From the NCBI RefSeq assembly GCF_964355755.1, contig NC_092673.1:22263001-22327000 (forward strand): a DNA stretch of 64,000 nucleotides, given 5' to 3'. Made by a program: the position numbers and the translations under genes. This document shows, one piece after another, positions 1 to 64,000 of this stretch (its first letter is position 1; each line of letters starts with the position of its first letter). The DNA is from Antedon mediterranea (lineage: Eukaryota; Echinodermata; Crinoidea; Comatulida; Antedonidae). Under the pieces are notes generated by a model, which searched no databases, was not told where the DNA came from, and saw only the letters and a list, made by a program, of their open reading frames with translations.

Positions 1-230
1 TAATACAAATTTGGATATAAATATTGTAGTGTCTACAGTACATTAAAAACAATTCTACTGTAATTAATTTTCATATTTAAACTTAAGTGTGGAGCGTCTT
101 TACCATTTTATAAAAAGGCATCTATTATTTTTTTTAAGCGCTATGTAAGCAACATATATTACATTTTTACCAATTTAAAAATAGAAAGTTTACAGTTAAA
201 TAATGTAATGTTAACATATTACAATTTTAG

Positions 231-3200
231 GAAATTGGAGACTTATGACAGAACAGTTGGCAAAACGTACCAATTCAAAACATGAAAGGGCAATGAATGG
301 ACTTGTCATTAGGCAAAGACTTTTGGTGAGTTAAAACCTTTTTTTTAAAATCTTTTTACACTTTTAAATTTAAAAACATGAAATAATATACAAATAATGA
401 ATGAGTGTAATGGTGCAAATAATGGCATGAGATGAATGATGAAAGGTTCAATAGTGCATACTTTTGCACGCCATGTAACCCACAATCGTCCAATCAAATG
501 TTCACGAGTTGAATGGGGAGAATATTTCGTTTTTTTCGTTCATTAGTTGAATAATCGACTGCTCCACCTTGTTAAATTGACCCGTCAATCTCTCATCAAA
601 TGAAACATTCTCTCCATTCAATGAATACAAAACATCCATTTTTTGTTTTAGAATTAATACACCTACTGTTCTAAAATTTAGTTTGAAATAAATAGTTGAT
701 TTTTAAAACTAATATAAGATTTTTTTGTAGGAGGTACAAATAAACAGATTTAAAAATAAAATAGAGGAAAATGCCGAAGGGGATGAAGTAAAAGTTGAAA
801 TCAAAGAGGAAGACGGGAGTTTGTCAAAGGAAATGTGTGAATGGATGAGGAAATATATCAACCATTTAAAGAAGAAGTTGGTCGGGAAAAAACAGATTAT
901 GGTAAATTATCATCATAGATGATCAGTGTTTTTGTACTGGAAATGTTGGTAGTGGTTGGAATTTTGGTGGTAGTTGGAGTGTTGGAATAATAGGAGTGTT
1001 GGTATTAGTTGGAGTGTTGGTATTAGTAGGAGTTTTGGTATTAGTAGGAGTTTTGGTATTAGTAGGAGTGTTGGTATTTGTAGGAGTGTTGGTATTAGTA
1101 GGAGTGTTGGTATTAGTAGGAGTGTTGGTAGTCGTTGGAGTGTTGGTATTAGTAGGAGTGTTGGTATTAGTAGGAGTGTTGGTAGTCGTTGGAGTGTTGA
1201 TATTAGTAGGAGTGTTGGTAGTGGTTTGAGTTTTGGTATTAGTTTGAGTGTTGGTATTAGTAGGAGTTTTGGTATTAGTAGGAGTTTTGGTATTAATTGG
1301 AGTGTTGGTATTAGTAGGAGTGTTGGTATTAGTAGGAGTGTTGGTATTAGTTGGAGTGTTGGTATTTGTAGGAGTGTTGGTATTTGTAGGAGTGTTGGTA
1401 TTTGTAGGAGTTTTGGTATTAGTAGGAGTTTTGGTATTAGTTGGAGTGTTGGTATTAGTTGGAGTGTTGGTATTAGTAGGAGTGTTGGTATTAGTAGGAG
1501 TGTTGGTATTAGTTGGAGTGTTGGTATTAGTAGGAGTTTTGGTATTAGTAGGAGTGTTGGTATTTGTAGGAGTGTTGTTATTAGTAGGAGTGTTGGTATT
1601 AGTAGGAGTGTTGGTATTAGTAGGAGTGTTGGAGTGTTGGTATTAGTAGGAGTGTTGGTATTAGTAGGAGTGTTGGTAGTCGTTGGAGTGTTGGTATTAG
1701 TAGGAGTGTTGGTAGTGGTTTGAGTTTTGGTATTAGTTTGAGTGTTGGTATTAGTAGGAGTTTTGGTATTAGTTGGAGTTTGGTATTAGTAGGAGTTTTG
1801 GTATTAGTAGGAGTGTTGGTATTAGTAGGAGTGTTGGTATTAGTAGGAGTGTTGGTATTAGTTGGAGTGTTGGTATTTGTAGGAGTGTTGGTATTTGTAG
1901 GAGTGTTGGTATTAGTAGGAGTTTTGGTATTAGTTGGAGTTTGGTATTAGTAGGAGTTTTGGTATTAGTTGGAGTGTTGGTATTAGTTGGAGTGTTGGTA
2001 TTAGTAGGAGTGTTGGTATTAGGAGTGTTACAGGTAGTATTAGTTGGAGTGTTGGTATTAGTAGGAGTGTTGGTATTAGTAGGAGTGTTGGTATTAGTAG
2101 GAGTGTTGGTATTAGTTGGAGTGTTGGTATTAGTTGGAGTGTTGGTATTAGTTGGAGTGTTGGTATTAGTAGGAGTGTTGGTATTAGTAGGAGTGTTGGT
2201 ATTAGTAGGAGTGTTGGTATTAGTAGGAGTGTTGGTATTAGTTGGAGTTTTGGTATTAGTTGGAGTTTTGGTATTAGTTGGAGTGTTGGTATTAGTAGGA
2301 GTGTTGGTATTAATTTATATATTGATTAATAAATATATTGTAATTGATTGAATTGTTTCCATCATTTTATAGCAATTGATTGAAGAAAATAAATGGGATC
2401 AAGTTCCAAATGCAAACAAACTCCGTGAATGGTTCAGACGGAGTGAGATAGAACAGATATGCAAGGATCGAAATAAAGAAGGAAAACCCCACGTACTAAG
2501 AAGAAGAAGACCCAAAAAACGCAAATACAGCAGCACAGAGTCTGAGAACAGCAGCCAATCGGAGGACGAGGATGAGGAAGATGACTTTGAAGATGAAGAG
2601 GAGAAAGATGCAGGGGAACAGCTATCAAAACCAAAGACTTCACGGAAAGTAGGGAGGCCGAAAGGCACTTTAATGGACACCATTGTGGCAGCTCAGATCA
2701 AGCACTTGCTGAAACAATATGCTGGATTTGTGACTAGAGATAGACAGATGAAGATTTCAAAAGGTGCTCTAGCTAGAATTATAAATTTTCCCAATGCATG
2801 CCCTCTGTAGTTTCTGCATTACTGTAATAACGCATTCAGCTACCATAATGGTCTAAAATTATCTTCAGTAAAAGATTTTGCAAAATGAGATAACTTTAAA
2901 ATGTTTTGTTTTTTTTGTTGGCACTGATTGGTACAAAGAAGATGTTTATTCCAACCTAATTCCTCTCCTGCATTTTCACTTTATTGTTGTGTATCATTTT
3001 GATTTCAGCTCAAGAGACGCTTAGCAAAATACCAGAATTGAAAGTAAAACAATCAAGTTTGTCGGTGTACATTGCTCTGTTAAAAGTACGTCTTTCAAAA
3101 TTTAACAGCTACAAATATACTTTTGCCTAGGGAGTTTCTGAGTAAAATTATTAGGTGCCTGAAATAGTGGGCATACTACATTAGTATTTGTTGAGATGTC

Positions 3201-6200
3201 ACCAACTTATGCAGAAATGTTACAATTTAGAATGCAGCTTGGCCCATAGTGTTAACCATAAACTGTATATAGACAAAACAAACACTTAAAAACACCTAAC
3301 ATTATAAAGTAAATGTTTATTTAATATTTGCCACTTCTATTTTAAGTCAAAAATGGAACGGTAAAATGGCAAAACTCATGTTTTGGTACAGGAGATAGAC
3401 GGTGCAGTTGTGACTTTACTATTCTAGTCTAGTATTGACTGTTTTGTCAAATGTGCCAACAGTCTGAATCTGTAGAATCGTCACTAATAATCACATGAAC
3501 CAATCAAAGAGTATCCTCTTAATAGGATGTCCCAAAGGAGATGCTTTACTGTATTTAAAATGTAGATTATATTCTTTAAAGTATGTCCTTTCTTTCCAGG
3601 TCTTTCAGGTTGATATGAACACTACATCTTCTTACATACGACACATAACAAACAGACGAAAAGCTTTAACTTTATCCGACAAAGATTCACCAAAGAAAAC
3701 CGTTTCTAACACTGAAAACCGAGAAGTACCAGATACATCAATTGCAGCACCAGTGATGAGTTTGTCAAGTGTACAAACAAGATCACCTAGTGTACAGTCC
3801 CCACAATTTAGTCTTAATACCCATTTATCAACAGCAGCATTCCAAATGGGAATGGTACCGGCAACTTGGCTATTGCCAGGACAAACAGTTCAACCTGATG
3901 GAAATTTGTCACAACATAGTATGCAGCTTCCAAGCTTCCAAGCACCAATGTCACAAGTTCCAATGTCACCAGCAACTCAGCGATTACCAACTCTAGGACA
4001 AACAACACAGCCTGCAGGAAATTTGTCACAACATAGTAGTACTCCGCTACTAAGGTTCCAAGCTCTAATGTCACAAGTCCCAATGTCACCGGCATCTCAG
4101 CGATTACCAACTCTAGGAAAAACAACACAGCCTGCAGGAAATTTGTCACAACATAGTACCCAGCTACCAAGGTTCCAAGCTCCAATGTCACAAGTCCCAA
4201 TGTCGCTGGCAACTGAGAGATTACCAACTCTAGGACAAACAGCACAGCCTGCAGGAAACTTTTCACAACATAGTACCCAGCTACCAAGGTTCCAAGCTCC
4301 AATGTCACAAGTCCCGATGTCACCAGCAACTCAGCGATTAACAACTCCAGGACAAACAACACAGCCTGCAGGAAATTTGTCACAACATAGTACCCAGCTA
4401 CCAAGGTTCCAATCTCAAATGTCACCAATGTCACAAGCCCCAATGTCACCAGCAACTCAGCGATTACAAGCTCCAGGACAAACAACACAGCCTGCAAGAA
4501 ATATGTCACAACATAATTTATATAATATGCAGCTATTATCTCCTCAACATAATTCAACTGCATCGCAAACTCAATTCCGGTTGCCAGGTGTAGTCAACAT
4601 GCAAGGCCAAATGAGGCAGCTTAATCAAAATTTGTTACAGACTTTACCATTGAATGTTATCCAACGTTTTGCTGCATTGAGAAATCTTAACATTCAAACT
4701 CCAAATGCTGCGACATCTAATCCACAGCAAAAGGCATTGGTTACATCAAATTGTCCTGCCGTTACATCAATTTCCAGGACAGTAGGATGTACCTCTTCAA
4801 GTACATCTGAAACAAGCACCTTGACATCAACAGCCCCTCGACTGACTACAACAGCATCTCAAATATTGACAGAAGGAGCACAACCAAGAGAAGAAACACA
4901 AGATATCAGTTCTGGTAGTTCTGCTGCCATTTCGACAATGATGAATCCCTTGCCTACTACCATTGTTACATCACATGCACAGGGACATCAAACTAATACA
5001 TCACCACTACCAGCAAAGTCTATAGGCTTATCATCAGTACAGTTACCAAACTTGCCTGGAACAAATCTAGTACAGAATATCCTGCCAGATATGAACCAGT
5101 TCCAACCTCAAGGTAGTCAACTTTTTCAAACACTAATGCCAAATATCCTAGCTCAAGGCCTTTTACCTACAAACCCAGGAAATATTCTCCAGACATCCGG
5201 TGTAATAAATATACCAGGAAAGGGCTTTTTGGTACCTGTACAAAATTTCTGCTCAGTTCCACAGATGGGTTCAACACAATCTGCTGTGATCAACCCCTCT
5301 ACAAGACCTATAGCACAATCTGGTACACCATCATATGTACCTACTACAACATCTGCTGCAATTCCAAATTCTTTGAATGTTTCCTCACCACCTGCTGTAT
5401 CTTCTACACCAGTAACCACCAAAAATGTTGCGCCAATTGCTGGTAATGCAACTAAATCTGTAACGATTAACCTACCATACTATGAACGTTCATTGAAGAA
5501 AATGTCAAGAAAAATAACAACTGTTCCTGACGAGGGGAGAGAGTTTTCACACGAGATGTTGCTGATTGCATCACTACCAGAAGTGGAAAAAGTATCAGAA
5601 ACCAAATATATTGTGCCAACACGATATTTCAAATTGTTTGATTCTGGAGACATGGATTTATTACTGGCACGGAAGACATTCATAGCTGATAAAGACAACA
5701 ATTCTGGACCAAACACCAATCAGGTACAAACTAACTTACCTGAAACTTCATCAACAAAACAAAGTTGTAGTGCAAAATCTACAAACCAAAGTGTGTCCTC
5801 TGATTACCATGAAAGCCTTGTTCGGTTAATATTTAGGTCTCCTAAATATGATGAAGATAACATCTCTTTTGCGTGTGATGACCTTGGTTCACAGTATTTT
5901 ATAACCTGTGTTAAGGAGAAAAATGATAGCAGGAAATGTTCCTGGGTGAAAATAGATGTCCGGCCAATGACTATTGCAGATCATGGTAAAATTAATGCAT
6001 TTGTGTATAAGCCAGGGACACTAAGAAAAAACCCATTCACAGTGGTTATTCCCGATCTTGGAAAGTATAACGTTTATGAAAATATTTCATCAGTGATGGT
6101 TGATTCCTCTATTGCCTGTAGTATGTTACAAAAACAACGCCAAAAGCAGCAAAAACAGTTACCGTATCTTTCTCCAAACCCTGAAAGAATATCAGATTTT

Positions 6201-6662
6201 CTTGCAAATCATGATCGACCAGGAGCTAAAAAAAAAAGACCAAGACCTGAATTGGTCGTTTCTCAAAGCCAAATCTTTTCATCAGATGAGATAAGTAAAG
6301 CTAATAGTTTGATTTTTAGAATATTGGGAAACAATCCATCGTCTATGCAATTACTTCCCCCGAACTTAGCAAACGTAAAAGCTTTGATAAGTTTTAGATC
6401 ACATCGTAAAGAACTTATCAATCAGACCAAAGGTTGTATTATACCTAAACATGTACATCACCGGTTGAAGGATGCAAACGCCAATGTATTGGGAAACACT
6501 TCAACAGAAACAGAGACAACAGATTCAGAATGCGACAGTCAGAATGTGAAAGATGCATTACATGTTATTCGAAAAACACCGGAGTATAAACTATTCAATG
6601 CTAGATTTAGATCTTTATTTGCTTGGCCTACTATGCTCAGCAAAATTGAAAAAACAGGATAA
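231..6662 (+). CDS. Unrecognised AT-hook, Gln/Ser/Thr/Pro-rich nuclear-type protein, 3' part of a gene
   Basis: Coding exons that join in one frame are 231-325, 731-901, 2373-2763, 3009-3085 and 3600-6662 (stop TAA); the 5' end lies before the window. All junctions are AG/GT. The 2763 donor (AAAG|GTGCTC) is chosen because it restores the frame into 3009; reading through instead stops at 2810. The N-terminal part is charged and helical, followed by a basic run (RRRRPKKRKYS), a Ser/Asp/Glu-rich acidic tract and an AT-hook-like GRPKG motif. The last exon (about 1,020 aa) begins with roughly six imperfect repeats of about 39 aa, continues as low-complexity Q/S/T/P sequence, and ends in about 400 aa of more ordered sequence with a basic KKKRPRPE stretch. 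This composition suggests a chromatin or transcription protein in the nucleus (inference). I do not recognise the family. Exon structure is fairly sure; function is not. Confidence 0.7.
943..2312 (+). repeat. 18-bp minisatellite inside an intron
   Basis: About 75 tandem copies of an 18-bp unit close to GTTGGTATTAGTAGGAGT, with TAG/TTG and GTG/TTT variants and a few 9-bp or 12-bp slips (for example near 1630, 1780 and 2020-2040). It fills the intron between exons 731-901 and 2373-2763. The + strand has almost no C, so the array is strongly strand-biased. Because 18 is a multiple of 3, it throws up long open frames of the type VGVLVLVG or RSVGIS. These are artefacts of periodicity, not genes. 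Confidence 0.95.
3850..4515 (+). repeat. Coding tandem repeat of about 39 residues in the Q-rich exon
   Basis: About six consecutive copies of a unit running LPTLGQTTQPAGNLSQHS, then TQLPRFQAPMSQVPMSPAT. The units are in frame with the large 3' exon of the first gene. The first is the most divergent (PGQTVQPDGNLSQHS) and the last lengthens the MSPMSQ part. Nucleotide identity between the middle copies is high, suggesting recent unit exchange. Confidence 0.85.
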
Positions 6663-6960
6663 ATGGACCAATGGCTTACAGCAGGGGTAGTTCACATGGT
6701 GCTTGCTTCGGACACAATCATTTGTAAAGTAACAGTGCTGAAAAGCTTGCCTAATCTCTATGACATGGTAGAGAGATATTCTTGAAAATCATTGCGAGTC
6801 CACATTTTTTTTTCTAAAATTGTAATCATTAATCATTAAATTCTGGACAGTCCTATATTTGTAGTAAACAATTCAGATGCTATTTTTGTGTTTTGCATAA
6901 GTTTGTCTGAAAGTATTAGTATGATTTTTCATAGAAGTACCAGAAAACTATGTTGTTTTG

Positions 6961-6966
6961 AATAAA
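6961..6966 (+). terminator. Poly(A) signal AATAAA of the first gene
   Basis: Canonical AATAAA 299 bp after the stop codon at 6662, preceded by T-rich sequence. It is the first good signal downstream of the large exon, so it probably sets the 3' end. Confidence 0.6.
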
Positions 6967-6974
6967 TATTGAGG

Positions 6975-7900
6975 AAATCTTCACTACTTCGTCTTCCTTT
7001 TCTGTGTATTACTCTTGTGGCTCAAGTAATTGTTATTAATATTAGTCAGATGTTTACCCAACTCTGACGTAACTGTACTTTTTGCTAAGTATATATTCTT
7101 GATTATATTTATACTTGCTATTATTTTTTTTTATTTTTTAACCGGTTTTGTTTGTATATATCATTGTAGCATATGTAAAACAATCATTGCTTTAAATTAT
7201 AAAAAATGCTTAGCAAAAAGAGTCATGTTAACTTTTATTGAAGTTGAATTTTGATAATCAGTTTTCAAAATTAAAACCTAAGCAAATATTTTTAGAATTT
7301 TTTCTCAATTTATAGTAGTCTATAAGATAAGACCGCAATTAATGAATACAATCTTTTTACTTTTTAAATGTATATACTATATATATCTTGACTACAAAAA
7401 GATTGATAAATCCCTGACTATACCGCTCCTTCAAGTGAAAGTACCACCACATTATTTTGTGACGCCTACAAATTTGGGTAAATTATTGTAACACTCTGGC
7501 CACCCAGTAAATGAGAACACAACAAGAAAAGAAAAACATTGCGGGAAAAGTCAATCTCAAAAAGGGATAGCGAGTGTCCGTAAAAGAGAGATTAAAGATT
7601 ACTTTTAGAGTTGTTGATAGTGTTTTTAACATGCAAGTCTACACAAAAATGCATTTGAAGCTTCTAATTGTCCTTTACTGGATAAGTAAAGTAGTTAGTT
7701 GAGCCTAGCCTAGACAAATATAAAAATAGGCTAGGCCTAGGCTAGTTAGAGGTCTAAAAGTTAAAGGCCCTATCCTATAAAATGGGCCCTCTCAGCTCTG
7801 GGGAATCTAGGCCTTGGGCCTACTAGCTAGGCTTAAAAAGAGGCAAACTAATTAGGCCTAGCTACAAAAAGTAGACTAGGCTATGTGTATATAGGCAGGT
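6975..7900. other. Intergenic stretch, GGCCTA-rich toward its end
   Basis: No supported gene. About 7690-7890 is dense in CTAGGCCTA-like words, seen again at 16100-16450 and 49260-49380. The last part probably holds the POLE3 promoter and 5' leader. Confidence 0.5.
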
Positions 7901-8004
7901 AAGGTATGTATAGCTTAGGCTGCAACTTCTGCAGAAGCAGTCCACAGTGCAGCAGAGAGGAATTTGTTTTTTTAACATTCATTTTTAATTTTATGAAACA
8001 GAAA

Positions 8005-9847
8005 ATGGCAGAAAGACCTGAAGATCTGAATCTTCCATTGACAGTTATTAGCAAAATAATGAAAGGAGCGGTAAGTTACAAAAATTGTTGGATCATAGTT
8101 GGTATGTATTGATGTTGTTGCACCACCATCCATGTGACTTCTCGCTTAATTAAGAAATGTCTTTCCTGTCAACAATAGTTTGCCATAATTATAAATTTAT
8201 TTCTAAACAATTATAGTCATGGTCACATACCAGGAATGATGTCCAGTAAGAAAAGAAACCAATAATTAATCAAATATGTTTGTAAATTTTGGTGGTTCAC
8301 CTTTGGGGCACATTTTCATAACCTTGCATTTAAATTAATACATCATTGTATACAATTTCTGTGGAATTTTTGTATCATTTATAGGTACCTGAAGGTGTTA
8401 GTGTATCTAAAGAAGCTAGAAGTGCTGTGTCCAGGGCAGCCAGTGTGTTTGTTTTATATGCTACATCATGGTATCCTTTCACACATGTTCATAATCATAT
8501 TGAACACATTTTGTTACTTTTTGTTTCTGAACATAAAATTAATGGTTAGGTATTTATAAATTGCAAAAAACGCTGTGAAAAGTAAGTGAAGATGTTCAAG
8601 GAAAAGAGAGAAAGTGGAAGCCCATGCTAGCACCCAAAATGATGATACTTCCTTGTAAAGTTAGCGGGACGATTCAGCCCTGAGAAGATTCGGCTCTGGG
8701 ATGATTCGGCCTAGGACAATTAGGTCCTGAGACGATTTGGTCCACGTTTATATTTTATCAGCTTTGATATTTTATAAGCAGAATTTTTTTTTCCACAGAG
8801 ACTATAGGGTAGCAATTTATTTTTGGAAATACCAATAAAATATGTTATTAAATGATAGTTCAAAGACCTTTAAAAACTTTATAAATACCCAAAAAATGTA
8901 TATTAACAATCAATGGTTTTGACTAAAGTGAGACGTTTCAGCCCAAGAGTACCAAATCGTCCTCGTGAGCAGGCATTTCATATTAGTGTTAATTAAAAAG
9001 ATTGTAGAGGCAAGTGTGTTGCTAGTCATTACGGCTAATACTAGTAATGTTGAATGTGGAATTCCTCAGGCCTGAATACTGCATCTTTTTCTATTCTTAA
9101 CATACTCTAATTTAGTGCCAACAACTATGCATTGAAGGCAAAACGAAAAACAATGAATGCGTCTGATGTATTTGCTGCTATGAAGGACATGGAATTTGAT
9201 GAGTTTCTTGAACCTTTACAGCAGAGCTTAGAAGGTTTGTTCAGCAGATAGCTCCATTACCATCCATAATGATAATGATTTAGTTTTTCAACTGTACTAA
9301 AAAAGCAGGTGTACTTGCATTAACAATATTCACAGCATGCAGTAGCCTAAATTCAGTGTACTGTACTGCCTACTCAGCACTTAATTCCTGCACAATTACT
9401 GTACCATCACATGCTCTTTCCTTTTCAATTTTATGATTTAACTACTAAACTACAGATATGGAGTCAAAAAATCATTCTGTGTTTGAATGCTTAGAAAAAT
9501 ATGAACAAGTGCAGAATGGCTGTAAGACTAGTTTCCGTTTTATATTTTATTAATATTGCTAATTTGCTGGGAATTTTATAGTTTCTATGATTTCCTGTAA
9601 AACTTAAACGTACTATTATATGGCAACAATGTACATTTTCATTTTACCAGATTTCAAGAAAGAACAACAAGGTAAAAAGGTAGCTTCAGAAAAACGAAAG
9701 AAAAGTAAAACGGACTTAGAAAAATCGCAAGAGGAAGCCGGTGAGGAGGATGGCAATGAAAGTAAAGAGGCTGACGAAGAGGATGATGATGATGAGGAAG
9801 CAAGTGAAGAAAAGGTAGAAGAAACAAGGCCTGAGGAAAAGTCCTGA
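8005..9847 (+). CDS. POLE3: DNA polymerase epsilon subunit 3 (CHRAC-17), histone-fold protein
   Basis: Exons 8005-8070, 8385-8470, 9116-9234 and 9651-9847 join in frame to 155 aa (human protein 147 aa). The start [11 protein letters not shown] matches the family exactly, and the Kozak context AAAATGG is good. The histone fold follows: [25 protein letters not shown], then [26 protein letters not shown]. The C-terminal tail is KKEQQGKK, then a Lys/Glu/Asp-rich acidic end, as in known POLE3. The family pairs with POLE4 in DNA polymerase epsilon and with CHRAC15 in the CHRAC remodeller, binding double-stranded DNA in the nucleus. An extra in-frame exon may lie at 9456-9521. The gene stands alone between the unknown gene and RPL5. 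Confidence 0.95.
8640..8975. repeat. Degenerate 20-bp repeat / decayed inverted element in POLE3 intron 2
   Basis: Between about 8660 and 8740 a word like GACGATTCGGCCCTGAG recurs about four times with a period near 20 bp. Related sequence in opposite sense (AAATCGTCCTCGTGAG) occurs near 8945-8975. It looks like the remains of a terminal-repeat transposon; no coding content. Confidence 0.4.
9456..9521 (+). other. POLE3: Candidate 66-bp cassette exon of POLE3
   Basis: Flanked by TACAG on the left and GTAAGA on the right. It is 66 bp long with phase 1 at both ends, open in the frame of both neighbours, and would insert 22 residues ([16 protein letters not shown]...) between the histone fold and the KKEQQGKK tail. 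Skipping it gives the canonical POLE3 sequence, so inclusion is optional at best. Confidence 0.45.
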
Positions 9848-10602
9848 AACTAGGTCTTATGTTTAATGGGATGTTGCACTCAAATGTTTCCTTTAATTTT
9901 TTTCAAATGCATATATGGATGCTTGGAAGTGAACTGTCTTCAACTCCAATAAAATAAGACCAGAGATTACCCATATATGGTTCTTGTCAACATCTCTCAA
10001 AAACATTTTTGGTAGACACAAGATTTTAATCACCTGCACAAATGTCAAGGTTAAAAGGTCATAAATATGTGGCAACCTAGCTATTCTTAGACCCCCTACA
10101 TTATGCAAAGGACATTTCTTGAGAAACTTGTTGATGTGATGGTTCTATTTCCCATTGCCTAATGTGTAACATAAGCAATATTTGTAATATATCTTAATTA
10201 AAGGTAGATTAACCAACCATCATTAATTTGTGGGCAAAATCTGTATCTATCCCAAGCGGAAACATCCCATCTACTTCGCATTTTGTGTAAATGGTCATAA
10301 GAAATAACATAGATTCTATATTTTTATTACTGTTACCTTCGTCTGTGTACATTGGCCTAGTATATAGGGTATGTAATTGTAACTGTTGTTGTATGGTGTG
10401 CTATAATTGCTTCCACTAACTAGCCATATACTGTAACATTGTTTGTATGCCCTTAAGTAATATGTACAGAGTATTAGGAAGATTGGACTGGAGCTCAAAG
10501 AGTGTTCGATTTGTATGAATATATTCGACAGGCTTGTACCTGAACAGAAGCATACACAGTGATGTTGCAATGCAATATTTAACTACTGTATTTATATTCC
10601 AA

Positions 10603-10608
10603 AATAAA
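10603..10608 (+). terminator. Poly(A) signal AATAAA, likely distal POLE3 site
   Basis: AATAAA downstream of the POLE3 stop; another lies at 9948, only 100 bp after the stop. Two alternative 3' ends are plausible. Confidence 0.45.
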
Positions 10609-10624
10609 CATCAACCTTAATTTG

Positions 10625-11190
10625 ATTACATTCCTTTACTACATTGTCATTCTGTAAACGATTTTTACAGTATTAGCAATTTGTACAGTAATAAAACATT
10701 AAGAGTATATTATGCTTCATTTGCTGTGTATAGTATTGGTGTTACAATCTGTCCTCAAAACACAACATCCCATTTAAAAGAGCCACAACAATGGAACGAT
10801 GAGTCTTGAGTAACATATTAGACAACTTTTGTAGACCTAGTCAATTTGGAGATATTTGTGGACTCAAACCCACAACTTCAGAGGTCCAGTCCATACCATG
10901 TAGTAATCGTCGTAGGGGACATTTTCCAGGTGGTATTCATCCTAGTAACTGTCTGGGTAGTAGTTATACTAGCGTTAAATGTCCGTATGGTATATTGTAT
11001 ATAAGAATTCTAGTTATCCTAGGGGGTAGTTGTCCTAGGGTTAACATTTTAAGTTTATGGAAAAAAAACAGACAAAACTTATTCAGATCCAATTAGTTTC
11101 AATAGTACAAGTTACTTTATTTCAATGACACACTTGTTTTTTTAATGGACAATCATTAATAAACAGAGTTGGTTACTTTTATAAATAATT
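10625..11190. other. Intergenic gap between POLE3 and RPL5 3' ends
   Basis: Convergent gene ends. No supported coding exon or RNA gene. On the minus strand, AATAAA occurs at about 11196-11201 and 11112-11117 and could end RPL5. Confidence 0.5.
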
Positions 11191-11249
11191 TCCACTTTAT
11201 TCTATTGATGGTGTTCAATATAATTGAATTTAGTTGATATAGAGCCAAT

Positions 11250-14200
11250 TTATTCGATGTTGTTAGCCCGCTTGAATGATGCTTTCTTTTGTCGTACTCG
11301 GTCGGTGCGTTGTTGCTTGGACAGCTTTGCACGGGTCCATCTACATAACAAAAAAAATAAAATTTAATGACAATTTTAAACGAAATGAGACAAGAACATC
11401 AGCAACTAAGGTAATAAATATGTTAAGTATTTTTCAGACGCCAAGTTATAATCAAAGGAGTTCATCCGGTAATTCCAGCATTTACTTGGCTTAATCATCA
11501 CAAAATAAAAACAAATTCAACACAATTCTTTCTTTAGCATCATAAATTACTTCAATTAATTGGAGCACATATCTCATAGCAGGATTAAAAGATCTATGTT
11601 TTGGATTCCTTGGAAGATTAGCATGCAGGAACAATGATTATGAATTAAAGACCCGATAAGAATATTTTAACTATTTCTACATCTAACTGATGTACAATAT
11701 TAAAACAGAGAGACTGTTATTACCAAGTCTTTGCATTGGTCTCCCAATACTTTCAGCCACCTAAGCTTAAAATTAACTTATCCGGCTTTACTGACCATCG
11801 TCCTTACCATTGCTTAGATGGACTATTGTTTGTCTTTGATACGGTGGTAAATTGCTGTGACCTTTGCATTTAATTGGGTTGTAGTATTTTCATAACTATT
11901 TACTTACCGTTTTTGTTTGTCTGGCTTTGGCTTGGCAGTGGATACATGAACAGGATCAGAGCGGATGGAAGCATGCGCCTTCTTGTACATTTCTTCCATC
12001 TATTTAAAATAACAATGTAATAACAATGTATATCCATTCCCATATACTTTAAAATTTATTTATGATTACAGAAACTTTGTTTTTCACTAAAAGTTGATTT
12101 TATCCAGGTTGGTCTTACAATTTGCCAAAATACCTTAAATTCAATTTCAACCAATTAACGCTAAAAATTAAGTTAGCTCAGTAGTCATTATACAATCACA
12201 GTATATTTCTTAATTTAAAAACACTTTAAATTTTTTCAGACGCCACTTGAACATCAGGGTGTTTCAGCCGGTAATTCCAGCGTTTAAATGGCTTAATCAT
12301 CATCAAAAACCTATAAAGAATACCACTGTGATAATGCAATAGCCAAACATGTATTGAAACAAGTATTTAATGAAACCTGAACACTGTTATGTTTCATGTT
12401 TAAACTATAAACAATGTCTACCCTACTTCTGTCTGAGCCACACATTCCATTTGTCGAAATTCTATTTCTAATTATACACACATTTTACTTACCGAATCAG
12501 CTGAAACGCCAAGCTTGATGAAACGAGAGAACTGGCGTTTGTAAGCATCTTCATCTTCCTCCTCCAAAGATTTCATGTAGTCTGATACATGACCGCCAAA
12601 GATGTGCTTGCGGTGTACATCCGCGTTGAATTCACCGCTTTCTTGGTCATAACCGGGGAAACGCTTGTTGCTATAAATATACATGCAAATTGTTATATTA
12701 GTCAAAACCAATAATTCGCAAAACACAGAAGGTCTGAAAGGTATTGCCATTCAGAAAGGGTTAGGAAAGCATTACCAATATATAAAGCAGTACAAAAGAC
12801 TTGTGATGCAGTTTTTTCAGACGCCACGTGATCATCAAAACATTTCAGCCGGTAATTCCAGCATTTACATGGCTTAATCATCATGAAATACTTTAAAAAT
12901 TGATGGAGGTTTAGCTTAGCAAAGTCTAGCAAACCCACCGTCTTGGTTCAAATCCTATCTGGTATCTCAATATCCACCCCAAAAGACATGTAACATGTTT
13001 TGTGTATATCCTATTAACAGATAACACCTTTTGGAATTGGTAATAAAGTTTGTTATTGGCAATATGCCTATATAACCAATAATCTACCTGTATGGGATAT
13101 CCAGTCCACCGTCTACAGCTCCCTTTAGAGCTCCAAAGACACGAGCTCCAGTGGTTGTTCTGGCCAGACCAACGTCAAGGAAGCAGCGGAAAGCACCTGG
13201 TTGTCCCTCCTCACTGTCTACGTAATAGTCCTCTCCAGTTACTTCATCTACCCCTTTGTAAATCTCGTCCAGCTTAAATTTATTGAGGATCTGCAAAATC
13301 AAATTTAATATTGTTTGATTTCATGCCGGATAACTGTATATTGGGAACTACTACTATTGGGAACAGCCTACCCTAAATCGCGTTACAAAATATTCAATTT
13401 CCCAAATAATGCGAATTCTGTAGATAGTATTTTCTATCCATATTTTCAAATGCTAAAACCTTACATGTGTTTCTTATATACATAGAGGTACTCCAATTTT
13501 CTGTCAAATTTGTGGTGTGACCTGTACAAACATTAGTTGACTTTACATGAAAGTTTTTCCTTAATTGAAATGTTTGTTTTTCAGACGCCACTTGAACATC
13601 ATGATGTTTCAGCCGGTAATTCCAGCGTTTAAATGGCTTAATCATCATCAAAACCTTATAAAAGAATACTACTGTTTTACAGTAGAATTTTGTTGATAAG
13701 ACAAACATGGTTTAAAATACACACTATTTTAATAAATTAAAGCATTTGCTTTATGCTTGGATCATTGATAAGTTTGTGATAATGATAATTTACCCTTCTT
13801 GCAATGAGAAGTCCTGTGCAATAAGCTGCAGCATAGTTGGTCAACCCGACCTTGATGCCATACTTGGGTAGTTCATGTGAATAAGCTGATGCTATAATAA
13901 TGTCTCCCACAATTCTGGCATACGCTATCTGGAAATGAAAAAAAAAAGAACCTTGTTGAAAAGTGTTCTGCCAGTTAAAAAGTATCATCCTCTATTTGTG
14001 GAATTTTTTTCAGACGCCACGTTATCATCAAAATATTTCAGCCGGTAATTCCAGCATTTACATGGCTTAGTCATCACAAAATAAATGGTTGGTATGGCTA
14101 TACATTGAGTATTGCTGCACAAACACCCAAAATCCCTACAGTATCTCATTCACTCTCAACTCTACACTCTTTACAGCTCTGAATAATATACTTCAGTAGT

Positions 14201-15684
14201 GGTAAAGGCGTATTCACTTATTACACTTATATCACTCACAGTAATTATTTTAAGAATTCTCCTTAATTGGGTAACATTTAGAGAATTTTTAAATTATGGT
14301 GAAATGGTATGGGTTTTTTTCCTGCTGTCCAAGAAAATTATTATTAATATGGCCACAGACATAGTACCAAATGACAGTACAAATAAGCTGTAATGTTACC
14401 TGACATGTGATATCTTTGTTGGTGAATCGCACGATCAAACGATATTTAGGGGTGTTGTACTTGTTCTTGTCTTGAATAACCAAGCGTTTGCGAGCATAAT
14501 AATCAGTTTTTCCTTGTCGTCTACGCTTGAATTTCACTTGATACCTCTTGAAATAGGCCTTATTCTTCACCACTTTTACAAACCCCTAAAAAACGAACGT
14601 ATATACTTATAAACTCAATATCAATTTCATATAAATATGGCAAAGGGGAACTACAGCAAGAATATAACATTACATAATCCAAGTTGTTTTCAGACGCCAC
14701 GTTATCATCAAAATGTTTCAGCCGGTAATTCCAGCATTTACATGGCTTAATCATCATGAACAATTGTTGAATTACGATATCAAATGTGTATGACCTAGCC
14801 ATACGCCATTTTCACGATATGGAATGGAAGACATCTTCGATTGAATTGGTGGTAGTTCACTTTCGCACCTGTCTCAACTCAAAATTTGTTAAATAACTAT
14901 CATGAATACCACACCATGATAGAATTAGGCCACGTAATCACTTTTATGAAGGTCTGATCAATAAAAAAGAAACAAATAAATCCTTTCAATTGATGATTTT
15001 ATAGACATGTTACTCGCACACTGTTCGCATACTCCGTTTTGAAGTGGTTGAACGTTTTCGTTTCTACAGAGCGCAAAAAGAGGTACTATATAATCACAAT
15101 GTTACACCCACCGGGACCAGGGAAGTGTAAACCAACACTAACAGAAATAACACAGCAGGTTTTATCAGTCACCATAAACTCATGGTACCCCCTTTAATCA
15201 CCATCAATATCTTTTCAGTTGGGTAGCAATTGGGAAGAGAAATTTGGCAAATATGCACTGTATGCTACAGTCAACCTGGATGAGGTGGCGCTATAACAAA
15301 TTTATATAGGATTCCATCCTGTTCTACTAATTAAAGTCCCAAACAAAATCATAAAATATTTCTTTCTGCAATTATTGCATCATTTTTATTTGCACAAACA
15401 TGTCAATTAAACATTGGGAAAATATCCTTTTACGCCGTACATTCGGTTCAACGCTGTCTTATGTCGATAGAGGTAACTCTCGGCACACGTTTGAACATAT
15501 TACATAGCCTTCCTACATTTAGCAATTCATTAACAGTGAATACCAGGCTTAGGATCAATAGGGAAATCTATCCTTAAAATTCCGTTTAATCTCGCACCGA
15601 ATTGCGTATTCCACATTGAGATAGACTAAACTATATATTTAATCAATAGTACGTGTTGTTATTTTTTACATTTAATCTTACCAT
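11250..15684 (-). CDS. RPL5: 60S ribosomal protein L5 (uL18)
   Basis: Minus-strand exons, in transcript order: 15684-15682 (the ATG alone), 14585-14400, 13928-13794, 13290-13088, 12670-12493, 11999-11908 and 11340-11250 (stop TAA). They total 888 nt, 295 aa (human 297). The sequence starts [20 protein letters not shown] and keeps the family blocks [96 protein letters not shown] and [16 protein letters not shown]. The tail is KKASFKRAN. The protein binds 5S rRNA with RPL11 in the 60S subunit central protuberance and in the MDM2-inhibiting 5S RNP. The first coding exon carries only the ATG, as in vertebrate RPL5. Every intron hosts one box C/D snoRNA. Confidence 0.98.
11430..11506 (-). ncRNA. 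Box C/D snoRNA copy 6, in the last RPL5 intron (degenerate)
   Basis: Box C GTGATGA at 11501-11495 and box D CTGA at 11437-11434 on the minus strand, closed by short T/A flanks. The guide GCTGGAATTACCGG is intact, but box D' has become ATGA and the second guide region differs (AACTTGGCGT). It may be losing function. Confidence 0.75.
12232..12308 (-). ncRNA. Box C/D snoRNA copy 5, RPL5 intron 5
   Basis: Box C ATGATGA at 12303-12297, D' CTGA after guide CGCTGGAATTACCGG, C'-like TGATGTT, box D CTGA at 12239-12236, and a T/A terminal stem. The D' guide is complementary to 18S CGGUAAUUCCAGC. Confidence 0.9.
12813..12888 (-). ncRNA. Box C/D snoRNA copy 4, RPL5 intron 4
   Basis: Box C ATGATGA at 12884-12878, guide TGCTGGAATTACCGG before D' CTGA, C' TGATGAT, guide ATCACGTGGCGT before box D CTGA at 12820-12817. 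All boxes intact. Confidence 0.9.
13577..13653 (-). ncRNA. Box C/D snoRNA copy 3, RPL5 intron 3
   Basis: Box C ATGATGA at 13648-13642, guide CGCTGGAATTACCGG before D' CTGA, C' TGATGTT, guide TTCAAGTGGCGT before box D CTGA at 13584-13581. Closest relative is the copy at 12232-12308. Confidence 0.9.
14006..14082 (-). ncRNA. Box C/D snoRNA copy 2, RPL5 intron 2
   Basis: Box C GTGATGA at 14077-14071, guide TGCTGGAATTACCGG before D' CTGA, C' TGATGAT, guide AACGTGGCGT before box D CTGA at 14013-14010. Groups with the copies in introns 1 and 4. Confidence 0.9.
14686..14761 (-). ncRNA. Box C/D snoRNA copy 1, RPL5 intron 1
   Basis: Box C ATGATGA at 14757-14751, guide TGCTGGAATTACCGG before D' CTGA, C' TGATGAT, guide AACGTGGCGT before box D CTGA at 14693-14690. 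By the D+5 rule the modified base is the U of 18S GCGGUAAUUCC, the site I associate with human Um627 (SNORD65) and yeast Um578 (snR77). The site naming is from memory. Confidence 0.9.
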
Positions 15685-15749
15685 TGTGAGATTTTCTGGG
15701 TTTATTCCCAGTGAATATAGATAGCATCGGCTGGGGGCTGAGCCACATC

Positions 15750-15756
15750 GGAAAAG
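15750..15756 (-). promoter_or_regulatory. RPL5: Putative 5'-TOP start of RPL5
   Basis: On the minus strand CTTTTCC begins at 15756, 72 nt before the ATG at 15684, giving a short leader. A C followed by pyrimidines is the 5' terminal oligopyrimidine signature of ribosomal-protein and snoRNA-host genes, which places them under TOR/LARP1 translational control. The start site itself is inferred. Confidence 0.55.
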
Positions 15757-16862
15757 ACATGGTAGACGTGAACAATAAATCATGTTAGTTTATTCATAAA
15801 ACATATTTTCAATTAATAAAAACTTGTATCTAGTTAGTAAATAAAAATATATTAAAACCAATTGTAAATTTTAAAGATATTATTTGTGATAATATATTTA
15901 TGTTAGACCATTTTATGATGATTTTATATAGTTTACAATTTTTTGACCTTTAAACCCAAAACTGATACAAGGTTATTTTTTTGGTGGCATGGATTGAAGA
16001 AGAAAGAGAGAGGGCGGTTTGTTTGAATTTATTTTGTAAACAACAATTATTATCGCACTTACCTAATAAGTCTTCTAATTTAAATTATTACTGAAATTAA
16101 TGGCAGGTAGGCCTAAATCACCATATTGTGTTTGTTAAATTGCATTTAGGCATTAACTAGCCTTGTGATTTATTCAATAAAATACCAGCATTAGTGAATA
16201 AAAACATTATTTGGCTAGCTAGGCCTAGCGGCTATATTCTAGCCTACTATAGGGCCTACTTAGAGTACTACGGAATCCCCTACTACTACTACTACTAGGG
16301 GCCCAGGCAGGCTATCTAGCTAGCAGGCTAGGGCCCGGAAGTAGCCTAGTTTTAGTAGAAGGGCAGGCCTCTAATATCCCGTCTAGACTAGCAAGCTATT
16401 GTAGGCCTAGCCAGTAGCCTAGTATTAGCTAGTACTAGGTAGACCTAGTGTTGCTAATAATAATAATAATATTACCATTACTAGTGTTAAAGTTAGGTGA
16501 AAAAGTAGAAGAATAATATAATGTCTTAACTATGCACTACACTACTCACACTGTTTGGTGTGAAATTGACTTGTTTTGTACCTGCTGTATGTGCCCTATC
16601 TCTACAATCAATATGATACTCTCCTAACAGCAATTAAATATCATTTGAAAATAATTTTAATCTTACTTACCAAACACGGAAAAGGTTTAATAATGAAGTG
16701 GCATTTATATTTTAGCACAGTGTGGAATTCAAAAGTTGTGTTTTATGTCTAGTGTTAGTATATAGGATCTTGAGAAAAGAAAATGTGAAGAATCTACTAC
16801 ACCAAGCAAAGAAAGTTCTCTAAATTTTAACATGACCTCTATTTGTGTTTGTCACATTTTAG
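15757..16862. other. Divergent promoter region between RPL5 and CCDC18
   Basis: About 1.1 kb between two head-to-head genes. It holds no supported coding exon but must contain the RPL5 core promoter and probably the first, non-coding CCDC18 exon. At 16200-16460 there is a CTAGGCCTA-rich patch, a short CTA repeat (about 16280) and an AAT repeat (about 16460). Confidence 0.6.
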
Positions 16863-16877
16863 GAAAATAAACCAGTT

Positions 16878-19800
16878 ATGTTAAAAACAACAGATGATGA
16901 TACGGAATTGATGGAGAATGTTAATTCTTTACGTAGAAGGTTGATGGAAACCGAGAAGAATCTTCATCGGTTACAAACCCCTCCAAAACATGGACAGAAC
17001 AGGTGAACCAGTCAACCAACCGAAACCAAGAATGAATGTTTAGTTAAATAGGAAAAATATTTTATGAGTTGAAAGATTATAACTTGTATATTTAACGAGG
17101 GCAGACTAAAGTAGGACAGTGAAGTTTCCAAAGAATATTGTCCATATTAAAAACAAATACCAACCATTCATTCACCTACTTTTTCTAAAGTGAACTTTTA
17201 TTGTTATAAATTAATCTGATACTGCTATCTTTAAACTAAGTCTAGATGGGAGGAGAGTATATTAAAGTGGGTATGCTCTTCAATTTTTGCGAAAGAAAAC
17301 AGTTATGGATGGCTCACACTACTACAGGTTGCTTTTTTCAAACGACAACAGTCACTGTTGTGTTACAGTTACAAAAAAAATCATAAAGCTAAGAGTGCAA
17401 TAGAACATTAAATAGAACTAATATTGAATGACACAGATACAGATCCTAAGAGTACTCATAGATCAATTTTAGTCTGTGAGAACTTTTACAGAACAACATT
17501 AGAAAGTAGATATTGATCACTCTCGCTAATTTTTTCATTTTAACCATGTTTAATAGATACAGATTTAGTGGAGATACAGAATATTCAGATGATCCAGTTC
17601 CACCATTAACAATTGAGGATCTTACCCCAGAATCCAGCACTGATTTGGTATCAAGAACTAAAGGTTATCGACCCAGGATGGCAAAAACATCAAGTCATCA
17701 CCTGGATGGAAGCAAGCCATCATTCTCTTTGCATAAGGTGAGAATTTTACAACAGGAAAGATTAACGCTTGATTGTAATAGACTGATTGATAAAGTATTG
17801 GCGAGTAGGCACTCCAAATATGAGATGTACACTATTAATGCATAATTTAAAGATGTATTGTTCCTCAAAAAACTTGAAAAAAATAAAGATTAATTAAATC
17901 AGACTTTAAATAGGTTATTTTGTAGTTTTAATAAAGTTAATCACTTAAAAAAACACAAAAAATATTTTTCTCATATAAAATGACACAGTAAATGGTAAAA
18001 TTCAACCAAAAATCCTGGCAGCCAATTTGACTATTTTTTGCTTATTATGTGACATTAAAATGGCATATTCAAGAAAAAAAATGTAAACAATACATCTTTA
18101 AGGATTTTAGTATCAAACGTGACAAGCAATCACGCTATTATAGTGATCATTTTTTGCAATTTGTGCGTTTAAACATGACACATAATACAAATGTGTGCAA
18201 TAAAGGGTCTTTCACACCTGTTCCGGCACGGTTCCGGTCCGGCGAATCGAGCGCCAATGTTTCGTTTTCACGACGCTCCACACGGCCAAGCACCAATCGA
18301 TATGCGCGTAGCCGCGTAAAAACGAAACATTGATGTTCGATTGGATTTGCCGTCGCCGGACCAAAACCGTGCCGGAGCAGGTGTGAAAGACCTTTAACAG
18401 TGTATTAAGTCTACTGTTAATGAACCTTAAAACATCTTAACAAACACTTTAGTAATAGTATGCTACTTAGTTCTGAATAGGAGGTTTTTTATATGTATTG
18501 TATACACAGTGGTTATGACTGAACTTGTATATATTATTTTAGGGGAGTTCAAAATCAGGAGGAAGAATTTCTTTGCCACTGAAGGATTTTGATAATGAGG
18601 CTCTTCGAATTAAGCTGCAAGCTCAGAGAGAAGAGAATGCACAGTTGATCTTGCAGAATCATAGTCTTCTAAGTCAGTTAGAAGACACTAGTTATCAACT
18701 TCACTCCACACAAGAAAAGGTACAAATTGTGAATGTATTTGTGGGGCAATTACCTGTGCCTTGCTAATTTGTAGATTGGGGTGTGCAGGGTCACCCATCT
18801 TCAAAGTCTCCCACACACCCTCCCACCCACCCTAAAGCTTACAGTATTTTACCCAGCCTATTTTCAGTATAGCATCCATCCAAGAAATCTCAATAGGAAT
18901 GCATTGTGCCTTATAAAGAACCCTAAAGCTCTGTCTACACTATCAAACTAGTTTGACAAAAAAAGTGTGATGTGCCAAAATATGGTAGTGCTATGCCCAA
19001 ATATGATATGACATCATCATGTCCATATATGGGCACATCAGATTTTGTTGTCACAAAAAGTTTGTTTGATGTGTAGACAAGGCTTAAATAAAATTCAATA
19101 CTAAACATTTTTTTTAAAGTTCAATTCAGTTAGTGTTGAACTGGACTCTACAAGAGATTCAGTACCTAAACTGAAACAACAAGTGTCTAGTCTTAAAGAA
19201 GAGTTGAGCACATATGACAGCGCCCTCAGATCAACGGAGCAGCGTCTTAATGAGAGTCATCACTATCACGCAGAAAAAGATAAACATTTTGATCAGGTTA
19301 AAACAGAACTCATTGAAGTAAAAGATCATCTAGCAGAAGAAATGTTGAGAAGAGAAAGGTTTACCTTTGATTTATATAATGTCTAGACAATGAAAACAAA
19401 AACCTTATGTTTCCCAAGCATACCATCAATTATGATACAGTGTCGATAAAATTGTCCTACATTTTTTTTAAATTGAGTTTGTGTAAATATTTAATTATGT
19501 AGTCTTGCTTAAAATCTACTGGCTCAAAGTCTAAAATATGAAAAAGCCCACTATTGAAAATTCATTGATGTATGCAATTTGTACTAAAAAAAACAACTCG
19601 ATTTCAAACAAAAAAGCTGACGCTAGATTCTGGCTTGAGCAACATTTTGTTTTTACGCCCCAAGATATATTTTTATGAAATAATAAAAATTGAATGTTTG
19701 TGATTTATTATGTATGCAGTGTTCAGAATCAAAATGAGGAAGTTCAAAAGAACCTAGAAGATTTAAATGATCAACTGGAAAAATACAGGTTTAAAACTCA

Positions 19801-22800
19801 ACAGAAGTTACAAAAGGTATAAAGCATTTCTTTCATGTAACCTGCCTCCTCCTATTTTCAATTTCTTCTTCTCTGAAGCTATTGACCAGGGCCAGATATC
19901 TCTTAAGCTCTATCTACACTATCAAACTTTATGTGACCAAAAAATGTGATGTTCATGTCTTATTCCATTCCTCCGTAACTCCTGCGATGTTTCATCTTGA
20001 TTTCTTGATTTTTTTCTATTCAACCAGGCCTATACAAAGATTGTTATGTGATCCAACTACAGCTTCTCATAAAAACTGAGTCGGTTGGATAGGAATTTTA
20101 ATACAGATGATTTTATACTAATTATGTACTATTGCTTAGAAATCATCTAACTCTGCTAAAATCTAAAATACAAACGGAAAAAATCTAAAATACAAACGGT
20201 ATTATAGAAAAGTCATTCTTGCATGCAATTTCTACAAAAAATAGTTGCTCAATTACTCAAAAAACATCCCTATATTCAAATGTTAAGATCTCACCTTTGA
20301 AGAAAATAATAAAATTCTGATACCGTTTTGTAAACATTTTTGTTGTCATTATTAACAGCATCAGAGCAGTGAAGATCATTTACGAGAAAGTCTCTTACAT
20401 TGTGATAAAGAACGGGAAGAACTCCTTTACAAGACAACAAGTCTTGAAGAGCAATTGCAAGACCTTAGTGAAGAAATTACGTAAGAAGCCATTGGTCATT
20501 TAGATTATCAAATTTACAAGTCAATATTTCTGATTCTTGAAAAAAACAAATGACATAAAGAGAGAAAGTATATACTATAAGTTATAAATAAAAAATACCA
20601 TTATTATCATGAACCATAGTTAGAAGTAGAACTATAGTCTCACTAGTACCCAGAACAAAGATTCAAAACATATTATACAATAACACCAGGTTAATAATCT
20701 ATTCTTTCAACTTAACATTTAGAAGGCTTAGAAAGGTGGATAGTGTTGAGAAACCAGCTCTGTTTTCGCGAAACAAAGAACTCGAGACAAGTCTATCACA
20801 ACAATCACAGCTGATCAATCAACTTGAGAGGAATTTGGAGAGCAGTGTACATGACAGAGAAGAGCTTCAAGAACTGACGTCAAGGCAGAACCAAAGATTG
20901 GCAGAATCACAGAGGGAGGTAGAGCAAAGCCACCAACAGCTTAGTCAGTTAGAAAAAATAATTCAAACACTACAAACAAAACAGGTAAAAGTGTAGCAAT
21001 TAACGTTTTTTGTTAAATTCCTTTTTAGAATGGTAATTTACTAAACAATATGTTAAGAAATGTGCATGACTTTCTATAAAAATAAAAAATATGTATTTTA
21101 ATATAACTAAGTATAAAAATGATACAATAATTAATACCACACACCACCGGGTCGTCCACAGCCAATAAGCGTTGTGACCTATCAGAGAGACATTTCGTTT
21201 CTAAGACTAAGAAACATACTATAAGTACAGAAGGACTGTTTGACATGTACAGCTTAAATTTTCTGTTTTCTTAAATTTTTCATCAAGATTTCTAAAATTA
21301 AGTATAGAAAGTTGACAAATCTGCATAGCTATTCTATTAATGTAATTCTTGTTGTGTTTTTAAAATGTACAGGAAAAATCTTCAGTTCAAGGTGAATATT
21401 ACCATCCAAAAGCAAGCAGTCCTACTAATAGCATCAAATCAATCCCAGAAACCCTTCTATCAAGTATATCTGTTGACATGGATGCATACCAAGGAACCAA
21501 TTTATCATATAAAGCACAGGTTGATGATCTTAAGTAAGTCAACCATAATGATCATGTGGGTTTCATATAGCGCTCCTCATCTATTTCAAATTCTAGTTTT
21601 ATTATATAACCTCTTTGGGTTTCAACTGCTGTTTCTAAAAATAATAACAAAACAGAGAGGTACTTTAATACTATTGCCTGACAATCCTAGTCTGGCTTTG
21701 CCCTATTGAATACTCATAAACATTCATTATTTGTATGAGGGTTGATTTTAAATTCATTCCGGGTCATAAAAAGTTAAAATGGTTTCTTTTAGAATGAAGC
21801 TGTCAATGAAAGAAGCAGAGGTTTATTCGTTGAATTCTGCAAGACAACAAGAAGAGGCCAGACTTAATGATTCAGGCGTGATGGACGGGCTTAGGTCTGA
21901 ACTTATGGCAATCGTTGAGAAAAGTAAACAAGGTTAGTAGAAATATCTCTACTTAGAATATGTTCATGCTTAAAATGTATAATACAATTATATAATACAG
22001 GAATTTATTATTATTAATTATAAAAATAAAAATGATACAAAGAATAGAATTAAAAAATAGGAATATACTATTTTTAGTGAATATTCACTAAGGCACAAAA
22101 TCGATTTCTCTACACAGTGAATTGTTAGAAATTCTATAGTTAAACCTTTTTCTTGAAGTTTTAAAATAATTGTTTTTGTTCATATTAAAAATAAATATAT
22201 AAATAAATAGTTTTTTTCTGTTCTTGTTAGGAGACAGAAAAGCACATGAGTTAGAAACCATCGTTCGTAAACTTGAGGATGATAGGAGGCGCATCAAATC
22301 GGAAATATTCATGTTGCGTGACCAGCTGGCTGATAGCGATGCAAGGAATACTGCTCTCAAAGCACGCATTACCCAGCGTAATGCTCAAGTTGTTGAGCTG
22401 CAAAATGATCTTGAGGAAAAACAAGGAGAATTTGTTTCTGTCCAGAGAACGGTTTGTTTTATTTTTGTTGTAAAGGTGAAAATATAAATGAGTGCGTATT
22501 GTGTACATGTGTTTAGTCAAATTAGCTACTTCTTGAAACATTTTTCAGCAAGATGTTTTGTGTAGATATGTTGTGCAGTGGATAAGAGCTCTTTGCAGAT
22601 GAGCTTCTATTTATATTAAGCAAACAATGACCATATTAGGACATAACAGAATAGGCGGATCCAGGAGGCGGGCTACCAGCCTGCCCGCACCCTTTTTCCT
22701 CATAATGCAAAAGATAGGATATCAGATTAAGTTCAGCACTTTATTTCACTCTTTCACATTTTAGACCCTGCACCCCCACCCCACCCATTTCAAAATCCTG

Positions 22801-25800
22801 GATCAACCACTAAACAGTATTCAATCAGCATGTCTAAAAAATTTAAAAAAACGTAGTATTTGTCTTTGTGAATCAAAAATAAGTGCTTTCCTGCTGTTTT
22901 CCTGTTTTTAGCTTAAAAAGAAGTCAAATCAACTTGAACTTGTTGAGAAAGATTTGGATGACAAGAGTACCGCACTAGGACATCACATTGCTACTGTTGA
23001 AAATCTAAAAGACGAACTTGATCAAACTAAACAGGAATGCAGAAATTACAAGGTGCGTAATATTGACAACAATGAAATCTATACTCAACAATGGTATAAC
23101 TTTATTTCAATAACTTTCATTCAAAGTCATTACTATTTTTTTAGATTTGTCCTTTCACTTGAAAAAGTAATGAATGCAGAAGAACTTTAGGTAAAGATTG
23201 ATAAAATAAGTTTTAAGACAAATTTTTTAATATACATAAAACCATTCTCACAGATAACGTCATTGTTTTATTGTTAGAGTAATGAATATTGCCTTCGTAA
23301 ACAATACTTGTAATAGACTGTAGTTTCTTAAAACATGCCTTCAACATTCATATTGTAAAGATTCATTTGTGGTACAATTCATAATACTTTGTTAATAATA
23401 ATAATTCTTTTTTTGACAGAATTTAATGGATGAAAGAAATACAGAACTAGATGATGTAACACAAAGCATTGATAAAATAAAGGATTTAAATGCTGAGCAA
23501 TGTCATGAACTAGAAAAACAAATTGAAATGGTAAAAATATCTATTATAATTAAACAATTAAAATAATAATAATAATAATAATAAAAACCATTTTCAGTGC
23601 AATTTAACTGTAGAGAGGCTTAATTTGATTAGTTACCCAGATTTTAATGTAACCTGCAACTCCAGTAAAACCCTATTTGGAGGACATCCCTATTAAGGGG
23701 ACACTCTTATTAACAGAATAAGTATTCAAGAAGTGCTTAATTGAAAAATTAAAGCTATCAAACCAGTTGTGGAATTAAGATTTAAGAAAATAAATATGCA
23801 CAAATAAGTGCTTGTTTTATTTTGAAAATCATTGAGTTAAGATGATTATTTTTACATATAAATTTGACTCCTAGTATGTATTACATTTTAGCTTCAGAAT
23901 CTGTGTGATGACAGGCTTCAGCAAGTTGATGCTTCTCAACAAAGTATATGCTTACTGAGAAATGAACTTGATATCAAGAATTCTGAAATTCAAGATCTTA
24001 GCAATAAATTATTCTCAAACAATAAGGTATCACTTTTATATTTAATAAATTATCAATTTGTCATTGGTTACTTAGAGGCTCCTTGAGACTAAGGTTGTGG
24101 CTGATGAGCCTATGAGTGAAATTTAAAAAACACATAATGTAGTTGAGAGGTTTTGTACTTATTTAATTAGGAACTAAGCACAAAACTTACTGATCAGCAA
24201 GAAGCCTGGGAAACATTAAGGAGCAGGGCTGCTCAAGATAGCAACAAAGTGGCACAGCTAGAAGGCGCCCTCATTATATGCAAAGAACAGTTTCAAAAAT
24301 GTGTAGAGCAACTTGATGAGCAGACTAATGAATATGAGAAAGAAATGACAGGAAAAATAAAAGAGGTATTAAATATATACTATTTAAAAATACTTTTAAA
24401 TACTATTTCACGTTGAGTGGCTGATTAAAGCAGAGGCACTGTAACCTACAACCATAGGCATAGGTTCAAAGCGTCCAGGTTCAGATAGATTGTTACCACT
24501 TCTTGGCATGTAAGGCAACCTTTGTTTGTTTAAATTCCAAGTTTTAATTAAAATGTCCAATTAATTTTAATTAAAGAAGTTAAAATGATTTCTCTCACAA
24601 AAAACAAAAAATAAATCAGGAGCTTGTGTGTCTCCCTCTCAGTGACCCCTAGAGCGATGCCAACTAGAGATAAATCTTCTGGTTAGGATCTCCCAATCCC
24701 ATGGTGGAAAGACACATGATAGAAGCCATACAAATAGAAACTCATCGGGTTGGAGCTTTAGCACATACTTGAAACAAACAATGTAGATCATTCATTTGTT
24801 AATATGTAATTATCAGATTGAGACCCTTAAAAAATTGGTGCAAGATTTAAAGAGTGATATGGCTGATAAAGAAGACGAGGTTACAGGACTTCACCAGTCA
24901 TTGAATGAAAGACAACAAATGCTGGCACAGAGCAGCAACCGCATCAGTGATCTAGAAGATAGAGAAAGTCAACTGGAAAAACAGGTAAAGACGTGCATTT
25001 TATTCTCACATTTTGCTCATCCATTATTTGCTTCAAATGTGAAAGTCAACAATTATAATCCTTGAATCATGCTCTTTACAGCATGTTGTTTACAAAGCTG
25101 AAGAATCATTGTTAAATTTAGAATCCATAAATGTTTTATTTGGCATTGGTGAAAGCTCCCTCGGAAGACATTCACAGCCTAACCGATTTGTGCAAATTTG
25201 GCTTGTGCAGGATAGATTTGGTAGAATTACAAAACAAAAGTTTTCTAAAGAAACAATAACATTTATATAATATTAATTTACTTTATATCTGTTCATTTTT
25301 ACTAGATTTCTGATCTAGAAAAAGAGTTAAGTCAATTTGAGAGCAGTGCTGAAAAAGATGCAGATGCGTTAGAGAAGAAGTTACACCGTGCTTGCTGTGA
25401 TCTCGAAGAGAGAACAACTCAAGTTGCAAAACTAACTTATGATGTTAGGTAAGAATGAGCTACATGGTGTATCTACTTTGATGTATTTGATATTGATTAA
25501 GAGATAACAACTCAAGTTGCAAAACTAACACATGATGTTAGGTAAGAATGAGCTACATGGTGTATCTACTTTGATGTATTTGATATTGTTTAAGTATGTA
25601 CAGTCAGTATGAAAATTGGACAATATTGCAAACACAATGCTCCACAATTATAAAGGAAATCCAGTGGTTGTATTTACCAATCACACACAAGTGAGATATT
25701 TCCCCTAAGCTCTGTCTACACTATCAGATTTTATGTGATGTGCTCATATAACTACCATATTTAGGCACATCACACTCTTTTTGTCCAACTAGTTTGATAG

Positions 25801-28800
25801 TGTAGACAGAGCTTTAGATAAATATTTCAAAAAATATAATATTAGCCTAGATGTGAATTGCACCTACCATCTAATAAATGTCAGTTGAAAATGTTTCTGG
25901 CAGCTGGTGCATTAATGGTTCAAATATTAAAAAAACAAATCTTCACCTTATTTCATAATAGTTTATTTGAAACATTACAGACAGTTGAAATGTGAATTAG
26001 AAGACAAAGAGAAACATATAGAACACCTTGTGGAGACTACGCAACAAGTGAAAAAAGATTCAGAGAATCAGACTCAAAAGAAACAAGACTTAGAACAAGA
26101 ATTAAGCCAAGCAAATGAAAGTATACAGATATATCAACAGAAAAGTGAGGATAGTATTATCATAGTTGAGTGTGACGCATGACAAACATTTTTGGATATG
26201 GACTCGCCAACAGCATACCAAAATAATTATATTATAAAGTACCTCAAGATATTTAATATAGTAATATCAACAATTTAAAACATTGTGCTATAAAATAGTA
26301 TTTGTACATTTGTCCATTATATACATTTTTGCAATTGCATACATCAATAGATATGGTGTATCAAAATGACAAGAATTTTTGGAAGGGTTTTAACTACATT
26401 TGGTGGCTAGAATTTTAATTTTGTAACATAAAAGACATATTTAAAAGAACATTTAAATTAAATTGTCCATATTATAATAGAAAAACATTTGTGAATTAAC
26501 ATTTTAATATTACAATATATTGTAGGTATCTGCTGTCTGTTTTCTGACATTTAAAACAAGTTTTGGTTTATTTGATAAAAGTTAAAGATTTGGAACACAA
26601 TCAAGAAACTACAGAGACAGATTTATTACAGTTCAAGAACCGAGCAACTGAGATGGATTCAGAGTTACGACGGGCTCAGGGACAGCTGCATGAAGCCTTT
26701 GAACAACTCGCTAATCTTCAAGACAACTTGCAAAGAAGTAAATCAAATGCAAAAAGTCATGAGGACCAGGCTAACAAGCTAGGCCTTAGTCTCAGGTAAA
26801 GTTTCATTAAACAATCTAGGCCCTATCAAGCAAGTAAAGTTTAGTTACATCTAACATGTAAAGTAACACCTATGTAAAGTTTCATCTATGTAAAGTTACA
26901 TCTATGTAAAGTTTCATCTATGTAAAGTTTCATCTATGTAAAGTTTTATCTATGTAAAGTTTCATCTATGTCAAATTTTATCCATGTAAAGTTACAGTTA
27001 TGTAAAGTTACATCTATGTAAAGTTACACCTATGTAAAGTTAGATCTATGTAAAGTTACATCTATGTAAAGTTTCATCTATGTAAAGTTTTATCTATGTA
27101 AAGTTTCATCTATGTATAATTTCATCTATGTAAAGTTTCATCTATGTAAAGTTACATCTATGTCAAATTTCATCCATGTAAAGTTACAGTTATGTAAAGT
27201 TACATCTATGTAAAGTTACATTTATGTAAAGTTACACCTATGTAAAGTTAGATCTATGTAAAGTTACATCTATGTAAAGTTAAATCTATGTAAAATTATA
27301 TCTATGTAAAGTTACATTTATGTAAAGTTACATTTATGTAAAGTTACATCTATGTAAAATTGTCCTGATGATGGTGAGTTTTACTGAGTATTCTTATATA
27401 TGCAAAAACAAATTATAAACGCAGTACAGTATATTTTTCAGCTGTGTTTTCATTTTAGACAAAGTCATGATGAATTAAAAGTAAAAGAGAAGGACATTGA
27501 ACAGCTAGATGAAGCTCTGAAGTCAAGACAAAGAGATCTACAACAACGGGCAGCTCAGGTTATTGTTATTATTTGTTTAAAAATTAAAGGATTTCCGCTT
27601 CCTAATTTGTAGACTTTATCAATTTATTTAAATAAACTCTGTCTACTACTGGCTATTAATGCCTAAAAAGAATAAATAAATAATAAATAAATATATCAAA
27701 CTAGTTTGAAAAAAAAGTGTGATGTGCACATGGTATTGATATACCCAAATATGCTACTGATATGACATGTCCATATACAGGCATAGGCATATATGTCACA
27801 TAAAGTTTGATAGTGTAAACATACCTTAAGATGTATCACTATAATTTGCAATAAACATGTTGTCACATGTACAGTAACATGTTCATGATTTAATACATGC
27901 TGGCATATCATACAATTTTATCTCCATTTTTCAAGTTCATAATGTGGTTGATGTTTTTTAAAGTGTATTAAGTTTGTATTTAATAGCTTTCACAATTGAA
28001 CAGTGTCATCAAAATGCATCAGGGGGAAATGGAGCAACGCATCTTAGTGCTACAGTCAGAACTGAGTCGTGCACAAGCTGATGTACAACACAGAAACAAA
28101 CAGGTACTAAAAAGAATGTGAGCTTTTGATGGATCTTCCAGCAAATGTATAATGGCACTTCCAAACCCACTGTATTAGAAACAAACCAGTGTATGATTCA
28201 CCTTAGCTTGTAATGGTGACCAACATTCTGTATTCACTTTGACACCTTAGTTTTTGATTGTCACCAACATTCTGTATTCACTTTGTCACCTTAGTTTATG
28301 ATTGTCACCAGCATTCTGTATTCACTTTGTCACCTTAGTTTATGATTGTCACCAACATTCTGTATTCACTTTGTCACCTTAGTTTATGATTGTCACCAGC
28401 ATTCTGTATTCACTTTGTCACCTTAGTTTATGATTGTCACCAACATTCTGTATTCACTTTGTCACCTTTAGCTTGTGATGGTGACCAACATTCTAAATAC
28501 TCACTTTGTCACCTTAGCTTATGATTGTCACCAACTTTCTGTATTCACTTTGTCACCTTAGGTTATGATTGTCACCAACATTCTGTATTCACTTTGTCAC
28601 CTTAGTTTTTGATTGTCACCAACATTCTGTATTCACTTTGTCACCTTAGTTTTTGATTGTCACCAACATTCTGTATTCACTTTGTCACCTTAGTTTATGA
28701 TTGTCACCAACATTCTGTATTCACTTTGTCACCTTAGTTTATGATTGTCACCAACATTCTGTATTCACTTTGTCACCTTAGTTTTTGATAGTCACCAACA

Positions 28801-31800
28801 TTCTGTATTCACTTTGACACCTTAGTTTATGATTGTCACCAACATTCTGTATTCACTTTGACACCTTAGTTTATGATTGTCACCAACATTCTGTATTCAC
28901 TTTGTCACCTTAGTTTATGATTGTCACCAACATTCTGTATTCACTTTGTCACCTTAGTTTATGATTGTCACCAACATTCTGTATTCACTTTGTCACCTTA
29001 GTTTATGATTGTCACCAACATTCTGTATTCACTTTGTCACCTTAGTTTATGATTGTCACCAACATTCTGTATTCACTTTGTCACCTTAGGTTATAATTGT
29101 CACCAACATTCTGTATTCACTTTGTCACCTTAGTTTATGATTGTCACCAACATTCTGTATTCACTTTGTCACCTTAGTTTATGATTGTCACCAACATTCT
29201 GTATTCACTTTGTCACCTTAGTTTTTGATTGTCACCAACATTCTGTATTCACTTTGTCACCTTAGGTTATAATTGTCACCAACATTCTGTATTCACTTTG
29301 TCACCTTAGTTTTTGATTGTCACCAACATTCTGTATTCACTTTGACACCTTAGTTTATGATTGTCACCAACATTCTGTATTCACTTTGTCACCTTAGTTT
29401 TTGATTGTCACCAACATTCTGTATTCACTTTGTCACCTTAGTTTATGATTGTCACCAACATTCTGTATTCACTTTGTCACCTTAGGTTATGATTGTCACC
29501 AACATTCTGTATTCACTTTGTCACCTTAGTTTATGATTGTCACCAACATTCTGTATTCACTTTGTCACCTTAGTTTATGATTGTCACCAACATTCTGTAT
29601 TCACTTTGTCACCTTAGGTTGTGATTGTCACCAACATTCTGTATTCACTTTGTCACCTTAGTTGATGATTGTCACCAACATTCTGTATTCACTTTGTCAC
29701 CTTAGATTATGATTGTCACCAACATTCTGTATTCACTTTGACACCTTAGTTGATGATTGTCACCAACATTCTGTATTCACTTTGTCACCTTAGGTTATGA
29801 TTGTCACCAACATTCTGTATTCACTTTGTCACCTTAGTTTATGATTGTCACCAACATTCTGTATTCACTTTGTCACCTTAGGTTATGATTGTCACCAACA
29901 TTCTGTATTCACTTTGTCACCTTAGTTTATGATTGTCACCAACATTCTGTATTCACTTTGTCACCTTAGTTTATGATTGTCACCAACATTCTGTATTCAC
30001 TTTGTCACCTTAGGTTGTGATTGTCACCAACATTCTGTATTCACTTTGTCACCTTAATTGATGATTGTCACCAACATTCTGTATTCACTTTGTCACCTTA
30101 GATTATGATTGTCACCAACATTCTGTATTCACTTTGACACCTTAGTTGATGATTGTCACCAACATTCTGTATTCACTTTGTCACCTTAGGTTATGATTGT
30201 CACCAACATTCTGTATTCACTTTGTCACCTTAGGTTATGATGGTAACCAACTTTCTATAGTCACTTTGTCACTTCATGTATGGCACTTGGTTTATAATGG
30301 TGACCAACATTTATATACAATCACTTTGTCACCTGATTTGCTAGTGATCATCTAAAATACTAACCTGGTTTATTGTGGTAACCAGTGAGTTTGAGTCAGT
30401 GGAACAGTTTGAATAATATTGTTAAGCCTGTTTTCCTGTCGACGTTGAAATACGTTGAGTTGCGTTGAGTTTAAAATCGTTAAAGTTGAAAATAAAATAG
30501 CGATGACGATGATCGAGTCGGACCGCTAATATTTACACATTTTTACGCGATCGTTCATAGTTTCTTGGTTCTCTCGAGCGTTGCTGGGACACGCGGACGT
30601 GAAGTGTTGCAAAACTAAGGCCGGCCACGCGCAGCCGGGACCGTGTGAAAATTGAAAAAGTTACGGGTTTTGATGCTTAAACCCAGCCTAGTACATACTT
30701 ATTATTATTATTATTATTATTATTACTTGTATAGCGCACATTTATACAACATTTAATTATAATCACCGGCGCTTCACATCAATTAGTATCGTAACATTCT
30801 TTGAAATATAGTGCTTTTAAATGTTTTTTAAACTGATTATAGTCGTCTAAGTGCTTAATGTGACTTGGTAATCTGTTCCAAATTTTGGGTCCTGCTACGG
30901 CGAACGAACGGTCAGCAAATGTCTTTCGTTTAGTTCGTGGGATTGTCAGGTTATAATTGCTGGTGCTTGAACGAGTACTGCGAGAAACATTCCGCACAGT
31001 AAGAATATCTCTCAGGTAACTTGGAGCGGAACCTTTAAGCGAACGCCATACAAGACACGCTATTTTGAATTGACATCTATGAGATATCGGAAGCCAGTGC
31101 AAGGATCGCATGGCGTTAGTTGCACTGTCATACCGACCTTTCCTGACAATTATTTTCGCAGCTTGGTGCAGTAACCTCTTCATTGGAGCAAGGGTATTAG
31201 CAGGTAGACCATAATACAATGCATTGGCGTAATCAATATGTGACAGCACGAGCGATTGAACTAGTTGTTGGCAAAGGTCCTTGGAGAGAAATTTACTTTC
31301 GTTGATATCTTAATCTAGGCTTACACTAAAGACAAACATTAAATTTAATTGGTTTAATATTATAATTTAATTTAACTTACACTTGTTTTTTTTAAATATC
31401 AGACCTTAAAAGTGTACAAAAAAGGTGAAAAACATCGTCGCGTTGTAAACATTCAAGAATTGTCAGCGCGTACCTATTTTTTCACAAACTGCAATGACGT
31501 AATTTGTGGACCATTTGATTGGTCAGTTTTAACGATCGTAACGATTGTAATCTTAAATCGTTAAAGTTGAAATCGGTTCAACTTTAACGATTTAAGATTT
31601 TAACGATTTTCAACGTTAATTTTTACCCCCTTTTCCTGTTAAATCGTTGAATATGTCAACTCAACGCAACTCAACGCAACTCAACGTAACTTAACGTCGA
31701 CAGGAAAACAGGCTTTATAACAGTACTTGTTTTCATTTAGATTGAAAACTTAGATGACACAGTAAATGATCAAAAAGCTCAACTGAAAGATAAGGCATTA

Positions 31801-34800
31801 CAGATACTGCAACTTGAACAGGATATTAAACAGCAACAAAAAGAAATGTCAAAAAAGAGTAGCAGGGTAACAGATTTAGAAAAGGTACGTAGGAGAAATA
31901 AACTGAGTAGCTCGACAAACTCTCTTAAATTTATATTGGTTTATTTTTATGAACTTATCTTACCTCGGTTAACTAATTGGTTGTTTTTATTATAGTAGAA
32001 CTACTTTTCAACAACCACACACAAGTCAGAAAATCAATTTTTCTTGTATTTTTTTTAGCAAGCCCGAGATTTACAAGCTATGCTGAATGATCAGAAACAA
32101 GATGTTTGTGGACAAACCCAGGAGCTGCGGTTAACACGAGAGCAAATGCAGCGACAAGAGATCAACTTGGCCGAAGTTAAACGACAAATGGCAGATGTAG
32201 AACGTGAAAAGGTTGAATTTAATTTGCATGTGTTCTGTCCCCTGAAAGTAACCATAAAATACACTTTAAAAAACTTGTAGGGTCACCATCCATCTCTCTT
32301 TGTATATAGTATTATTATGTTACTGAGATACATAATATTTATTATTGTATTATATACTATATTTATTATTACTATTAATATGATTAACTATTCTTAGCTT
32401 AAAAGACCAAATGTAAAGCTCTGTCTACACTATCGAACTAAGTCTGATGTCCCCAAATATGGTAGTGTTATGAGCAAATATGGTAGTGGTATATATAATA
32501 ATGATAATTATTTTTCATTTTATAGATATAAATATGCTAAGTTCAAACACAAGGTCAAATTTGATAGACACATTTTAACCATTTTGTATGTACTAATTAA
32601 CTAATAATGAGTCAAATGCTTTTAACAGAATCGTATTGAGAGGGAATTGGAAGAGATGGTTAATTTGTGTGAAAGTAAAGATTCCAACAACATAAGATTA
32701 GCGGAAGAGGCTGGAGCAGCAAAAGCTAGGGAAACATCTGTGCATTCCAAGTTATTAGCTGAGCTAGAGGGCACAAAGAAACAACTGCTAGAAGAACGAA
32801 CAGAGATGGAGAGACAGGTCAGTTGCCTTGATAATCAGTTTAGACCAAAGCACACAAGGGAAAATATTATGTTTTAATTTCATTTACTTTTATTAACAAA
32901 AAAACAAGTAAAATGAAAAATCATTCACTTATAAAATGGAAAAAATAATGATGAAATTGCGACAAAAGGCTGGCCATGCAAACAACTCAAGTTGGATAGA
33001 AAGATGTTTTTATATATTAAGGAAAATTTATTAACAATTTGTGGTTTAACTCTATAGCTAACACAACTGCAAGAAAGCTACTCAGAGCTATTAGCCTCCA
33101 AGAATCAACAAGAAGCAACACATAAAGTGCAGGTACAACAGATGCAAGAACTGGAGACTAAGTGGCTGGAGGAAATAAGGCTAGCAGAAGACCACATAAC
33201 AAGTTTAGACAATGAATTAAAGGCAAGAAAAGAAGTTATCAATGCTGCCAACGAAGCGATTGTCATTAAGGTAACGATTATTACTTAGTGGACAACGTAT
33301 TGTCCACCAAAAATATAAAAAATGAAGATTAATAAAATCAGATTTAAAATTGGTCATTTTATAGTTTTAACAAAGTTAATCACTTCTGTAGAAAAACAAA
33401 AACCCCAAAAATAATGTTTTCACAGCCAATAAATGGTTACATATACATACCACCACAGACTATGAAACATGAAGAATTACCAAAACATCTGTGTACATGA
33501 ATCAGCAATGTTTATACCCTTTTCACATCTGCAAAATGAACAACTTGTAACAAAATTGTATTGGTTTGCATAGTGTGAATACAATTTTGTGGAAAATCAC
33601 ACCGATCATAGGCTTGTTTTTTTTCCGAGTTGTAACTCCACGCGTATGTCTTGCCCTGGTATTAAACTGACCAATCATAGTAATCAAATAGCGCACAACT
33701 ATGCTTTCTCCCGAGATTTCACAAGGTATGCGTTTGTGAAAATGTGTAATAAGTCAGGAGATCAAACCTGGTTACAACTTGTAACAATTTATGCAGATGT
33801 GAAAGGGTATTATTCTCTGTTATTAAATAAAATTGTGTTGCCTTTATTGCTTTGATATAAATAACATTGTTTTAATATCTTTTTATCAAAATCCAGGAGG
33901 CAGAGGTTGCCAGGTTAAGTGCAAAAGTTTCAGGTTATGAACGAGCAGCATTTGCTCGGTCTCCTAGCCATAACATGACAGCGTCTTCTCGCCTGTCCAT
34001 TGATTTTGGACAAGACATGGCTCATTCACCCCGTAAACGCAGTTCATCAGACTTTTTTCTCTCCAACCTCGGCAGTGATATGCGGTTCAGTGGTGCAAGT
34101 TCACTTGCGTTTCCTTTTAGAGAAAGTAGTATGTTCAATTCAACAGCAACACATACCCCACACAAGAAAGACAGAGATTTCTATAAATCACAATCACTGG
34201 ATTTGAGTAGCCCTACATATCATTCAATTGCTGGAGATCTTGCTCTATCTGGTAGAAAACAAACAGGTATTATAAAGAAAGAATATCCTGATCAAAATCA
34301 ATACGTTGACACTGAGTATATTTTTAAAAGAGCTAAAGATAACCAGGTTATTGGAGAGAGGGATCTGTCTCCCTATATGCCAGAAGAATCCCTTTTAGGT
34401 GCTCACGATGAGATGCCAGGCGACCACTTGCATTTAAGTGAAGATTTGCAAACACAGAGGAAGCGAGTAATTGACGACGGTAATTCTTCACCAATTGTGA
34501 CCCCACTAAAAGAAAGGCTTGCAAGACAGAGAGCATTACTTGCAGCATCACAGAAATCTAAATCTGCATTAGAACCTCACGATTTGTAAGTCAACATTTA
34601 ATGTATTTAAAGAATCTTATTTGGGTCGGCGTGTGTGTGACCCGCGATTGACTCCCCGATGGCCAATTGAAGCTCACCAGCAGTTTGCTAGTTTTCCATA
34701 CTTGCTTCCCACTTTAACACATGCCCTCAAGTTTAAAAAAATATTGGATAAAGATTTATTTTAATTCACAGCATGATGAATCTTCAGGAGCGTCTTAGAA

Positions 34801-34877
34801 ATAATGAAAGCAGAAGAAGACAGGTTGACAGACAGCTATTTGGAACAGAAGATGAATTTAAACAAGATACATTATGA
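16878..34877 (+). CDS. CCDC18: Coiled-coil domain-containing protein 18 orthologue
   Basis: 26 coding exons with GT-AG borders keep one frame (4,707 nt, 1,568 aa; human 1,454): 16878-17002, 17557-17737, 18543-18719, 19120-19358, 19720-19816, 20359-20480, 20723-20984, 21373-21533, 21793-21932, 22231-22451, 22912-23052, 23420-23530, 23892-24026, 24171-24365, 24817-24984, 25306-25448, 25981-26144, 26582-26795, 27459-27558, 27987-28103, 31741-31884, 32059-32211, 32629-32817, 33058-33270, 33897-34585, 34772-34877. Almost the whole protein is heptad-type coiled coil. CCDC18-like blocks include QNHSLLSQLE, DLKMKLSMKEAEV, EALKSRQRDLQQRAAQ, TQELRLTREQMQ and NAANEAIVIKEAEVARL. A Ser-rich non-coiled region (exon 33897) precedes a short basic C-terminus (RRRQVDRQLFGTEDE). 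The family is linked to centriolar satellites/centrosome (known); precise role here is inferred. The start is the first ATG of the first exon found; an upstream exon could add residues. The 26144 and 26582 junctions are the least certain. Confidence 0.93.
18202..18395. mobile_element. Small terminal-inverted-repeat element (MITE) in CCDC18 intron
   Basis: Ends read AAAGGGTCTTTCACACCTG and, inverted, CAGGTGTGAAAGACCTTT, with the inner arm CCGGCACGGTT also inverted. The GC-rich, non-coding middle contrasts with the AT-rich intron. About 190 bp. Confidence 0.8.
18928..19090. mobile_element. MITE of the AAGCTCTGTCTACAC family, copy 1
   Basis: Starts AAGCTCTGTCTACACTATCA and ends with the inverted, slightly decayed GTGTAGACAAGGCTT. 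The inner words ATATGGTAGTG and CATATATGGGCACATCA are shared with six other places in the window. Non-coding. Confidence 0.8.
19903..19975. mobile_element. Fragment of the AAGCTCTGTCTACAC MITE family, copy 2
   Basis: Only the left end is recognisable (AAGCTCTATCTACACTATCA, then ACTTTATGTGACC). The rest is lost or too diverged. Confidence 0.6.
22652..22812. mobile_element. Short inverted-repeat element in CCDC18 intron
   Basis: Left end AGGCGGATCCAGGAGGCGGG; right end CCACCCATTTCAAAATCCTGGATCAACC. The GGATCCAGG/TCCTGGATC pair is inverted around a C-rich middle. Probable MITE remnant. Confidence 0.5.
24414..24730 (+). mobile_element. Possible tRNA-derived SINE fragment
   Basis: GAGTGGCTGATTAAAGCAG resembles a Ser/Leu-type pol III A box, and GGTTCAAAGC about 45 bp later resembles a B box. 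There is no clean tail or target duplication, so this is weak. Confidence 0.3.
25411..25590 (+). repeat. Tandem duplication of an exon end with its splice donor
   Basis: About 85 bp (AACTCAAGTTGCAAAACTAAC ... TTAGGTAAGAATGAGC ...) appears at about 25414-25496 and again at about 25508-25590. The first copy carries the last codons and donor of CCDC18 exon 25306-25448. The second is intronic with one notable change (ACTTAT to ACACAT) and keeps an intact GTAAGA donor. Confidence 0.9.
25704..25816. mobile_element. MITE of the AAGCTCTGTCTACAC family, copy 3
   Basis: Left AAGCTCTGTCTACACTATCA, right TTTGATAGTGTAGACAGAGC, with TA at both borders. A compact copy with good terminal inverted repeats. 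Confidence 0.85.
26816..27362 (+). repeat. 16-bp minisatellite built on a splice-donor-like word
   Basis: About 33 copies of a unit near TCTATGTAAAGTTACA, with T/A variants, in the intron after CCDC18 exon 26582-26795. The exon donor itself reads CAG|GTAAAGTTTCATTAA, so the array looks like an expansion of the first intronic bases. Confidence 0.93.
27690..27830. mobile_element. MITE of the AAGCTCTGTCTACAC family, copy 4 (left end eroded)
   Basis: Shows ATCAAACTAGTTTGA, GTGTGATGTGCACATGG, a variant of the CCCAAATATG word, and right end AAAGTTTGATAGTGTAAACA. The outer 12 bp of the left end are missing. Confidence 0.7.
28200..30250 (+). repeat. 44-bp minisatellite in CCDC18 intron
   Basis: About 46 copies of a 44-bp unit made of CAACATTCTGTATTCACTTT, GTCACCTTAGTTTATGATTG and TCAC. 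Most differ only at GTC/GAC and TTTATG/GTTATG/TTGATG/TTTTTG positions. Higher-order blocks of variants repeat (around 29600-29760 and 30010-30170). The ends decay from about 28140 and after 30240. Each unit contains a pyrimidine-rich TCACCTTAG that resembles a 3' splice site. Confidence 0.95.
30425..31714. mobile_element. DNA transposon-like element with TTA duplications in CCDC18 intron
   Basis: Termini AGCCTGTTTTCCTGTCGACG and its inverse at the right, flanked by TTA on both sides (30422-30424 and 31715-31717). Subterminal repeats of GTTGAGTTGC and AACGATTTTAACGATT types occur near both ends. A 3-bp TTA duplication is typical of PIF/Harbinger elements. No transposase is visible; the middle is taken by a LINE fragment. 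Confidence 0.75.
30700..31310 (-). mobile_element. 5'-truncated L2/CR1-like LINE, C-terminal reverse-transcriptase ORF
   Basis: Minus-strand frame 31249-30779 (156 aa) has the ORF2 C-terminus hallmark SHIDYANALYYGLP, then LHWLPISHRCQFKIACLVWR, NYNLTIPRTKRKTFADRSFA and WNRLPSHIK. It is followed by a short 3' region (GCGCTTCACATC type) and an AAT/ATT microsatellite tail at 30700-30725. The 5' end is truncated inside ORF2. Confidence 0.85.
32414..32573. mobile_element. MITE of the AAGCTCTGTCTACAC family, copy 5
   Basis: Left AAGCTCTGTCTACACTATCG, then ATATGGTAGTG twice. The right end is decayed (AATTTGATAGACAC). Confidence 0.65.
33514..33810. mobile_element. MITE with ATACCCTTTCACATCTGCA ends
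   Basis: Left ATACCCTTTTCACATCTGCA and right TGCAGATGTGAAAGGGTAT are inverted repeats, with AACTTGTAAC inside both arms. About 300 bp, in the intron before the Ser-rich CCDC18 exon. Confidence 0.8.
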
Positions 34878-35094
34878 TGGGATAAGTAGCCATCCTATGC
34901 ATGCCAATATTTCAACAAAGGTTGTTATTAATAATTCTAAACGTCTCAACTATGTAGAATGTATTTATAGTTTATAGTCAGACTGCTCGATAAATACGAA
35001 CAATTTCTCTTTTTTCGTCCAATTACTTTATTTAGTTTATTTAAAAAAAAAAAAAAATCTAAATTTTACTATTTGAAATATTAAACAAGTATTA

Positions 35095-35503
35095 AGCATA
35101 GTCTATACTATCAAACTTTATGTGTCAAAAAATGCCCATATATGTTAGTGCTATGCTTAAATATGGTAGTGATAGGACATATGTCCACGTTGAAATGTCA
35201 ACGTCAGATCACCGAAGTTACGCAACATTGGGCCTGGTTAGAGTTTGGATGGGAGACCATCTGGGAATATTGGGTGCTGTATGTGGAGCTGGGGTCCTGT
35301 TAGGCATTTGAAATCAGCATTGCTGACTCTTATGGCAGCCCCTGCATCTAGTATCTGCCTTTCCTCTGGTGAAGGTGGGTCCTGGCTTTGTTTGTATCAA
35401 ACCTGTTAGTGCCGGTAATTATCGCTGTTGGTTTCGATTGAATTAAATAAAATACAAATTAAATATGGGCACATCACATAAAGTTTGGTAGTGTATACGA
35501 TGA
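35095..35503. mobile_element. MITE of the AAGCTCTGTCTACAC family, copy 6, split by a SINE
   Basis: Left part GTCTATACTATCAAACTTTA to about 35187, right part ATATGGGCACATCACATAAA to about 35503. The two halves match the unbroken copies. The insert between them is the 5S-derived SINE. Confidence 0.75.
35188..35464 (+). mobile_element. SINE with a 5S rRNA-derived head
   Basis: At about 35203-35284 the sequence is recognisably the 3' two thirds of 5S rRNA: GTCAGATCACCGAAGTTACG, GGGCCTGGTTAG, TTGGATGGGAGACC and CTGGGAATATTGGGTGCTGT. The pol III internal control regions are thus partly present. A non-5S body of about 170 bp ends in an A/T-rich AATTAAATAAAATACAAATTAAA tail. This is the layout of SINE3-class elements. 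The first about 35 nt of 5S are missing, so it is probably 5'-truncated. Confidence 0.85.
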
Positions 35504-36655
35504 GTCTAATGGAATGGATTCCTTCAGTTCTGAATTTACTTCTGCACTCATTAGATCAGGATTGTTAAAGTTATTAATTAAAGTACCGTATTTATTCAAA
35601 TAAACGCCCCCGTCCCCCTTGTTTTGCGTAAAAAAATACATGTTTCTATTTATCGTCGATCGTTATCGTCCTAATGTAATTATTAGGAGTTGTATACAGT
35701 ATAATGTCTATTTTTAGTTTCTTTGTAAATGTAGGCCTATGTACTAAACTTTTGAACATAACAACAACAACAACATGGAAAGTGAATATTATTAATGGTA
35801 GTACAATTTATTAATTATGAATATTATTTGTAATACATTTTTTGTAAGTTTTATTACAGTAGGTAATCTGAGTTTCCCACACATGGCCACTTGAACGTTG
35901 TCTTACACATTTCCATTAGTCGCCAAATTGGGATTCGGCAAACATGTAGAGCTGGCCTATAAAGTTATTCACTAGTTTATATATACCAGTATTATTGTTC
36001 ATAAACTGTTTAAGATATTTCAGATGATTTTTTATTATACAATATAAATATGAATATGACATCAGAAAATGATCAAAAGTTACACATACATACACGTTTT
36101 GTTTTGTTTCGCTTATTTTATGGGATTCTTATTAGATATCCGTAACTTCATCTATAATATTAGTCAATACATCAATCAATATTGAGTAAAGTTATTGGGT
36201 AGAAGTACTCTAATTTACCTTGGCCTATAATGCTCCGACTAATAATAATAATTACCATGTAAGATTGTTATGCAAGACAACAATTAAATTAATCAATCGA
36301 TATGTAAACAATACTATTAGTCTATTAGACTATTCAGAAATACAATACAAGTTAACTGAATTGTCTGAAAAATATGAATACTAAAGTAAAACATAGTTAC
36401 ACACATTATAATAAACCTATATATTGAGCATAAAACAATGCTAAACAATCATTTTCATTAGTGACCATTTTTTTCACCTTTACGCTATTTCAATACCTAT
36501 TGCATAGATTAGTTACAATCGTATTGTAGGCCTAATATACTTTTTTTGCAAATACGATCATGTTATGTACCGCAACCTAATATTAAATTGATTATAATTT
36601 TCGAAATATTATTATCATTATTATTTGAATTGTATATGCATGAAAGTTTTCTATA
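35504..36655. other. Intergenic AT-rich stretch after CCDC18
   Basis: No gene seen. Near 35585 there is ACCGTATTTATTCAAATAAACGCCCCC, which looks like one end of another dispersed repeat. The stretch closer to 36655 is probably the 3' UTR of the minus-strand NHL gene. Confidence 0.5.
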
Positions 36656-38599
36656 CTAATAATTGAATATTTTTACATTATTGGATGCAAAATCTGCGAC
36701 AGCTAGTTTTCTAGACCTGTTTGAAATCGCAGCGACTCCAGCAGGAACATCTAAGCCATCCTCATCCTTATCTATTCGTTTTATAAAAGTACCATTTTTA
36801 TCAAATAATTGTAGTTTGTGATAACTGGATACTATTAAATTCTCATCCATATCTATGGTTATACCACAAGGTCCATATATTTTATCTTCTTCACCATAGC
36901 TTATGAGGATTTTTATCAGCTTATCTTCAGCATTGAACATTTGTATTCTATTATTTCCAAATTCGGTAACTAACACATGACCATCCATTGTTACAGCAAC
37001 ATCTTTTGGTTGATTCATTTTACCTGCTTCACTACCTTCTGAGCCTATCCTACCCAGTAGACTACCATTATCAATATTGAATTTAAACACACAGTGTTCA
37101 TCCTCGTCTGCTACATACACTATCCTGGATTGTGTGTTCAATGCCAGACCCTGTGGACTTTTTAAGACACCTTCCCCAAATGATCGAATTGTCTTAAATT
37201 TCTTATCACACATTACAACATTCTTATTTGATTGTTTATCACTATAAACCATTTTACCATCACCTATTTGTTTCATATGTCCTACATTTGTAGACATCTT
37301 CTTCCTCTTAATAAATGTACCTGATTGATCGAACTTTAACACCTCTTTACTATCACTTGAAACTAATAGAAGTCCACCTGCATCTACCATTACATCTACG
37401 ACTTTATGTTTCTTTTTATCTTTTTTATAATCTTTTATGTTATAAATGGTTTGTACACATCCAAGTGGTTCCACCTTGATACTCACTGGTGACCCCTCAA
37501 TATGCTCATCTCCATCTTTGATGTCCATCTTCCAATCTCCTTCTATGTTGCATTCACCATTTATTTTATATTCTCCATTTCCGTGGTATTCTACCTGGGT
37601 AGCTGATATATTTCCAGATGAGTTTTCCAGAGTTATTGCTAATTTAAATGTAATACTACTTGCCGCTACTATTACTTTAACTGCAAATGGTTGTCCTTTT
37701 GTCACTGTAATTGACTCATCATCTTTGGAAACCTTGTAAATACCAGTCTTGGTTATCACAAGTTTACCAATGCCTTCTTTATTCACCAACTCCACCAGTT
37801 TAGAAACAGGAAAGAAAGTTTGTTGAATACTTGTTATTGGGTTAACAAAATCAGGACTAGAAACCCTCTTCTTTACCGTAAGGATAGTTGAATTGTGTGA
37901 TGTAAATTTTTCCATTTCTTCTGGTTTATTTATCATTTTGTTGATTGATGATGTCAGCATGTTTACTTCATTCAGCATTGAAAAAGTATCTTTACATTTG
38001 TCGTCAACGGGTTTAATCATTTCATAGTGATTCTTGTCAACAACTGCATTCATTTCCGTGACTTGTCTTTTTACTTTTTTGATGAGTTCATTTGCCTGGA
38101 GTTCAATTGCTTTCTTGCATGAAGTGACATTTGATTCTAAGTCTGATTTTTGTTTAGAGATGGAATCTAATTTTTCCTTTAACTTTCTTTTAACCTCCTC
38201 AGCTAGCTTCGTAGATTTAGTAACGCTTGCATTAAATTCATCTACGGCATCTTTCATCGGAACTACGTCATGTTTATTAATTAGGCAACGAAGAACAGAC
38301 TTGCAATCTTCACAGTTGTAAGTGCGACAGGATTTACAGTAGTGCTCTATGAATTTGTCATGATCAATGCATAGCTTTTGTCCATCCATACATTCCTCCT
38401 CATTTCTATCAAGTGTGTATAGTGGATGATCTTTCAATGCAGGGATTATTTTGTGATGTTTGATACATTGTCGACACATATACATCGAACAATCAGAACA
38501 GTAGTAATGTGGTTGACAATCACAACTTGAACATTTTTCTGGTTTTTCAGATTCAATCTTCTTTTTGTCAAAGAATTTGAATGCTTTTCCTGTTGACAT
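36656..38599 (-). CDS. B-box / coiled-coil / filamin / NHL-repeat protein (TRIM2/3-like, no RING)
   Basis: Single 647-aa open frame. Residues about 23-49 hold a Cys/His zinc cluster (C-x2-C, YYCSDC, CRQCIKHH). Residues about 75-115 form a second B-box (CIDHDKFIEHYCKSC ... CEDC ... NKHDV). Residues 120-260 are coiled coil. About 285-385 looks like a filamin/ABP280 repeat (GEYKINGECNIEGDWKMDI, EGSPVSIKV). About 390-647 holds NHL-type beta-propeller repeats (SPQGLALNTQSRIVYVADED, QPKDVAVTMDGHVLVTEFGN, GPCGITIDMDENLIVSS, ending VADFASNNVKIF). TRIM-NHL proteins normally begin with a RING that gives E3 ligase activity; none is present here. Without it the protein may act as a scaffold or binding protein (inference). 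ATG is preceded directly by an AG acceptor, so an upstream exon is possible. Confidence 0.88.
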   Translation of the reverse strand: MSTGKAFKFFDKKKIESEKPEKCSSCDCQPHYYCSDCSMYMCRQCIKHHKIIPALKDHPLYTLDRNEEECMDGQKLCIDHDKFIEHYCKSCRTYNCEDCKSVLRCLINKHDVVPMKDAVDEFNASVTKSTKLAEEVKRKLKEKLDSISKQKSDLESNVTSCKKAIELQANELIKKVKRQVTEMNAVVDKNHYEMIKPVDDKCKDTFSMLNEVNMLTSSINKMINKPEEMEKFTSHNSTILTVKKRVSSPDFVNPITSIQQTFFPVSKLVELVNKEGIGKLVITKTGIYKVSKDDESITVTKGQPFAVKVIVAASSITFKLAITLENSSGNISATQVEYHGNGEYKINGECNIEGDWKMDIKDGDEHIEGSPVSIKVEPLGCVQTIYNIKDYKKDKKKHKVVDVMVDAGGLLLVSSDSKEVLKFDQSGTFIKRKKMSTNVGHMKQIGDGKMVYSDKQSNKNVVMCDKKFKTIRSFGEGVLKSPQGLALNTQSRIVYVADEDEHCVFKFNIDNGSLLGRIGSEGSEAGKMNQPKDVAVTMDGHVLVTEFGNNRIQMFNAEDKLIKILISYGEEDKIYGPCGITIDMDENLIVSSYHKLQLFDKNGTFIKRIDKDEDGLDVPAGVAAISNRSRKLAVADFASNNVKIFNY

Positions 38600-38692
38600 C
38601 TATACATTTGAAAAAATAAATAGTTTAAGTTAAGTTAAACGAGTATGAGATTAGATATTTTTATTTTTATTTTACTTTATTTTTATTTTATT

Positions 38693-40910
38693 TCACACAC
38701 ATCCAACAGCAATATCGCCAATTATAGGATGCCTTAAAGAGTATATTATATGAATATGAATGATGACCTGCTCTTGAATGACTGGTTCCGATTCATTAGG
38801 TTTCTCTACCTTTACAGGAGGTTCACTGACCTTGTCATCACATTCAACAAGTTTTCGCTTCCTTTCTATATTCTCTTGTTTACACAAAATGTTATGTCTA
38901 AAAAAAATACAACCATGGAAGTGAAGTAATACAAATTGTCAAAATTAAGTAACAATACATGCAAGGACTTAAGTGCACCGCAAGTAAGCATACAAAGTTT
39001 AGACAGTTTAGATAATCAATCGCTTGTGATTGGTCTATTTACGTTGCGTTTGCCTTGCATCCTACAGTAATGAAACTAAACAGTATTATGAACTTTGCAA
39101 ATATTGAGGTCGAAATTAGAACAAAGTAATTGGCTGAATTTGTACAGTGGTCAGTTGAATAGGGTCTGGGCTGTTGCACTCGAAATGCCATCAAACCACT
39201 TTGTACATGATTATATTCAGAATAGTGTGGAAAGATTAAATTGTCTAGTCACACGGTGTTGATCACAGTAAACTTAGACAAGATTTAAAGGTTTAAACTA
39301 TGTGGACAGGATGACAATCAAATTGCACTTTCATACAACAGGCATTGTCTGTTGAAAATTGCAGGTGCTCATCAAACACATTCAGGTGTGATGTAGGTTT
39401 GCTGTTCGTGATGTAGTTTACCATATTGTAAATCACACTCTTTAAGTGCATCTTTAGAGTGTGATCGCACCTCCATGCCTCAAAAGACAACGCTTTGATA
39501 CACAAACTGTACAAGAATTGTGGGGTTATATCAAATTATCTTCAGAAAGCTTACGTGATGGCATAGTCTATTGTGGATACTGGGTCTTCATTTGCCTCTT
39601 CTTTAATATGAAAGTCTTCAGGCATTGGAGACAGACTTGAGATATTTGTGGATTCTGGCAACTAATGGAATAATAAAAACATGTAATTTTAAATATATTG
39701 TTTACACTTTTGTTAAGTCAGTTTATGCTACAGTAATAAAAGTATAGCATTGGTGATAATGATATACAGTAAAGTGACACAATAAAAAGAAAATTTGCAA
39801 ACAAATAAAAGAACTGCTAAGGGAAGAGCCAAGTTTTTATAATATTTACAGGTTTTAATGTATGTTATCACTAACCTGATATGAACTTCCTTTAGCCACT
39901 TGCCGACTTATCTGTTGCGACTGAATGGTCTGCGGCGAGAGTGAGTTTAACTGTTGCTGTGAGATTACTTGTGGTTGTGAAATCACATTGGGATGTGAGA
40001 ACAATCGTGGCTGTGAGATTATTTGCGGCTGCGCAGAAGAGGTATTGACAATTTTTCTAGTGCTCGATGATGGTACTGCTTGCTGAATAAGAATTTTCTG
40101 AATCATATTTGTTGGTGTTTGTGTGGCTTGAAGTGGGGGCTGTCCTTTCGCGATCAATGCATTTTGCGATCGAGGTGTAAGAACTGTAACGTGTCGGACT
40201 GCTTTTTCCACTACAGCTTTGAAAGGCTGGTTTGATGGTAACTGAGCAGGCTGAATAGCTACATTTTGCTGGTGGAGTGTGGTCTGTTGGGATAGTTGCA
40301 AAATATTCTGTGAAGCACTCTGAGCTGTCGGTTGCACAACAGGGACATTGAGTTTTCCTGCGGTTTGTTTAACACCACCTTGCAGAGGTTGCACACTTCT
40401 TTTGACAGTATGGATGTCTTCTGTTATGGCTTGCTTCATCTGAGGATTCTGTGGGTTGGCGAACGTCACTGTTGAAGTTGGTAATCGGGTTAACTCCTGA
40501 GAACCGATCTGCATCGACTGCGTCACTGGAATAGCTGCTATGGACGTATTCCGATTAGCCATAGTCTGTGGAACCTGAAACCGTTGAACAAATCTTGGTG
40601 AAGATGTAATTATCTGAGCTCTTGTAGTTGCAGTTTGGGTTGTTATTCTGGGTTGCAATGACTGTGGTTTAGACGTTATGGAAATATTAGGTGGTTGCTT
40701 TGGACGTATAACCTGTTGCTGGAACTGAAGATGTTGAGGCGGTTTGACCAGTTGCCTCTGAGATATTCCTTGTGGAGTTGAAATCATAACTTGCTTTCCA
40801 TCTCGTACTACTGCAGATTGGCCAGTGCTCGTCAATGTCACAATGTCTGTTGGCTCAGTCTTCACTGTGGAAATCATCCCTTGGTTCTGCATCTTCCCTT
40901 GATTCTGCAT
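38693..40910 (-). CDS. Glutamine-rich, SUMO-motif-containing protein, partial gene model
   Basis: Minus-strand exons 40910-39876 (starts MQNQGKMQNQG), 39661-39555 and from 38897 downward join in frame (TYR-GLN | LPESTNISS; ITH across the second junction). The last frame can stop at 38693 or be spliced at GACAAG|GTCAGT (about 38831) or AAAG|GTAGAG. The first exon is 345 aa of Q/P/S/T-rich sequence with repeated ISQPQ-type units near its end. VKTEPTD, IKEEAN and VKVEK fit the psi-K-x-E SUMO-acceptor pattern. A transcription cofactor-like nuclear protein is a reasonable guess, but I do not recognise the family. The 3' end of the gene is unresolved. Confidence 0.65.
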
Positions 40911-41169
40911 CTTTTATCTTCTAAAAGGCTTCTTAACATTCACTAACATCTATAACCATAAACTTCAACAATCCATCTGATTGTTTTTCTAATTCTAAGA
41001 TGAAGAAACAAAAAAATATAGATGAAGTCAGAGATCAAATTGTATTTAATGTCTGTGAAGTTGGTTACTAGTTCCTAGTTCCTAGTTCCTTATTCAAATT
41101 CAATTAAAGCGACAGTCACAAATATATTTTTAAAAACAGATTTTAATATGTAATAACTGTCTAATTGAG

Positions 41170-42385
41170 GTGTTATTGCATCAACATGTTAGCCTTGACC
41201 TCCTCTACTTCTTCCGGTCAAAGTTCAATAACATTTATGCATTTACGCCCTCTACGGCGAATAAGTTACTAGCTTTTACGAACGTTATAACACTTGACCT
41301 ACTTAATATTTTCAAAATATTTTTGTATAGATCGATGACTCTTGACCTACTCTACCATTTTCCACCCTAGTTCCGCGAACTTTGTTGCATCTACGCCCTC
41401 TACGGCGAATAAGTAACTGGCTTTACGAACGTTGGAACACTTGACCTGCTTAATTTTTTCATATTATTTTGGTATGAATCGATCACCCTTGACCTACTTT
41501 ACCATTTGCCACCCCAGTTCCGCGAACTTTTTTGCGTCTACGCCCTCTACGGCGAATAAGTAACTGGCTTTTACCAACGGTATAACACTTGACCTACTTA
41601 ATTTTTTCAAAATAGTTTGGTATGGATCGATCACCCTTGACCTACTCTACCATTTTCCACCCTAGTTCCGCGAACTTTTTTGCATTTACGCCCTCTACGG
41701 CGAATAAGTAACTGGCTTTACGAACATTAGAACACTTGACCTGCTTAATTTTTTTCATAATATTTTGGTATAGATCGATGACCCTTGACCTACTCTACCG
41801 TTTGCCACCCCAGTTCCGCAAACTTTTTTGCGTCTACGTCCTCAACGGCGAATAAGTAACTGGCTTTTACGAACGTTATAACACTTGACCTACTTAATAT
41901 TTTCAAAATATTTTGGTATGGATCGATCACCCTTGACCTACTCTACCATTTGCCACCCCAGTTCCGCTAACTTTTTTGCGTCTACGCCCTCAACGACGAA
42001 TAAGTAACTGGCTTTTACGAACGTTATAACACTTGACCTACTTAATATTTTCAAAATATTTTGGTATAGATCGATGACCCTTGACCTACTCTACCATTTG
42101 CCACCCTAGTTCCGCGAACTTTTTTATATCTACACCCTCTACGGCGAATAAGTAACTGGCTTTACGAACATTATAACACTTGACCTGCTTAATTTTTTCA
42201 AAATATTTTGGTATGAATCGATCACCCTTGACCTACTCTACCATTTGCCACCCCAGTTCTGCAAACTTTTTTGCGTCTACGCCCTCTACAGCGAATAAGT
42301 AACTGGCTTTTACGAACGTTATAACACTTGACATACTTAATTTTTAAAAATATTTTGGTATGAATCGATCACCCTTGACCTGTCG
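41170..42385 (+). repeat. Left arm of fold-back copy 1: 148-bp tandem array
   Basis: About eight units. Unit landmarks in order: CTCTACGGCGAATAAGTAAC, TGGCTTTTACGAACGTTATA, ACACTTGACCTACTTAATTT, TTTTGGTATGAATCGATCAC, CCTTGACCTACTCTACCATT, TGCCACCCCAGTTCCGCGAA. Each unit carries two TGACCT words. Confidence 0.95.
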
Positions 42386-42554
42386 TAACTATTATCACTC
42401 AATGAATAGTGTGCGCTTTTTAATTGTTAATATTAACGGTAACAGTTTTAATGAATATGTTAATTTTGCTGTTATAAGGTAGTGTAAACTTTTTTTACAG
42501 TTGCTGTAATGACATTTGAAAAAAAAACATTAGTTCAGCTTTGTTTGTTTTTTT
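42386..42554. repeat. Inner unique sequence of the fold-back element, present in three direct copies
   Basis: The TATCACTCAATGAATAGTGT ... TTAATGAATATGTTAATTTT ... GTAGTGTAAACT ... ACAGTTGCTGTAATGACATT stretch recurs in the same orientation at about 47200-47350 and in part at 46983-47100. The copies bracket the inserted LINE. Confidence 0.75.
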
Positions 42555-43441
42555 TTGGTAGTTAGTGCTACCACTAACGAACCTGCTATAATTGCAGAGG
42601 AATTGAATACTTATTTTACAAATGTTGCAAATAATATAACGTCAAACCTTCAGTTTACTGATGTTGATCCATGTTCATTTCTTAAACAATGTTCTTCTTT
42701 TCATAATGTTAGTACTGATTTTGTATTGAAAGAAATCTCCGAACTGAATTCTGCGAAATCTGCTGGACACGACGGTATTGATGGTAAGCTTGTTCGGACG
42801 GCAGCCCCCATCATCGCACCTTTCCTCACACAGATTATTAATACTTCCATCTCCAGTCAGAGCTTCCCTCTCTCGTGGACAATTGGTAAGGTTACTCCCA
42901 TCTTTAAATCCGGTAACAAACATCTACCGGATAACTACAGACCTATATCTGTGTTACCTATCATGTCTAAGGTGATTGAGAAGGCCGTCGGCATGCAAGT
43001 ACTGGAATATCTTTCTTCAAATAATCTTCTCTGCCCTAACCAATCTGGATTTCGTCCCACATATTCTACAATTACTGCTATCACTAAAACTCATGACAGC
43101 TGGATCCACAGTATAAATGAAGGTAAAATCATTGGTTCAGTTTTTATTGATCTAAGGAAAGCGTTTGATCTAGTAAACTACGAAATTCTGTTACGTAAAC
43201 TTCCCTTTATGGTCTTTCCGAATCGGCTGTGAAATGGTTTACAGCCTATCTTACTGGACGTCAGCAACATGCCTGTTACAAATCAACTATATCGTCATCT
43301 ATTAATTTCAACGCTGGTATACCTCAAGGATCCAACCTTGGACCACTATTATTCTCCATATACATAAATGATCTCCCCAATTTTTTATCGTACTCTTCTA
43401 TGGATATGTTTGCTGATGATACCATAATTTACAATTCTAGC

Positions 43442-45286
43442 CAGGCCCGTAGCCAGGGGGGTTTTTTGGGGTTCGGGCGAACCCCCCCTTTTGCGCGAAC
43501 CCCCCTTTTACCAGCGAACCCCCCTTGAAAAACAAAGGCCCCACTTCCAAAATCGTGCAATTAATTATCAATTATAGCAGATTTTTTGGTCATTTTACTT
43601 CTATTGACTATGTTTAAATCGATCGAATATACAGATTGTCCGATGTCAAAGTCACTGCTGAGCGTGAGATCGAGAGTTTGTTGAGAGATGATGGTTATAA
43701 ATATGACAGAAAAATGGACTGACCAATCGCGTGCTTCGGCCGGGCTTTTCGGAACGCACAAGATCACGTTCAGTTCAGTTCAATCTTTTTGGGGATTTTT
43801 ATTTTTTTCCTGGAAATATTTGTCATTAAACCAAAGAATTTCACTGTGTAAACTTGAATAAAAATGGTGCTGAGTTAAATTGGTACGTGTACGTAGGCCT
43901 ACCGTATATTTCGGTGTATAAGACGCACTTTTGACACGCAAATTTGACCTCTAAATGTTACCCTAATTAATTTAATTACCTACTAATACTTAAATTAATT
44001 AAAAATAGTGTACTACTCTGCAATGTAGGCCTAGCTAGTTACTCACTCCTGTCTAACCACAGTGTGGTAACAAGTTTATTGAATTTTTAGTTAAGGTAAA
44101 TTGTCATCCTCGACTGTATTAATTAATATTACAGTACGCATTAGATATTCTACCCAGGCCTAGTAATACTCTCTGAACTCGCGGGTGTGTATTCTTGCAG
44201 CATGCAGCATCACAGCGCAACACATTTATGGAAGAGTCCATTAATTACGGTGGTGTCACATTTTAATTACACAATAACTGTTGTTATTATGTTAAGTAGC
44301 TTCCCCTAATCTCATAGTGTATATGGCCAACAGTGCTGGCCACCAGGCAAGGAGCACATGGTTAGTGCATGGAGGTATAAAATAAAATTTTATACCTCCA
44401 TGGTTAGTGCTCTCCTCTCCTCATATTGCTGTAATGCATGCATGGAAATAGGAAAGATTTTCATATAGGCCTACCCAACATGATATTCCTGGTTCATTAT
44501 CAGCCCAAAAAACTGAACATCATTTGGATTGATTTTATAATGGTCATACACACAATAAGAAGGTATATATTTAAATAATATGAAATTAAAGTTACTTAAA
44601 TAGACATAGGCTAGCCCTACCCACACAGTGCATCGTAACTAAAAAAATATGGGGATTTCCCTTTTCATTGAACGTTCAGTTGTTGAAGTAGAGACTGATT
44701 ACGATGTAATAAAGGCAATCAAACAAAATTATATCATTTGATTCTAATAAATATGTCTCAAATATCGTTGTTTTATTATTAAAATACCATTGTTTTGATT
44801 GTAAAATGTTTAAATTTCGGCCTAGAAATAAGTGCGTCTTATGCATCGACTACATAAAAAATACTAATATTTCAGTCTTCGTTATGGGTGCGTCTTATAC
44901 ACAGGTGCGACTTTTACACCGAAATATATGGTACTATTTGTTTTTTATGTTTATAGGATAAGAAATTATTTAAGGGCCTAATATAATATACTTTTTTGCA
45001 ACAATAAAGCTGTATTTCATGATCAGTACTACTAACTTCCATAATACTGTACTATATAATTTATCTGCATAACTCAGATTTTAGTAGGTAAAAAATGTCT
45101 CTGTAAGCTTATTAAAACAACCGCAATTGCTCTGAGAGCCAAAGCTTCCAGGGGCCTTCGCCCCCCGGGACCCCGACCGGGGGCCCTTGGCGGCCCCCTG
45201 GCCCCCAGCCTACAGTTGCTCGCTGAGCTCGCAAAATACTTGGTGTCAAGAAAACCCCCCTCTGATGCATTCTGGCTACGGGCCTG
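43442..45286. mobile_element. 1.85 kb DNA transposon inserted in the LINE, 5-bp CTAGC duplication
   Basis: Termini CAGGCCCGTAGCCAG and, inverted, CTGGCTACGGGCCTG. C-runs next to both ends (AACCCCCC) extend the inverted similarity. Target duplication CTAGC at 43437-43441 and 45287-45291. No transposase seen. The GC-rich right end (about 45140-45230) differs sharply from the AT-rich body. The superfamily is not assigned; hAT would give 8 bp. Confidence 0.88.
43902..44931. mobile_element. TA-flanked inverted-repeat element nested in the CTAGC transposon
   Basis: Left CCGTATATTTCGGTGTATAA then GACGCAC; right GTGCGTCTTATACACAGG ... TTACACCGAAATATATGG. TA dinucleotides flank it (43900-43901, 44932-44933), as for Tc1/mariner-type insertion. 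No transposase reading frame is evident. Confidence 0.75.
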
Positions 45287-46371
45287 CTAGCGATAAGGTT
45301 GACGATATTGTAACCAATCTTAATTTTGACTTCGATAAAATCTCCACTTGGCTTCTAGCTAATCGTCTAGCGCTCAATACTAAAAAAACTGAAGTGATGG
45401 TAATTGGAACGCAACAAAGGCTTTCTTCACTCTGGCCTATAAATGTTTCTATTAGCAACTTTACCTATCAAACAGGTCACCCAACATAAGAATCTTGGCA
45501 TCATTCTAGACCATCATCTTACTTTTATTCCGGACGTTGATAAGTTGTGCAACAAATTAAGTTCCTCTATCTCCAACCTCGCCCGAACTCGAAAATTTGT
45601 CCACCAAGCTACATCTCTTATATTATACAATGCTCTTGTCTTACCTCATATTGACTATTGTTGTTCTATCTGGGGCTCACGAGCACCACTCGTTGCTAAA
45701 ATCCAGAAACTTCAAAATAGAGCTAAAAGAGTTATTCTGAAAGTTCACCCTCATACCTCATCCCACCTTATTGATAACACCCTTTCTATCTCATCCGTTT
45801 CTCAACGTTATCAGTTTCAACTTGGTTGTCTCGCCTATCTGGCTTCCATCAATACCGTTCCGGATTACATCAGTCGCATGTTAACCAGGACTCAGCCCGG
45901 AGGTCGACCAACTACCAGATCCATCTCTAATTGTAATTATATTATTCCTCGACCTTCATTAGAGATTTTTAAACAATGTTTCAGTTATAAAGCGCCTATG
46001 TATTTTACTATAATTCCTAAAATCATTCGACAATCTGAAAATATTATTTCCTTTAAACGTGAACTTAAAGAATTTATTTCCAGTTAATATTGTTTGTACC
46101 ATGTATATATATTTTATCTGTCAACGATTTTAACTCCTATTGAATTTTATATAATCATTGTAAATTTATAGGCCTATTATGTATATTTTTACGTCATTTG
46201 AATATTTAATATTTTATGTGTTGTACTGTAGCCTATGTATGTTTTATCGAGTGCCCTGAATGATCAGTTCTATTTGGAATTGGATAGGCTACCCTCAATA
46301 AAGATGGTAATGAAATCAAATTAAATTAAATTTAAAAAAAAACAAACAAAAAACATTTAATTGGCAAATTC

Positions 46372-46595
46372 AACAAAAGACCCTTCCTACAATTTGTGAC
46401 GTTTTTAAAAATAAATGCATATATATATATACCTTAAAAACATTAAGCCATGTCATTCCTTGTCTTAAATGTACGTTTTATGGTAAATATGATAAAAAGA
46501 GAGAAACATGCACTAGGCCTACCTAAGTGGCTCGTGGTGAATCCTCTCGTGGAGGGTCTTTAGGCCTAGCCTTTTAGAAGGCCTAATTATTTGTC
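46372..46595. mobile_element. Degenerate end of a TTAA-type element (same family as 48910-49535)
   Basis: AAAGACCCTTCCTACAATTT, CATTAAGCCATGTCATTCCT, TGTCTTAAATGTACGTTTTA, TAGTGCATG-like and CCTAAGTGGCTCGTGG match the right part of 48910-49535 in inverted orientation. No second end is seen. Confidence 0.7.
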
Positions 46596-46599
46596 GGGT

Positions 46600-47770
46600 A
46601 TTTCATTGGCCATGGTGTTGAGGAGATAATTTCATAGCAATAAACAATATCTACAAATGTCATTGTACTCTTATTTATTCAGTGCGAGTTTTGTGATCCT
46701 CTTGACAAAAAATACATGCGGTCTAATCTATGCCGCCTTACAGTGTGTTCGTTTACATATTTTGTATAGCTGCATTCACTGAAGCTGTTGTTTTTGTGTG
46801 TGAGATTCTGATGGTCATCGATAAAATAACAATCCATAAATCAGTCTTGAAAGCGTCAGATACCGAAATTTTTCCCGGGCACTCGGCCCTTGGACCCCGG
46901 CTACTTACAGTTCAACATTACATTCGTTACATTACAATTATTGTATTGTTTTTAAAACAACTTTATTTACCCAGGGAGAATGTGCGCTTTTTAATTGTTA
47001 ATTAATAAAGGATTATTAATGAATATGTTTCACATTAAAGGTTAAAGGCCTATTTCACAATATGTTAATTTTGTTGTTATAAAGTCTATAAGCCTAAACC
47101 GTTTTTCAAACAATATTCCACCCAATTTATATTGTGAGGTATAGACGGGTACTGTGCAAATATAGCTTTCAAAATATTACTGTATATTGTGTTTAAACGA
47201 CTATTATCACTCAATGAATATTGTGCGCTTTTTAATATTAATAACAGTAATGAATAATATGTTAATTTTGCTGTTAGGTAGTGTAAACTGTTTTTAAGTA
47301 ACAGTTGCTGTAATGACATTAAAAAAAAAACGTCAGTTCAGATTTGTTTTGTTTGTGCGCTTTTATAGAATGGATACTGTAAGCACGTTTAAAAAGATAT
47401 TACATTTGATCGATTGCAACTGTTGTAATTAACAAGAAAAAATAGCCCGGCTTAACATTGTGGGGCGGTATTGAATAACTATAATGCAGTGTGTCGTCAC
47501 ATGTTGACGTAAGAAGTTATTTATTAGTTCTAGTTTATTTACTACGATAGAGCCTACTTTAAATGCTGTTTTAATTTCAGGTATTCATGTTGTACTTGTG
47601 TTGAAAAGTGTTAATGAATAATAACGGAATAATAACTTGTGGTTATCGTTTATAAGCAAACTGTTGTATTTGTGTTTGCTTCAGAAATTATCTTCTAAAA
47701 TTGCATGTTGTAACAAGTCAAAACAAAACTAAAATGAATTCGCCATAAAAGGACATAGGTACAAGTTCGC
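46600..47770. other. Inner region of fold-back copy 1, no gene
   Basis: AT-rich. It holds the two further copies of the inner repeat and, at about 47565-47770, the sequence ATTTCAGGTATTCATGTTGT ... TTGCATGTTGTAACAAGTC ... AATGAATTCGCCATAAAAGG, which recurs inverted at 51290-51320 plus 55563-55740 in the second fold-back copy. It is therefore part of the element. Confidence 0.7.
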
Positions 47771-47774
47771 GGAA

Positions 47775-49640
47775 CTAGTTTGGCAAATGGTAAAGTAGTC
47801 AAGGGTCATCTACCCATAACAAATTACGTATTCGCCGTAGAGGGCGTAGATGCAAAAACTATTTTGAAAAAATTAAGTAGGTCAAGTGTTAAAACGTTGG
47901 TAAAAGCCAGTTACTTATTCGTCGTAGAGGGCGTAGACGCAAAAAAGTTCGCGGAACTGGGGTGGCAAATGGTAAAGTAGGTCAAGAGTCATCGATTCAT
48001 ACCAAAATATTTTGAAAAAATTAAGTAGGTTAAGTGTTATAACGTTCGTAAAACCAGTTACTTATTCGCCGTAGAGGGCGTAGATGCAAAAAAATTCGCG
48101 GAACTAGGGTTGCAATTGGTAAAGTAGGTCAAGGGTGATCGATTCATACCAAAATATTTTGAAAAAATTAAGTAGGTCAAGTGTTATAACGTTCGTAAAA
48201 GCCAGTTACTTATTCGCCGTAGAGGGCGTAGACGCAAAAAAGTTCGCGGAACTGGGGTGGCACATGGTAGAGTAGGTCAAGGGTGATCGATTCATGCCAA
48301 AATATTTTGGAAAAATTAAGTAGGTCAAGTGTTATAACGTTCGTAAAAGCCAGTTACTTATTCGCCGTAGAGGGCGTAGACGCAAACAAGTTCGCGGAAC
48401 TGGGGAGGCAAATGGTAGAGTAGGTCAAGGGTGATCGATCTATACCAAAATATTTTGAAAAAATTAAGTAGGTCAAGTGTTATAACGTTCGTAAACCCAG
48501 TTACTTATTCGCCGTAGAGGGAGTAGATGCATAACAGTTCGCGGAACTGGGGTGGCAAATGGTAAAGTAGGTCACGGGTGATCGATCCATACCAAAACAT
48601 TTTGAAAAAATTAAGTAGGTCAAGTGTTATAAAATTCGTAAAGCCAGTTACTTATTCGCCGTAGAGGGCGTAGACGCAAAAAAGTTCGCGGAACTGGGGT
48701 GGCAAACGGTAGAGTAGATCAAGGGTGATCGATTCATAACAAAATATTTTGAAAAAATTAAGCAGGTCAAGTGTTATAACGTTCGTAAAGCCAGTTACTT
48801 ATTCGCCGTAGAGGGCGTAGATGCAAAAAAATTTCGCGGAACTAGGGTGGAAAATGGTAGAGTAGGTCAAGAGTCATCGATCTATACCAAAATATTTTGA
48901 AAATATTAAAGCCCCATTCCCTACGTTTTTGAGATCTAATTTAAGATCACAAACTATATTTAATGTAAAAATAATACTACATGGTCCTATTGCGATAACT
49001 TTTTTCGTCTTTAAACGGTTAAAAATGTGAAAAATAAATCGATTCTAATAATTATAGCGGCCCGCTATAAATCCCAAAATGCATTGCGCGCGTATTGATA
49101 TTTTTGTTTTTCACCTGTAATTCGCCCACTTTTCGATCGATCGTGAAGCCAAAACAAATGGAAGACTCCTAACTTTTCAGCGAAAATACCGGGTTTTCCC
49201 CAATTTGTATCAACGGAGTCTGGCAAAAATAGAAAGACAATTAATGCAGCAACTATACAACGTCAGGCTAGGTATATAGCTAGCGTACGATGTTCGTACG
49301 TTGTCGATGTTTACCAGCTAGGCCTACAAAACTAAGCCTAGCTAGGCTAGGCCTAAGACCGTCCACGAGAGGTCGATCGCCGCGAGCTACTTAGGTAGTG
49401 CATTGTTTCTCACTTTTTATCATAATTTACCATAAAACGTACATTTAAGACAAGGAATGACATGGTTTAATGTTTTTAAAGTGATATATATGTATTATTT
49501 TCCAAAAAACGTCCAAAATTGCAGGGAAGGGGTCTTTAAGTAGGTCAAGTGTTATAACGTTCGTAAAAGCTAGTTACTTATTCGCCGTAGAAGGCGTAAA
49601 TGCATAAAATGTTATTGAACTTTGACCGGAAGAAGTAAAA
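47775..49640 (-). repeat. Right arm of fold-back copy 1: inverted 148-bp array
   Basis: About eight units, the reverse complement of the left arm (TTCGCCGTAGAGGGCGTAGA, GTTCGCGGAACTGGGGTGGC, AAATTAAGTAGGTCAAGTGT). Interrupted at 48906-49539 by a TTAA element. The outermost unit resumes at 49536. Confidence 0.95.
48910..49535. mobile_element. TTAA-flanked transposon (piggyBac/Kolobok-type target) in the right arm
   Basis: Flanked by TTAA at 48906-48909 and 49536-49539. Removing it restores the array word AAATATTAAGTAGG. Termini AGCCCCATTCCCTACGTTTT and AGACCCCTTCCCTGCAATTT are imperfect inverted repeats. 626 bp, no ORF. It contains a CTAGGCCTA-rich centre. Confidence 0.85.
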
Positions 49641-49802
49641 GGAGGTCAAGGCTAACATGTTGATGCAATAACAACTCAATTAGACAGTTATTACATATTA
49701 AAATTTGTTTTTAAAAATATTTTTGACTGTCCCTTTAATTGAATTTGAATAAGGAGCTAGGAACTAGGAACTAGTAACCAACTTCACAGACATTTGTATT
49801 TA

Positions 49803-50004
49803 CTAGATAACCTAACCGGGAACCTAACCTAGATTACTGTTACTTACTCTTTAACCTGGTTAAATGTACTGCAGTAACTTTTGACTGGAAATTGACATTA
49901 AAACATGGATTGATCCAAGTTATAATATAGAATAGGCTGCCCATATCCGAAACATAACTCATTGTACTTATTTGATCTTTTCTTTTTTCAGAATCAGACG
50001 TCAG
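49803..50004. other. Host DNA between the two fold-back elements
   Basis: About 200 bp of AT-rich sequence ending in the 9-bp duplication of the second element. Nothing coding. Confidence 0.6.
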
Positions 50005-50394
50005 ATGTCTGTGAAGTTGGTTACTAGTTCCTAGTTCCTTATTCAAATTTACAGTCACTTTTTCTTTTTTTCTTTCTTTCATTTATTTGGCATCTCAATA
50101 AATAACATTAAAAATACATCAATAATATATAAAATCACCTTAAATATTAATATACATGTACATCAAAAAAGCAAATAAAAATGGCGGGATTAATGAAGTC
50201 TGACGATGCACGGGAAAACACATAAAGTCGTTTAAAGTAAAACAACTTAATTCCAATGTGGTCCCTAAAAAGATAGTAATTATAATTTTAACAAAACAAA
50301 CATATATAAAAAAAAACAGATTTTAATACGAAATAACTGTCTAATTGAGTTATTGCATCAACTTGTTAGCCTTGACCTCCTCTACTTCTTCAGG

Positions 50395-51290
50395 TCAAAG
50401 TTCAATAACATTTTATGCATTTACGCCCTCTACGGCGAATTAGTAACTGGCTTTACAAACGTTATAACACTTGACCTACTTAATATTTTGAAAATATTTT
50501 GGTAGAGATCGATGACCCTTGACCTACTCTACCATTTGTCACCCCAGTTCCGCAAACTTGATTGCGTCTACGCCCTCTACGGCGAATAAGTAACTGGCTT
50601 TTACGAACGTTATAACACTTGACCTACTTAATTTTTACAAAATATTTTGGTATGAATCGATCACCCTTGACCTACTCTACCATTTGCCACCCCAGTTCCG
50701 CGAACTTTTTTGCGTCTACGCCCTCTACGGCGAATAAGTAACTGGCTTTTACGAACGTTATAACACTTGACCTACTTAATTTTTTTTAAATATTTTGGTA
50801 TGGATCGATCACACTTGACCTACTTTATCATTTGCCACCCCAGTTCCGCAAACTTTTTTGCGTCTACGCCCTCTACGGCGAATAAGTAACTGGCTTTACG
50901 AACGTTAGAACACTTGACCTACTTAATTTTTTCAAAATATTTTGGTATGAATCGATCACCCTTGACCTACTCTACCATTTGCCACCCCAGTTCCGCGATT
51001 TTTTTTGCATCTACGCCCTCTACGGCGAATAAGTAACTGGCTTTACGAACGTTATAATACTTGACCTACTTAATTTTTTCAAAATATTTTTGTATGGATC
51101 GATCACTTTGACCTACTTGATCGATTGCAAATGTGGTAATTAACGAGAAAAAACCACCCGAGTTCCGCGAACTTTTTTTTGCATCTACGCCCTCTACGGC
51201 GAATAAGTAACTAGCTTTTACGAACGTTTTACACTTTACCAACTGAATTTTTTCAAAATAGTTTGGCATTTGCCAAACTAGTTCCGCGAA
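50395..51290 (+). repeat. Left arm array of fold-back copy 2
   Basis: About six 148-bp units like those of copy 1. Near 51110-51170 one unit carries a foreign piece (TGATCGATTGCAAATGTGGT), similar to 47405-47440 in copy 1, suggesting exchange between arm and centre. Confidence 0.9.
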
Positions 51291-51325
51291 CTTGTACCTA
51301 TGTCCTTTTATGGCGAATTCATTTT

Positions 51326-51530
51326 TGTTATGTTATATATATCAATAATAAATGAAGAAACTCTCAAGTATAATAAGGATAGTCTTTATTGTAAGAAGTC
51401 TGTGACTGAACTGTACAAAGTGATATCAGTAAGGTGGCTCGTGATTGGTTAATCTATATCGTATGACTATGGTGTCTTATTACTTTATACAGTATATAGG
51501 TCGCTATACTAAAGCAGTATTATTATAACA
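51326..51530 (-). repeat. 3' LTR of the Gypsy element (element orientation)
   Basis: 205 bp; TG...CA ends. It differs from the partner LTR mainly by a 9-bp stretch (GTCTGTGA) near 51398 and one neighbouring base. The near-identity points to a recent insertion. Confidence 0.9.
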
Positions 51531-51543
51531 TCTCCCTCCTAGG
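51531..51543 (-). other. Polypurine tract of the Gypsy element
   Basis: Minus-strand CCTAGGAGGGAGA directly abuts the TG of the 3' LTR, as expected for the plus-strand primer. Confidence 0.75.
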
Positions 51544-51711
51544 ATTATTTAAAGTTTGTTTGGATGAGGGGTTTATCTATCGTTGCGTTACGATGTTTAC
51601 AATGCTATAGATATTTATTTTAATAACTTTAAGCGTGCTATTAATTCTCTTCTATATTCTAATTTCTAAATTTTTTTAAAAATGTCCTCTATATATCATT
51701 GTTCATAATGT

Positions 51712-53406
51712 TCAATCTCTTAGTTTTGGTGGTTGCTTGCAAATCCGTTTTGGTCTGTCGTGTATCGCTAATGGTGGTAATTTTCTTGTTTCCGTTTGGG
51801 GTTCTTGATCCTTGTTGATACTAGTAGTTAGTTCTTGTCTTGGTGTCTCTACGTTTTGTGGCGGTGGTGGATTTTCAGATAATTGTGGTTTGTTGTTTTC
51901 TTGTGTGGCTGGTGGTACTGGTTTCGGTTTATCTGGTTTGATATTTATTCTGTCTCTTGTATATTGTGATCCGGATGCTGTTTGAACGGTATATTTTCTT
52001 GGTGAGTGTTGGGTGATTACGGTAGCTGGTGTCCATGTCGAATTTGGTTTCGTTTGGAATCTACATGGTTGTCCGATGTAGATTGATGTACTTGTGTCCG
52101 TAGGTTGTCCTTCGTATGCGGCTGTTCTTTTTTTAAGGTTTTCTCCGTATTGTTTTGCTACGGAATTTGGCGTGTTATTTATGGCAGGTAGGTTGGTTTT
52201 GATATTCCGGTGTCCGAACATTAGTGTGAATGGGGACGGGATGTCTGTTGAAATCGGTGTGTCTCTAAGAACGCATAGTATCTCGTTCATGTCTGTAAGT
52301 GTGCTCTTTTTTAGAAGTTGTTTTACAGTGGCAATGTTTCTTTCTGCTCTGCCATTTCCGGATTGGTGGTATGGTGCGCTTGTGGTATGAATTATTTCAT
52401 GTTGTCTGCAATATTCTTCAAACTCACTGCTCACTAGCTGTGGCCCATTGTCAGACATCATTGTCTCTGGATATCCGAACATTGAAAATGTTTGGTCTAG
52501 TTTTGTGTATACTGCCTTGCTATTTGTGCTGCTCAGCTTATCAACCCAGACGTATGCCGTGTAATAGTCGACACATATGAGAAAGTTTTGGTTCTGGATT
52601 TCGAACAAGTCGATTCCGATACGCTGCATTGGCGTGTTGGCGTGTATTGGGATTATTGGTGGCTTCTTTTGATTTCTCTGGTATGTCTGACAGAGGTCAC
52701 AATCCGTTATCATTTGCTCTATATCAGCGTTCAATCCAGGCCAATATAAGCTCTGTCTCGCACGGAGGCGGGTCTTCTCTATTCCTTGGTGCTGCTTATG
52801 CAGTATTCCAAGGAGTTTCTTTCTCATGGATGTTGGGATAACGATTCTTTGTCCTTTGATGACAATTCCATCATATATGGCCAGTTCTGATCGATGCTGC
52901 CAGTAGGCGTGCGTGAATTTGTTGCATTGGTTCTTTTGCGTTGGCCATCCCTCTACTATATATGGGATGAGTGCTTGTAGGACAGTGTCTGTTTTAGTTT
53001 TCTCTCTGATATTGTCGATGACAAAAGGTGCCATGTTTGTGACTTCATGGACTTGTACATTCATGTCAGGATAAGTGAAGGGTTCACTTTTGGTCTCGAT
53101 GCATCTGGATAGACAGTCTGCTATAGGTACTTGTTTTCCTGGTACGTATCTTATCTTGCCATTATATCCTTGTAGTTGTAGCATTAGTCTTTGTAGACGC
53201 GTTGGCATTTTAGAGAGGTCTTTCTTTTGGATGCTTTCCAGTGGTTGGTGGTCTGTATGTATTGTGAAGTGTTTCCCAAACACATATGTTCTAAAATATT
53301 TCACAGACCATACCACTGCGAGTAGTTCCCTCTCGATGTTGCTATAATTTGATTCAGCATTTGTTAGTGACTTTGATGCATAGTGTACTGGTCGGTCATT
53401 TTGCAT
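51712..53406 (-). CDS. Gypsy pol fragment: RNase H and integrase
   Basis: 564-aa frame. It opens in RNase H (HYASKSLTNAESNYSNIERE, HTDHQPLESI, GKQVPIADCLSR). It then has the HHCC zinc finger of integrase (HKQHQGIEKTRLRARQSLYW ... CDLCQTYQ) and the DDE core (GIDLFEI ... MMSDNGPQLVSSEFEEYC ... HQSGNGRAERNIATVK). The C-terminus is proline/lysine-rich. These domains would degrade RNA in hybrids and insert the cDNA. The frame is separated from the upstream protease frame by a frame change near 53406. Confidence 0.92.
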   Translation of the reverse strand: MQNDRPVHYASKSLTNAESNYSNIERELLAVVWSVKYFRTYVFGKHFTIHTDHQPLESIQKKDLSKMPTRLQRLMLQLQGYNGKIRYVPGKQVPIADCLSRCIETKSEPFTYPDMNVQVHEVTNMAPFVIDNIREKTKTDTVLQALIPYIVEGWPTQKNQCNKFTHAYWQHRSELAIYDGIVIKGQRIVIPTSMRKKLLGILHKQHQGIEKTRLRARQSLYWPGLNADIEQMITDCDLCQTYQRNQKKPPIIPIHANTPMQRIGIDLFEIQNQNFLICVDYYTAYVWVDKLSSTNSKAVYTKLDQTFSMFGYPETMMSDNGPQLVSSEFEEYCRQHEIIHTTSAPYHQSGNGRAERNIATVKQLLKKSTLTDMNEILCVLRDTPISTDIPSPFTLMFGHRNIKTNLPAINNTPNSVAKQYGENLKKRTAAYEGQPTDTSTSIYIGQPCRFQTKPNSTWTPATVITQHSPRKYTVQTASGSQYTRDRINIKPDKPKPVPPATQENNKPQLSENPPPPQNVETPRQELTTSINKDQEPQTETRKLPPLAIHDRPKRICKQPPKLRD

Positions 53407-54350
53407 CAGTACGGCTCCAAGTCCCTTTTGAGATGGTCACATTGGATCGTTATCTCCTCTTTGCTATCGAAATACGCAAGTGTTGGGGCGTCTTGGATTC
53501 TCTTTTTTATTTTTGTTAGTGCATCGTCGTGTATGTTTGTCCACTTGAAGACTGAGTCTTTCTGGAGAATACTTCCTCTTTTTTGTCTGTTTTTTCTTTC
53601 CGACACTTCGCAAACATCAAAGTGTCCATTGCAATCGATGCATTGATCGTCGCATAAAATTCTAACAATTCCCAGTGCTTTGCAAAGTTTCAGTCCGAAT
53701 AGGTTATTCCCATAGCTTGACACGTGGAATTTAGTTTTGTTCACGATGTGACTATTATGTTCTGTGTCAACCGTTATCTCACCATGGTTCTGAAATTTTC
53801 TACCTCCATATCCAGTTAGGATTGTGTTGGTTTTCTTGATCGTGTACTGTTTCCCAAACAGCTGTGTATAGGTTTTATAATTGATAAGGTTGGCTTGCGC
53901 ACCTGTATTGTCTTTGCCTCGAAGGAGCATTTGTCCATTCGGTGTGGAGAGTTTTATTGTGGCAAGTTGGGTGTCTTTGCCATCGATATCGTTGAATTGA
54001 ATTTCTCGGATGGTGACTTCTTCGAACCCGTAATTTGTTGGGTCATCCGAGTCTTCTATTGTAATCTCCTGCGTGCGACGATACTGTTTCCCTTTGTTTG
54101 GGCGCTTTTGATTGTATTGTCGATCCTGGGTCGTTTTGTTGAATTGTTTTGCTCTACACTTCCTCGCCCAGTGATTGCTCTTGCCGCAATTTTTACATTC
54201 TTTTCCAAATGCGGGACATTGTCTGGACGGATGATCTGTACCGCAGTTGGAGCAGTTTTTGATCAGTTTTAATTGACTGTGGCGTTTACCATAGTTGGTG
54301 TTTTGTTTTATTTCCTCAACAGTGGTGCCAGTTTTTGAAACTCTTTGCAA
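53406..54350 (-). pseudogene. Gypsy gag end and protease, with most of the reverse transcriptase deleted
   Basis: Two zinc knuckles (CSNCGTDHPSRQC and CKNCGKSNHWARKC) are followed by an aspartic protease (DNTGAQANLINYKTY ... LTGYGG). The protease passes after LGIVRIL, by a short unrelated stretch, into KWTNIHDDALTKIKKRIQDA, which lies at the thumb/connection just before RNase H. The palm with the Y/F-x-DD motif is missing. A frame disruption at the end separates it from the RNase H frame. Confidence 0.85.
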
Positions 54351-54932
54351 TTCGTTAAATTGTTTATCGGCCGCTTCTTTGGACTGAATGTACTTGATAG
54401 CGTCGCTATGTGTGTAAGTCTTCGCTTGACGGAAGAGCTTTTTCTGTACATCTTCAGAGTTTGTGCCGAATTTGATTGCTTCAAGAATGTGCTGGTCGTG
54501 TTGCTCATCGGGGTATTCACACTCCTTTAATAGGATTTCAACGCGAGCAACATACGCATCTATGCTTTCCTTTTGTTTTTGTTTAAAGGCTTCGAAAGTT
54601 CCAGCGGACTAGATTAAAATTTGTTTTTGGTTGAATAAACGCTTCAAATTTTTCCCAGTGTTTCGGGAGGTTGTTTTTCTCTTGCTCAGTAAGAGACCAT
54701 CCACGTCGGATTTTCATTGCCTTTTCTCCCATCCACAACATGACATAGCTAACTTTTTGCTCTTCTTGTATTGTGGATAGGGGCCCTGCAAAGGCCATTT
54801 CAACTGTTTCCTTGAAGTGTTTAAAAATTGTTCAAGTACACTTGGTGAGTCAAATTCCACTTTGGGCATCGTTACCCCCTGGAGTCCTAAAGGGGCTATT
54901 ACAGGTTGATTTGTAGGCTCTGTTTCAGCCAT
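54308..54932 (-). pseudogene. Gypsy gag, broken into overlapping frames
   Basis: Three minus-strand frames overlap: 54932-54714 (starts MAETEPTNQPV), 54798-54583 (WMGEKAMKIRRGW, HWEKFEAF) and 54520-54308. Together they resemble a capsid region upstream of the zinc knuckles, but at least two frame shifts or indels separate them. Confidence 0.7.
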
Positions 54933-55348
54933 GATTGATGCCTTATTTGACTGGTTTTTTTTTTTTCTAGGTCAAAACAAAGTAGAATGGAATTCCTTGT
55001 TGACAGCAAGTTGTTGGTGATCAATCAACTTTAGTACAGTATGAGTTGGGAGTGTCTTACTCCTTTCTTAACTTGTAGATAGTGTATATTATCCTATGCT
55101 AGGTACTGTTGGTTTTGCTTCAAGTTGTATCACAATAATCCTCTTCTTATGAAAATGAATACTCACAGTTTTTTGTTTTTGTTTACTGTACTCCCAAGTA
55201 ATATGTGACGTATTTCCAATTTCAGGTATCTTGTCCAATTAACAATTCTGAAGGTAACAAAGCTCCCAGTGAATCCTATGGTATAGAAATTTCACAAAAG
55301 TCCGCTCTGTTGTTTCTGCATGTATTTACCTCCTTTTCTGATAGAAAA

Positions 55349-55366
55349 CTGAGGTCGGGGTCACCA
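55349..55366 (-). other. Putative primer-binding site of the Gypsy element
   Basis: Minus strand TGGTGACCCCGACCTC begins right after the 5' LTR. TGG is the expected complement of a tRNA CCA end; the priming tRNA is not identified. Confidence 0.6.
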
Positions 55367-55562
55367 TGTTATGTTATATATATCAATAATAAATGAAGAA
55401 ACTCTCAAGTATAATAAGGATAGTCTTTATTGTAAAAAGTAACTGTACAAAGTGATATCAGTAAGGTGGCTCGTGATTGGTTAATCTATATCGTATGACT
55501 ATGGTGTCTTATTACTTTATACAGTATATAGGTCGCTATACTAAAGCAGTATTATTATAACA
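55367..55562 (-). repeat. 5' LTR of the Gypsy element (element orientation)
   Basis: 196 bp, nearly identical to the other LTR apart from the 9-bp gap noted there. Confidence 0.9.
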
Positions 55563-55801
55563 ATTTTAGTTTTGTTTTGACTTGTTACCCAACATGCAAT
55601 TTTAAAAGATAATTTCTGAAGCAAACACAAATACAACAGTTTGGTTATAAACGGTAACCACAAGTTATTATTCCATTTTATTCATTACAACTTTTCAACA
55701 CAAGTAGGCCTACAACATGATCTACCTGAAATTAAAACAGCATTTAAAGTAGGAATAGGAACTAGAAACTAGTAACCCAACTTCACAGACATAGACGTCA
55801 G

Positions 55802-56538
55802 GATCTAATCACACAAGGTGAAACCAGGGAGTTGGTGAAACCAACTGTGATGCGCTACCGATGCATTTATTTGGTCAAATAAATTCTTTTCTGTACACTA
55901 TAACATTTCAAAATAGATAACGCTTATTTTTATACTCAGTTAACCTGCTCTCATAGCATTTATTTGGTCAAATAAAATCAGAATGTCATTTCAGTAATCA
56001 GACACGCCCTTCTGTGAGTGATGGTAGGCATATATTCTATGCAAACCGGGTATGCAAACTCGTCGACCAGAAGACTTACTTAAAAGACTTCCCATAAACG
56101 TACTTACGATTAATGCTCTGTGTATACTTTACAATTGGAATTATGCCTCTATGGTGGGTTGCTTTTAAATACTGTACTACTATTGATTGTAGGCTCTTTT
56201 TATAATTCGTTAAAACTGCAACGCATGCGGTTTAATGTTCCTAGTAATTTTATCTGATATGGAAAATCCCAGGACCCAATTGCATGTTGCTGCAGACTGT
56301 CTGCCATGCGGAATGTCTACCAGGCGGAGTTTTGTCCGCCGCGCCACCGATACCTTGTAATTATTGTAACTACAGTGTTGTAGACCGTCAGTTACTCGTA
56401 TTGTTATTACTTATACTAGTATTTGATAAACTGTGTATTTTTAAAATTTTTCTCTCTTTTATTAATAAATTTTACAATTGGTTATAAAGTGAAATTGAAG
56501 AATTGGAAAATATTGGTAACAGAGGGCGCTATTTATAC
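55802..56538. other. Intergenic, no gene recognised
   Basis: GCATTTATTTGGTCAAATAAA occurs twice (about 55862 and 55957), the mark of a short dispersed repeat. No supported ORF. Confidence 0.45.
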
Positions 56539-56546
56539 ATTTATAA

Positions 56547-58100
56547 CAGAGCCATATATATAAAGAGTTACGACATTAAAAATTAGAAGCCATTTTTGTG
56601 TCAAAGAATTCGCACGCTGAAGGCGCGCGCGTCTATTTTGTATAGCGTTTTCCTGTAATTCATGCATTATTTTTAGATTTTTTTGTCTATGAAATAACGC
56701 TTATATTCCATTTTTATTTTAGTAATTAATTTTATTAATGGTATTAATTTGGTAACATATACATATTGTGTCTATAATAACAAAAGAAAAAATGCTAGGG
56801 CCTACATGCAAGTCAGGATACATCAAAGCATGAACCAATACAAAAAACACACAAATTCACCCCTCTTTTTATACAGTATATGGCTCTCTGTGTGTTTTTG
56901 ACACAAACTTTCAGAGACTCGTTCATCATTTCATTTGTAATAATTTGCCTTTATTATTTTAATATTGTTCATACCTATTCAATATATTAACAAATATATC
57001 CACGACACTTTATTATTTTATTTAGTCATCAAAGCATGCATTATGAATTGAAAATAATACATAATTGTTAAATGGGACGTAGTTATGGGATGTTTTGTTC
57101 CAAAATCAATCAATCGAACGTTATAATGTACTAGCGTACGCGCGCGCAATATTCTTTGGCGCAAGTACGCTGTGCACGTCGATATTCCACCGTAAAATGT
57201 GCAATTACATTTTTTTTAATATAAGAAAAAGTTTAAAGTAATTTCTTGCTCCTATACTTTACATGCATTAACGGAGACAAGTTTGACACAAATTGATCTG
57301 CATATCACGTGACTTAAATCCAATGTCGTAACTCTTTATATATATGGCTCTGTTTTGTATAGCGTTTTCCTGCATTATTTTTAGATTTTATTGTCTATGA
57401 AATAACGCTTTTATTCGGTTTTTATTTTAGTAATTAATTATATTAATGGTATTAATTTGGTAACATATATATATTGTGTCTATAATAACAAAAGAATAAA
57501 TGCTAGGGCCTACATGCAAGTCAGGATACATCAAAGCATGAACCAATACAAAAAACACACAATTCACCCCTCTTTTTATACAGTTATGGCTAGCTCTCTG
57601 TGTGTTTTTGACACAAACTTTCAGAGACTCATTCATCATTTCGTTTGTAATACTTTTGCTTTTATTATTTTAATATTGTTCATACACTATTCAATATAGT
57701 AACAAATATATCCACGACACTTTATTATTTTATTTAGTCATCAAAGCATGCATTATGAATTGAAAATATTACATAATTGTTGTTAATAGGACCTAGTTAT
57801 GGCAAGGTTATGGGATGTTTCGTTCCAAAATCAATCAATCGAACTTTATAATGTACTAGCGCACGCGCGCGCAATACAATATTCTTTGCCGCAAGTACTT
57901 CTCTGTACGCTGTGCACATCGATATTTCACCGTAAAATGTGCAATTACATTTTTTTAAATATAAGAAAAAGTTGAAAGTATTTTCTTGCTCCTATACTTT
58001 ACATGCATTAAAACGGAGACAAGTTTGACACTGTGACAAATTGATCTGCATATCACGTGACTATAATCCAATGTCGTAACTCTTTATATATATGGCTCTG
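56547..58100. mobile_element. Tandem hAT-like MITE (double body, three ends), 8-bp duplication
   Basis: Left end CAGAGCCATATATATAAAGA; the inverted end TCTTTATATATATGGCTCTG occurs twice, at about 57333-57352 and 58081-58100. ATTTATAA flanks the whole at 56539-56546 and 58101-58108. The two bodies of about 720-750 bp are about 90% alike (TTTGTATAGCGTTTTCCTG ... GCTAGGGCCTACATGCAAGT ... CTAGCGTACGCGCGCGCAAT). CAG...CTG ends and an 8-bp duplication suggest hAT. No transposase. Confidence 0.85.
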
Positions 58101-58108
58101 ATTTATAA

Positions 58109-58885
58109 CATGAATTAAAAAAACGCTGTGATGTCCACCGGGCGGAGAGAGAAGGAGAAGAGCCTCTCTTTACATACATTTATTTTAAAATTTATATGGA
58201 TCGATTATAAATTATATCAACAGGTACGTTCTACATAAAAATCAGATGAGCCGTTGATTTCATCGCTCAAAACGTGCCAATATGTGTTATAATTAACGGT
58301 AAATATATAGGCCAATTGTCCGCTTTGTCACTGAAAATAATATGATATATAGTAGGCCTACATTTAATTTTGTGTAATGTGATAATACGCCAGACTTTGA
58401 CAGATTATGTCTTGCCTATTTGTAACCCTTCTTGTTCGAAAATACTAATAAAAACTCGGATTCCAAATAAATTTATATATTATTCCGGAGTTTATTCCAA
58501 TTGAAGTTTAATTTAATCTGAAACTAAAAGAGAAAATACATACATGTATTATAACATAACTAACATACATAAATCGATTAAAACAATACAATATACTATG
58601 TGTAATTCCTATTAAAACAGGTAACTCTTGATCTCTAATTAATCCAAAATCATCTTCATTATAATCAATAACATCGTAACAAAACATAAATGCTATAGCA
58701 ATAGTAATTAAGTGAAAATTCAATATAAAACACGCTAATGCTTCATCACTTTATACATTTACTAAGCCTAACATATTCCTTTGAATATCTTAATACAAAC
58801 GTATCCTTTAACATACTAGATCAAGAGTGTAATAAAAGTTCTAACAAGTGTGCTAATATCATTCGTTCAGTCAATTCAGCGAACA
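58109..58885. other. Repeat-derived spacer
   Basis: About 58140-58260 (GGCGGAGAGAGAAGG, ATATGGATCGATTATAAATT, CTACATAAAAATCAGAT) is a diverged copy of about 61318-61445. No gene seen. Confidence 0.5.
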
Positions 58886-59791
58886 TATGCGAGGGCCTAG
58901 CTGTTTCTGCTGCCAAAAATATACCGTATAGGGCCTATATACGGTATATTTTATATACGGTATATTTTTTGGCAGCAGAAATGGGTCTCATAAAAATATA
59001 CCGTATATATATGCGGTATATATACCGCATAAATATCCCAATCGTTTGTGGATATTATACGGTATATTCCAAAATATACCGTATATTTCGTACCCCGTTT
59101 CTGCTGCACTCAAATATACCGTAATGTGACCTGGCCCATGACACGAGGTCAAAAACTAACAGAGCGTGACGCGTTTGTTTGGTTTTTCTGCTGCATTGAC
59201 ACACACGTGTACTGTATAAGCAAGCATCAGATCAAAATATCACTGTGGACTGAAGAAATAACTATTTTTGCAATTCAATTGTGGGGAGAAGCGAAGTTGG
59301 AGGGAGACTGCATGGTAACAGAAGAGATACGGAGATTTACAAAAGTATCTCAAACAAAATAAAAGCAGAATTTGTGGTAGACTTAATAACGCCAAAGTTA
59401 TCGGCAAACGCCGTCGTCTTCTTTGCATAAATCTAGTCAATGCCCATTCTACATTTCTAGATTGTTTGTGCAGTGTAAATTCGTTACCACTTCTGCTCAT
59501 TAGATTTAAAATAGAAAGCAATGCTACGACGTTTTGAGAAACCATCATTGTTTTGTTTTTGTCATGTAACCTCACTACACGAGACTCTAGGTCAATCCAT
59601 ACTTCCGTCTCACGAAATGCATTTTGGGTAATGAAAGCCAACTTTTTTACAGCCCACCCACGAAGCAGGGAGTTGTTACTAGTAATAACAACTCACTGCA
59701 CGAAGTATGTGCAGCGGAAACGGTGCACGAATTTCATATACGGTATATTTATACGGTATATTTGGGATTGGCAGCAGAAACAGGGCCGACG
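58886..59791. mobile_element. Inverted-repeat element packed with TATACGGTATA palindromes
   Basis: The outer arms contain TGTTTCTGCTGCCAAAAATA at left and GGCAGCAGAAACAGGGCC at right. Inside, more than ten ATACCGTAT/ATACGGTAT words occur in both orientations, with an internal GGCAGCAGAAA hairpin near 58895-58980. Non-coding. Confidence 0.7.
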
Positions 59792-60505
59792 GTGATTAGG
59801 AATGCTAGCATAGGGTCTAATTACACTTAAAAGTTCACCCTGTTAATATATTGGACTATTTGATTGTGGGAAAACAATCATACACACATATCATAATTAA
59901 TCAAGCAAGTAGTTTCATTTTAGAAATAATAATTCAAAACGAGTCCAAATATAAAGTTAACTATACTACAAAAAAAACTTATTAAAAATAAAAAAAACAA
60001 TTAAAGGTAATTAATACAAAACAATTGCTTACCTAAAAGAGCCAGTCGTACGGGCCAGATAGAAACTTTAAAAAACAGGTTGTTAATAAATGGTCGGATC
60101 ACTGTTGTATGTCTTGGTCTTATCTGTGTGCATCAGGAGAATGGAATGTTATGTGGGGGCTAAGCTTATCTGACAACTTTGGGTAATTTATGTCTTCTTT
60201 AATTACAAACATTGCAAGAGGGCTCTCTATTATGGTTCCCTGTCATTTGTGATTTTGCACTGGGTTACATATACACCCGTTATCGGATTTGAGTGTCCGT
60301 TTTAAAATAGAGGATTGCACTGTTTTGTTTTACAACTTATGCCATGCAGTTTCCGCCGCCAGAGTGTTCGGGATTGTTTTCTTTTTAACTAAAGTATTTG
60401 GGAGAGAGTTCATGTTGGGTTGATGTGTTGAAGGGAGGATGTAGTTCATTCGAAGGGGGATAGGCCGACCAAATCGTGTTAAGCTAAAGTGTCCGCCAGA
60501 AAGAG
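59792..60505. other. Spacer, no gene recognised
   Basis: AT-rich; no supported coding exon, RNA gene or clear repeat except the approach to the palindrome. Confidence 0.45.
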
Positions 60506-60510
60506 AGAGT

Positions 60511-61312
60511 ATGGAACGCCGTTTACGCAACATTTCGATGATATGAATTTTATGACGCGATATGTGAATGAAATGCATCGATATGAATTGAATGGCGTGA
60601 TATATGAATGCAATGTTTTGAATTGAATGCTTTGAATTGAATGTTTTGAATGAAATGTTTTGAATTGAATGTTTTGAATAAAATGTTTTGAATGAAATGT
60701 TTTGAATGAAATGTTTTGAATTAAATGTTTTTAATGAAATGTTTGAATTGAATTGAAAAGTCAAACTATTGGCGGCGTATGTCATTCCCGCTCGCGATTT
60801 TTTTTCAACCTCTTAATAGGCCTAAGCATGGGTACCCTCATCTCCTTTCAACGCTGTCATCAATATGAATCCTTTACAGAGACTCCCTAACAGACCTGAA
60901 ACATTGGAATACATATTTCCGAACCCAGGTCTGTTAGGATTCTCTGTAAAGGCAGCGTGGAAGAAAAGAGATGAGGGTACCCAGGCTTAGCCCTAAGAGG
61001 TTGAGAAAATAATCGCGAGCGAGAATGACATACGCCACCAATAGTTTGACTTTTCAATTCAATTCAAACATTTCATTCAAAACATTTCATTCAAAACATT
61101 TCATTTAAAACATTTCATTCAAAACATTTCATTCAAAACATTTCATTCAAAACATTTCATTCAAAACATTTCATTCAAAATATTCAATTCAAAGCATTCA
61201 ATTCAAAACATTTCATTCATATATCGCACCATTTAATTCATATCGATGCATTTCATTCACATATCGCGTCATAAAATTCATATCATCGAAATGTTGCGTA
61301 AACGGCGTTCCA
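60511..61312. repeat. Large palindrome of about 800 bp with 10-bp tandem repeats in both arms
   Basis: The left arm starts TATGGAACGCCGTTTACGCA and the right arm ends TGCGTAAACGGCGTTCCATA. Each arm carries GATATGAATTTTATGACGCG, a run of about 10-13 GAATGTTTT-type units, ATGTCATTC with CTCGCGAT, and GATGAGGGTACCC, before a loop near 60890-60930 (CAGACCTGAAACATTGG ... CCAGGTCTG). The arms differ by small indels. Confidence 0.92.
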
Positions 61313-62073
61313 TAATAGAGAGAGAGAGAGAGATTAAGAGCATCTTTACATAAATTTGTATTTAGATATTATATGGATCGATTACAAATTATAGCAACAA
61401 GTAGGCTACGCTCTACATAAACATCAGATAAGCCGTCGATTTACTGAGGCTGGCGGAAATAAAAATAATATTTAGTATTTTTTTATGATCAGAAAGAATC
61501 TAAGAAAAGACAGTCCCCTGCAAGTGAAACGTGTCTCTTTCGTGAAAAAAAAAACTTAACTACAATTACAATCTAAGTACTGAAACATTTTCAAACAAAA
61601 CAAAAACAAATCAGGACAGAAATAAAAGCTTGATTTCAATTAACAATTTTATTAATGTTTTGATTAACCTTTATTCGGGATGAAGTGTTGCAATATTGTA
61701 TTGTTTGATTGGATAGTGACTTGCACTCGCATATACAGTACTCGCTTTATAAGTTTATCTTTATATTTATAGAGAGTATTCTGAAAATAAATCCTCTTGA
61801 TGAGGAAAACTGTCTGTATGTGACAGTGGCTGTGTGTATACTAGTACTGGGGAACCCGCCTACTCGTCTCGAAAGATTGTTCTTTAAAGTGAGCCATGAG
61901 CCAGATGTGTGCACTGGATCTACGGTATGTCCTTATCCGAAAAGACGATGTAATGGCAAAGTACTACGGCGGTTCTACTGTCTTGACGTGCAGATTTACC
62001 TTTTCTACTAGCATTTCCCATGACTACAATGCAACTTGACAGTATTGAAACTGTCATAAAATGTTACAGTGAC
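61313..62073. other. Spacer with GA microsatellite, no gene recognised
   Basis: Begins with a GA run, then the diverged copy of 58140-58260. A 100-aa open frame at 61709-62011 has no recognisable domain and I do not call it. Confidence 0.45.
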
Positions 62074-63215
62074 TCATATGCTCTGTTATTAAATAACATT
62101 GCGAATGCGTTGCCCTTTATTGCTTTGATATAATAACATTGTTTTAATATCTTTTTATCCAAGAAGCAGAGGTTTCTAGGCTCAGTGCAAAAGTATCAGG
62201 TTATGAACAAGCAACAAAAACCAGCAAGATCACTTGTTACCTTTTAGAGAAAGTGTACAGCAGTTCATCAATTTTTTCTCTCCAACCTCGGCAGTGATAT
62301 GCGGTTCAGTGGTGCAAGTTCATTTGCGTTACCGTTTAGAGAAAGTAGTATGTTTAATTCAACAGCAACAAATACCCCAAACAAGAAAGAAAAAGATGTT
62401 TTTAAATCACAATCACTGGATTTGAGCAAATATCACTCAATTGCTGGAGATCTCTCTATCTGGTAGAAAACAAACAGGTACAGTACTATAAAGAAAGAAT
62501 ATCCTGATCAAAATCAATACGTTGGCACTGAGCATATTTTTAAAAGAGCTAACGATAACCAGGTTATTGGAGAGAGGGATCTGTCTGCCTACAGTATATG
62601 CCAAAGAAACTTTTTTGGGTGCTAACGATGAGATGAAATCTCATCAATTATTATGAGATTCCACAACATAAATGTCATTTAATGCATCTAAAGATTGCTT
62701 TTATTAATATTTTGGTAGGCGTGTGTATGAATGAAAACTCGCGATCGAGCCATTGGGCTATTGAAGCTCACTAAGAATTCCTTTCGCACATATTCCCTAC
62801 AGTTTTTTTTGTTAGAAATAAATATGATTGGATATAGATTTATTTTTTTTCACAGAATGATGAACTTAGAAATAATGAAAGCTATAAGAAGAATAAGACA
62901 GGTTGACAGACAGCTATTTGGAACAGAAGATGAATTATAACAAGATATACATGATATATATGATCTTGTGTGCATGCCAATAATGTCAACAACGTGTTAT
63001 TCATAATAACTAATTTTTCTAAAGTCATAAAAGTGAGCTTACGAATGTATTTATAGTTTCTGTGACTGCTCTATGAACACATTTTTATTTGACTTTATTT
63101 AGTTTATATAAATTATACTGTGAAAGAACTTAACATTATATTTAGTATTAGTAATTCAGTACTACGACGAGTCTATCAGAATGGATTAATTCTGGAACTT
63201 ACTCAAGTATTGAAT
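62074..63215 (+). pseudogene. CCDC18: Segmental copy of the CCDC18 3' end (decayed)
   Basis: Matches about 33830-35540 in order. It includes intron sequence (TGCTTTGATATAATAACATT), exon start AAGCAGAGGTTTCTAGGCTC (EAEVSRLSAKVSGYE), pieces of the Ser-rich exon, the final intron with CAG acceptor, RQVDRQLFGTEDEL and 3' flank. The middle of the Ser-rich exon is broken by deletions and a frame shift near 62455; the end of that exon and its donor are gone, and the last exon stops early at 62940. Intron retention means it arose by DNA duplication, not by retroposition. Confidence 0.92.
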
Positions 63216-63541
63216 CAATAATGGACACTGTAAAAAAATCCTCACAATTTTATTACACTAAAAGTTTTACATCTGCATGACATATGTCCTCCAATATATC
63301 GCTGTTAACACTCGACCCTAGACTATGAGGATCATACCTACGGTCGAGTCGAAAAGATTTGGCAGCTTCAACGTTGTCAAACTCTCTACCTTTCTTTTCC
63401 ATCACGATTGTTCATTTCTCATTGAGGGTCTGCTTATATAGTATAATAATTAACTATTAATATTATTCATATTCTAAGACATACTTTCTACAATATTTAT
63501 ACTGTAATTGATACTTTATCAATACATCTCTGATTAACTTT

Positions 63542-63706
63542 TAAGCTCTGTTTACACTATCAAACTTTATGTGACAAAACAATTTGATGTGGCCATATAT
63601 GGCAATGATGATGTCATCACTACCATATTTAAGCATATCACTACCATATTTCGATACTTCACACTTTTTTTTGTCAAACTAGTTTGATAGTGTAGGCAGA
63701 GCTTAT
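63542..63706. mobile_element. MITE of the AAGCTCTGTCTACAC family, copy 7
   Basis: Left AAGCTCTGTTTACACTATCA, right TTTGATAGTGTAGGCAGAGCTT, with the shared ATATATGGCAATG and CACTACCATATTT inner words. The most complete copy in the window. Confidence 0.85.
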
Positions 63707-63769
63707 ACACGTGGCAATATTCAACTACAATTAATTTACTAGCACACAGACGACGGTGATTTTAATATG

Positions 63770-63860
63770 TAATAATAATAATAATAATTTTTAAATCGCA
63801 CATATCCACTAGAAGTGCTCAAGTCGCTACAGAAGAGCTCAAGGCGCTAAGTATGTGGTC
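63770..63860 (-). mobile_element. 3' tail of an L2/CR1-like LINE
   Basis: An AAT/TAA microsatellite (63770-63787) adjoins TAAATCGCACATATCCACTA and CTCAAGGCGCTAAG, the same layout as the LINE tail at 30700-30780. Only the 3' end is recognisable. Confidence 0.5.
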
Positions 63861-64000
63861 TCGAATTTGATGTTTGTTCAGATACTGATATTGTTGAAGA
63901 AGTCCACTGTTGAACGTCGTTTTTCCGGATTCCACTAACTTTCAAACACGAGCAGACATTACGCACTGTTTTTATAAATTCTTTTCTCATTTCCTTGCTT

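Follow-up and report, generated by a model that had tools for sequence, protein, structure and literature searches.

Each of the six introns of the RPL5 gene of Antedon mediterranea carries one copy of a guide RNA unit, an observation that is real and striking in its extent. The copies lie between positions 11430 and 14771 of the 64-kb stretch of DNA that was analysed as a whole (the window), and we consider it very probable (about 0.92) that these intronic box C/D snoRNAs are this animal's SNORD65/snR77-type guide, duplicated within RPL5. This reading is drawn from the host gene, the placement of the copies, their boxes, their complementarity to 18S rRNA, a covarying helix and the absence of other convincing copies, all of which were read from sequence.

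The RPL5 gene and its six intronic units

The minus-strand gene at 11250..15684 was rebuilt exon by exon, and its spliced translation showed that it is a complete RPL5/uL18 gene with an uninterrupted product of 295 aa. It consists of 7 coding exons and 6 introns, the latter all with GT-AG borders (6/6). The product matches Pfam PF17144 (E=5e-87) and PF14204 (E=4e-19), and its closest PDB chains are those of vertebrate RPL5 (E=4e-147). A genome search found a single intact RPL5 locus, plus three degenerate fragments elsewhere. By a repeat search, an 86-nt unit was detected in six copies, all on the minus strand, which is the RPL5 strand, with identities of 76-95% to the reference copy. The features are as follows.

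15684-15682, 14585-14400, 13928-13794, 13290-13088, 12670-12493, 11999-11908, 11340-11250, minus strand: RPL5 coding exons
1096, 471, 503, 417, 493, 567 nt: lengths of RPL5 introns 1 to 6
14686-14771, minus strand: snoRNA repeat unit in intron 1 (box C-D 14690..14757), boxes all intact
14006-14091, minus strand: snoRNA repeat unit in intron 2 (box C-D 14010..14077), boxes all intact
13577-13662, minus strand: snoRNA repeat unit in intron 3 (box C-D 13581..13648), nearest to the intron-5 copy
12813-12898, minus strand: snoRNA repeat unit in intron 4 (box C-D 12817..12884), SNORD65 match below the gathering threshold
12232-12317, minus strand: snoRNA repeat unit in intron 5 (box C-D 12236..12303)
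11430-11515, minus strand: snoRNA repeat unit in intron 6 (box C-D 11434..11501), guide intact, D' AUGA, C' UUGAUUA
14740..14746, minus strand: internal helix 5' strand GCCAUGU (intron-1 copy)
14723..14735, minus strand: D' guide core GCUGGAAUUACCG (intron-1 copy; same in all six), antisense to 18S CGGUAAUUCCAGC
14696..14702, minus strand: internal helix 3' strand ACGUGGC (intron-1 copy), at the D-guide position

Every intron (6/6) contains exactly one unit in sense orientation. The length-weighted chance that six randomly placed copies would fall one per intron is 0.011, and the chance that all six would share the host strand is 0.016. The repeat search and the rebuilt gene thus bear out the initial annotation, which had described six related units of about 75 nt, one in each RPL5 intron and on the host strand. 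The arrangement is that of intron-encoded snoRNAs: a sense unit within a spliceable intron, one in each, in a gene whose ORF is intact. Each copy would be freed from its own intron after splicing and then trimmed to a snoRNP of about 75 nt.

A motif scan and Rfam searches revealed no other C/D-like units in these introns, and neither SNORD21 nor SNORA66, the snoRNAs of vertebrate RPL5, was found in them. In other animals RPL5 hosts SNORD24 (sponge; PMC3412847) and U21 (chicken; PMC2653536); a literature search for published echinoderm RPL5 snoRNAs returned nothing relevant.

The presence of a copy in every intron of a single gene could also mean that their main role is in cis, with RNA structure or snoRNP assembly in the introns influencing how RPL5 is spliced or expressed, and intronic snoRNAs with effects on host splicing have been published, for example SNORD2 in EIF4A2 (PMC10324135). 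This is very unlikely in our view, because the units show no long complementarity to the RPL5 pre-mRNA (the sole match of >10 nt is a palindrome within the intron-3 unit), their distance to the 3' splice site varies from 80 to 289 nt, and the part that is conserved is the rRNA guide.

Box architecture, 18S guide and internal helix

The copies are about 75 nt in length, and their minus-strand sequences align without gaps across the snoRNA. From 5' to 3' the order is a terminal stem, box C (RUGAUGA), a spacer of 29 nt in all six copies ending in GCUGGAAUUACCGG, box D' (CUGA), a 6-nt loop, box C', an 11-nt spacer, box D (CUGA) and the stem. Boxes C and D are found in 6/6 copies, with a terminal stem of 3 to 5 bp. 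In the intron-1 copy this stem is UUGUU/AACAA and reaches about 5 nt beyond the box C-D span on each side; it covaries, with a G-C pair in that copy where the others have U-A. The internal boxes C' and D' are canonical or nearly so in 5/6 copies, while those of the intron-6 copy are degenerate (C and D being retained), so that its predicted activity is doubtful. The complete C, D', C' and D architecture proposed earlier for five copies is therefore confirmed, with the intron-6 copy as the exception, and it supports the assignment of the units to box C/D snoRNAs. Single-sequence folding of the copies was not exceptional (z -0.5 to -2.2).

The 14-nt D' guide shows no change among the six copies, and it pairs with 18S CGGUAAUUCCAGC across 13 nt, as had been claimed before. 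In the window, 6 occurrences of the guide 13-mer were counted where 0.0007 would be expected. By the D'+5 rule, the predicted methylation falls on the U of CGGU within 18S GCGGUAAUUCC, a position that supports its earlier equation with human Um627 and yeast Um578. The same site is known as Um627 in human, where its guide is HBII-135 (SNORD65), as Um578 in yeast (guide snR77), as Um580 in Arabidopsis (guide snoR77Y) and as Um571 in Dictyostelium (PMC8817022, PMC5199042). The guide would thus direct 2'-O-methylation of the Um627-equivalent U in this animal.

The target is present in the genome of this species, where AGCCGCGGUAAUUCCAGCUC has 16 exact matches, with an 18S context wherever the surrounding sequence was read; one inspected match is truncated and joined to a satellite, so that 16 is a count of matches and not of functional genes. 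At about 12032501-12033228 on C2, an 18S rDNA fragment abuts a long tandem array of CCGTACTAG, and some of the 16 matches are therefore truncated.

Alignment of the six copies further revealed a 7-bp internal helix adjoining boxes C and D, which is an addition to the initial annotation, where it was missed. Alignment columns 21-27 pair with columns 65-71 in 6/6 copies, and no other 7-bp helix is common to all six. Three variants occur (GCCAUGU/ACGUGGC, GCCAUUU/AAGUGGC and GCCAAGU/ACUUGGC), in which both strands have changed at two positions with pairing kept. An all-paired 7-bp helix with at least two compensatory pairs was obtained in 0/3000 column shuffles; since the copies are close relatives, the independent covariation events are few (two helix positions). 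In the helix, the sequence that follows box C pairs with the sequence that precedes box D, which makes the long C-D' spacer shorter. Before box D there is no invariant stretch longer than UGGCGU from which a D-guide target could be read, and most of UGGCGU is engaged in the helix. As the helix takes up the D-guide side, the snoRNA is probably of the single-guide type, with the D' guide alone at work and held in position by the helix.

The distribution of changes also bears on whether the copies are still in use. It could be supposed that most of them are inert, one or two being functional and the rest recent pseudogenes that have not yet decayed. The degenerate D' and C' of the intron-6 copy fit this supposition, as do the likeness of the copies (79-96%), some of which may be young, and the unequal expression that is common within C/D families (PMC8178906). 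Nevertheless, only 2/32 box and guide columns are variable compared with 13/27 of the columns outside boxes and helices (Fisher p = 0.0003), so that the guide was kept in 6/6 copies and the boxes in 5/6 while the spacers diverged, and both helices changed in a compensatory rather than a random manner. We therefore judge widespread inertness to be unlikely, and prefer the reading of a duplicated guide whose copies are maintained.

Family assignment and genome-wide search

The 354-Mb assembly was searched by BLAST, by an exact guide+D' pattern and with Rfam models. Since the units gave no match at Rfam gathering thresholds, permissive searches were adopted. These returned snoR77Y (RF01178), snR77 (RF01181) and SNORD65 (RF00571), all of clan CL00057. 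The best snR77/snoR77Y score was 37.1 bits, compared with gathering thresholds of 50-52, and that of SNORD65 was 30.1 compared with 41. The intron-6 copy matched snR77 at 37.1 bits and the intron-4 copy matched SNORD65 with E=4.9e-5 in a 106-base search, both below gathering. Across the 354 Mb the six copies take ranks 1-6 for snoR77Y (best 37.1 bits, E=0.003). The covariance check suggested by the initial annotation thus gave a divided answer: the six copies lead the genome-wide ranking for snoR77Y, but none reaches a gathering threshold.

The units share with SNORD65, snR77 and snoR77Y the 18S target U, the D' position of the guide, a guide of about 13 nt, the long C-D' spacer and the C/D boxes. 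They differ in copy number and host: RPL5 contains six, and the chicken counterpart, whose D' guide is likewise 13 nt long, occurs once in a different transcript (PMC2653536). They also differ in the 7-bp internal helix, of which the displayed Rfam consensus sequences give no evident sign. Judged by these sequence features, the units appear to be a functional equivalent of SNORD65/snR77, not a threshold-passing member of the family, and they are a probable orthologue.

Both the consensus unit, used as a BLAST query, and the exact guide+D' pattern returned these six places alone, and no seventh convincing copy was found in the 354 Mb, in an assembly that is partly masked and by searches that are lossy. 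RPL5 therefore appears, within the limits of masking and of lossy searches, to hold this animal's whole guide set. One-mismatch guide+D' places elsewhere and other weak matches were rejected as chance, with model scores of 16-18 bits at most compared with 101-110 for the copies. Guide matches with 2 mismatches on C4 are due to the satellite GCTGGCATTACTGAATGA, which forms many 31-bp-spaced repeats over about 3 Mb (about 16.3-19.4 Mb) and is unrelated to the snoRNA.

That homology between the introns ends close to the unit might be taken to indicate a mobile or satellite-type repeat that resembles a snoRNA by accident. The complete C/D architecture, the target match, the covariation and a genome free of further convincing copies have largely refuted this explanation.

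Probable duplication within RPL5 and its precedents

Homology between the RPL5 introns is limited to about 75-80 nt, except for introns 3 and 5, which are 94% identical over 99 nt and have about 20 nt of upstream flank in common. For that pair, the common flank is fitted better by duplication at the DNA level. The copies fall into the groups 1/2/4, 3/5 and 6 and not into groups of neighbours, a grouping suggestive of repeated rounds of copying or conversion within RPL5; the extra copies would have been produced in this way. As for retroposition, inspection by eye showed no clear target-site duplications, and the 3' A-run is explained by the terminal stem.

RPL5 is not the only gene of this genome with intragenic duplication, as RPS8 contains two SNORD46-like copies (C1:4238964-4239048 and 4239833-4239918, minus strand) that are 94% identical and lie in apparently neighbouring introns. 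Their Rfam scores are below gathering, but their D guide is conserved and their terminal stem is strong. The pair is like the RPL5 set in pointing to the same process within a ribosomal-protein gene, and unlike it in having two copies only and belonging to another guide family. No further SNORD46-like copies were found elsewhere in the genome, nor did inspection of RPL4 and of the second S8e-domain locus show comparable copies.

The initial annotation had called it unusual for a ribosomal-protein gene to have all its introns filled, which was overstated. A nearly identical arrangement is known from Xenopus laevis, in which U17 occupies 6/6 introns of RPS8 (PMC7601244, citing Cecconi et al. 1994). 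The two cases are alike in that one snoRNA is repeated, once per intron, throughout a ribosomal-protein gene with six introns, and in its action on 18S rRNA; they differ in that U17 is an H/ACA RNA for 18S processing, in another host gene and another animal. Moreover, C/D snoRNA families usually grow within one host gene (PMC8178906, PMC2653536), and human C/D families lie mostly in different introns of one host, which has been attributed to recombination (PMC8178906). Chicken U18 paralogues are likewise C/D guides in several introns of a ribosomal-protein gene (RPL4 introns 2, 5 and 6) through intragenic duplication, but they occupy only some introns and their target site is in 28S rRNA (PMC2653536). 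The frog case and the routine nature of intragenic C/D duplication limit the novelty of the RPL5 case. What distinguishes it is that all introns are occupied by a methylation guide and that the guide has an internal helix. With it, a methylation guide joins the rare examples of a single snoRNA in all introns of a gene, such as Xenopus U17/RPS8, and it provides an example of an internal helix that has evolved by compensatory change among the paralogues of one genome.

If the copies are expressed, processed and active in methylation, the additional ones may raise the dosage of the guide. A more far-reaching and tentative proposal, which we think possible but rather doubtful, is that the only Um627 guide of this lineage moved to RPL5 and was copied to all introns, that its D-guide side has become a structural helix positioning the D' guide, and that its output is tied to RPL5 transcription. 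If this is true, guide output would be stoichiometric with RPL5 transcription, up to six per mRNA. The six copies in this one host can be distinguished by their D'-C' loops, which read AACATTT, AATATTT, AACATCA, AATGTTT, AACACCC and ACTCCTT for introns 1 to 6. The gene is therefore a natural setting in which to ask what intron position, the quality of the boxes and the number of copies contribute to guide dosage and 18S methylation.

The remainder of the window contains several other features. A minisatellite at 913-2351 is open in several frames (TNTP/LLLIP-type repeats). By eye, an intronless 647-aa ORF at 36656-38599 (minus strand) is TRIM-NHL-like, with a B-box and NHL repeats, and the ORFs at 51712-54608 (minus strand) are retrotransposon-like, with a gag zinc knuckle, RNase H and an integrase-like region. 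More reverse-transcriptase-like ORFs lie at 42534-43232 and 45443-46087.
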